This document shows positions 1 through 34,328 of a stretch of 34,328 nt of DNA, piece by piece. The notes under the pieces are model-generated. The model did not search any database, was not told where the DNA came from, and saw only the letters and a list, made by a program, of their open reading frames with translations. The stretch comes from a virus, in the IMG/VR virus record IMGVR_UViG_3300039203_000129, positions 1 to 34,328 of that record; one strand, 5' to 3'. A program made the translations under genes and the position numbers. The first letter of the stretch is position 1; each line of letters starts with the position of its first letter.

Positions 1-802
1 CAGGTACGGGGCTGGCCCCCGCCGTTTTCGTGCCCCCGGCCAGCAGCGTGGCATAGGTGGAGCGCAGGTTTGCCACCGCCCAGGACAGCGCGCCGGCCAC
101 GAACCAGCCGCCCACCGTCTGAAGGGTCGGCACGCTGGTCGCGTTCAGCAGATGAGTCTGCACGGCATCCCCGCCGGCAGCGAGCACGCCCACGCCGACA
201 CTCTCGGCCAGCAACAGGTACGGTCTGGGTATCAGCATCACTACTCCGCTCATATCAGGCAGCCGGCCACCGCGCAGCGGCCGGCCGTCCACAATGTCGT
301 GCCACTGGTCGGGACGCACCGCCGCCGCCAGACGCAACGGGAACGGCATGGGCCAGTAGCCCACCGCCGCGCACGCCTCTGCCGCTATGCCGCTGCAATC
401 GGCTCGTCCTTTCAACGGGCTACACCGCTCCTGCCCGGTGAGCAGGTTCCACCCGTCCAGGACCACCTGGAGGTAGTCGTAGCGCAACGCCTGCGGCCCG
501 GGCGACTGTCGATCAACAGCGTCCAACACCAGCCGAGCCACCAGGTAGGAGTGCATCTCCTGCTCCTGCTCCGGCGTGAGCGACAAGGCCCAGCGCCGGA
601 AGGAGGAGTCGTAGACGGTAGCCGGCGACCTGGTGAGGCCGTTCCCACGCTCCTCGATCACCGTGCCGTCGCCCATGTCGATGGCGATATGCACGATGGG
701 ATCTCGCCCCCCGGCGGCGATCAGCGTGCCGACGAGGTTGCCGCTGGACGGCACGAGCACGAGGGCGATCACGTTAGTACTTTCTGTGCCGGGCGGGCAC
801 AT
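1..802 (-). CDS. Permuted NlpC/P60-like (papain-fold) hydrolase, cut by window edge
   Basis: An open frame starts at ATG 802, one base after the stop of the CHAP gene, and runs off the left edge with 267 codons visible. Residues about 30-55 carry HIAIDMGDGTVIEERGNG (His38, Glu50), and DCSG follows at 135-138 (Cys136). This His-before-Cys order, with an LTPEQ helix and a YDY motif between, is the layout of circularly permuted NlpC/P60 proteins of the YiiX type, which cleave amide or thioester bonds. A hydrophobic stretch near residues 229-245 could be a membrane segment. A GTG at 772 preceded by GAAAG is an alternative start. Its position after two other wall hydrolases suggests a lysis or wall-processing role; that is inference. 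The true C-terminus is not seen. Confidence 0.7.
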   Translation of the reverse strand, partial: MCPPGTESTNVIALVLVPSSGNLVGTLIAAGGRDPIVHIAIDMGDGTVIEERGNGLTRSPATVYDSSFRRWALSLTPEQEQEMHSYLVARLVLDAVDRQSPGPQALRYDYLQVVLDGWNLLTGQERCSPLKGRADCSGIAAEACAAVGYWPMPFPLRLAAAVRPDQWHDIVDGRPLRGGRLPDMSGVVMLIPRPYLLLAESVGVGVLAAGGDAVQTHLLNATSVPTLQTVGGWFVAGALSWAVANLRSTYATLLAGGTKTAGASPVP

Positions 803-803
803 G

Positions 804-1256
804 CTAATGGATGTAGGACACGCCCCAGCCGGTCCAGACCCAGCGGTAGTCGTTGACGCCTGGCCCCCAGGGTTGCCAGTCCATCTCGGAGACGAGCACC
901 CAGCCGAGCCGGCCAACGGCGACCACGTAGGCGACGTGCCCGGCGCCCCAGGCGCCGAAGGACCACGCCGGTAGCACCAGGATGGCCCCCGGCGCCGGGG
1001 AGGTATCCACGCGCCGCCCGGCGGCGCCGGCCTCCCATGCCCATGCCTCGGCGTCTCCCCAGACCGCGCCAATCAGGTCGGGGCGTTCCTGGGCAGCCCA
1101 CCAGGTGCATTGGCCCCAGGGAAACGGGTTAGGAGCGGCGCTGGTCTGGCCGGCGGCATGCGCCGGCGCAACGCGCCAGAGCGTCCAGAGCACCGCCAGG
1201 AGGCAGAGCAGCCACAGGAGGCGGCTGCGTGGTGGGGTCGGGAGGCAGGCCACCAT
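804..1256 (-). CDS. Secreted CHAP-domain peptidoglycan hydrolase
   Basis: 150 residues. Residues 12-34 form a hydrophobic signal-like segment ending in PAHA|AG, a plausible signal peptidase site or a SAR-type anchor. The rest is a compact CHAP domain: Cys50 in WGQCTWWA, His107 in AGHVAYVV and Glu124 as the third active-site residue. CHAP enzymes act as amidases or peptide cross-link endopeptidases on the cell wall. The start ATG at 1256 is preceded on the minus strand by GGAGG six bases away, the best Shine-Dalgarno of the lysis block. It follows the glycosidase/C39 gene by three bases. The export signal means it might reach the wall without a holin. The activity class (amidase or endopeptidase) cannot be told from sequence. 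Confidence 0.85.
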   Translation of the reverse strand: MVACLPTPPRSRLLWLLCLLAVLWTLWRVAPAHAAGQTSAAPNPFPWGQCTWWAAQERPDLIGAVWGDAEAWAWEAGAAGRRVDTSPAPGAILVLPAWSFGAWGAGHVAYVVAVGRLGWVLVSEMDWQPWGPGVNDYRWVWTGWGVSYIH

Positions 1257-1259
1257 GGG

Positions 1260-2525
1260 CTACCTCCAAACCAGGATGCCGGCCTCCGCGTTCGGAGTGG
1301 CCTGGATTGCCGCCTGGAGGCTGGCAATGGTCTGGATGGTCGGACCCTGATACACGGTGCCGTCCGCTTGCGGCACGTAGGTTAGCGGGTCAAACAGCAA
1401 GCAATAGTCGCCGTCCACAACCTGGCGCAGGCGCACCCAATGCTCGGCAAACCAGCCCGCCGTCGCCGGGTAGTTGGTCGGGCGCAGCAGCGCGTTCATA
1501 TTGAGGCAGAGCACCACCTTACCGGCGGCGAGGGCGTCCACGCCTTCCTGCCAGTCCGTCCATGTCTGCGCCTGGAAGCCGTAGCTCTGGGCCAGGGAGA
1601 TCAATTGCGCGCTGGTCGTGCCGCTGGTCTCGACGCGCGAGGCGTCGCCGGCAGCAGCCCGCAGCGTGTTGCTCTTGTCCGTGACGGCCAGCAGCAGTTG
1701 GTAGGGGTCGCTCTGCCAGCCCCCCGGATCGAGCAAAGTGGACGCCATGCAGGCTTCGGCGCAGCGGTCGTGTCCGGAACCATCCGGGCCAATCTGGGTA
1801 TCAAAAGCAGTAGGCACGTGCAACACGGGAGTATCCCTTTCCTGGCGCACCGCCGCGAAGCGGGCGAGTACTGATGGCTGGGCGAGAGCGTCCAGCCCGG
1901 CAGCGGCATGGCCGCTCCAACGTGCGGCGAAACCGGCGATGCCCGCGGCATCTCCCGTTTGCCAGAGCCAGTCCCCACCCGGCCAGTTTTGCTCTGTTAC
2001 CCACCACTCAGCGATGCCGGGGAGCACCGTGCGGGCGGTCGGCAGGCCGTCCTGGCCGTGGTAACGATGGACGTTCCCGACGCCGCACGCCCGTACCAGC
2101 GGCGCGAGCAGGGCCAGGGCATCCTCCCAACGCCCTACCGGCGCGACAGCCGGGGGGAGGAAGCGCGCGCCGGGGGTGGCGCGCCGCAGGCTGGCCAGGA
2201 CGGCCAGCCTGGCGGTGACGTAGCCGGCGGGGTCGGCGCCCCAGGAGTCGGCCTCGTCGGCGGGGGGGAGGTTCGGCTCGTTGCCCAGGATGATGCCGTC
2301 CCAGCCCGAGCAATCGAAGCCGTCCCACGGCGCCGGGTACGGACGCACCAGATGCGTGCCCGGCCAGCGGTCGCGCAGGGTACGCGCCGTCTGCTCCGTC
2401 CAGGGCTGGACGATCCAGACGGCGCCGTCTACCGCTGCCGCCAGCAATGCCGGGTCTCCGGACACGAGCGTTTCTGGCTGGATGTTCAGCAGGTAGCGGG
2501 TGCTAGGCTGCGGCACGGCCGCCAC
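1260..2525 (-). CDS. Bifunctional endolysin-like protein: glycosidase-like plus C39-like peptidase
   Basis: 421 residues in two modules. Residues about 10-220 look like a TIM-barrel glycoside hydrolase of clan A type: ILGNEPN (Glu83) and WWVTEQNW (Glu178) fit the acid/base and nucleophile glutamates after strands 4 and 7. Residues about 235-400 resemble the peptidase C39-like (papain-fold) family: HDRCAEACM with Cys255, a later EHWVRL histidine and an LFDP aspartate. Together they would cut both glycan and peptide parts of the wall. The GTG start at 2525 lies inside the end of the zinc-ribbon gene (23-base overlap) with no clear Shine-Dalgarno, so translational coupling is likely. No signal peptide is seen. 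It could instead be a virion-associated enzyme. The assignment rests on motifs only. Confidence 0.72.
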   Translation of the reverse strand: MAAVPQPSTRYLLNIQPETLVSGDPALLAAAVDGAVWIVQPWTEQTARTLRDRWPGTHLVRPYPAPWDGFDCSGWDGIILGNEPNLPPADEADSWGADPAGYVTARLAVLASLRRATPGARFLPPAVAPVGRWEDALALLAPLVRACGVGNVHRYHGQDGLPTARTVLPGIAEWWVTEQNWPGGDWLWQTGDAAGIAGFAARWSGHAAAGLDALAQPSVLARFAAVRQERDTPVLHVPTAFDTQIGPDGSGHDRCAEACMASTLLDPGGWQSDPYQLLLAVTDKSNTLRAAAGDASRVETSGTTSAQLISLAQSYGFQAQTWTDWQEGVDALAAGKVVLCLNMNALLRPTNYPATAGWFAEHWVRLRQVVDGDYCLLFDPLTYVPQADGTVYQGPTIQTIASLQAAIQATPNAEAGILVWR

Positions 2526-2709
2526 GGAGCAAACGCAAGCCCCGGCTCGCCGCCAGGCTCGCCGCCGAACGCGAGACGATATTCAGGGCCACCGGGGGGA
2601 GGCACCCCTCGCAGCGCCGGTAGGTTTTACCCATGGGACTCACGAGGAGCCACACGGCCAGGTCCGGCTCCCTGCAGGTATCGCAGGTACCGCGCAACGG
2701 GTCAGGCAT
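2503..2709 (-). CDS. Small zinc-ribbon-like protein
   Basis: 68 residues with two CxxC pairs, CDTC near residues 9-12 and CEGC near 33-36, a spacing that fits a zinc ribbon. The C-terminal 30 residues are Ala/Arg/Leu rich. The start ATG at 2709 follows AAAGGA on the minus strand. Its last 23 bases overlap the start of the glycosidase/C39 gene, so the two are probably translated together. Function is unknown; small CxxC/CxxC proteins are common in phage genomes without a fixed role. Confidence 0.65.
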   Translation of the reverse strand: MPDPLRGTCDTCREPDLAVWLLVSPMGKTYRRCEGCLPPVALNIVSRSAASLAASRGLRLLRGGRAAA

Positions 2710-2726
2710 AGCGGGTCCTTTCGCTC

Positions 2727-3245
2727 TTAGGACACGACCGTCGTAGCGGTCGCGGTTGTGGTAGTGGTCGACGTCGTGGAATCGGAGCGCAGGTTCATCT
2801 GGCGCTCCAGCTCGAGCACCCGGGCCCGCAAGGCGTTGTTTTCGCTGCGCAGCGCGGCGTTCTGTTCAAGGAGGCTGCCTTCGCTGGCGCGCAGCGCGGC
2901 GATCTCGGCGCGCACGGCGAGCAATTCGCCGCGTAGCCGGACCTGCTCCCCCTGGATTTCCTCTACGAGCGTCCAGTACGCCTTATCCAGCCTGGCCGCT
3001 TTCGCATCGGCGGACGTAATGGCGGCGGTGGCTACTTCCGCGGCGTCCTGGGCATCGCTATGGACGGCGGCGGTGCGCTCTTTGACGATGGCTTCGATGG
3101 AGTCGGCTCGCCGGGTTGCGCGTCCGTTCAGGAAGGCGAGTGCCCCCCCAATGGCGACGCCGGCCACGCCGGAAAACGCGAAGTTGAAGTCGGTGAGAGG
3201 GGGCATGGCAAGGGGGGTCTCCAGCGTAGGGGAGCGGCGCGCCAC
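2727..3245 (-). CDS. Membrane-anchored coiled-coil protein, candidate holin or spanin-like
   Basis: 172 residues from GTG 3245 (overlapping the preceding stop as TAGTG), or 159 from ATG 3206. One predicted membrane segment spans about residues 21-41 (FNFAFSGVAGVAIGGALAFL). It is followed by basic residues and a long heptad-rich coiled coil from about 85 to 155 (LRGELLAVRAEIAALRA and similar), then a Ser/Thr-rich tail. Its place between the fibre and wall-hydrolase genes is where holins usually sit. A single N-terminal membrane helix with a coiled coil also fits an inner spanin, but no lipoprotein partner is visible. I see no family match; the lysis role is inferred from position and topology. 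Confidence 0.65.
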   Translation of the reverse strand: MARRSPTLETPLAMPPLTDFNFAFSGVAGVAIGGALAFLNGRATRRADSIEAIVKERTAAVHSDAQDAAEVATAAITSADAKAARLDKAYWTLVEEIQGEQVRLRGELLAVRAEIAALRASEGSLLEQNAALRSENNALRARVLELERQMNLRSDSTTSTTTTTATATTVVS

Positions 3246-3535
3246 TAGTCGCCGGGAGGAGACGCCTCCGCGACGGCGAACGCGCCGCTCAGGATGGACG
3301 CCAATTCCGCGGCGAGCGCGGGACGGCGCTGTAGGTGGTGTTGGTACTGCAGCGACCGCTTGGCCTCGGCCAGCTTGTCGTTCAGCGGACCGCCGACGTA
3401 CCAGCCGTCATAGGTCTGACTGTTCCGGGTCATGTCTTGCAGGCACATGACCTCCATGAGGGTCAACGGCACGTCGGTTGTCGGACGGTCCGACGGCTCT
3501 AGATCGTAGTCTTCCGGGTAGCGCATGGGTGTCAT
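3245..3535 (-). CDS. Hypothetical protein near tail fibre
   Basis: 96 residues. I start it at ATG 3535 because AAGGAGGA lies seven bases upstream, the strongest Shine-Dalgarno nearby; an upstream in-frame ATG at 3562 has only a weak site. The protein is acidic near the N-terminus (MTPMRYPEDYDLEPSDRP), has a tryptophan/glycine patch (DGWYVGGPLNDKLAEAKRS) and a helical C-terminus. No known domain is recognised. Its stop overlaps the GTG of the membrane/coiled-coil gene, implying one operon with the lysis genes. Confidence 0.7.
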   Translation of the reverse strand: MTPMRYPEDYDLEPSDRPTTDVPLTLMEVMCLQDMTRNSQTYDGWYVGGPLNDKLAEAKRSLQYQHHLQRRPALAAELASILSGAFAVAEASPPGD

Positions 3536-3613
3536 AAACGTTCCTCCTTCGTTGTCATTCACCCTACGAGCGGAGGAGGGCGCCGCTGCCGGAGATGTCA
3601 GCGGACGGGCGCG

Positions 3614-6154
3614 CTACTGCTTTCGCTCCAGGACCCGGATGGCAAAACTCCGATAGACGCCGCTGCTTACATCAGCGATAACGGAGGTGTTCTGGTCGGT
3701 AAAGAATTGCACGTTGATCGTGTGTGACCCTACCGACAACCCGGTCAATATCTTCGTGCTCGCACCGGAGAGCGCGTTGCCCCATGTCGAGCCGCCGATA
3801 TAGGTGCCAGAGAGCGTCGAATAGGTGGTGCTGTCCACAATCAAGCGAGCAAACATAGTCGTGGAGGTGGCGTTATTCCCGATCTGGATGAACCCACCCA
3901 CATCTACCTCGATGATGCTGCCAGCCAGGTCTACATTGAACGACTGGACGGGAAAGATGGTCGTCCAGGTATTCGCCACCAGGCTTGAAACCGTGCTGTT
4001 GACGCTGGCCTGATAGTCCAACTGCACCTTGTTGACGCTGCCGGTACCGCTACTGGGCGTGCTCGCATCTGCCCATAGCGTGAAGACCGTCCCGATGGCG
4101 AAGTTGCCGGCAGAGAGAGCAAACGTGAGGGCGTTAATCGCCACGGTGCTCTGCCACAGCCCGCCGAAATCCAGCCAGTACAGACCGGGCGCACCGTAGG
4201 AGTGCGCCTCCCACGTCTTGTCAAAGACAGTTGAGGTGTAGTTCGGGATGAGCAACGAGCCGTTGCCGGGGTATCCCGCGGTGCTGCTGCCGCCCGCCAC
4301 ATGGCCCACGCGGGAAAAGGCCACCGGTCCAGCCGAGCCGGACAGCGCCGACGAGCCGTTCCCGGCGTCGTAGATATCAAGGTAGTGCGCTGCGGTGTCC
4401 CCGTTGACTGTCAAGCGCAGGTCATCGTCCCCGTTAGAGGTTGATGTAGTGCGGGCCTGCCAGGTCACTCGGAGGTTGCGGTAGGTCGCCGGGATGCTGC
4501 TAAAGGCGATGGTCGCCTGAGCCGCGGTCAGCACAATCTCCTGGAGGGGGACCATGCCCCCGGTGCCCCCGCCGCCAGCAGACAGGTTCAACAGCGTGAG
4601 TTGGCGGTCATAGACCGTGTAGTTGCCAACGGCAGCAGACGCAGCCGCCCGCACCTTCACCGTGCCCGCCGCCGTCGTTGTGAAGATGCCGGACTGCACC
4701 ATTTGTACGAAGCCGTCACTGTCGGTGAAGGTCTCGAAGCGCTCCGCGGTCGCCGTGGGCCAGAGGTTCGTATTGGACCCATCAGTGATATTGACGCCAT
4801 ACCCGCCGCTCTTTGTCCCGGCCAGAATGGACAGCGAGAAGTGGTAGGTGCCGACCGGCACGTTGGCAATAGACAAGCCGGGCATGTCGTAAGCCGTCGA
4901 GCTATCTGTCACCGCTGCCCCTGCGGTCAAGATGACGGAGTAGGTTGCCGGGACTACCGACGTGCTACCTCCCCCACCGCTGGCCGCCGCCCAGGCCGGG
5001 CTACCGGACACCACCGACAACACCTGTCCAGTGGTGCCGATCGGCAGCCGCGTGGCTGCGCCGGCCGCGCCGCCGATGATCGTGTCTCCCAGCGTGGTCA
5101 TAGGATTAGTGAAGCCGCCGGTGGCCGCTGCCCACACCGCATCCGTGCCGTTGCTGGTCAGGACGTAGCCGCTCGCCCCGAGCGCCAACCTGCCCGTCCC
5201 CCCGGCCAACCGGGCAATCAGGTCGCCGCGCGTGGTCATGGGGTCGACTAGCCCGCTCGTCGGCGGCACGATCCATGCCGGGATGGCTGAGCCGGCCGTA
5301 TTGGATGCCGGTTGCGCCGCGCCGGTCTGGTTCGGCTGGGCGCTCATCACGTAGTTGGTACCGAGCGGGGTTGGGCTACCCGCCGCCTGCTGCAGGAACC
5401 AGGGGAAGCCGCTGCCGTCGCCTTTGGTCATGTAGACGTAGTAAGCCGTCGCCGCCTGACTCCCGGTGCCAGAGGCAGAGGGAGAGACGATGGTGATGAC
5501 GTTAGTGGAGCCGGAGAGGCTAATCAAGGTGTTCGCTGATGCCGTGGTCTCGCCCTGTGCGTTGACGTAGGTGACAGTGGCGTAGCCGGAAAAGGCCCCC
5601 ACCGTCCCCCCGGTGGTCGCCGTGTTGACGGTTGGCGCGGCGGGGGCGCCGAGGTACGGCGCGCCGCTAACCAGGCCCAACTCCCGCCCCATCGCCGTGC
5701 TCGCCAGCCGTCCCGGCGCGCCGGCCGTGCCCCCGGCGATCAGGTCGCCTGGCTGGGTCATGGGATTGGTCATACCTGGCGGCGTCGGGGTTGCCCACGC
5801 CGCGGCTGTGCCGTTACTCGTGAGCACCTGCGTGTTGGCGCCAATCCCCAGGCGCGCCGGTACGCCTGCCGTCCCTCCCGTGATAAGGTCGCCTGACGTC
5901 GTCATCGGGTTCTTGAAACCCACACTAGGAGGCAGCGTGCCGGTGAGGGCGCTCGCCTGGAATTTGCCCCCCCGGAAGCTATTGCCGAAGTATGCCTGGA
6001 TGCTGGCGTCGATCATCTCCTGCACGCGGGCATAGAGCGAGCGCCACATTACCCCTAACGCCGAGGCCGCGCTGGCCGGCGCTCCACCGCCGCCGCCACC
6101 GGAAGGCGTGAGCGTGCTTCCACTGAGTTGAGACTGCTGCGGTTCCATGTCCAT
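3614..6154 (-). CDS. Tail fibre protein with NPMTT-GDLI repeats
   Basis: 846 residues from ATG 6154, which follows GTAGGGGC and begins four bases after the hub stop; an in-frame extension to 6232 lies inside the hub gene. A Gly-rich linker (about residues 18-24) and a helix with YARVQEMIDASIQAYFG are followed by four repeats beginning (N/D)PMT..GD.I at residues about 82, 130, 303 and 350. They end in motifs such as VLTSNGTAAAWA, typical of trimeric fibre shafts. A fibronectin-like insert lies within the second repeat (TYVNAQGETTASANT). The C-terminal 350 residues are beta-rich and low in charge, as expected of a receptor-binding tip. No chaperone or intramolecular protease motif was recognised. 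Confidence 0.82.
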   Translation of the reverse strand: MDMEPQQSQLSGSTLTPSGGGGGGAPASAASALGVMWRSLYARVQEMIDASIQAYFGNSFRGGKFQASALTGTLPPSVGFKNPMTTSGDLITGGTAGVPARLGIGANTQVLTSNGTAAAWATPTPPGMTNPMTQPGDLIAGGTAGAPGRLASTAMGRELGLVSGAPYLGAPAAPTVNTATTGGTVGAFSGYATVTYVNAQGETTASANTLISLSGSTNVITIVSPSASGTGSQAATAYYVYMTKGDGSGFPWFLQQAAGSPTPLGTNYVMSAQPNQTGAAQPASNTAGSAIPAWIVPPTSGLVDPMTTRGDLIARLAGGTGRLALGASGYVLTSNGTDAVWAAATGGFTNPMTTLGDTIIGGAAGAATRLPIGTTGQVLSVVSGSPAWAAASGGGGSTSVVPATYSVILTAGAAVTDSSTAYDMPGLSIANVPVGTYHFSLSILAGTKSGGYGVNITDGSNTNLWPTATAERFETFTDSDGFVQMVQSGIFTTTAAGTVKVRAAASAAVGNYTVYDRQLTLLNLSAGGGGTGGMVPLQEIVLTAAQATIAFSSIPATYRNLRVTWQARTTSTSNGDDDLRLTVNGDTAAHYLDIYDAGNGSSALSGSAGPVAFSRVGHVAGGSSTAGYPGNGSLLIPNYTSTVFDKTWEAHSYGAPGLYWLDFGGLWQSTVAINALTFALSAGNFAIGTVFTLWADASTPSSGTGSVNKVQLDYQASVNSTVSSLVANTWTTIFPVQSFNVDLAGSIIEVDVGGFIQIGNNATSTTMFARLIVDSTTYSTLSGTYIGGSTWGNALSGASTKILTGLSVGSHTINVQFFTDQNTSVIADVSSGVYRSFAIRVLERKQ

Positions 6155-6158
6155 GCCC

Positions 6159-8960
6159 CTACGAGAAGCTGAGTTGCCAAGAGGCGAAACGGAACGGCGA
6201 GCCAGCGGCTCCCTTCCCTGACCAAACGGCAATGACGTTGGCCCCGCACTTGAATACCGACGCCGGGACCGTGAACGAGCCGCTGGTAGCGAGGTTGCTA
6301 AACACCAACAGGCCGTTGATGTAGACGTCGGCTCCCGGCCCGTCCAGGCCGAGCAACACGGAGTTTGGCTTCTTGGTCATCGTAAAGTGCTGCCGGAATA
6401 TGACCTGCGCCGCCGCTGGTCCGCTGTTTGCCACATTCCAGACGCCCCTGGGGTAGGGGCCGAACGGCCCCCACCAGGTATCGCCGCCGCCGGAAGCCGT
6501 CGTCGCATCGGTGAAAGTCACCCAGGCCGAGTCGTTGAAGCCCACCGTCTGCCAGCCGGAAGGCGGGGCATTATTGCTGGTCCCGTTCCACAACGCCTGG
6601 AGGATGGTGGTCGTTGACGCGACGATCTGCGAGGCCGGTTCGCTGCTATAGGTGTCCGCCTCGCAACGGAGGTATTGATTGCCAGTCAGAGCGGCGCAGG
6701 TCGGGCCGTTGGACAACAGCCCGTCGATGCCCACGGCGTTGACGGCTGCCGTGCGAAGCAAGTAGAAGCCGCCGACACTTTGCAAGCCGTCCACGCTTTT
6801 GTAGAGGCCGCCGGTACCGCACGCCATGTAGAGCAGGTCGCGTAGGGCGCCGTCCCGCCAGAGGCCGCGGTCAACCGGGACGGCCGGCGCGAGCGCACCA
6901 GACGCCAGGGCGTTGCCCCCGGCGGCGCTGTGATAGTAGCCCTGCCCCGCCTGGTTCAGCGCGTAGAAGCGATCCTCCTTGATGTCGGCTGTCACCGCCA
7001 CGATGCCCGTGGTCCCGGTTGCTCCGCTGAAGGTCTGCGTGGTCCCGCTATCCCGGTCGATCAGCATGCGCCCGCCGCGCATCCCGATCATCCCCCGGTT
7101 CGCCCCCGCCGAGTATTCCACGAAGGTCTCGCCTGCCTGGGCTGCCTGCGTGGTGAGCCAGCCTCCCCCGGCGTTGTCGGTGCGGTAGAGGCCGCTCGCC
7201 GTCAAGACGAACCACTGGCTCGTGAGGAAGCGGTTGATCACGACGCGCAGGATGGCGCCGCCACCCGGGCCGGCGACGGCCAGCCAGGTTTGCCCGCCAT
7301 CGGCGCTCAGGGCCAGGTTGCCGGTACTGCCACCGATCAGCACCCGGCTGGACAGCACGTCCGTCTCTACCCAGATGGCATTGATGGTGCCTACGGTGGA
7401 GGGAGCGGTAGAGGTGAAGGTGGTCGCCATGTCATCAACGCTGCCCAGGAAGTTTCCACCGCTGGCCCAGCACGGGGCGTTCGCCACGGCGTCGCAGCCG
7501 GCCAGGGCTGTCGTTACCCATGCCGTCCCGGTGAATTCCGCTGCCTGGGTCGGCTCGGCGGTGTAGAGCTTGCGGTTGGCGTAGACCGCCGCCGTTGCCG
7601 CCGGGGGGGCCTTCGTGACAGTGCCGGTATTGCCGCCGCTGTCCGTGATGAGGAGCGTGATGCTGGCGCTGGCGAGGGACGTAAACGCGACGGTAAACGT
7701 GGTCTTGCTGCCGCTCGCCGGTACCCCGCCGCCGGCAGCCGTCCAGGCGTAGGTCGTAATCGGCGCCGAGGTGGGCATGGGCAAGGCCGTACACGAGACC
7801 AGATAGAGCACGGTAGCCACCCCGGCGACGAGCACGGACTCGCTCTCCAGCGTCATGGAAAAGTCAACGAGCGGGTTCTGTGGCACGGTGATAGGACCGC
7901 CGCCGCCCAACCCGGTGACACCGGTCACCACCTGGCTGAACTGCCCCTGCTCGTCTACCGACACGTCCACGTGTTGCAGCCAGTAGTTGGTTTGGGCGTT
8001 GAGGCGCCCGCTCGACACGCCGATGGTCATGCCGGGGACCAGCAGGTCATCCCTGGGGGTCGTGAATTGCACCTTGTAGGTGCGCCGGTTCCGCACCGCC
8101 AATTGCCAGTCGGCCACGTCCTCGCAGGCCAGGCCGGAGCCGGCGTCAGCGATGAGACCCTTCTCAATGAGCGAACTATTGACCTGAAAAGTGATGTAAC
8201 CGGCGTTTGGTACCCACGGGCTGGGGGCGCTGCTCACGCAGCCGAACGGCCCGCCGCCGTCGCCGGGATCATAGCCGGACACCACGGCGCGGTTTGCCAC
8301 GTCCAGGATGCTGTCCTGGTGCGTGCCGCGCTCTATGTCGACGCCTTCGGTGAAGGACAGGGCGGCGCTGGCCGTCGGTACCGGCGTAATCAGGCTGCGG
8401 TAGAGCGTCCCCCCAGGACCCTCATAGGTGCGGTAGCCGAGACAGATCTGCTCAAGCCGCTGGATGAACGCCAGCGCGCTCTCCCCTTCATTCCAATAGA
8501 ACTGATCGGTCGCGACGGCGCCCAGCGTCTTGCCGGTGCCGCCGATCTGCTGGGAGGCTCCCCCCAGCCCGGCATTGGAGAGCATGGACGTGACCATAGC
8601 CTGGTCGGTCTGGCCGGCTCCGCCGAGGGTCATGTCGGTGCCGCCAACGGTACTGTTCTGGTCGCGGTCGGCCAGGATGAGCATGCCCCGGCACACCAGC
8701 TTTACGGCGCGCGGGTAGAGCGAGTAGTCGAATTCCACGAGGAAGCCGGAGAAACGAGTCGCCAGGCCGTGCGCGGTCGCCCCGAGCGAGATAGTGACCG
8801 TGCTCCATGGTTGCGCCCACGCCGGTAGCACCGGGCAGAGCACTTCAGCCTGCGCCGTTGCCAGGTCGTAGCCGAGGTTGACGGTACACGACAGCACCTG
8901 CGTGACTTGCTGATTGTCCACGTAGACACGGACCAGGGGTGTGCGAAAGGTGACGCTCAT
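6159..8960 (-). CDS. Tail hub/tip protein fused to PKD-like, propeller-like and carbohydrate-binding-like modules
   Basis: 933 residues. About 1-360 resembles the tail hub family (gp27/gpD-like, also called prophage endopeptidase tail): paired beta domains plus the conserved stretch YWNEGESALAFIQRLEQICLG. About 365-455 looks like a PKD/Ig-type domain (YAWTAAGGG, ITLLITDSGGN). About 470-770 has BNR/Asp-box-like strands (LSADGGQTWLAV, GLYRTDNAGGGWL, GLYKSVDGLQ), suggesting a beta propeller. About 790-933 resembles a galactose-binding jelly roll (SGWQTVGFNDSAWV, GADVYINGLLVF). The start overlaps the upstream gene by four bases (ATGA). The hub part would sit below the tail tube; the C-terminal modules probably bind host surface sugars. 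Module names rest on motif recognition, not a search. Confidence 0.78.
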   Translation of the reverse strand: MSVTFRTPLVRVYVDNQQVTQVLSCTVNLGYDLATAQAEVLCPVLPAWAQPWSTVTISLGATAHGLATRFSGFLVEFDYSLYPRAVKLVCRGMLILADRDQNSTVGGTDMTLGGAGQTDQAMVTSMLSNAGLGGASQQIGGTGKTLGAVATDQFYWNEGESALAFIQRLEQICLGYRTYEGPGGTLYRSLITPVPTASAALSFTEGVDIERGTHQDSILDVANRAVVSGYDPGDGGGPFGCVSSAPSPWVPNAGYITFQVNSSLIEKGLIADAGSGLACEDVADWQLAVRNRRTYKVQFTTPRDDLLVPGMTIGVSSGRLNAQTNYWLQHVDVSVDEQGQFSQVVTGVTGLGGGGPITVPQNPLVDFSMTLESESVLVAGVATVLYLVSCTALPMPTSAPITTYAWTAAGGGVPASGSKTTFTVAFTSLASASITLLITDSGGNTGTVTKAPPAATAAVYANRKLYTAEPTQAAEFTGTAWVTTALAGCDAVANAPCWASGGNFLGSVDDMATTFTSTAPSTVGTINAIWVETDVLSSRVLIGGSTGNLALSADGGQTWLAVAGPGGGAILRVVINRFLTSQWFVLTASGLYRTDNAGGGWLTTQAAQAGETFVEYSAGANRGMIGMRGGRMLIDRDSGTTQTFSGATGTTGIVAVTADIKEDRFYALNQAGQGYYHSAAGGNALASGALAPAVPVDRGLWRDGALRDLLYMACGTGGLYKSVDGLQSVGGFYLLRTAAVNAVGIDGLLSNGPTCAALTGNQYLRCEADTYSSEPASQIVASTTTILQALWNGTSNNAPPSGWQTVGFNDSAWVTFTDATTASGGGDTWWGPFGPYPRGVWNVANSGPAAAQVIFRQHFTMTKKPNSVLLGLDGPGADVYINGLLVFSNLATSGSFTVPASVFKCGANVIAVWSGKGAAGSPFRFASWQLSFS

Positions 8961-9319
8961 TGGCGGTAGAACGTCGCTTCGCCGGCGCAGGGCGGCGAGG
9001 CTCCCAGGCCGAGGTAGGTGCGCTTCAGTGCCGAGAGCACCGCCGAGTAGGCGCCGTCGAAGTAGCTCAACGTGCCGGTATTGCCGACCTGCGCTTCGAG
9101 CGCGGCGTAGTCAGAGGGATTGGTGAAGAAACAGGTCAGCACCAGTTCGGTGGCTCCGACACCGCCCACGTCGATGTAGACCCCGGCGCCGCCGGGCATC
9201 TTGCGCACGTTGACGTTGGCCGTCAACGTGCGCGGTATGTTCGTGGTCGCTCCGGCGCTGCCGGGCGAGCCGGCCAGGGTATCAAAGCCGGCGCCGGCGA
9301 AGCTGCTGTCGTAGGTCAT
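8957..9319 (-). CDS. Minor tail protein (distal-tail position)
   Basis: 120 residues, beta-rich with many Gly and Thr, a central VNVRKMPGGAGVYIDVGG segment and a C-terminal YFDGAYSAVLSALKRTYLG. The start ATG follows AAAGGGG on the minus strand. It lies between the tape measure and hub genes, the usual place of the distal tail (Dit) protein, but at 120 residues it would match only the core beta domain of that family. The stop overlaps the hub start by four bases. Assignment is positional; fold not recognised directly. Confidence 0.65.
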   Translation of the reverse strand: MTYDSSFAGAGFDTLAGSPGSAGATTNIPRTLTANVNVRKMPGGAGVYIDVGGVGATELVLTCFFTNPSDYAALEAQVGNTGTLSYFDGAYSAVLSALKRTYLGLGASPPCAGEATFYRQ

Positions 9320-9328
9320 GCTGCCCCT

Positions 9329-12300
9329 TTAGTGCGCGCCGGGTAGGCTGCGCCGTGCCCCCGGCGTCGTCGCAGAGTGGCTTTGCGCCATCTGCTCCAA
9401 GGCAGCGGCGACGGTCTGCCCGACCACGTCACCCAGGCCGGTGGTGTCGTTCGTCTCTACCGAGACGGCGCCGGCTGAGACCGTCACATTGATCGTGACG
9501 GTTGTGGTGGTGGGCGTTGCTACGGGTGTCACCCCGCCGCCCCCGCCGGTACCCTGGGTGCCCCCGTTGGCCCGCGTCGGGTCCATGTACCAGCCGAGGA
9601 ACACCTGGTGGGCCTCCTGCTGCCATGTGCTGATCAGGCGGGCCTCCACGCCGTTATCGTCGCTGCCCGTCTGGACGTCGGCTGCCGTTTTCAGCGCGGC
9701 GTGCCCGGGCCCGGCAATGAGTTGACCTTTGGCGTTGGCATCCCCGTAATACAGCCGGGCGCCGACTGGCGCATCGGCGGCGCTGCCGCCATGGAGCAAG
9801 CCTTGCCCGGCGAACATATTGGCGGTGTCGGTAGCCGAACCTCGCCCCTTGCGGTTCGCCACGCCGAACAGGTCATCCAGGAACTGCTCGCACTTGTCAA
9901 TGATCGGCTGCCCAAGTTGGTGTATGGCTGAGTTGACCGCCGCGGCGTGGTAGGCGTCCATGCCCCCCGGCGCGGGGTCGGTCATACCGCCAGGAGGCGG
10001 GGCGACCATACCGCCGGGAGGCGGGTCGGACATGCCCCCCGGTGGGGGAGCGGTGACGGCCGGAGCCGGCGGGCCATCCAGGGTGCTCCCCGGCATGCCC
10101 GGCGCGATATAGGGCGCAGCCGGGTCGGGAATGACGTTATACGGGCTGTTGGGCTTCCCCACGGAGGGATCGCCGGGTAGCGTCCCACCATTCTTCAGTA
10201 TGTCGGCCTTCTGGATTTGGACGTCCAGCGCGGCGTTCTGGTTCTGGATCGCCAGCAGTTGGGCTTGCAGCGGTGTCAGGCGTTCTTGCTCCGCGGTTTT
10301 CAGGTTGTCAATCGCCGTCTTCAAGCGGCCTTCGTCCAGGGCTGCCTCGGCGTTACGCTGGTCTATGGCATGCTGGAGGTCCGCTATGCGAGCCGCTTCA
10401 TCGGTCTGGAGCTTCTTGATCTGCGGCTCTATGTCGGCCTTCATGACGGCAAGTTCGGCATCGCGCTTCTTGATGGCCGCATCCAACGGGGCCAGGGCGT
10501 CGGTTTCCTTGTTCTTGAGGATGTCGATCTCGGGCCCAAGCTGGCTCTTGAGGAGGTCATAGTGGGCCTGGTCGGCGGTCTTTTGCGCTTCGATAGGGGT
10601 GAGCAAGTCCTTCTCTTGCTTGAGCAGCCCGTCCAACTGCTGCTGCAACGGGATAGCCGCCAGAGCGTCCTTGCCGTTGGCAATCGCCGTGGTCAGCCCT
10701 TGCACCCCTTCGGTGGCCTTCTGCAGGGTGAGGGCAGAAGTCGCGGCGCCGACGGCGTTGGGATCTTCCAGGTTCAGCGCGGCCAGCTTGTCCCGGTCAA
10801 TCTGCAATTGCAGGGCGTTGACCGCGGCGGCGTCTGCGGTGGGGGCCTGCGGACCGTTGTGCGGGGAGTAGCCGTACTTGGTCAGGCGGGTACCGCCGTA
10901 GTGGCTGGCGCCATCCTTTGCCGTGAGGGTGTCTATGTCCTTCTGCAGTTGGGCCTTTTGCTGCTCGATGTTCAGCGTGGCCAGGTGGCCGGCCAGCGCC
11001 GCCTTCTTCACCGGGTCGCCTTCGGCTGCCAACAAGGCCTGTTGGAGTTGGGCATCCTTGATCTGGTTCTCGGCGGCTAGCGTTTCCTGGGCATACTGGT
11101 GGCGCTTCGAGAGCAACCCGATCTGGGTCTGGAGGCTCTGTATCTGGCCGTCGTAGGTGGCATGGATGCCGTCTTCCTCGACGGTGGCTATCTCGCCGGC
11201 GGTTGCGTGCTGCTGGTTCAGCAGGTCCAGTTGGCGCTTGAGCGGGTCTATCTGGGCGTTGTAGGTGGTATTGATGCCGTCCTTGGTGATTTTGTCCAGG
11301 GCGTCGGCCTGCTGGGTACTGGCGGTTTGCAGGTCAAGCGTCTTTTGCAGCGGGGCAATGCGAGCCTGGTAATCGGACCTGACCGCGTCCTGGCGCCCTT
11401 TGTCGGCGGCGTCGGCGGCCGTGGTTGATTGCTGCTCGCCGGAAAGTTGCCCTTGCAGGTCTTTGATGGTCGGGTCAAATTGGGCCTTGACGTCCTTTAC
11501 GCTGATATTCAGTTCGGCCACGCCGAGGTTATTGATGGCCTTCTGGTTGGCGTCGGCTTTGGATTGTTCGGCGGCGGTAGCGGCTCCGCTCGCCAGGGTG
11601 GCGTCGCCACTCGGACCGACCAGCGCCTTGATGGCAGCGGCGGTCGAGTCGGCGTGGGCCTTCGCCGCGGCGTCGGTGCTACCGGGGGGGGACAGGAGGT
11701 CGCGTACCGTGCCGGCGGCGGCAAAGATGTTACCAACCATCGGCAGGTTCGCCGCGATGTTCGCCGCGATGCCGCCGCCACCGCCGTTCAACTCACCTAT
11801 TTTGCCCAGCATCGCTCCTATGTCGTCGGTGACACCGCGGGTGACCTGGGACAGGTGCGAGAAGGCGGGCACGACCACGTGCTCGATGCCGTTGGCAACG
11901 TCGGCCAGGCCGGTAGCCAGCCCGGCGATGAGCGGCAGGAATATCTCCCCGAAGGAGATTTCGATGGACTTGGTGCTCCCACCGAGGATCGACATTTGCT
12001 GGCCGACGTTGGTCAGGCTGCGCTCGTAGCTGGTGTTCGTCACCCCGGCGCCCTGCATGGAGCCATCAACAGCGTGCAGGATGTCGACGTAGTCTTTGGC
12101 GCCGTTGCCGGTGGCGAGCATCATGGCGTAGAGGCCGCGCTGGTTCGGCACGATGGCAGCCAGGGCGGCGGCGTTGCCGTTGGCCGCCTGGGTCATATTG
12201 TTCAACTCAGCCGTGGTCGGGGGGGCCACGTTGAGCAGCGCGGCCAGAGCATTGACATTGCCATGGGTCGCCGCGGCCACGTCGGTGATGATGCCGGAGA

Positions 12301-13252
12301 AGCCCTTGGCCTGCAACCCCGCCTGGCTGAAGTCCGCGACGAGGTTAATGCCGGTCTGATTGGACAGCGCTTCGAGTTCCTTGGTCGCCCCGGCGCTGGG
12401 CTTGATGATGTGCAGGATGGCGTCGGCCACCTGGGTGGTTGCCTGCGCGGCGTCGAAGCCGTGGCGCGTCATCATCGTAAACATGGCAAGCGTCTGGTCA
12501 AACGGCGCGCCGACGGCCGCGGCCGCCGCGGCGGTACGGCCGAAGGCGTCGGTCAACTGCTGCAGCGTCATATTGCCCATGGCGGCGGCGGTATGGATCA
12601 TGTCCATGGTCTGGGCGGCGGCGATGGCGGGCACGTTGAATTCGTGCATCACGTTGGCGAGGACGTTGGCCGTCTGTGCCACGTCGGCGCCGGTAGAGAC
12701 GGCGCTGTGCATGGCGGCGGTCAGGATGAGCGTCGCGTCGGCTGCCGAGTAGCCGAAGTTGGTGATGTGCATGTACCCCTGGGAAAGGCTATCCAGGGAG
12801 GCGCCGCTATCCGCTCCCAGGCGCAGCACGGTGTCGTGCATCTGCTGCATCTGGGCGTTGGTCATGTTGGTGTTGTTTGCGACGACGGTCATTTGCTGAT
12901 CGAACTGCGCGGCAGCCGTCATGCTCATTCCCATAGCCACGCCAGCGGCCAGGACGCCGGCGGCAAGGCCCAGGACCGCCGTCGTGCTCGCCAGGGCCAC
13001 GCCGTCCATGGTGGCCATGTCCGTCGCCGCGGTATTGGCCTCCCGGCTCCAGGAGCCGAGGTTGATACCCATCCGCTCCATGGCCGTGCCGAGCTTCAAT
13101 TGCGAGGCGGCCATCAGGTCGGACTGGACGACGGCCTCCATGAGGCTGGCCTTCAGACCCAGTACCCGGCCGGAGACGCCATCCAGCACGGCGCTGGCGC
13201 CGTCCTCGGCCAGGATCAGGATATTCAGCAGTTCGTTCGTTGCGGAGTCCAC
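9329..13252 (-). CDS. Tail tape measure protein with C-terminal Cys/His peptidase-like domain
   Basis: 1307 residues from GTG 13252 (GAAAGG six bases upstream). After an N-terminal helix and a hydrophobic stretch (about 85-115), residues about 110-330 match the PhageMin_Tail pattern (QFDQQMTVVANNTNMTNAQM, TANVLANVMHEFNVP). A long charged coiled coil follows to about 1030, then a Pro-Gly-Met linker with four PPGGM-like units (about 1064-1098). The C-terminus has Cys1121 in IDKCEQFLDDLFG and His1184 in GPGHAALKT, with an Asn/Thr-rich region between, resembling a CHAP or NlpC-type domain. Such domains on tape measures help the tail cross the wall during DNA entry. Tape measure length sets tail length; at the usual rise per residue this predicts a tail near 150-200 nm. 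Confidence 0.9.
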   Translation of the reverse strand: MDSATNELLNILILAEDGASAVLDGVSGRVLGLKASLMEAVVQSDLMAASQLKLGTAMERMGINLGSWSREANTAATDMATMDGVALASTTAVLGLAAGVLAAGVAMGMSMTAAAQFDQQMTVVANNTNMTNAQMQQMHDTVLRLGADSGASLDSLSQGYMHITNFGYSAADATLILTAAMHSAVSTGADVAQTANVLANVMHEFNVPAIAAAQTMDMIHTAAAMGNMTLQQLTDAFGRTAAAAAAVGAPFDQTLAMFTMMTRHGFDAAQATTQVADAILHIIKPSAGATKELEALSNQTGINLVADFSQAGLQAKGFSGIITDVAAATHGNVNALAALLNVAPPTTAELNNMTQAANGNAAALAAIVPNQRGLYAMMLATGNGAKDYVDILHAVDGSMQGAGVTNTSYERSLTNVGQQMSILGGSTKSIEISFGEIFLPLIAGLATGLADVANGIEHVVVPAFSHLSQVTRGVTDDIGAMLGKIGELNGGGGGIAANIAANLPMVGNIFAAAGTVRDLLSPPGSTDAAAKAHADSTAAAIKALVGPSGDATLASGAATAAEQSKADANQKAINNLGVAELNISVKDVKAQFDPTIKDLQGQLSGEQQSTTAADAADKGRQDAVRSDYQARIAPLQKTLDLQTASTQQADALDKITKDGINTTYNAQIDPLKRQLDLLNQQHATAGEIATVEEDGIHATYDGQIQSLQTQIGLLSKRHQYAQETLAAENQIKDAQLQQALLAAEGDPVKKAALAGHLATLNIEQQKAQLQKDIDTLTAKDGASHYGGTRLTKYGYSPHNGPQAPTADAAAVNALQLQIDRDKLAALNLEDPNAVGAATSALTLQKATEGVQGLTTAIANGKDALAAIPLQQQLDGLLKQEKDLLTPIEAQKTADQAHYDLLKSQLGPEIDILKNKETDALAPLDAAIKKRDAELAVMKADIEPQIKKLQTDEAARIADLQHAIDQRNAEAALDEGRLKTAIDNLKTAEQERLTPLQAQLLAIQNQNAALDVQIQKADILKNGGTLPGDPSVGKPNSPYNVIPDPAAPYIAPGMPGSTLDGPPAPAVTAPPPGGMSDPPPGGMVAPPPGGMTDPAPGGMDAYHAAAVNSAIHQLGQPIIDKCEQFLDDLFGVANRKGRGSATDTANMFAGQGLLHGGSAADAPVGARLYYGDANAKGQLIAGPGHAALKTAADVQTGSDDNGVEARLISTWQQEAHQVFLGWYMDPTRANGGTQGTGGGGGVTPVATPTTTTVTINVTVSAGAVSVETNDTTGLGDVVGQTVAAALEQMAQSHSATTPGARRSLPGAH

Positions 13253-13310
13253 GAAGGGCCTTTCAGCACGTTTTTGTTATAAGCGGCCGGTTGCCCCACG
13301 CCTACAAGCA

Positions 13311-13369
13311 AAGGGACGGATATGCGTGTGGCGCATATTCCTATGCGTGTGGCGCATGCTCCGTCCCTT
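13311..13369 (-). other. Double stem-loop on a shared outer stem (possible structured RNA)
   Basis: A perfect 10-bp inverted repeat (13311-13320 with 13360-13369, AAGGGACGGA on plus) encloses two copies of a 16-base direct repeat (13321-13336 and 13342-13357). Each copy is itself a hairpin, ATGCG/CGCAT, with an identical five-base loop (CCACA in the transcribed minus sense). The predicted RNA is a three-way junction between the tail chaperone and tape measure genes. It may be a terminator or attenuator, an mRNA processing site or a protein-binding element. It lacks a long U tract, so a simple terminator is not the best fit. Confidence 0.6.
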
Positions 13370-13375
13370 GGTCGC

Positions 13376-13597
13376 TCAACGCTGGTCGGCGGGGATGGCC
13401 TCAACGCCGGAGCGCACGGCGTTGTAGAGGGCGAACACTTCGAGCACGTCGATAGGCGTCTCGATGTACTGCTGGTACGTCCAGTGAAAGTCGCGGCACA
13501 ACTGCCAGGCTTCCAAATGGGGCATTGGGCCGTCGCCGGGGTAGGGGTCGCCCCCCCCCAGCAGCATGTCGCTTAGACGCTCGGAGAGACGGCTTCT
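13376..13597 (-). CDS. Tail assembly chaperone T part, made by -1 frameshift from the upstream ORF
   Basis: This is the -1 reading frame after the CCCAAAA slip site. It is open from the slip to the stop at 13376 and adds 73 residues to the first 123 residues of the upstream chaperone, giving a GT-like product of about 196 residues. The frame also contains an ATG at 13567 (63 residues), but no Shine-Dalgarno precedes it. Features include a YPGDGPMPHLEAWQLCRDF segment and the helix TPIDVLEVFALYNAVRSG; the motif of an aromatic-rich T domain before the tape measure gene is typical of siphoviruses. A nine-base G run (plus C, 13551-13559) lies inside and is a possible sequencing-error spot. Confidence 0.72.
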   Translation of the reverse strand, partial: RSRLSERLSDMLLGGGDPYPGDGPMPHLEAWQLCRDFHWTYQQYIETPIDVLEVFALYNAVRSGVEAIPADQR

Positions 13598-13965
13598 TTT
13601 GGGAGGTCAAGCCGCGCCGACAGGGCCTTGATGGCGACGGCCAGGCGCGTGCTATCCGTGCCGGTCAGCAGTTCTACCGTCTCGGGTGTGACCGCCAGGG
13701 GCGAGCCGTTGTCATCGTCCAGCGTCCAGGACACGATGCCGCGCACCAGCAGTTCGCGCGTGTAGGCACTATTGTCGATGGTCTGGTCGCTCACCAGTTT
13801 GCTGATGCCGTCCTCGACCACATACTGGCGGTGGCTCTTGGACGAGCCGAGCAGGGCCACCTGCAAGGCGTCCTCGTCGGCCTTGCGCAGCACGCGGATT
13901 GTTGCTTCATAGCCGGCGCTCAGGGACACGACCTCGGCGCCGGAAGTCTTGGCTTTGTAGCCCAT
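13573..13965 (-). CDS. Tail assembly chaperone G
   Basis: 130 residues, starting at ATG 13965 with GAAAGGA ten bases upstream. It begins MGYKAKTSGAEVVSLSAGYE and is mainly helical after a short beta start. It occupies the slot between tail tube and tape measure genes held by gpG-type chaperones, which coat the tape measure during tail assembly. Near its 3' end, codons CCA-AAA form the slip site that lets a fraction of ribosomes enter the -1 frame to make the G-T fusion. Family similarity is inferred from position, size and the frameshift signal. Confidence 0.8.
   Translation of the reverse strand: MGYKAKTSGAEVVSLSAGYEATIRVLRKADEDALQVALLGSSKSHRQYVVEDGISKLVSDQTIDNSAYTRELLVRGIVSWTLDDDNGSPLAVTPETVELLTGTDSTRLAVAIKALSARLDLPKEAVSPSV
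13597..13603 (-). other. Programmed -1 ribosomal frameshift site CCCAAAA
   Basis: On the minus strand the zero frame reads CTC CCA AAA GAA, so C-CCA-AAA is a canonical X-XXY-YYZ heptamer. Slipping back one base enters a frame with no stop until 13376. This is 22 bases before the zero-frame stop, the usual placement for tail G/GT frameshifts. A stimulatory downstream structure was not resolved by eye. Confidence 0.85.
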
Positions 13966-13997
13966 GGGGGGGGAGTCCTTTCAAACGGGGAGGGGCA

Positions 13998-14022
13998 GCC
14001 GGGAGGCGGGGGGCCTCCCGGC
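13998..14022 (-). terminator. Hairpin between tail tube and chaperone genes
   Basis: A perfect 9-bp stem (GCCGGGAGG with CCTCCCGGC, seven-base loop) lies 12 bases past the stop of the tail tube gene. It has no U tract, so it is more likely a partial terminator or 3' mRNA stabiliser that keeps tail tube expression above that of the chaperones. Confidence 0.5.
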
Positions 14023-14034
14023 GGGGTGGCGCGT

Positions 14035-15213
14035 TTAGCAGTAGCCCAGCCAGACGCCGTTGACGGCGGTGACGGTAATGTCCGTGGTCGCGCCGGCCAG
14101 ATAGTAGGCGGTGAAGGGCATCGTGACCCGAATCAGGTCGCCCAGCTTGAGCGGGATGCTGGGCTTGCCCCAGACCACGTTGGGCAGGTCAAACTTGCAG
14201 CTATCGCTGGCGCTCTGGGACAGGGTAAACGCCAGGTCGCGGGGGGTGGCGGCGAGCGCATCGTTGTAGTCGGTCATGTTCTGCAGCAGATATGCCAGCG
14301 TGCCCGTGATGAGCCGCTGCCCGGTGTAGATCATGGTCGGCGTGTTCACCCCGCCGAAGGTGTACTCGCCGGTGCCCTTATTGTCGATGGTCAGGGTGGC
14401 GCTCTTGGGCGTCACGTCCGCCGCGCCGGCCTTGGAGACGCTCATGTTAGCGAGCGCGTAGGGGGTCTCGCTGGTATAGGCCGCCGTGGTCGGGGTGACC
14501 TGCGCTTCCTTCTGGCCCATGATGCTGTAGGTGGCCTCGGCCTCCTTGGTCGTAGACAGCTTCAACTCGGCCTTGCTGACCATGCAGCCGGCCCACTGGA
14601 GGCTGGTCAAGCCGCCCAGATTCTTCTCGATGGTGAGTGTCGGCAGTCCGGTTTCTTTCGGGGTCATGGTGTGGGTAAAGGGGGCCACGACCACCGCCGC
14701 GGCGTCGGCGGTAGCGAAGGCGCTGGCGAGCGTCTCGCCGGTAGCGAAGGTCACGACGAGCGCGGCGATGCTGAGAATCTTGTGGACCTCGGTCTGCGCC
14801 GGCGTGGTCGCGCTGGTGAGCTGTATAAAGCCCCCCACTGTAAAGCCGGTCACTGCGGTCAGGGCGACGCTGTTGGCGCCGACGGCCGAGTTGGCGGTCA
14901 GGGTCGTGGCGTTGCTCGGCGTGCTGCCGGCGACGTGGTCGATGCCGAGCGCAGCAGCCAACGCACGCAGTCCGATCGACGGACCGAACGGCACGACGAT
15001 GTTGCCGTCCAGCTTGCCTTCGCCCTGGATGTAGGTCACGTTGCTGGCGCGCGTGCCGCGCATGGCCGCGACCGGCTTGGTACCGGGGTCGCGCATCAGC
15101 GTCTCCGACACCAGTTCGAAGTAGTCGGTAGACGGCACCGCGGTACCGGCGATGGCCTCTTTGGCCAGCGCAACGAAGCCGTAGTTGCTCAGAAATTGCA
15201 GGGGGTTCGACAC
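14035..15213 (-). CDS. Major tail (tube) protein
   Basis: 392 residues from GTG 15213 with GAAAGGA ten bases upstream. The N-terminus NYGFVALAKEAIAGTAVPSTDYFELVSETL is typical of tube proteins that start with an extended arm and beta sandwich. An Ala/Thr/Val-rich insert from about 105 to 175 (TSATTPAQTEVHKILSIAALVVTFATGE) looks like an extra Ig-like or decorating domain, making it longer than minimal tube proteins. C-terminal beta strands (LAFTLSQSASDSCKFDLPNVVW) fit the polymerising core. Its place between tail terminator and chaperone genes agrees. Confidence 0.82.
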   Translation of the reverse strand: MSNPLQFLSNYGFVALAKEAIAGTAVPSTDYFELVSETLMRDPGTKPVAAMRGTRASNVTYIQGEGKLDGNIVVPFGPSIGLRALAAALGIDHVAGSTPSNATTLTANSAVGANSVALTAVTGFTVGGFIQLTSATTPAQTEVHKILSIAALVVTFATGETLASAFATADAAAVVVAPFTHTMTPKETGLPTLTIEKNLGGLTSLQWAGCMVSKAELKLSTTKEAEATYSIMGQKEAQVTPTTAAYTSETPYALANMSVSKAGAADVTPKSATLTIDNKGTGEYTFGGVNTPTMIYTGQRLITGTLAYLLQNMTDYNDALAATPRDLAFTLSQSASDSCKFDLPNVVWGKPSIPLKLGDLIRVTMPFTAYYLAGATTDITVTAVNGVWLGYC

Positions 15214-15248
15214 GGAGGGTGCGTCCTTTCAGGGGAGCGGGTGGGCGC

Positions 15249-15461
15249 CTACAGGGCGGTGACGAAGGAGCCGTTGGCGGCCGGCTCGGCAGCCGGGGCC
15301 TGGTCAGGCTCGGCCGCGGCCGGCTCGACCAGCCGGAAGGAGCTATTGCGCAGCAGTAGGTCGGCCTCGCCGGCCGTTACCTCGCGCTGCTCGCCGCTCG
15401 CAAAGAGTGGCATGCCGGTAGGCGCTGCCGGGAGTTGACCGAGATACACGAGCAATGGCAT
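15249..15461 (-). CDS. Small hypothetical tail-region protein
   Basis: 70 residues from ATG 15461, chosen because GAAAGG lies nine bases upstream; a longer in-frame opening to 15758 is a shadow of the tail terminator gene. The first 45 residues (MPLLVYLGQLPAAPTGMPLF and GEADLLLRNSSFRLVEPA) form a compact motif often seen in small phage structural proteins just before the tube gene. The C-terminus is Ala/Pro/Glu rich and probably disordered. Function unknown. Confidence 0.65.
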   Translation of the reverse strand: MPLLVYLGQLPAAPTGMPLFASGEQREVTAGEADLLLRNSSFRLVEPAAAEPDQAPAAEPAANGSFVTAL

Positions 15462-15475
15462 GGGGTGTGGCCTTT

Positions 15476-15937
15476 CTAAACTGCCTGCCAGAGGTCGTCC
15501 ACTTTGATCGTGAGCGAACCCTGGATAACGGGGAAGCCGAGGAGTTGGTCTTTGATCACGCCGTCGATACGCACGTCGATCTCGTCCCCGGCGATGTTGC
15601 AATTGGCGGTACCGGCGACCAGCAGTTGCGGGTTGGCGTCGAGGTTGGCGACCATCTGGGTCAGTGCGGCCCGGGCGTCGGCCTTGATTTGCTCGACGGT
15701 GCGGCCGCCGGGTCCGGACTCCCAGCGGTCGAGATAGAGGGCCACGACGGTCATGCAAGACGCCTTGGCCCGGATGGCGGTGCGCTTGCGCTTCTCCAAC
15801 GGGATTTCCAGCAGGAGCACCGGCCAGGTCGCCGTGTTGGCATCCGGCCCGGCTTCGATGAAGACGCTGGCGCTGGCTACCGGCGTGCCCACCGGCAGGA
15901 TGGTTTTGAGGGCGGTCAGGATAGCGGCAGCGCTCAT
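15476..15937 (-). CDS. Tail terminator protein
   Basis: 153 residues, mixed alpha/beta. An N-terminal helix (AAILTALKTILP) is followed by strands (WPVLLLEIP, MTVVALYLDRW), a helix with EQIKADARAALTQMVANL and C-terminal strands (QGSLTIKVDDLWQ). This pattern and size fit the gpU/gp17-type tail terminator that caps the tail tube and contacts the connector. Its start overlaps the preceding stop by four bases (ATGA), linking it to the connector genes by translational coupling. Assignment combines position with secondary structure pattern. Confidence 0.7.
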   Translation of the reverse strand: MSAAAILTALKTILPVGTPVASASVFIEAGPDANTATWPVLLLEIPLEKRKRTAIRAKASCMTVVALYLDRWESGPGGRTVEQIKADARAALTQMVANLDANPQLLVAGTANCNIAGDEIDVRIDGVIKDQLLGFPVIQGSLTIKVDDLWQAV

Positions 15938-16389
15938 ACCATGAACCCCTGTGCCGCGGCTGCGACGAGCGCGCGGACTTCCGGCCTGGCCTGACGCCAG
16001 ACGCGCTGCGGGTAGTCGTTGGGCTGCTGGCCCTTGTGGACCGTCCGCATGGTGACGATCTGCTGCCCGTTCACCTCGAAGGCTTGCAGGCCATAGACGG
16101 TCCAGCCGCTATGCGCGGTGGGCTTGTGATAGATGCCGGTACCGTAGACCACGAACGCCGCATAGGGCGTCGAGGTAAAGGAGACGGTGGCCTTCCCGGC
16201 CCCGAGCGTCACATGGACGCGGGTCTCGGCTGCCAGTTGGCCGGTCTTGTGCGGCGCCGCCGCCTGGAGTTTGGGCAGGAGCAGGGCTTCAATACCCAGG
16301 GCGACCTCGTCTGCAATGGTGGCCGAGCGCAGCGCGGCGGTAATCGCCGGCAGCCGGTAGTTGTGCGTGAGCAGTTGCATGGTCATCAT
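15934..16389 (-). CDS. HK97 gp10-like neck/tail component
   Basis: 151 residues. Helical N-terminus (VALGIEALLLPKLQAAAPHKTGQLAAETRVHV) followed by the pattern PHKTGQL...STPYAAFVVYGTG and a C-terminal RQARPEVRALVAAAAQGF. The KTG.L then YA..V.YGTG signature is that of the HK97 gp10 family of neck proteins. Its start ATG overlaps the preceding stop by four bases (ATGA). It acts with the connector and closure proteins to join head and tail. Confidence 0.78.
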   Translation of the reverse strand: MMTMQLLTHNYRLPAITAALRSATIADEVALGIEALLLPKLQAAAPHKTGQLAAETRVHVTLGAGKATVSFTSTPYAAFVVYGTGIYHKPTAHSGWTVYGLQAFEVNGQQIVTMRTVHKGQQPNDYPQRVWRQARPEVRALVAAAAQGFMV

Positions 16390-16730
16390 GGCTGCATCAC
16401 CTTCACCATGGCACTGCGGTACGCAAAGAGGTTGGTCGCCGGGCTATGCACCGCCACGTGCTGCACCTGCAGGATGGGGGCGACGGCCAGGGAGGTAGGG
16501 TTGTAGCCCTGCAACGTGTCGCCGTCGCGCACGTCTACCCAGGCGGCGCAAAAGAAGCGGTAGTTGAACGCCGCGGCGGCTTCCCCGGCAATCAACTCCG
16601 GACGCAACAGGCTTTCTACCGGGATCAACGAGACCGGGACGAGCGTCGCTACCACGGTCGGGGTGTTCTGTTTGGTGGTGGCGTCATAGACCATGCGGCT
16701 AATCGACACCACGGCGTTGGTGGGGATCAC
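16386..16730 (-). CDS. Head closure protein
   Basis: 114 residues from GTG 16730, which overlaps the connector stop as GTGA. Beta-rich, beginning MIPTNAVVSISRMVYDATTKQN and with AWVDVRDGDTLQGYNPTSLAV in the middle; the RDGD then a beta barrel is common in head closure (gp16/Stf-like stopper) proteins. These seal the connector after packaging and provide the tail docking surface. Position between connector and gp10-like genes supports it. Confidence 0.7.
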   Translation of the reverse strand: MIPTNAVVSISRMVYDATTKQNTPTVVATLVPVSLIPVESLLRPELIAGEAAAAFNYRFFCAAWVDVRDGDTLQGYNPTSLAVAPILQVQHVAVHSPATNLFAYRSAMVKVMQP

Positions 16731-17320
16731 GCGAACACCGGCAGGCTATAGCCGTCGAGGATGGCCTGGGCGTCCAGCGGGATAGCCCGCAGGGAGGACT
16801 GACCGACCTTGACCTCGACGTCGCGGCCGAGGTTGTAGCCGCTGAGGCCGTAGCGTTGCGGGTCGATCTGATAGACCAGCCAGTGAGCGCAGAGCATGGC
16901 GGCGACCAGGTTGATGTCGCCGGGTACCGGCTGGGACGGCGTGTAATCGACGTAGGCGAGCAGTTTGCCGCGCCAGTCGGCGTAGCCCTTGCTGAAGACG
17001 AGCCGCCCCGTGGCGGTGTCCTGTAGCTCATAATCCACGCCGGCCACGCAGAGGTAGAGCACGTCGTTGATGGCTGTGGTGCGCGTCTGCACCCGCTGGA
17101 TGCTCCCGACCGGATGCTGCTTGAGGTAGACGGTCGGCGTATAGATTTTGTACTGCTCGGCCAGGATGGCCGGCGAGAGCCATGCCCGCCGGGTATAGCG
17201 GTCAATGTAGGCTTCGGCCAGGGGGATGAGGTTGGTGGCTTCGGTCTGCTGGGCAGCGGAGAGCGTCATGCCGAGATAGCCGCTTATGTCGGCCAGCACG
17301 CAGTAGCCCTTGGCAGCCAT
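16727..17320 (-). CDS. Head-tail connector (adaptor) protein
   Basis: 197 residues. N-terminal YCVLADISGYLGMTLSAAQQTEATNLIPLAEAYIDRYTRR is the classic opening of gp6/gp15-type adaptors: a short helix that reads a coordinate-like start, then helix alpha-1 with AEAYID. A central beta region and C-terminal helices (INLVAAMLCAHWLVYQ) follow. The family forms a ring under the portal. Start ATG 17320 lies four bases after the previous stop; downstream genes overlap by four bases each, giving a coupled connector block. Confidence 0.82.
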   Translation of the reverse strand: MAAKGYCVLADISGYLGMTLSAAQQTEATNLIPLAEAYIDRYTRRAWLSPAILAEQYKIYTPTVYLKQHPVGSIQRVQTRTTAINDVLYLCVAGVDYELQDTATGRLVFSKGYADWRGKLLAYVDYTPSQPVPGDINLVAAMLCAHWLVYQIDPQRYGLSGYNLGRDVEVKVGQSSLRAIPLDAQAILDGYSLPVFA

Positions 17321-17323
17321 GGG

Positions 17324-17593
17324 TTAGTCCAGCGCCAGGATAGAGGTGGCGGTGGTCCCGGTGGCGTAGATGCGGGAGACGCGCAGGGGATGGACGATGC
17401 CGACTGCGAGGGCCTTGAAGAGCACGTTCGTGCTGCCCCCGACCAGGTCAGCGGTCAGGTCGCCGGCCACGCCGATGTAGACGCCGCGCGTCGCGTTGAC
17501 GAGATCGACGGTGTTGCTGGGCGCGACGGCGACGGCTCGGCTATGCGGCCCGCCGAGGCCCGCCGAAGCGGACGCGAAACGGTCAACGGCCAT
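17324..17593 (-). CDS. Head spike base protein (RCAP_Rcc01079-like)
   Basis: 89 residues preceded by AAGGGAG. The sequence pattern, APSNTVDLVNATRGVYIGVAG followed by GGSTNVLFKALAVGI, HPLRVSRIYATGTTA and a C-terminal ILAL, matches the small spike base family first named from the Rhodobacter gene transfer agent and found in many siphophage genomes. In the gene transfer agent this protein forms the base of capsid vertex spikes. It sits between the head protein at 17665 and the connector gene, consistent with a head surface role. Confidence 0.75.
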   Translation of the reverse strand: MAVDRFASASAGLGGPHSRAVAVAPSNTVDLVNATRGVYIGVAGDLTADLVGGSTNVLFKALAVGIVHPLRVSRIYATGTTATSILALD

Positions 17594-17664
17594 GGTGCTC
17601 CCTTGGGGCGGTCTGGGTGCGCCAACCCCGGCACGTCGCCGGGGTCAGCACGGTGGGGGGGGGG

Positions 17665-18081
17665 CTAGACGGAGACGGCCGTCACGTCCTGGGTGGGCGC
17701 GAGGGCGAAGTCCCCGAACAGCACGAACACGGCGCTGGCGGCGCCGGCGGCGGCAGCCCCGGCTCCGGTCTGCAGCAGGAGCAGATAGCGCTCGCGCTTC
17801 GCCAGATCGATGTTCAGGATCTGGGAGGTCAGGCCACCCGCCGTGGTCTGCTGGGCAAAAGCCCCGCCGGAGACGTCGGTAAACGTCACGTTGTCGGCCG
17901 ATTCCTGCAACTTGCAATCGCTGGTCGTGGCCACGCCGACGCACTTGCTGGTGAAGACCGCCGCGCCGCGCCGGAATGCCTGCGTATCCACGCTGGTACC
18001 GGTGACGGCCGCTGCCGTGATTGTCGCGGCGACGGAGGGATGGACATACATGTGATCGCCAAAGCGATGGATGTTGCTCAT
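17665..18081 (-). CDS. Putative head decoration or surface protein
   Basis: 138 residues. Starts MSNIHRFGDHMYVHPS, then beta-rich with ITAAAVTGTSVDTQAFRRGA, CKLQESADNVTFTDVSGG and TSQILNIDLAKRERYLLLLQTGAG. The stretch QESADNVTFTDV is characteristic of a small phage structural family often located beside capsid genes. It lies directly downstream of the major capsid gene and upstream of the spike base gene, so a capsid-surface role is likely but not shown. GAAAG precedes the start at a long spacing. Confidence 0.65.
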   Translation of the reverse strand: MSNIHRFGDHMYVHPSVAATITAAAVTGTSVDTQAFRRGAAVFTSKCVGVATTSDCKLQESADNVTFTDVSGGAFAQQTTAGGLTSQILNIDLAKRERYLLLLQTGAGAAAAGAASAVFVLFGDFALAPTQDVTAVSV

Positions 18082-18123
18082 GGGGTTTGGGTTGCTTTCT
18101 ACTGCACGGTTGCACCGAGGGCT

Positions 18124-18151
18124 ACCCCGCCGGCAGCCGAGCCGGCGGGGT
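18124..18151 (-). terminator. Hairpin after the major capsid gene
   Basis: A perfect 11-bp GC-rich stem (ACCCCGCCGGC with GCCGGCGGGGT, six-base loop) begins 12 bases past the capsid stop. No U tract follows. It probably limits read-through or stabilises the 3' end of the abundant capsid message. Confidence 0.55.
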
Positions 18152-18162
18152 GGGGGCCACGC

Positions 18163-19509
18163 CTAAGCGTGAACCTGATGGACCTTCAAGCGCCACGGCT
18201 CGGCCACGATGCCGCCGAAGCGGAGCCGGCCAAGGATGAGCACCTGGTTGGTCTCGGCGTACAGTTCGCGCAAGACCTGGATCGAGAAGCCGACGCGGTT
18301 CAGGAGGTAATACCCTTTCAGGTCCCCGAAGATCGCGACGTAGGCGCTGGCGGCAACCGAGGGGGCGAACCCACTCAGCAGCACGTCGTAGCCCAGGAGC
18401 TTGCGGTCCTTGATGCTGGGCACCAAGCCGGAGTCCTGCAGACCGGAACCCCACAGGTAACGGCCGTTGCTGTCAACCAGCCCGGCAATCGCTGCGGCGG
18501 TGCTCGTCTTGTTCATGACCCATGTGGCGGCGTCGTCGTACTGCTCGGGCAGGGCGAAGGCGGTGCTGACCAGGCCGGCGGCGGTGATCAGGTTGGCGTT
18601 GCCGCTGGTCACGACGGCGGGCTGATTGACCGCGCCGGGGGCGAGGAATAGCCCGTAGGGCTGGCCCTGGCCGCTGCCGTTGAGGACCATGTTGTCACGC
18701 AGCAGGTCTACCGTTTCGGCAAACTTGCCAGAGACCCACGAGACGAGCGGGAACGCGGTGTCCTCGATCTGGTCGTTGGTCAGGGGCAGGCTCATCATGG
18801 CGGTCTGGACGCTGATGCGGGCCTGGCCGAAGATGGGGTCCGTCACGCGCATCGCGGTCGAGGACGACGGCACTTCGCCGGTCCAGGTAACGCGGATACC
18901 CGACGTATACAGATCGTCGGCGGCGTAGTTGACCTTGGGGATTACCAGCGCGTCGCGGCTGGTCTGGAGGCTCGTGACACGGCCGGCCACCCGCGTGGGG
19001 GTCGGCTCCTTGGCGATGATCTTCTCCAGAAAGTCTTCCGGCACGAGGAAGCCACCCTCTGTGTCGGCGCCCTCTTGCAGGGTCCGGATCTCGCTGGACT
19101 TCAGGCCGTTCTGGCCCTTGCGGAGATACGTGCGGAAAGCCGCCTTGTATTCCGGGCTGCTGATCTTGCGGAAGGTCGCGTCGTCTACGAGACCCTCACC
19201 GAACTGGTCGAGCAGGCGCACCGCCGGCCGGCCGTTGACGGTCGTGCGCTCCACCATGGTCTCCCCGGCGGGGGTCATACCAAGCTGGGAAGCCCCGGCC
19301 AGGTCGAGCATCCCGGCGCTCTTACCGGCGAAGTCGGCCATGCCGTTGACCGCTTCATGCTGGGCGATCTGGGCCTTGAGGGTATTGCCCTCGGTGATCA
19401 GACCTTCGAGCCGCTGGCTGTCTTCGGTCGAGAAGACGCCTTTTGCGGCGATGGCCTGCGCGTCGGTTACGACCTGACGCAGTTTGTCCTGTACTGCCTT
19501 GATGGACAT
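18163..19509 (-). CDS. Major capsid protein, HK97 gp5 type
   Basis: 448 residues. Residues 1-60 are a helical scaffolding delta domain (IKAVQDKLRQVVTDAQAIAAK). The shell domain begins around 120-160 with KAAFRTYLRKG and EGGFLVPEDF (152-160), the hallmark N-arm/E-loop entry of HK97 capsids. Later features include WVMNKTSTAAAIAGLVDSNG and LGYDVLLSGFAP, matching the spine helix and A domain. Prohead protease probably removes the delta domain during maturation; the exact cut site is not assigned. Start ATG 19509 is preceded by CGGAG. Confidence 0.93.
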   Translation of the reverse strand: MSIKAVQDKLRQVVTDAQAIAAKGVFSTEDSQRLEGLITEGNTLKAQIAQHEAVNGMADFAGKSAGMLDLAGASQLGMTPAGETMVERTTVNGRPAVRLLDQFGEGLVDDATFRKISSPEYKAAFRTYLRKGQNGLKSSEIRTLQEGADTEGGFLVPEDFLEKIIAKEPTPTRVAGRVTSLQTSRDALVIPKVNYAADDLYTSGIRVTWTGEVPSSSTAMRVTDPIFGQARISVQTAMMSLPLTNDQIEDTAFPLVSWVSGKFAETVDLLRDNMVLNGSGQGQPYGLFLAPGAVNQPAVVTSGNANLITAAGLVSTAFALPEQYDDAATWVMNKTSTAAAIAGLVDSNGRYLWGSGLQDSGLVPSIKDRKLLGYDVLLSGFAPSVAASAYVAIFGDLKGYYLLNRVGFSIQVLRELYAETNQVLILGRLRFGGIVAEPWRLKVHQVHA

Positions 19510-19569
19510 TTGGTCTCCGATGGGGGGTGTGGAAGGCCCGACGCCAATGCGCCGGGAGCGGAGGAGAGA

Positions 19570-19590
19570 ACGGGGGCAGGGCGCCCCCGT
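19570..19590 (-). terminator. Weak hairpin between capsid and protease genes
   Basis: An 8-bp stem (ACGGGGGC with GCCCCCGT, five-base loop) lies 12 bases past the protease stop (19603), upstream of the capsid Shine-Dalgarno. No U tract. It may separate or stabilise the capsid message. Confidence 0.4.
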
Positions 19591-19602
19591 GGGGAGTGGG
19601 TG

Positions 19603-20802
19603 CTACTCGCTTGCGGCGGGCAGCGTGTCGAGGAACCAGCCCAGGAGGGCGACCTGCTGTTGCATCGCAGCGGGGGAGCGGAGCGCGGCGGCTTTCACCG
19701 CTTCGTCGCGTACTCGGTCCGCACCGCTGAGGGCATTCCGCAAAGTACCCAGGGCAACGTCGGCGCTCTCGATGGCAAGATCGAGGGCCTTCCGGTTGCC
19801 GCCGGAAATGCTGCGGGCTTCTGCCATGCGCCGCGTTGCCAGGTCTTCCGTGCGCTGGCTCAGGGCTTTGGCGTGCAAAGCCAGGCGTTGGGCGTCCAGG
19901 ATAAGTGGCCCGGCGGCAGACTTTCGTGCTGCCACGGGCTGGTAGGTTTGCTCCATTTGGCGGGCGTCACCGAGCACCGGCTCGCCCTGCTCGTCCAGCG
20001 TGTATTGGACTTCCCAGAAGGTTTCCATGTCGTCGCCGTCGTCACAGTCGTAGTCGTAGCGGCAGACAAGCACATGATCCGCGAACGTGGCGACGATGCT
20101 GCTATAACTGTCACCCGCAAACGGGCCTTTTGCGTTGAGCTTCTCGCGCAGGTCGCCCATGAGGTCTTCATAGCTGCCGTCGATTTTGTCGGCGCTGCGC
20201 AGCGGTGCGCTGCGGGTGGCGTCGTCGGCGCCCGCGCCGTCCAACTCCTCGGCCTTGGCGGCGAGGGTGGCGAGCACGGCGTCGGCGTCAATGCCGATGG
20301 AGCGCAGGTGGGGAGCCACGCGGGCATATTCCAGCTCGGCATAGATATTGGCCGGCGTAGGGGTGAGGCTCATTTCCACCCAGGGCCAGCGCTTGATTTC
20401 GCCGGTCTTGTGGTCCTCCTGCACCAGGTGCCCCATGGCCCCGCTGCTGAAGTAGAGCTTGCCCGCGCTGATCAGCCCGGCAATGTCTTCGTGGTAGGCG
20501 CTGCTGGCGTCCAACTGAGCTTGCACCCAGACGCCATCGCTCTTGGTCTCCCAGGCTTTGACCCGACCGACGACGGCCACGTCGGTCTTGGGGTCCAGGC
20601 CGTGCTGATACAGCAGCGGGTGCTCCGTTGGAAACCAGTCGAAGCAAAAGTTCGTTTTCAGCGAGAAGTGCGTGCCGTAGAGGTCGCGGCCGTTGATCGG
20701 CCCGCCGAAGGGCATGCCCCAGCCGACTATCTGGTCGGGGGCGTCGGCCTCAGCGGAGCGGACCGCAAGCGCGGTGGCAGGAGGGGTCTGGACGAGCTTC
20801 AT
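19603..20802 (-). CDS. Prohead protease (HK97 gp4/S78-like) with fused C-terminal domains
   Basis: 399 residues. The protease fold occupies about 1-165: His67 in LLYQHGLD and Ser119/120 in LYFSSGAM are the catalytic pair, with Glu143 in EMSLTPTPAN near the third position. This is the herpesvirus-type serine protease that processes the capsid delta domain. A middle acidic module (about 220-305, DYDCDDGDDMETFWEVQYTL) and a C-terminal helical, scaffold-like segment (about 310-390) follow, making it longer than minimal 180-200 residue proteases. Start ATG 20802 is preceded by GAAAG. Fusion of scaffold-like sequence fits the absence of a separate scaffold gene. Confidence 0.88.
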   Translation of the reverse strand: MKLVQTPPATALAVRSAEADAPDQIVGWGMPFGGPINGRDLYGTHFSLKTNFCFDWFPTEHPLLYQHGLDPKTDVAVVGRVKAWETKSDGVWVQAQLDASSAYHEDIAGLISAGKLYFSSGAMGHLVQEDHKTGEIKRWPWVEMSLTPTPANIYAELEYARVAPHLRSIGIDADAVLATLAAKAEELDGAGADDATRSAPLRSADKIDGSYEDLMGDLREKLNAKGPFAGDSYSSIVATFADHVLVCRYDYDCDDGDDMETFWEVQYTLDEQGEPVLGDARQMEQTYQPVAARKSAAGPLILDAQRLALHAKALSQRTEDLATRRMAEARSISGGNRKALDLAIESADVALGTLRNALSGADRVRDEAVKAAALRSPAAMQQQVALLGWFLDTLPAASE

Positions 20803-20858
20803 GGGGGGTGGTGGCTTTCTGACTACGGGGGGGAGAGTGGCGCGCCGGGGGGGCGCGT

Positions 20859-21272
20859 TTACCAGTAACGGGAGGCGGGGGAGCCACCCTTAGCGACCTG
20901 GAGCCGGGTCTGGGCGGTCAGGGAGTGGAGGCGCAGCGCGGCTTGCTCGCAGCGGTCGTTGGCGGCGCGCAAGGCGTCGATATAGTCCTGCTCCGGCGCG
21001 CCGACCAGGGGCATGGCGAACCCGGCGCAGCCAGGCTCCGACGCGAGGCTAGCGGCGATAACGTCGGCGTGGCCGAGCATGAGCCGGTAGGGGCCTTCGC
21101 GCTGCATAGCGGCGTCGGCGCTGGTGAGGGCGTCCTCGGCCAGGGTGCGGTAGCGGGCGACCTCGCCGGCCAGGCGGCGTATCTCGGTGCAGAGGCGCAG
21201 GGGAGCGCTGGCGGCCGCTTCGATGGCGGCTATGTCCTGCTCGTAGTCGGCGGTCGTGACGGTGGGGGCCAT
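20859..21272 (-). CDS. Hypothetical helical protein of the head gene block
   Basis: 137 residues from ATG 21272, chosen because GAAAGG lies nine bases upstream; the longer frame to 21434 overlaps the MuF-like gene. Mostly helical: DYEQDIAAIEAAASAPLRLC, EVARYRTLAEDALTSADAAM and DYIDALRAANDRCEQAALRL, with a central GCAGFAMPLVGAPEQ loop. Its place between the MuF-like and protease genes is often held by small accessory head proteins. No family recognised. Confidence 0.65.
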   Translation of the reverse strand: MAPTVTTADYEQDIAAIEAAASAPLRLCTEIRRLAGEVARYRTLAEDALTSADAAMQREGPYRLMLGHADVIAASLASEPGCAGFAMPLVGAPEQDYIDALRAANDRCEQAALRLHSLTAQTRLQVAKGGSPASRYW

Positions 21273-21292
21273 GGGGTGCCTTTCGTTGGTGC

Positions 21293-21943
21293 TCACTGGC
21301 CGTGCCAGGGGGTAGCGATGCTCGTGTAGGAGATGCGCCAGTAGTCGAGGCACGACGGGTGCGGGATCTCGCCCACCGTGTCGTCGTCCAGGTCGTAGGG
21401 GTTGCCCTGGGCGATGGCCTGGCAGAGTTTGCATTGGAGGCTATAGCCGAAGGACGCGCTGCCCTTCGCGCCGCTGCGCTTGATGAAGTCGCGCTGCGCG
21501 GCGCCGGCGGCGGTGGCGGTCTCGGTGATAGCAACCTGGGCGGTCTTGTGGATGCTGCGCGTGACGAGCCAGCGCACCAGCAAGCGTTGGGCTACGTCCG
21601 GCGCCGTGTCTAACGGGATGGTGTCAAACGCTGCCTGGGCTTCCCGGCGCAGGGTGTCCTGGATGGCCTGGGCGGTCTCGGTGGCGTGCTGCTCGATGGC
21701 GGCAACCACGTCGGAGTTGCTGATAATCAGCGTCGCCGGCACGTCCTGGCCAGCGGCCTCTAGTTCCGCGCGTATCACCGCTTCATAGGTGCGCGTCCAG
21801 ACCGTGCGCAGGATGCCCGCCAGCGTGGTCGGGTCGCCGGCCAGGTCTTGCCCGGCGGCGAGCAGCGCCGTGGCGGCGGCGAGGGCGGTGGCTACCCGCT
21901 GCCGATCGGCAGCGCTGGTGTCCTGCGTCTGGGGGTCAGACAT
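21293..21943 (-). CDS. MuF-like minor head protein
   Basis: 216 residues. A helical N-terminal two thirds (AAATALLAAGQDLAG, RTYEAVIRAELEAAGQ, ITETATAAGAAQRDFIKR) leads to a C-terminal cysteine/histidine cluster: CKLC, then VGEIPHPSCLDYW. The ITE.A..A then C..C and PHP.C pattern is that of the phage Mu F / SPP1 gp7 C-terminal domain. These proteins associate with the portal inside the procapsid and some are ejected. Start overlaps the preceding small gene by eight bases. Confidence 0.75.
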   Translation of the reverse strand: MSDPQTQDTSAADRQRVATALAAATALLAAGQDLAGDPTTLAGILRTVWTRTYEAVIRAELEAAGQDVPATLIISNSDVVAAIEQHATETAQAIQDTLRREAQAAFDTIPLDTAPDVAQRLLVRWLVTRSIHKTAQVAITETATAAGAAQRDFIKRSGAKGSASFGYSLQCKLCQAIAQGNPYDLDDDTVGEIPHPSCLDYWRISYTSIATPWHGQ

Positions 21944-22142
21944 GCGGCCTCCGGTGCGCCGGTACGTCGGCCCACGCCTGAGCGACGATGCGCCGGTTGC
22001 GACGGATGAGGCGCGCCTGGCGTAGCGCAGCGCGCGCCGCTGCCGGCGACGGCCGGTATTGCAGCTCGTTGGTGCTCGCGGAGAATGAGATGGACACCGG
22101 GGCGACGGACGCCGCGAGGAGAGCGGCGGCGGTGCTATCCAC
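21936..22142 (-). CDS. Small hypothetical protein between portal and MuF-like genes
   Basis: 68 residues from GTG 22142, which overlaps the previous stop as GTGGATAG; the stop in turn overlaps the MuF-like start by eight bases. This tight chaining on both sides is the main evidence that it is real. Composition is Ala/Arg rich (PAAARAALRQARLIRRNRR), giving a strongly basic protein. No domain recognised. It could be an artefact of high-GC coding, but a gap here would otherwise be unusual in this compact block. Confidence 0.5.
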   Translation of the reverse strand: MDSTAAALLAASVAPVSISFSASTNELQYRPSPAAARAALRQARLIRRNRRIVAQAWADVPAHRRPHV

Positions 22143-22428
22143 GCTTGTATGCCTCGTAGGCGAGGGTAGCGGCTTGCTGGCGCAGGCGTTCGCGGACCTG
22201 CTCGGTTACACGCTCGCCGGCCAGGGTGGCGGCGCGGTCAATGAAGGCAGCCAGGGCGGCGCTGCCGAGGGCGCCGGACACGGTAACGGGGCTGAGCGGG
22301 GGCAGGTCGCCCGTCTCCAAATGGAGGCTCACCCGGGCCGCGCCGGTGCTCTGGCGGTAGGAGTCCAGCGTGGGCTGGGCTTGCATGCCGAAGCGCAGGA
22401 TGTTGGAGGGAGTGATGCTAGGAGCCAT
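22135..22428 (-). CDS. Hypothetical protein overlapping the portal gene
   Basis: 97 residues. N-terminal beta-like part (RVSLHLETGDLPPLSPVTVSGALG) and C-terminal helix (AATLAGERVTEQVRERLRQQAATLAYEAYKRG). Starts at ATG 22428 inside the last codons of the portal gene, with AAAGG 11 bases upstream. Probably a small accessory head protein; no family recognised. Confidence 0.62.
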   Translation of the reverse strand: MAPSITPSNILRFGMQAQPTLDSYRQSTGAARVSLHLETGDLPPLSPVTVSGALGSAALAAFIDRAATLAGERVTEQVRERLRQQAATLAYEAYKRG

Positions 22429-24010
22429 TGTCTGCCGTGCCTTTCTGCATTGCCTGGGCGAATTGGCCGTCTTGCTGGCCGTACCAGTCCGTTAGCTTGC
22501 TGGCGGCTGCATGCACTTCGTCACGCAGCCACTTGGGCGCATGGGGTTCGAGGGCGAACGCCTTCTGGGCGCCGCCCTGTTGCGCCGGCGCAGGCGGGGT
22601 ACCGGGGGGAGCGATCTGGGGAGCCGGCTTGCCCGCCTTTTGCTTCTCCTCCGGGCCGCCGTCGGGATCGTCCCCGGCGTCGGCCGGCGCACGCTTGGAC
22701 GGCGCGCCGGCCGCGATCATGGGGTCAATGGCGGTACCCGACATAGGGGTCAAGTACTGGTCGCCGTCCTCGCGGGGTGGCAGGTTGACCACGAGCACGC
22801 GGAACTCGTTCTTGGTAATGGCGCCGAGCTTGTAGCCGTCGATCAGGGGTTGCTTGGCCCGCGCGGTTTGGTTGGTGAGGGCCTTGACCTTGGTGGTGTC
22901 GAAGCGCGTGACGATGTTGGAGTCGTACTCGCCGGCCACGCCAAGCTGGTATTGCCCCTCGTAGCGCGTCCACTTCGAGGAGCACGTCGTCTCCGTGAAG
23001 TACTCGCGCTGCTCCTCCATCGTGGCGCGGATGCCGGATTCCAGGCCGACCAGCAAGCCGACCAGGATGGCCGGCACGCCGTAGGCGGCGGCGATGCGGC
23101 TCTCCGCGATGCGCCTCAGTTGGGGGAATTCCAACTGCTGCAGCGAGAAGCCGGTCTGGGTAACGGTGGTCTCGGCGTCGATCACCATGGGCTGGCCGCG
23201 GTTCAGCCCGCCGAATTGGTCCATGAAGGCGTGCTTGATGATCGAGGCGTCCTCGGCGTTCTTGATCCTGTTCTTGGTGGTGAGGATCGTGCCGGGGATG
23301 GCGTGGTTGTGGAGCAGGGCGCCGACGAAGGTAGAGGCCTGGTTATCGGCGCTGACCTCGCGGGCGAGCACTTGGAGGGCGCCCAGCCCTTCCACGATGC
23401 CTCCGCTGTCGCCTACCGGGTCGGGGTTGACGAAGGTGAGCACGTCCTTACGGGGGATCGGTATGTAGTTGGTGGTACCGGGGATGAGGTACGTCCAGCC
23501 GGAAATGACGCGCTGGCCGGGGATGATGCTGTCACTATAGATCGGGCCAACGCGGTCTGGGCGCAGCGGCCAGAGGCTGATGATGGCGCCGGTACGGTCC
23601 CGTTCCTTCCACCAGCAAGCCCTGCCGGTGATGCCGACGTACAACTCCGTTAGCTCCCACATAGCGTGGCCGGTCATGAGTTCGTTGGGGTTTTCCATGA
23701 GCTTGACCAGCGGATGGTCCCAGGGCAGGGGGGTTTCGTTGCCGGTCGAGGGGTCGCGCATAACGGCGATCAGGGGCGGCTCGGAGACGGCGGCGCAGAG
23801 CACGCGCAGACAGGCGTAGACGGCGGCGTTCCCGGCGTAGCCCTCCCTGGCAAGCTCCCAGAACTTGGTCGAGATGAGCCACAGGAGGTTGGCGAGGTAG
23901 GACGGGATGAGGGTGATGTTGGCGCTGGAGGCGCGCTTCCAATCGACCATGCCGGAGACGCCGGCGCGCAAGGCGCTGCCGACGGTGGCGAGGATGCTAC
24001 GTTGGGCCAA
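22418..24010 (-). CDS. Portal protein, HK97 type
   Basis: 530 residues from TTG 24010 with GAGAGG eight bases upstream; no better ATG is available before the conserved region. Key features: AREGYAGNAAVYACLRVLCAAVSEPPL (typical portal N-terminal domain), PLVKLMENPNELMTGHAMWELTELYVGITGRA, and ESRIAAAYGVPAILVGLLVGLESG, the conserved HK97 portal signature near residue 310. The C-terminus after about 440 is Pro/Ala/Gly rich, then helical. The portal forms the dodecameric ring through which DNA is packaged. Lies 16 bases after the large terminase. Confidence 0.9.
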   Translation of the reverse strand: MAQRSILATVGSALRAGVSGMVDWKRASSANITLIPSYLANLLWLISTKFWELAREGYAGNAAVYACLRVLCAAVSEPPLIAVMRDPSTGNETPLPWDHPLVKLMENPNELMTGHAMWELTELYVGITGRACWWKERDRTGAIISLWPLRPDRVGPIYSDSIIPGQRVISGWTYLIPGTTNYIPIPRKDVLTFVNPDPVGDSGGIVEGLGALQVLAREVSADNQASTFVGALLHNHAIPGTILTTKNRIKNAEDASIIKHAFMDQFGGLNRGQPMVIDAETTVTQTGFSLQQLEFPQLRRIAESRIAAAYGVPAILVGLLVGLESGIRATMEEQREYFTETTCSSKWTRYEGQYQLGVAGEYDSNIVTRFDTTKVKALTNQTARAKQPLIDGYKLGAITKNEFRVLVVNLPPREDGDQYLTPMSGTAIDPMIAAGAPSKRAPADAGDDPDGGPEEKQKAGKPAPQIAPPGTPPAPAQQGGAQKAFALEPHAPKWLRDEVHAAASKLTDWYGQQDGQFAQAMQKGTADNGS

Positions 24011-24026
24011 GGGGGATGCCTCTCAT

Positions 24027-25916
24027 TTACGCGAAGCCCATGGCGTTCAAGATGGCTCGCTTCTGTGCCTCGCGACGGGTCTCCGCGGTGTCCTCCGGCG
24101 GCTTGCCGCCGCGCTCTACCTTTTCCATAAAGGCGTCGTCCTGGCGGTACCAGCCGAAGGGCAAGCCCCCCTGCTGCTGCGCCGCTACGTAGGCGTAGAC
24201 CTCGGCGTGGGCATAGTGGTCGGGTCCGTTTTGCTCGTAGTGCGGCGTCGGGTTGCCCCGGCTGTTGTCGGCGATGACCCGGATCGGGCTGCTCATGTGA
24301 CGGTAGTACTCGCCGTGGCCGGCGCGGTCGGTGTCGCCCCCGAGCGCGTAGGCGCCCTGGGGCAGGATCAGCCGCCGTTGGGCGACCATGGCTTGTACGG
24401 CATCGAGCGCCGCCGTCCGGTTGATCTTGACGACGGGTTCGTCCTTTGACCAGGTGCAGAGTTCGTTTGCCTGGTCGGCTCCCCAATTGGGGTAGTACGC
24501 GACGGTGACTCTGCCGGGCCAACGCTCGGCAAACTCGCGGGCCTTACGGGTTTCGGGGTTGGCGTCGATAACGCAGGTCGAGACGTTGAAGCGCACCATC
24601 AGGGCGTCCAACTCCTCAAACGTCCGGACGCTATCCACGAGGGCAGCGCGGGCGCGGCCGTCGCGTTCGGCGGTGTTGATGCGGATGTGTAGGCGCGCGC
24701 CGACGTCCACGCCCATGACACTGTCCTTGGCGGCGGTAGGCAGGGTGCTAAAGGTGTCATCCGACATACAGGCATCCAGCTGTGCGGCGTCCATAGCCCC
24801 CCCGGCGGGCAGCCACGGGATGCCGCAGTCGGAGTTGTAGAACTCCTGGGTCTCGCTGGCGCTGGTACGGCCGTCGAGCACGCGCCGCTGCGTAGCGGCC
24901 AGGACGGCCAGGTCGACGCGCGGCGAGAGCAGCTTATTGACGTGGTAGCCCTCCCATTGCCTGCCGGGAGAGGCGGCGATCCACTCGCCGGGGGCCAGGC
25001 GAGCGGCGGTCATGTCGGCGTTGCAGGCGGCGCAGCGCACGGTGGCCGTCGTCGGGTCAAGGTGGGTCATGACCTGGAGGCATTGCCAGGAGCCGCAGCC
25101 GGGGCAGCGGCTATGGTAGGCGCGTTGGGTGGATTGGTCCCAGAGGACACCCATCTCGTCCTTGGGGTAGCGCGGCGTGCTGCCGGCGCGTTGCCAGGCG
25201 AAGGCCGAGGAGCCGAGACGGCGCGCGGCCACGTCCAGCGTGCCGGCCGTGTACTGCGCTACCTCGTCCAGGCAGAGCAGGTCGGCGTCTACCGAGAGCA
25301 AGGAGTCGCGGTTCTGGGAGCCGCGCAGGTAGAGGAAGCCAGGGCCGATCTGGCGCAAGCCGACGTTGGCCGTCGCCTTCCCCACGCGCCGCCCCGGCGT
25401 CGCGGCCTCCCCCTCCGGGCTGCCCCTGCCGGTACGCGCGCGCAGGTAGGGCGACTCGTCTACCGGCTTCTGGACGCGGGCGCGCGAGAAGTCGCCCATC
25501 TGGGCAGCTTTCGGAAACAGGTACATGACGTTGCCGCGGCCGCCGGCGCGGCTGTCGGCAGCCCAGAAGGCCAGGTTGATGAGCCACTCGGAGATAGCGA
25601 CCTGCGCCGCCTTCATGACGACGACGTTGGGATGGGTAGAGCGGTAGAGGTCGAGCAACGGAGCCGAGACGGTGAAGGGCTGGCCGTTGATGATCCTATG
25701 CTGCGTGCTCCAGGCCAGGAGGTCGAGGCTTGGCGCGGCGTTGGCGTCCAGCGGGGGCAGGAGCTTCCGGCGCCGTAGTTCGGTCTCCAACCCCAAGCGC
25801 CGGCGTACCAGTTCCGCTTCCATCTGCTGGGAGGGAGGGGTCAAAGGCGAGCGGGGCAAGACCGAGGGCGCGGGCTTCAGCAAGGAGCTGGTCGGTGGGG
25901 AGGTCAGCGTAGTCAA
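24027..25916 (-). CDS. Terminase large subunit, GpA family
   Basis: Up to 629 residues. ATPase: an atypical Walker A MKAAQVAISEW (101-111) and Walker B LLCLDE (213-218). A zinc ribbon follows, CPGC (271-274) and CAAC (295-298), as in the lambda gpA family. Nuclease: GVDVG with Asp404 and CVIDAN with Asp451, plus a late HYAHAEVYAY. It cuts and pumps genome DNA into the prohead. The TTG at 25916 has GAGAAGG six bases upstream and gives a 221-base overlap with the small terminase; ATG 25823 is an alternative that drops a proline-rich 31-residue lead with no good ribosome site. Confidence 0.9.
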   Translation of the reverse strand: MTTLTSPPTSSLLKPAPSVLPRSPLTPPSQQMEAELVRRRLGLETELRRRKLLPPLDANAAPSLDLLAWSTQHRIINGQPFTVSAPLLDLYRSTHPNVVVMKAAQVAISEWLINLAFWAADSRAGGRGNVMYLFPKAAQMGDFSRARVQKPVDESPYLRARTGRGSPEGEAATPGRRVGKATANVGLRQIGPGFLYLRGSQNRDSLLSVDADLLCLDEVAQYTAGTLDVAARRLGSSAFAWQRAGSTPRYPKDEMGVLWDQSTQRAYHSRCPGCGSWQCLQVMTHLDPTTATVRCAACNADMTAARLAPGEWIAASPGRQWEGYHVNKLLSPRVDLAVLAATQRRVLDGRTSASETQEFYNSDCGIPWLPAGGAMDAAQLDACMSDDTFSTLPTAAKDSVMGVDVGARLHIRINTAERDGRARAALVDSVRTFEELDALMVRFNVSTCVIDANPETRKAREFAERWPGRVTVAYYPNWGADQANELCTWSKDEPVVKINRTAALDAVQAMVAQRRLILPQGAYALGGDTDRAGHGEYYRHMSSPIRVIADNSRGNPTPHYEQNGPDHYAHAEVYAYVAAQQQGGLPFGWYRQDDAFMEKVERGGKPPEDTAETRREAQKRAILNAMGFA

Positions 25917-26289
25917 TCGTGACCTTCTCTCGGTACTTACGGGGGTTCCTCGCTTTCAGGAGGAAGATGAGCAAGGTGTCGCTGTACTCGGTTTCCACGA
26001 GCGTGTCGATGAGGGCGCCCCCGGCGTAGGCTCGCTTCTCGTGCTTGACGCCGGTGACGGCCCTCTCCCAGGCGGCTTGCTCCAACACGTCCTCGGCCAT
26101 CAGTTCCGCTTCGCGGTATGCCAGGCCGAAGCCGGGATCTTGCTGGAGCCAGAAGTAGACGTTGCGCCGGGGGGTACCGGTCTGGCGGCATGCGCGGCTG
26201 ACGTTACCCGTCACGCCGAAGGCGTTGAGGAACGCTTCCTTGAGCGCGGCGGTCTGGACGTGGGTAGCCATGTCTGTTGGCTCGCTCAT
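25696..26289 (-). CDS. Terminase small subunit
   Basis: 197 residues. Helix-turn-helix near residues 27-55 (TGNVSRACRQTGTPRRNVYFWL) matches the DNA-recognition domain of small terminases. A central oligomerisation part has AELMAEDVLEQAAWERAVTG and LIFLLKARNPRKYREKV, the latter very typical of the family. The last 50 residues are Pro/Ala/Gly rich and overlap the large terminase in another frame. Start ATG overlaps the methyltransferase/PLP gene stop by four bases (ATGA). It binds the packaging site and hands DNA to the large subunit. Confidence 0.88.
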   Translation of the reverse strand: MSEPTDMATHVQTAALKEAFLNAFGVTGNVSRACRQTGTPRRNVYFWLQQDPGFGLAYREAELMAEDVLEQAAWERAVTGVKHEKRAYAGGALIDTLVETEYSDTLLIFLLKARNPRKYREKVTIDYADLPTDQLLAEARALGLAPLAFDPSLPADGSGTGTPALGVGDRTTAPEAPAPAGRQRRAKPRPPGLEHAA

Positions 26290-28649
26290 GCGGCTTCGTC
26301 AAGGGGAGCGGTGTCGTCGGCTTGCTCGGCCATGTCCGCGGCGCTGGGGTCGGGCAGGGCATACTGGCCTTCGACGGCGCCGGCCGCGGCGGTAGCGGCG
26401 CGCGCGTCCCCCTTCAGGAACACCAGGATTTGCTGGTGCGTCTTGCCGAGCTTGCGGGCGACGGTGAATTGCTTGCCCACGCGCACGGCGAGCGAGCCGA
26501 TAGCGGTCACGAGGATCGCTTCGTTGTAGAGGGCCATACCGGCGTCGGCAAAGGCGGCAATGGTGTCGGAGACGAAGTTGCGGTAGTTGCCGGTGCGCTT
26601 GCTGCGTATGTCGCCTACCACCCAGACGGCGAAGCGATCATCCTTAAGGCGCGCCGCTGCCTTGGTAATGATGTCGCGGTAGACGACGAGGAAGTCGTCG
26701 TAGGGCATCGTGGAGAGGTCGGCGGCGTCGTCGCTATACCGCTCCAGGTCGGCGTAGGGCGGGCAGGAGAACAGCAGGTCGGCGTCGAGGTCGGTGCGGA
26801 GCGGTAGCTCGCTGGCGCTGTCGCCGGCCAGCCATACCGGGTCGGGATGGCTGGCCATGCCGTCTACGGCGGTCGCCGTGGCGGTCTCGCGGATGCCGAC
26901 GCACCAGAGCACGTCGCCCGCTTGGAGGTACGGCAAGCACTTGGCCTCATAGATGGGGTCAAGGGCCACGCCGTCGAGCGTCGTTACCGGCGCATGGGCA
27001 TGGTAGTCGAGCTTGCTGGTGACGAGGGTCGCCTGCTTGGCCCAGCCGGTCGGGGCATACTTCGCCAGGCGCTTTGTCGGTGAGGCTCCGACGCAGACGC
27101 CGAGGACGGGCAGGGTGTTACCGGCGCGGCGCAAGCCGTGGAGGATACCGGCCAGGGACATGCCGAAGCCAACGGGTACGACGAGGCGGGTAGCGTTGCC
27201 GGGGAGGTTGACTATCTGGCTGCTCGTCTGCTCGACGGCGACCTCGTGCTCCATGCCGAACGGGATCTCGCGCCAGCCGCGCGCCGCGGCGTCTTCCCGC
27301 GCGCGGGCGCTGATGACGACATTATGGCCGGGGACGTGCTGGACGATCTCGGCGCCGGCTGCTTGAGCGCTCCGTAGTTCCGGCGTGAGGGTGCCGGAGG
27401 GGACATGCACCCGGCACGGGATACCGAGCTCCTTGGCGATGTGGGCGACGATGTTGACTTGCAGGGATTCCTTGCTGCCGGCGGTGGTGAGGCCGGTTGC
27501 TCCCTGAGCCAATGCCCAGCAGGAACGGACCTTACCTCCGGTCACCCCGGCGATGGTGCAGGTATCGTCGCGCTTCAGCCAGACGGCGCCGCCGTTCGGT
27601 AGGCGATGCTCCTCAACGGGGGTGAGGGCGTCGGGGGCGACGCCTACCGGGGGAGGCGCGGCCAGCGCCGGGACGGCGCTGGCCGGCGTGGCGTCCTGCG
27701 GTAGCCGGGCGAGGATAGCGTCCCATTGGTCGCGGTTCGCTTGCACCTGACGCTCGCTGAGGTCGATGCCGACGTACTGGCGGCCGAGCAAGGCGGCCAC
27801 GACGCCGCGTACCGAGCCACCGGCGAAGGGGTCAAGGACGATGGCCCCCGGCGCGGAAAACCACCGGTAGGCGAGTTCGCAGACGACGGGATCGAAGATG
27901 GAGGTACCGCTTTGCTTGGCGGCGCCGGGGTGAGCGGTCAGGAATTCCGGCCAGGAGACTTCGCGGCCGAGCTTCGCTTGGTACGCTTCCTTCTCCTTGT
28001 AGGCGCTAATGGGCTGCGAGCTAACGGAGTAGGTCAGGCCCTTGGCCGTCTTGTCGTTGTCATTGCCGCGGCCGATCTCGGAGACTAGGCCGATGCCGAG
28101 CCAGGCTCGCTTGCGCTGCAGCCATGGCCCCTGGCGGGCGTCGAGCACGGAGAAGGGCACGATGCCGAAGCGGTCGGAGAGGGAAAGGAAGGCATCGGCG
28201 GGGTCGCCGGCTGCGCCGCCCTGGCCTTCGCCGGCTACGGAAGCGAGCAAGTCAGCCACGCGCTGCTCGTCCAAACCGGTGAGCGAGAGGTCGGCGTCGG
28301 CGGCGTCGAGGGTAGCAAGCAGCGTTGCCAGCTTGTCGTCGTCGTCCTCGCCGTACTCGCGATTGTCGCGCACCATGCGCTGCATCTCCTCGATGGGGTC
28401 CAGGTCTTCGTAAACCACCGGTAGCTCGGTCCAACCGAGGGCGGCGGCTGCTTGCAGCCGCATGTTGCCCATGTAGACGGTGCCGTCGTAGCGGGCGCCG
28501 AGCGGTCGCTGCCAAAGCATGGTCGGGTCGCTTGCCAGCGCGTGTTGCAACGCTTGGAGCTTACCCTGATCGATGCGCCGGGGGTTTTCCGGGTGGGCGT
28601 GGAGCCGCTCGATGGGGACGAGGACGGCGAGGTTGGGGTCAAGAGGCAA
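26286..28649 (-). CDS. ParB-like / DNA methyltransferase with inserted PLP-dependent (fold type II) domain
   Basis: 787 residues from TTG 28649 (AAGGAG seven bases upstream). Order: ParB/Srx-like domain (about 5-135: PIERLHAHPENPRRID, GNMRLQAAAALG); a phage-methylase segment FGIVPFSVLDARQGPW (161-176); motif I DPFAGGSVRG (273-282) and GIDLSE (294-299); then about 335-590 a domain like ACC deaminase/D-cysteine desulfhydrase with LKRDD, GGKVR (Lys373 as PLP lysine), TTAGSKESLQVN and VPVGFGMSLAGI; then methyltransferase motif IV SCPPY (628-632) and GKTHQQILVFLKG. The PLP domain thus splits the methyltransferase between motifs II and III/IV. Likely acts on phage DNA; a modification beyond methyl transfer is inference. 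Eleven bases overlap the upstream methyltransferase. Confidence 0.85.
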   Translation of the reverse strand: MPLDPNLAVLVPIERLHAHPENPRRIDQGKLQALQHALASDPTMLWQRPLGARYDGTVYMGNMRLQAAAALGWTELPVVYEDLDPIEEMQRMVRDNREYGEDDDDKLATLLATLDAADADLSLTGLDEQRVADLLASVAGEGQGGAAGDPADAFLSLSDRFGIVPFSVLDARQGPWLQRKRAWLGIGLVSEIGRGNDNDKTAKGLTYSVSSQPISAYKEKEAYQAKLGREVSWPEFLTAHPGAAKQSGTSIFDPVVCELAYRWFSAPGAIVLDPFAGGSVRGVVAALLGRQYVGIDLSERQVQANRDQWDAILARLPQDATPASAVPALAAPPPVGVAPDALTPVEEHRLPNGGAVWLKRDDTCTIAGVTGGKVRSCWALAQGATGLTTAGSKESLQVNIVAHIAKELGIPCRVHVPSGTLTPELRSAQAAGAEIVQHVPGHNVVISARAREDAAARGWREIPFGMEHEVAVEQTSSQIVNLPGNATRLVVPVGFGMSLAGILHGLRRAGNTLPVLGVCVGASPTKRLAKYAPTGWAKQATLVTSKLDYHAHAPVTTLDGVALDPIYEAKCLPYLQAGDVLWCVGIRETATATAVDGMASHPDPVWLAGDSASELPLRTDLDADLLFSCPPYADLERYSDDAADLSTMPYDDFLVVYRDIITKAAARLKDDRFAVWVVGDIRSKRTGNYRNFVSDTIAAFADAGMALYNEAILVTAIGSLAVRVGKQFTVARKLGKTHQQILVFLKGDARAATAAAGAVEGQYALPDPSAADMAEQADDTAPLDEAA

Positions 28650-29454
28650 GAGGGGTCTCCTTGGCGACGACGTAGGCGTGCAGGCGTTCGCTCGCTTGCC
28701 AGAAGGTCGGGGCATCCAGTTCGATGCCGACGAAGGACCGTCCTTCGCCCATGGCGGCCAGGCCGGACGAGCCGGAGCCGGCGAAGGGGTCAAGGACGGT
28801 GGCGCCGGGGGGGCATGCCAGGCGTATGAGCCAGGCGGCGAGCGCCGGGGGGAAAGCGGCGGTATGGCCGGGAGAGCGCAGGCGGCTGGTGTTGCCGCCA
28901 ACGGGGATGGTGATGACGTTCGTGCAACGGGCGATGCCGTCGCGGTAGCCGTCCGAGTGACCGCCTACTCGCTCGATACCGGGGTTGGCCGGCCGCATGC
29001 CGATGAGCTTGCTCGGCGTGCCGTTGGCCTTCGGGTCGGAGTAGGGCCGGCGGCTCTGGCTGAACCAGAGCACCCGTTCCCAGGCGCGCCGGGGGAAGGC
29101 ATTAGGGCCGAGCGGGGGAGCGTCGGGCTTGCACCAGACGAGTTCCTCGTGCTCGAACCAGCCGGCTTCGCGGACGGCGAGCCGGGTACGGTGCACGTAG
29201 TCGGCCATGACGCCGTCGCGGATGTGCTCGCGGATGTTGATGAGGACGCTTGCTCCGGGAGCAAGGGCTGGGCGTAGGGCGTCCAGCCAGGCGACCGTCC
29301 ACGCCGGGTAGTCCGCTTCCTCGATGCTGGCATAGAAGTCTTTGCGTTGCATGGCATACGGGGGAGAGGTGACGACGCAGCCGATGCTGGCCGGCGCGAG
29401 GTCCGGGAGCAAGGTCAGGGCGTTACCGAGGTACATGGTCCAGGCCGAGTCCAA
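28639..29454 (-). CDS. Site-specific DNA methyltransferase, beta-class order
   Basis: 271 residues from TTG 29454, chosen because GAAGGA lies seven bases upstream and the family motif YLGNALTLLPDL begins right after. A GTG at 29652 opens the frame further but has no ribosome site and the added sequence looks non-coding. Motif IV TSPPY (29-33) precedes motif I DPFAGSGSS (222-230), the beta-class order; SPPY is most often seen in N4-cytosine enzymes though N6-adenine is possible. A GHTAAFP segment (196-202) is also conserved in the family. No restriction enzyme gene is next to it, so self-protection or modification of phage DNA is likely. Overlaps the following gene by 11 bases. Confidence 0.88.
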   Translation of the reverse strand: MDSAWTMYLGNALTLLPDLAPASIGCVVTSPPYAMQRKDFYASIEEADYPAWTVAWLDALRPALAPGASVLINIREHIRDGVMADYVHRTRLAVREAGWFEHEELVWCKPDAPPLGPNAFPRRAWERVLWFSQSRRPYSDPKANGTPSKLIGMRPANPGIERVGGHSDGYRDGIARCTNVITIPVGGNTSRLRSPGHTAAFPPALAAWLIRLACPPGATVLDPFAGSGSSGLAAMGEGRSFVGIELDAPTFWQASERLHAYVVAKETPLAS

Positions 29455-30011
29455 GCGAGCGTCCTTCGTTGCGAGAGCAAGGGGGGGGAGCGAGCGGCGA
29501 GGCACGCGAGCGCGCACCCGGCCGGCGGGTATGGCATAAGTGTCGGGCGAGGGAGCGGAGGGCGTGCTAGGAATGTCGGCCGCGCGGCCTCGCCGGGGAG
29601 CCGTTTCCGGCGCGGAAACCGGCGAAAAACGCACCCCGACGTTGCCCGACACGCCGCGTTAGATTTCGCTTTGGCCTATACTGGCAGGCTTTTGGAAGCC
29701 GCCCAGAAACGCGCCACGATGCCCCAGGCCGGTTGGGCGACATTTGGGCAGGGGCGTCAGGCCAACGATGCCTCGCGCTGCCGGCAGCGGGGGCGTGTGG
29801 GGCAACGTCGCGCGACAGCGCGCCGCCCCGGCGCGAGGTTGTAACCGGCGACGGTCGTTTTGGAACGGGCGTGTCACGCTTGCTGAGGGAGGGACCGGCG
29901 TGCTTCCGGCCGGCGCGGTAGCCGGCCAGGCGAGGGGTGAAACCGCCAATAGCCCTTGCTCCCTGACCCCACAGGGAGCAAGGGCGAGGGTAGCGAGCGG
30001 CGCTTCCTTTC
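29455..30011 (-). other. 557-base intergenic stretch without a supported gene
   Basis: It holds a strong 14-bp hairpin at 29952-29985 serving the small-gene operon to its right, and the untranslated lead of the methyltransferase operon. Short frames on either strand lack ribosome sites or convincing sequence. A TATAGG box near 29680 has no good -35, so I do not call a promoter; one for the methyltransferase/terminase operon may still lie here. Confidence 0.6.
29952..29985 (-). terminator. Hairpin terminator after the 30.0-30.8 kb small-gene operon
   Basis: A perfect 14-bp stem (left arm begins GCCCTTGCTCCCTG, six-base loop) starts 26 bases after the stop at 30012. The U tract on the minus strand is weak (GGCGGTTTC follows several bases later), so termination may be partial. 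Confidence 0.6.
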
Positions 30012-30215
30012 CTAGTCGGCGCGGTAGGCGAGGGAGTTGGCCGTAGCCACGATGGCTCCGAGCCATTCCGGGTAGATGGCGACGAGCAGGCGTGCTACCG
30101 TTGGCGCGCCGGGGAGGCTACAGAAGGGCAAGGAGAGGTCGAAGCCAAGCTCCTCGCAGAGAGCGATCAAGCGGTCTTGTTCGAGTCGGCAGCGGTCGCG
30201 GTCGGCGTCGGTCAT
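30012..30215 (-). CDS. Small hypothetical protein, third gene of operon
   Basis: 67 residues from ATG 30215, chosen over a longer frame to 30281 because AAGGGAG lies seven bases upstream and the extension overlaps the preceding gene. An acidic/basic N-terminal helix (MTDADRDRCRLEQDRLIALC) is followed by a hydrophobic central part (LPFCSLPGAPTVARLLVAIYPEWLGAIVATA). No family recognised. Lies 25 bases after the 125-residue gene and before the operon terminator. Confidence 0.65.
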   Translation of the reverse strand: MTDADRDRCRLEQDRLIALCEELGFDLSLPFCSLPGAPTVARLLVAIYPEWLGAIVATANSLAYRAD

Positions 30216-30240
30216 GGCGGTTGCTCCCTTTCCTATCCGG

Positions 30241-30618
30241 CTACCAAGGGCGCGGCGCGCTTCGCGCCTGCTCGTCGTCAATGAGCTGCTGCTCCTGCGC
30301 GTCGAGGCTGGCTTGCTCGGCGGCGGTCAGGATGTAGGGGGGTACCTCGGAGGGAGGCGTGCCGGTCATGAGCGAGACCATCTGGGCATAGCCCAGGTTG
30401 CCGTTGGGCCCGAGCGAGGGAGCGTCGCCCAGGATGATGCCGTCGCCGTTGGCGCGGATGCGGGCGTGCAGGTCGGCAACCTCACGCTCGGCGCAGGCAA
30501 GGTGGTCGGCGGCGATGCCGGTCGGCGCGCCGGGGTAGGCGTCATACCCGATGCGGTAGATGGTCGCTTCGAGGGCGGTGGCTTGCTCCAGGAGTTGGCT
30601 GGTGGTTTCGCGGGCCAT
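30241..30618 (-). CDS. Hypothetical protein, second gene of operon
   Basis: 125 residues with GAAAGGA before ATG 30618. Two helices (TTSQLLEQATALEATIYRIG and ACAEREVADLHARIRANGDG) flank a Gly/Pro-rich segment (GDAPSLGPNGNLGYAQM), and the C-terminus has AAEQASLDAQEQQLIDDEQ. Function unknown. It has no promoter of its own; a GGTAC-rich hairpin (CGCCGGTAC...GTACCGGCG around 30645) separates it from the gene above. Confidence 0.65.
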   Translation of the reverse strand: MARETTSQLLEQATALEATIYRIGYDAYPGAPTGIAADHLACAEREVADLHARIRANGDGIILGDAPSLGPNGNLGYAQMVSLMTGTPPSEVPPYILTAAEQASLDAQEQQLIDDEQARSAPRPW

Positions 30619-30674
30619 GGTGGTTGCTTCCTTTCCTCTCGCGCCGGTACGGTACCGGCGGCGTCGCTCGGTGG

Positions 30675-30830
30675 CTAGTACCGCGCGCTGGCGCGCTGGC
30701 GGCGCGCGGCGATCCGCGCGTCAACCCGGCGTACCTCGTCGCGGCTGGCGGCTTCGCTGACCCAGGTGTGGGCCATGGCGGCGAGGAGCATGGCCGCGGC
30801 GACCATCCCCAGCATAATCATCATCGTCAT
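30675..30830 (-). CDS. Small single-span membrane protein
   Basis: 51 residues from ATG 30830; the longer open frame to 31031 runs through the promoter, so the internal start with AAGGGG nine bases upstream is used. Residues 3-20 (MMIMLGMVAAAMLLAAMA) form one membrane helix; the C-terminal 25 residues are basic (RRVDARIAARRQRASARY), suggesting an N-out, C-in orientation. Phages use such proteins in superinfection exclusion, host-membrane changes or lysis timing; which applies here is unknown. First gene of a three-gene operon. Confidence 0.7.
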   Translation of the reverse strand: MTMMIMLGMVAAAMLLAAMAHTWVSEAASRDEVRRVDARIAARRQRASARY

Positions 30831-30870
30831 GTCGGTCCCCTTTCGCTTCGCGGCTACGCGCCGTACTCGG

Positions 30871-30899
30871 ATGATACCGCTACGCAACGGTATACGCAA
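30871..30899 (-). promoter_or_regulatory. Promoter of the 30830-30012 operon, with operator in spacer
   Basis: Minus strand: -35 TTGCGT (30894-30899), 17-base spacer, -10 TATCAT (30871-30876). The palindromic operator ATACCG-N8-CGGTAT fills the spacer. The leader differs from the other cassettes: CGGC-GCGTA-GCCG replaces the common TACGGG/CCCGTA hairpin. Confidence 0.8.
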
Positions 30900-30948
30900 G
30901 CGCCACGGAGCGCTGGCCGGTGGTACCGCCGTTGGTACCACGCCGGCG

Positions 30949-30964
30949 TAGCCCAGATGGCCGG
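30949..30964. repeat. Upstream repeat module, copy 1
   Basis: TAGCCCAGATGGCCGG, 50 bases upstream of the -35 of the 30830 promoter, preceded by a GTTGGTACCAC segment also found near the copy at 33865. Role unknown; position suits an activator or polymerase-contact site. Confidence 0.6.
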
Positions 30965-31014
30965 CTACCGGGTGCGCCTGGCACGCGCCGCCCCGGCGCG
31001 CCGGAAACGGCAAA

Positions 31015-31041
31015 GCCCCCCGGTAGGGCATACCGGGGGGC
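31015..31041 (-). terminator. Intrinsic terminator of the 86-residue gene
   Basis: 11-bp stem GCCCCCCGGTA with TACCGGGGGGC (plus), five-base loop, 15 bases after the stop at 31056, followed on the minus strand by CTTTG. Confidence 0.75.
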
Positions 31042-31055
31042 GTGGCGGCGGGGGG

Positions 31056-31316
31056 CTAGGCCAGCACTTCGAGGAGCAGGGCGAGTAGGGTCTCGCGCTC
31101 CGCTTGGTAGTCGGCGCGGAAGGTGTCGAACGCCGGGTCGCTTGGTAGGTGGGCGAGCAGGTATTCAAGCGAGCGGACCTTCTGGCGCGCGTTCCACTCC
31201 TCCTGCAGAAGCAGCGAGCCGGGGGTATTGGTCGGGTGCGCCCGCTCGGCGCGCGCGGCGGCGGCGCGGTTCCATGCGCGCTTGTAGGTGGAGTAGGTGT
31301 CGCGGGTAAGGGCCAT
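31056..31316 (-). CDS. Hypothetical helical protein (cassette gene)
   Basis: 86 residues with GAAAGGA before ATG 31316. Helical, with a basic N-terminal half (TYKRAWNRAAAARAERAHP) and an acidic, leucine-rich end (TFRADYQAERETLLALLLEVLA). No domain recognised. It has its own operator-promoter, 5' hairpin and terminator, so it is a complete transcription unit. Confidence 0.7.
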   Translation of the reverse strand: MALTRDTYSTYKRAWNRAAAARAERAHPTNTPGSLLLQEEWNARQKVRSLEYLLAHLPSDPAFDTFRADYQAERETLLALLLEVLA

Positions 31317-31335
31317 GCGTGTATCCTTTCGCTCC

Positions 31336-31387
31336 TACGGGTAAAGCCCCGTACCTGGATGATACCGCTACGTACCAGTATACGCAA
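31336..31387 (-). promoter_or_regulatory. Promoter, operator and leader hairpin of the 86-residue gene
   Basis: Minus strand: -35 TTGCGT (31382-31387), 17-base spacer, -10 TATCAT (31359-31364); operator ATACTG-N8-CGGTAT has one mismatch. Leader hairpin TACGGG/CCCGTA spans 31336-31353, starting at the predicted transcription start (about 31352). Confidence 0.85.
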
Positions 31388-31402
31388 GGGCTGGTCGGCG
31401 CG

Positions 31403-31418
31403 CCGGCCATCTGGGCTA
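31403..31418. repeat. Upstream repeat module, copy 2 (inverted)
   Basis: CCGGCCATCTGGGCTA, the reverse complement of copy 1, only 16 bases from the -35 of the 31316 gene. The flanking GGTACC is inverted with it, so the whole module has been flipped. Confidence 0.55.
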
Positions 31419-31474
31419 GTCGGCGCTGGTACCTTCGGCCGGCGCGCCGCCCCGGCCAGCGCCGGGGACGCGAA

Positions 31475-31503
31475 AGCCCCCGGTACGCGCGGTACCGGGG
31501 GCT
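31475..31503 (-). terminator. Intrinsic terminator of the 194-residue gene
   Basis: 12-bp stem AGCCCCCGGTAC with GTACCGGGGGCT, five-base loop, 13 bases after the stop at 31516, followed by a short TTTC on the minus strand. Confidence 0.75.
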
Positions 31504-31515
31504 GGGGCGGCGCGG

Positions 31516-32100
31516 CTACCGGCGCTCGCCCAGCATCGCGTCGGCAAGCTCCTCCTCCAGGTCGTTGCTCTGGTACGCGGGGTTGCTCGCTCGGCCTTCG
31601 ACCATCTCCGCGAGGTGCTCCTCCTCCTCGGCCGCGCCGCGGGGATCGTCCGCGTACAGCGCGCCTTGATCCTTGATGTAGCGAGCGAGCATCCATTCGG
31701 TCGCTTCCTCGCGGGTAGCGAAGCCGCCGCGCTGCGCGCCGGACGCGCCGTGTACCACGTACAGGGGGGTTTCGCCCAGCCCGCATACGCGGAGGACGCG
31801 CGCGCCTTGCTGGGGGTTCCATTCGTCCGCTACCAAGCGGTCGAGGCTTGCTTGCAGGTCGCGCGCCTTGTCGGCGGCGAGGGCGGCGTCCACGGCGGCG
31901 CTGAACGCCTGCCAGTCGGCTTCGGTGGCCAGGACCGACTGAGGGCGGCGGCGCGCCGCCATGCGGCTGGCGACCAGCGCGTCGGCCGCTCGGTCCGCGG
32001 CGCGGGCCTTAGCGGCGGCGGCGCGGTTCTCGTCGCCGTAGGCGCTGCGCTCGCGGATGCCGGCGATGCTGGCTTGCATTTCGGGGGAGGGCTGGTACAT
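31516..32100 (-). CDS. Hypothetical protein, 194 residues (largest cassette gene)
   Basis: GAAAGGA lies six bases before ATG 32100. The N-terminal 75 residues are Ala/Arg rich and helical (ENRAAAAKARAADRAADALV), then DWQAFSAAVDAALAADKARDLQ. A central beta-like core, ARVLRVCGLGETPLYVVHG, leads to GGFATREEATEWMLARYI, a strand-helix pattern seen in small substrate-reading domains. The C-terminus is strongly acidic (EEEEHLAEMVEG, DLEEELADAM). No function can be assigned. It has its own promoter and terminator. Confidence 0.7.
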   Translation of the reverse strand: MYQPSPEMQASIAGIRERSAYGDENRAAAAKARAADRAADALVASRMAARRRPQSVLATEADWQAFSAAVDAALAADKARDLQASLDRLVADEWNPQQGARVLRVCGLGETPLYVVHGASGAQRGGFATREEATEWMLARYIKDQGALYADDPRGAAEEEEHLAEMVEGRASNPAYQSNDLEEELADAMLGERR

Positions 32101-32119
32101 GTGGGTTCCTTTCGGCTGC

Positions 32120-32171
32120 TACGGGTAAATCCCCGTAACAGGATGATACCGGCACGTACCGGTATACGCAA
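32120..32171 (-). promoter_or_regulatory. Promoter, operator and leader hairpin of the 194-residue gene
   Basis: -35 TTGCGT (32166-32171), 17-base spacer, -10 TATCAT (32143-32148); operator ATACCG-N8-CGGTAT. Leader hairpin TACGGG/CCCGTA at 32120-32137. This copy lacks the upstream TAGCCC module. Confidence 0.87.
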
Positions 32172-32177
32172 GGGCCA

Positions 32178-32203
32178 GGGGGCGGCACGGCGCGCCGTCC
32201 CCC
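32178..32203 (-). terminator. Imperfect hairpin after the 65-residue gene
   Basis: The palindrome ACGGCGCGCCGT is flanked by GGGGG and CCCCC with a four-base bulge, 11 bases after the stop at 32214. It stands where the other cassettes have terminators but has no U tract. Confidence 0.4.
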
Positions 32204-32213
32204 GGAGGTACCA

Positions 32214-32411
32214 TCAGCGGCTAGTACCTGTGGCGATGCGCACCCAATCGGCGTGGGCGTCGAGCGTGCGCTGATCGGTGCGGCCGTACCGGCGCAAGGC
32301 GTCGCCGTAGGCGTCGTAAGCGGCGAAGTTGGCCGCTTCCTGCACGAGGCTGGTGCGCCGGAGCGTCGGCGCTGGATTGCTCGGTTGGTATAGGCGGTTG
32401 TAGTGGTCCAT
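32214..32411 (-). CDS. Small hypothetical protein (cassette gene)
   Basis: 65 residues with GAAAGGA before ATG 32411. Tyrosine-rich N-terminus (MDHYNRLYQPSNPAP), then a helical stretch (EAANFAAYDAYGDALRRYG) and DAHADWVRIATG. No family recognised. It has its own promoter with a perfect 20-base palindromic operator. Confidence 0.68.
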   Translation of the reverse strand: MDHYNRLYQPSNPAPTLRRTSLVQEAANFAAYDAYGDALRRYGRTDQRTLDAHADWVRIATGTSR

Positions 32412-32433
32412 GGCGGTAGCTTCCTTTCGGCTC

Positions 32434-32486
32434 CTACGGGAAAACCCCGTAGCCGGATGATACCGCTACGTAGCGGTATCCTGCAA
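32434..32486 (-). promoter_or_regulatory. Promoter, operator and leader hairpin of the 65-residue gene
   Basis: -35 TTGCAG (32481-32486), 18-base spacer, -10 TATCAT (32457-32462). The operator at 32460-32479 is a perfect 20-base palindrome. Leader hairpin CTACGGG/CCCGTAG (32434-32452) is 7 bp with a changed loop (GTTTT in the RNA sense) but an intact stem. Confidence 0.85.
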
Positions 32487-32524
32487 ACCCCGTGCGCCGG
32501 CGCGCCGGAGGTACCAGCCTGGCA

Positions 32525-32540
32525 TAGCCCAGATGGCCGG
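32525..32540. repeat. Upstream repeat module, copy 3
   Basis: TAGCCCAGATGGCCGG, 39 bases upstream of the -35 of the 32411 gene and preceded by GGTACCA. Confidence 0.6.
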
Positions 32541-32769
32541 CGCGGCCGCCGGCCAGCGCGCCGGTACCGCGCCGCCCCGGCGCGCAACCCCCACAACCGC
32601 GCCACGTTGGCGCACACGGCCAAGACCCCGCCGGCCTGCCACTTCCTACCGTTGCCGAGAACGAACGCGGCGTACCGGGGGACGTGGCGCGCCGTTCCGG
32701 GTAGCCGGCGCGGCGCCGGGGCGGCGTGTACCCTACGGCGCGCCGGCCAGGCGAGCGCCGGAAACGGAA

Positions 32770-32800
32770 AAGCCCCCCGGTACCGCGTACCGGGGGGCTT
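32770..32800 (-). terminator. Strong intrinsic terminator of the 80-residue gene
   Basis: 14-bp stem AAGCCCCCCGGTAC with GTACCGGGGGGCTT, three-base loop, 15 bases after the stop at 32815, followed on the minus strand by TTTTCC. Confidence 0.82.
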
Positions 32801-32814
32801 GGGGGAAGGCGCGT

Positions 32815-33057
32815 CTACCGTGCGCCGGTAGCCATGGCGCGTAGCGCGGAGCCGATCCCGGCGTTCTCGGCGGTAAGGGTAGAGGCTTCGGCGTTGAGGG
32901 TGGCGATGCGCGCGATCCCGGCCGGACCGGCGTTGAAGTTGTTTTCCTGCATATACGGTAGGCGAGCGATTAGCTCCGAGATGGCTACCAAGCGCGCGGC
33001 GTTCGCGTCGCGGCGGGTCTGGAGGCTCGCTACCTGGGTCTTGATCGTCAGCTTCAT
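32815..33057 (-). CDS. Small coiled-coil hypothetical protein (cassette gene)
   Basis: 80 residues with GAAAGGGA before ATG 33057. Heptad-like helices (TQVASLQTRRDANAARLVAI and LNAEASTLTAENAGIGSAL) with a short NNFNAGPAG turn between suggest an antiparallel helical hairpin or dimer. No known family. It is a complete promoter-to-terminator unit. Confidence 0.7.
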   Translation of the reverse strand: MKLTIKTQVASLQTRRDANAARLVAISELIARLPYMQENNFNAGPAGIARIATLNAEASTLTAENAGIGSALRAMATGAR

Positions 33058-33076
33058 TTGTTTCCCTTTCGGCTCC

Positions 33077-33127
33077 TACGGGTAACTCCCCGTACTTCAA
33101 GATACCGGCGCGCAACGGTATACGCAA
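33077..33127 (-). promoter_or_regulatory. Promoter, operator and leader hairpin of the 80-residue gene
   Basis: -35 TTGCGT (33122-33127), 17-base spacer, -10 TATCTT (33099-33104); operator ATACCG-N8-CGGTAT. Leader hairpin TACGGG/CCCGTA (33077-33094) with loop GAGTTA instead of GATTTA in the RNA sense. Confidence 0.85.
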
Positions 33128-33165
33128 GCCCTTTCCGGCGCGGTAGCCGATGGTACTAGGCCGGG

Positions 33166-33181
33166 TAGCCCATCTGGCCGG
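33166..33181. repeat. Upstream repeat module, copy 4
   Basis: TAGCCCATCTGGCCGG, 39 bases upstream of the -35 of the 33057 gene. The centre reads ATCT where copies 1 and 3 read AGAT. Confidence 0.6.
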
Positions 33182-33270
33182 CGCGCCCTTTTATAGCGTG
33201 CAGGCTGCGCAACGGCCAGGCGTACCGGGGCGGCGCGCCGGCCATGCCGGGGGGCGCCTACCGGGACGGG

Positions 33271-33305
33271 CGTGACCCCAAAGGGCGCCGGTCTTTGGGG
33301 TCACG
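33271..33305 (-). terminator. Hairpin after the 78-residue gene
   Basis: 13-bp perfect stem CGTGACCCCAAAG with CTTTGGGGTCACG, nine-base loop, 17 bases after the stop at 33322. Its arms differ from the GGTACC-type terminators of the other cassettes and lack a U tract on the minus strand. Confidence 0.6.
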
Positions 33306-33321
33306 TTGGCGCGTACCGCCG

Positions 33322-33558
33322 TTACGCGCTGCGCGGTAGGCGCACGCCGCACCCGGCCGCGGCGGCGCTGGCTCGCTCCAGCTCCCCGCGCGCATCGGCC
33401 AACGCCGCCGCGCGGTAGGCGCACGGCTCCTCGCCGTACCAACGCTCGCGCGCCGCTACTTGCTCGGTCGCTCGCTCTACGGCGTAGGCGGCTACGCGCT
33501 TGGCCTTGCGCGCCAGCGCCGCGCCGGTCATCAGCGGTAGGCTGTTGCTTGCTTGCAT
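33322..33558 (-). CDS. Hypothetical protein, second gene of a two-gene cassette
   Basis: 78 residues. Basic helix (ALARKAKRVAAYAVERATEQ), RERWYGEEPCAYRAAAL, then Ala-rich helix ADARGELERASAAAAG. Starts one base after the stop of the 64-residue gene with no strong ribosome site, so it is probably translated by coupling. Function unknown. Confidence 0.65.
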   Translation of the reverse strand: MQASNSLPLMTGAALARKAKRVAAYAVERATEQVAARERWYGEEPCAYRAAALADARGELERASAAAAGCGVRLPRSA

Positions 33559-33559
33559 C

Positions 33560-33754
33560 CTATGCCCCGATCAACCAGCAAGCAAGGCGCTGCCGGAGGC
33601 TTAGCTTGCTCGCGGGCCCGCCCAAGGCGGCGATGCGCTCGGCTCGCGTCTTGCGCGCGGCTCGCTCGTTGATGCAGCGGGCGATTGTTTCGAGGTGCGC
33701 GCCGGAAAGGCTCTCGTCTTCGAGGATTTCCCACATTAGCTTGCTGGCGTTCAT
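33560..33754 (-). CDS. Small hypothetical protein, first gene of a two-gene cassette
   Basis: 64 residues with AAGGGA before ATG 33754. Helical: NASKLMWEILEDESLSGAHL, ETIARCINERAARKTRAER and KLSLRQRLACWLIGA. The first 35 residues could be a small helix-turn-helix-like fold, but this is not certain. It shares a promoter with the 78-residue gene. Confidence 0.68.
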   Translation of the reverse strand: MNASKLMWEILEDESLSGAHLETIARCINERAARKTRAERIAALGGPASKLSLRQRLACWLIGA

Positions 33755-33773
33755 CGTTCGTCCCTTCGACTCC

Positions 33774-33825
33774 TACGGGTAAATCCCCGTACCAGGATCA
33801 TACCGGTACGCTACGGTATACGCAA
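33774..33825 (-). promoter_or_regulatory. Promoter, operator and leader hairpin of the 64/78-residue cassette
   Basis: -35 TTGCGT (33820-33825), 17-base spacer, -10 TATGAT (33797-33802); operator ATACCG-N8-CGGTAT in the spacer. Leader hairpin TACGGG/CCCGTA (33774-33791) begins at the predicted start of transcription (about 33790). Confidence 0.87.
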
Positions 33826-33864
33826 GCGGCTGATGGCGCGGCCGCCGTTGGTACTACCCACCGG

Positions 33865-33880
33865 TAGCCCATCTGGCCGG
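33865..33880. repeat. Upstream repeat module, copy 5
   Basis: TAGCCCATCTGGCCGG, 40 bases upstream of the -35 of the 33754 cassette, preceded by GTTGGTACTAC. Confidence 0.6.
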
Positions 33881-33928
33881 CGTACCGCGCGGTACGCCGG
33901 CCAGGCAGCAGCATCGCCCAAAACGAGG

Positions 33929-33960
33929 CAGCCCCCGGTACCGCGCGGTACCGGGGGCTG
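33929..33960 (-). terminator. Intrinsic terminator of the 99-residue gene
   Basis: 14-bp perfect stem CAGCCCCCGGTACC with GGTACCGGGGGCTG, loop of four, 12 bases after the stop at 33972; CCTCGTTTTGGG follows on the minus strand. Confidence 0.78.
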
Positions 33961-33971
33961 CGCGTTGGCGG

Positions 33972-34271
33972 CTAGACCTCTTGCTGGCCGAGGTAGGCGA
34001 GCTTGGCGGCGCATGCGCGGTCCTCGGCGCGTAGGGCGTCGCGGATGCCTTCGACGGTGGCGATGGCCAGCGCCGTATCCGTGACCGAGCAAGGCGCGTG
34101 GTCGAGGTTCAGGGCCGCATGCATGGTCGTGGCGGCGATGGCGAGGTGGTAGATGCTGGTCGCCAGCTCCGCGCGCCGGTAGTTGAGCGTCTCTACCGTC
34201 GCCTTGAAGGCCGCGGCGTTCGCGGCGTCCATGCGCTCGCTGGGGGTCATCGTGGCGGTCGTGGTGGTCAT
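33972..34271 (-). CDS. Hypothetical protein, 99 residues (cassette gene)
   Basis: GAAAGGA lies seven bases before ATG 34271. A Thr-rich start (MTTTTATMTPSERMDAANAA) is followed by helices FKATVETLNYRRAELATSIY and HLAIAATTMHAALNLDHAPC, then ATVEGIRDALRAEDRACAAK. All-helical, no family recognised. It has the common leader hairpin and its own terminator; most of its promoter is beyond the right edge. Confidence 0.7.
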   Translation of the reverse strand: MTTTTATMTPSERMDAANAAAFKATVETLNYRRAELATSIYHLAIAATTMHAALNLDHAPCSVTDTALAIATVEGIRDALRAEDRACAAKLAYLGQQEV

Positions 34272-34290
34272 TGGTGTTCCTTTCGCGTCC

Positions 34291-34319
34291 TACGGGTAAA
34301 TCCCCGTACTCAGATGGTA
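34291..34319 (-). promoter_or_regulatory. Leader hairpin and -10 of the 99-residue gene (promoter cut by edge)
   Basis: Hairpin TACGGG/CCCGTA at 34291-34308 and a -10-like TACCAT at 34314-34319 keep the cassette spacing. The -35 and most of the operator would lie past 34328. Confidence 0.65.
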
Positions 34320-34328
34320 CCGGGACTG

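Follow-up and report, generated by a model that had tools for sequence, protein, structure and literature searches.

The stretch of DNA analysed here, hereafter the window, comprises 34,328 nucleotides of IMG/VR record IMGVR_UViG_3300039203_000129, a viral record that encodes a terminase, a portal, a major head protein and a tape-measure protein. It carries a 787-amino-acid gene at 26286..28649, on the minus strand like every other feature described below, whose TTG start overlaps the stop of the gene upstream. That upstream gene (28639..29652) encodes a second DNA methyltransferase, of the ordinary N6_N4 type with an SPPY motif, and is given as a neighbour, for context; a terminase small subunit (Pfam and PHROG) lies directly downstream at 25696..26289, again as context. 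The protein consists of a ParB-like domain, the N-terminal half of a methyltransferase, a PLP domain and the C-terminal half of the methyltransferase. Its ParB/sulfiredoxin-like N-terminal domain (residues 9-140, 28230..28625), already recognised in front of the enzyme by a sequence-only reading of the window, is matched by ParB-like PHROG families over residues 9-143, with E values down to 1.7e-17; Pfam ParB_N scores 14.1 bits on the gene, under its cut-off.

The N-terminal half of the methyltransferase (residues 155-320, 27690..28187; Pfam, PHROG, alignment and model) contains motif II and motif I, DPFAGGSVRG, of which the segment DPFAGGSVR, including Arg281, spans residues 273-281 (27807..27833). 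The C-terminal half (residues 600-765, 26355..26852; PHROG and alignments) contains motif III, GDS, and motif IV, SCPPY, at residues 628-632 (26754-26768). The distance from DPFAGG (273-278) to SCPPY is about 355 residues, close to the 350 first estimated, and the gap is indeed filled by a fold-type II PLP domain (residues 340-590, 26880..27632; Pfam PALP, AlphaFold2 and Foldseek); the range originally given, 26880-27647, corresponds to residues 335-590. Pfam N6_N4_Mtase (PF01555) matches at 48.5 bits against a cut-off of 26.7, with the match split into two stretches, and PALP (PF00291; 49.2 bits, cut-off 35) matches residues 352-575 between them, while the match to phrog_498 (DNA methyltransferase), at 4.6e-101, bridges the insert and covers residues 241-768. 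The uninterrupted methyltransferase of Mycobacterium phage Vincenzo aligns as two blocks, residues 155-320 and 603-748, and skips the PLP part. Motif IV is CPPY in every aligned member, not the (D/N/S)PP(Y/F/W) by which amino-methyltransferases are recognised. The phrog_498 enzymes Listeria B054 gp77 and Enterococcus phiFL3A gp36 are the same methyltransferase, with both halves and a ParB domain in front, and that of phiFL3A lies near terminase genes, as in the window; unlike the window gene, neither has the PLP domain.

Structure prediction, proposed together with the nesting as a check on it, produced the nested PLP fold at high confidence. In an AlphaFold2 model of the whole protein, block-mean pLDDT is mostly about 85-97 across the PLP domain, and the insert lies between a helix at residues 299-315, after motif II, and the motif III strand at 605-608. 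The model thus confirms the nesting and sharpens the predicted insertion point to between methyltransferase motifs II and III. The PLP domain modelled alone reaches a pLDDT of 95.8 and a pTM of 0.92; Foldseek superposes it on 4d9e/4d8t with a TM score of about 0.8 (0.81 by query length for D-cysteine desulfhydrase). A chance or frame artefact is ruled out by the single open frame, by homologs with and without the insert and by the high-confidence model. The protein is a ParB-like/DNA methyltransferase-fold enzyme with a nested, apparently complete, compact PLP enzyme.

The lyase/deaminase type first assigned to this domain holds, in that it is most closely related to D-cysteine desulfhydrase and ACC deaminase, sharing with them the fold, the Schiff-base lysine, the Ser78 equivalent and the tyrosine. 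ACC deaminase (AcdS) has the diagnostic residues K51, S78, Y295, E296 and L322 (PMC4048297). In an alignment to Bradyrhizobium AcdS the first four correspond to K373, S395, Y567 and E568 of the nested domain, and the L322 site holds Val, at a domain end that is aligned loosely. At the position of E296, D-cysteine desulfhydrases characteristically have Thr or Ser; the nested domain has Glu568 there, as in ACC deaminase. Among NCBIfam models, TIGR01274 (ACC deaminase) is absent at E<=1 and only TIGR01275 is found, at 32.7 bits, far under its cut-off of 289.4. The domain is also shorter, about 240 amino acids against 325-340, and, unlike either enzyme, it is virus-restricted and tied to a DNA methyltransferase. 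By these criteria it is neither of the two enzymes, though similar to both.

The presumed Schiff-base lysine, Lys373 of GGK (27531..27533), correctly numbered from the outset, is Lys in all 94 relatives with a residue there, in a set of 95 sequences. Ser395 and Gln397 are kept in 92 of the 95, and Tyr567-Glu568-Lys570 in all 91 that align over the YEAK segment (residues 567-570, 26940..26951), the counterpart of YEGK in ACC deaminase. The phosphate-type loop VPVGFGMSLAG (residues 491-501, 27147..27179), reported previously as a feature of the enzyme, is present in the window, but the family form is VPVGSGMSLAG; GFGMS in place of GSGMS occurs in the window alone. In all, three substitutions (R393K, P396L and S495F) are found in none of the other sequences, and all fall in presumed substrate or phosphate loops. 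With these changes near the PLP pocket, this particular copy may be weakened. The identical protein (100%) is encoded on two further IMG/VR contigs, which makes misassembly of a single record an improbable source of the changes. These substitutions would fit a PLP fold that, in the window copy at least, has no catalytic role and is re-used for target recognition or folding, and some methyltransferase classes do carry a target-recognition domain inside the catalytic fold. We nevertheless consider this quite improbable, given that the catalytic set is conserved over the 95 sequences, stand-alone genes included, and that the window copy itself retains K373, S395, Q397, Y567 and E568.

A search for the same insertion elsewhere shows that the window gene is one of many. 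Scans of viral contigs returned 46 loci with the whole protein and 147 stretches with a PLP profile. Among 97 non-redundant PLP loci, 54 have the nested arrangement (three of them truncated, leaving 51 complete), six are C-terminal fusions, one is an N-terminal fusion and two are otherwise split; the methyltransferase is adjacent in 14, within the same locus in nine and absent from the locus in 11, three of which have one elsewhere on the contig. Changes between nested and non-nested forms number at least four on strongly supported branches, and 16 on the best tree. The nested form is found in Pseudanabaena phage Pam4 and in Erythrobacter phages R6L and ZS04; Mycobacterium phage Vincenzo has separate methyltransferase and PLP genes overlapping by 35 bases, and in Microcystis phage Mae-JY30 the two are neighbouring genes. 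In a bacterial and archaeal collection of 84,980 species, searched with one conserved motif strict enough to make the count a lower bound, a single PLP relative was found, in Bradyrhizobium, against the 147 in viral contigs, and no match was found among plasmids; the family is almost restricted to viruses. The Bradyrhizobium relative (L053:5687-8753) has a DNA methyltransferase of another family, the N6_Mtase/TaqI/Eco57I type, about 0.4 kb away. On a 257-kb viral contig (L092:7956-9786), a stand-alone PLP gene overlaps a gene for an LPG_synthase_C (lysyltransferase-like) protein, not a methyltransferase.

The joint module of PLP lyase/deaminase and base methyltransferase proposed earlier is supported by this recurrence in several layouts, and the two very probably act together in one DNA-modification module. 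That a PLP enzyme is built into, fused to or placed beside the same methyltransferase in so many phages suggests a putative new amino-acid-type DNA modification. Clustering of open reading frames within 8 kb of the PLP loci, as far as the clusters can be interpreted, gave only packaging- and replication-type genes and shadow frames, and no conserved third hypermodification gene. In the Erythrobacter phages with the nested gene, a PAPS-reductase-like PP-loop gene lies a few genes upstream (L006:1-939).

The ParB domain was considered as a PLP-specific partner and rejected, as it is equally common beside methyltransferases without PLP: it accompanies 45 of 51 methyltransferases paired with a decarboxylase (described below), 30 of 33 solo methyltransferases and 54 of 79 PLP-partnered ones. 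SerK and SbnI are ParB-like kinases of free serine that supply fold-type II PLP enzymes, and on this precedent the ParB/sulfiredoxin domain could phosphorylate free serine, with the PLP domain then using beta-replacement to place the alanyl group so formed on a base. The same counts make such a route very improbable, and it leaves the decarboxylase partner unexplained.

That partner, which is new here and formed no part of the earlier reading, belongs to a sister clade of the methyltransferase, in which the family pairs with a SAM decarboxylase instead and the donor-pocket motif is changed. Two examples are Pseudomonas phage ZRG1 and Croceibacter phage P2559S, whose gene for the same ParB-methyltransferase, here uninterrupted, overlaps one for S-adenosylmethionine decarboxylase. 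Decarboxylase frames overlap or abut the methyltransferase frame in 53 of 53 fetched loci (L132:3956-5801, L134:3098-4739 and 51 more) and in none of the PLP set; the search started from a ZRG1-like entry, so the clade's share of the family is not representative. The three decarboxylase genes scanned are all Pfam AdoMet_dc. AdoMet_dc was found in none of 40 PLP-phage records, and a PLP gene in none of 53 decarboxylase or solo-methyltransferase records in a scan run without a positive control. Motif I changes from AGGSVRG in the PLP group to AGDTVFG in the decarboxylase clade: Arg281, kept in all 79 PLP-partnered methyltransferases, is Phe in 49 of 51, and Gly278 is Asp in 50 of 51, whereas PLP-partnered and solo methyltransferases differ little here. 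Because the Arg281-to-Phe switch is confined in the tree to one well-supported clade, it amounts to roughly one event. None of 23 decarboxylase-phage records has a spermidine synthase, so that, of the phage-encoded enzymes, the methyltransferase alone is an evident user of decarboxylated SAM. A third partner type is seen beside methyltransferases with motif I DCFAGDTQKGL: the gene overlapping them (L168:3422-6158, L172:287-3140) has a PP-loop-like motif, SGGKDCLAT, and no match in Pfam or PHROG.

Without its carboxylate, decarboxylated SAM is well established as an aminopropyl donor. Taken with the decarboxylase partner and the Arg281-to-Phe switch, this leads us to infer that what the family moves onto a DNA base is SAM's amino-acid side chain, and not (or not only) a methyl group, and that Arg281, by its position in motif I, contacts the SAM carboxylate. 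The methyltransferase would take up SAM through motif I, as its homology indicates. Enzymes of the decarboxylase clade would use decarboxylated SAM and deliver aminopropyl; those of the window's clade would use SAM itself, with Arg281 gripping the carboxylate, and deliver 3-amino-3-carboxypropyl. We hold this aminocarboxypropyl transfer to be plausible at somewhat less than even odds. Once the amino acid is on the DNA base, the nested PLP domain would bind it as an aldimine and transform it there, with decarboxylation or some other reaction at the alpha carbon as the likeliest step, and the outcome would be an amino-type base that shields phage DNA from host nucleases. For this full scheme, transfer of the SAM amino-acid arm to a DNA base followed by PLP tailoring, we estimate a probability of roughly 35%. 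Most known fold-type II PLP enzymes act as lyases, deaminases, synthases or racemases, and decarboxylation by one would be unusual, which speaks against the scheme. We also count against it the insertion point, which appears to lie on the side of the Rossmann fold away from the SAM pocket; for this reason, and with a pTM of only 0.48 for the full model, any channelling between methyltransferase and PLP domain would be conjectural.

The main weakness of the amino-acid-arm reading lies in the decarboxylase itself. Phage AdoMetDC/SpeD homologs, of the same Pfam family as the sister clade's partner gene, have been treated as polyamine enzymes, and in phages members of this family can decarboxylate arginine or ornithine in place of SAM (PMC9992855, PMC10407285). 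The first of these papers (PMC9992855) uses neither the term methyltransferase nor ParB, and the second mentions a methyltransferase once, for putrescine N-methyltransferase (PMC10407285).

Another account is that the enzyme is an ordinary N6-adenine or N4-cytosine methyltransferase and that the PLP domain acts on a free D-cysteine-, D-serine- or ACC-like amino acid, carried along as simultaneously useful. The methyltransferase fold with its Pfam N6_N4_Mtase match, the occurrence of solo methyltransferases without PLP, the resemblance of the PLP group's donor pocket to theirs and the small free amino acids used by the nearest PLP relatives all agree with it. The repeated fusion, in three topologies as well as by nesting, points instead to a common substrate or product, and a SAM decarboxylase at the same position in the sister clade would be left without a reason. 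All aligned members also have CPPY in place of the (D/N/S)PPY of amino-methyltransferases. On balance we regard this account as unlikely.

Transfer of the amino-acid arm also leaves a choice of what the PLP domain works on. It might alter the SAM donor at the alpha carbon with the carboxylate kept, the methyltransferase then transferring the altered group, in parallel with the decarboxylase clade and with CmoA/CmoX, in which carboxy-SAM for the DNA transferase comes from an enzyme of its own (PMC12783734). The donor-pocket motif of PLP-partnered methyltransferases, however, equals that of the solo enzymes and is changed in the decarboxylase clade, which makes a modified donor improbable; since PLP-partnered and solo methyltransferases differ so little, the PLP domain probably acts on the product and not on a new donor. 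A PLP domain replacing SpeD as the SAM decarboxylase is likewise disfavoured, as PLP-partnered methyltransferases retain Arg281 and Gly278.

Among known systems, thymidine hypermodification in phages ViI, M6, phiW-14 and SP10 uses PLP enzymes to tailor amino acids on DNA bases, and the sequence-only reading had drawn on this analogy. That pathway starts from 5-hydroxymethyl-dU, and its PLP enzymes are of other fold types. No thymidylate-synthase-family gene (dUMP hydroxymethylase) was found in 22 PLP-phage records, some of which may be incomplete; a thymidine pathway is thus not indicated, and this part of the earlier proposal is not supported. The CmoA/CmoX/CmoY system of Synechococcus phage S-B43 joins a phage DNA transferase to a dedicated enzyme making carboxy-SAM, and resembles the present case in that the transferase has a partner for donor preparation from SAM or for tailoring of the product, with ParB-domain proteins nearby; it differs in its C5-methyltransferase fold, its carboxymethyl group and its amide ligase in place of PLP (PMC12783734). 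With CmoA found in none of 23 PLP-phage records, which may also be incomplete, a CmoA-made donor was rejected.

The nested PLP-methyltransferase is real and recurs among phages; its functional association is strong, and the chemistry proposed for it is conjectural but testable. The belief that such a fusion was new survives in part: we found no paper discussing the pairing of this methyltransferase with PLP or with the decarboxylase, in a search that stopped short of preprints and most subscription journals, but the fusion is not rare and Pam4 gene 70 was already annotated as a PLP enzyme. Together, the aminopropyl clade and the aminocarboxypropyl, PLP-tailored clade may conceivably form a widespread phage DNA alkyltransferase family with a new class of base modification. 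Should this reading be true, it would to our knowledge be the earliest known case of a PLP enzyme sitting inside a DNA-modifying transferase; the enzyme, self-contained and easily expressed and tested, would offer a new enzyme type for DNA labelling. The switch at position 281 would provide a sequence test of the donor for hundreds of phage methyltransferases. Phage SAM-decarboxylase genes beside these methyltransferases, usually read as polyamine genes, would become donor-makers for DNA modification, and phages would be making amino-acid or amine bases straight from SAM, with no hydroxymethyl handle.
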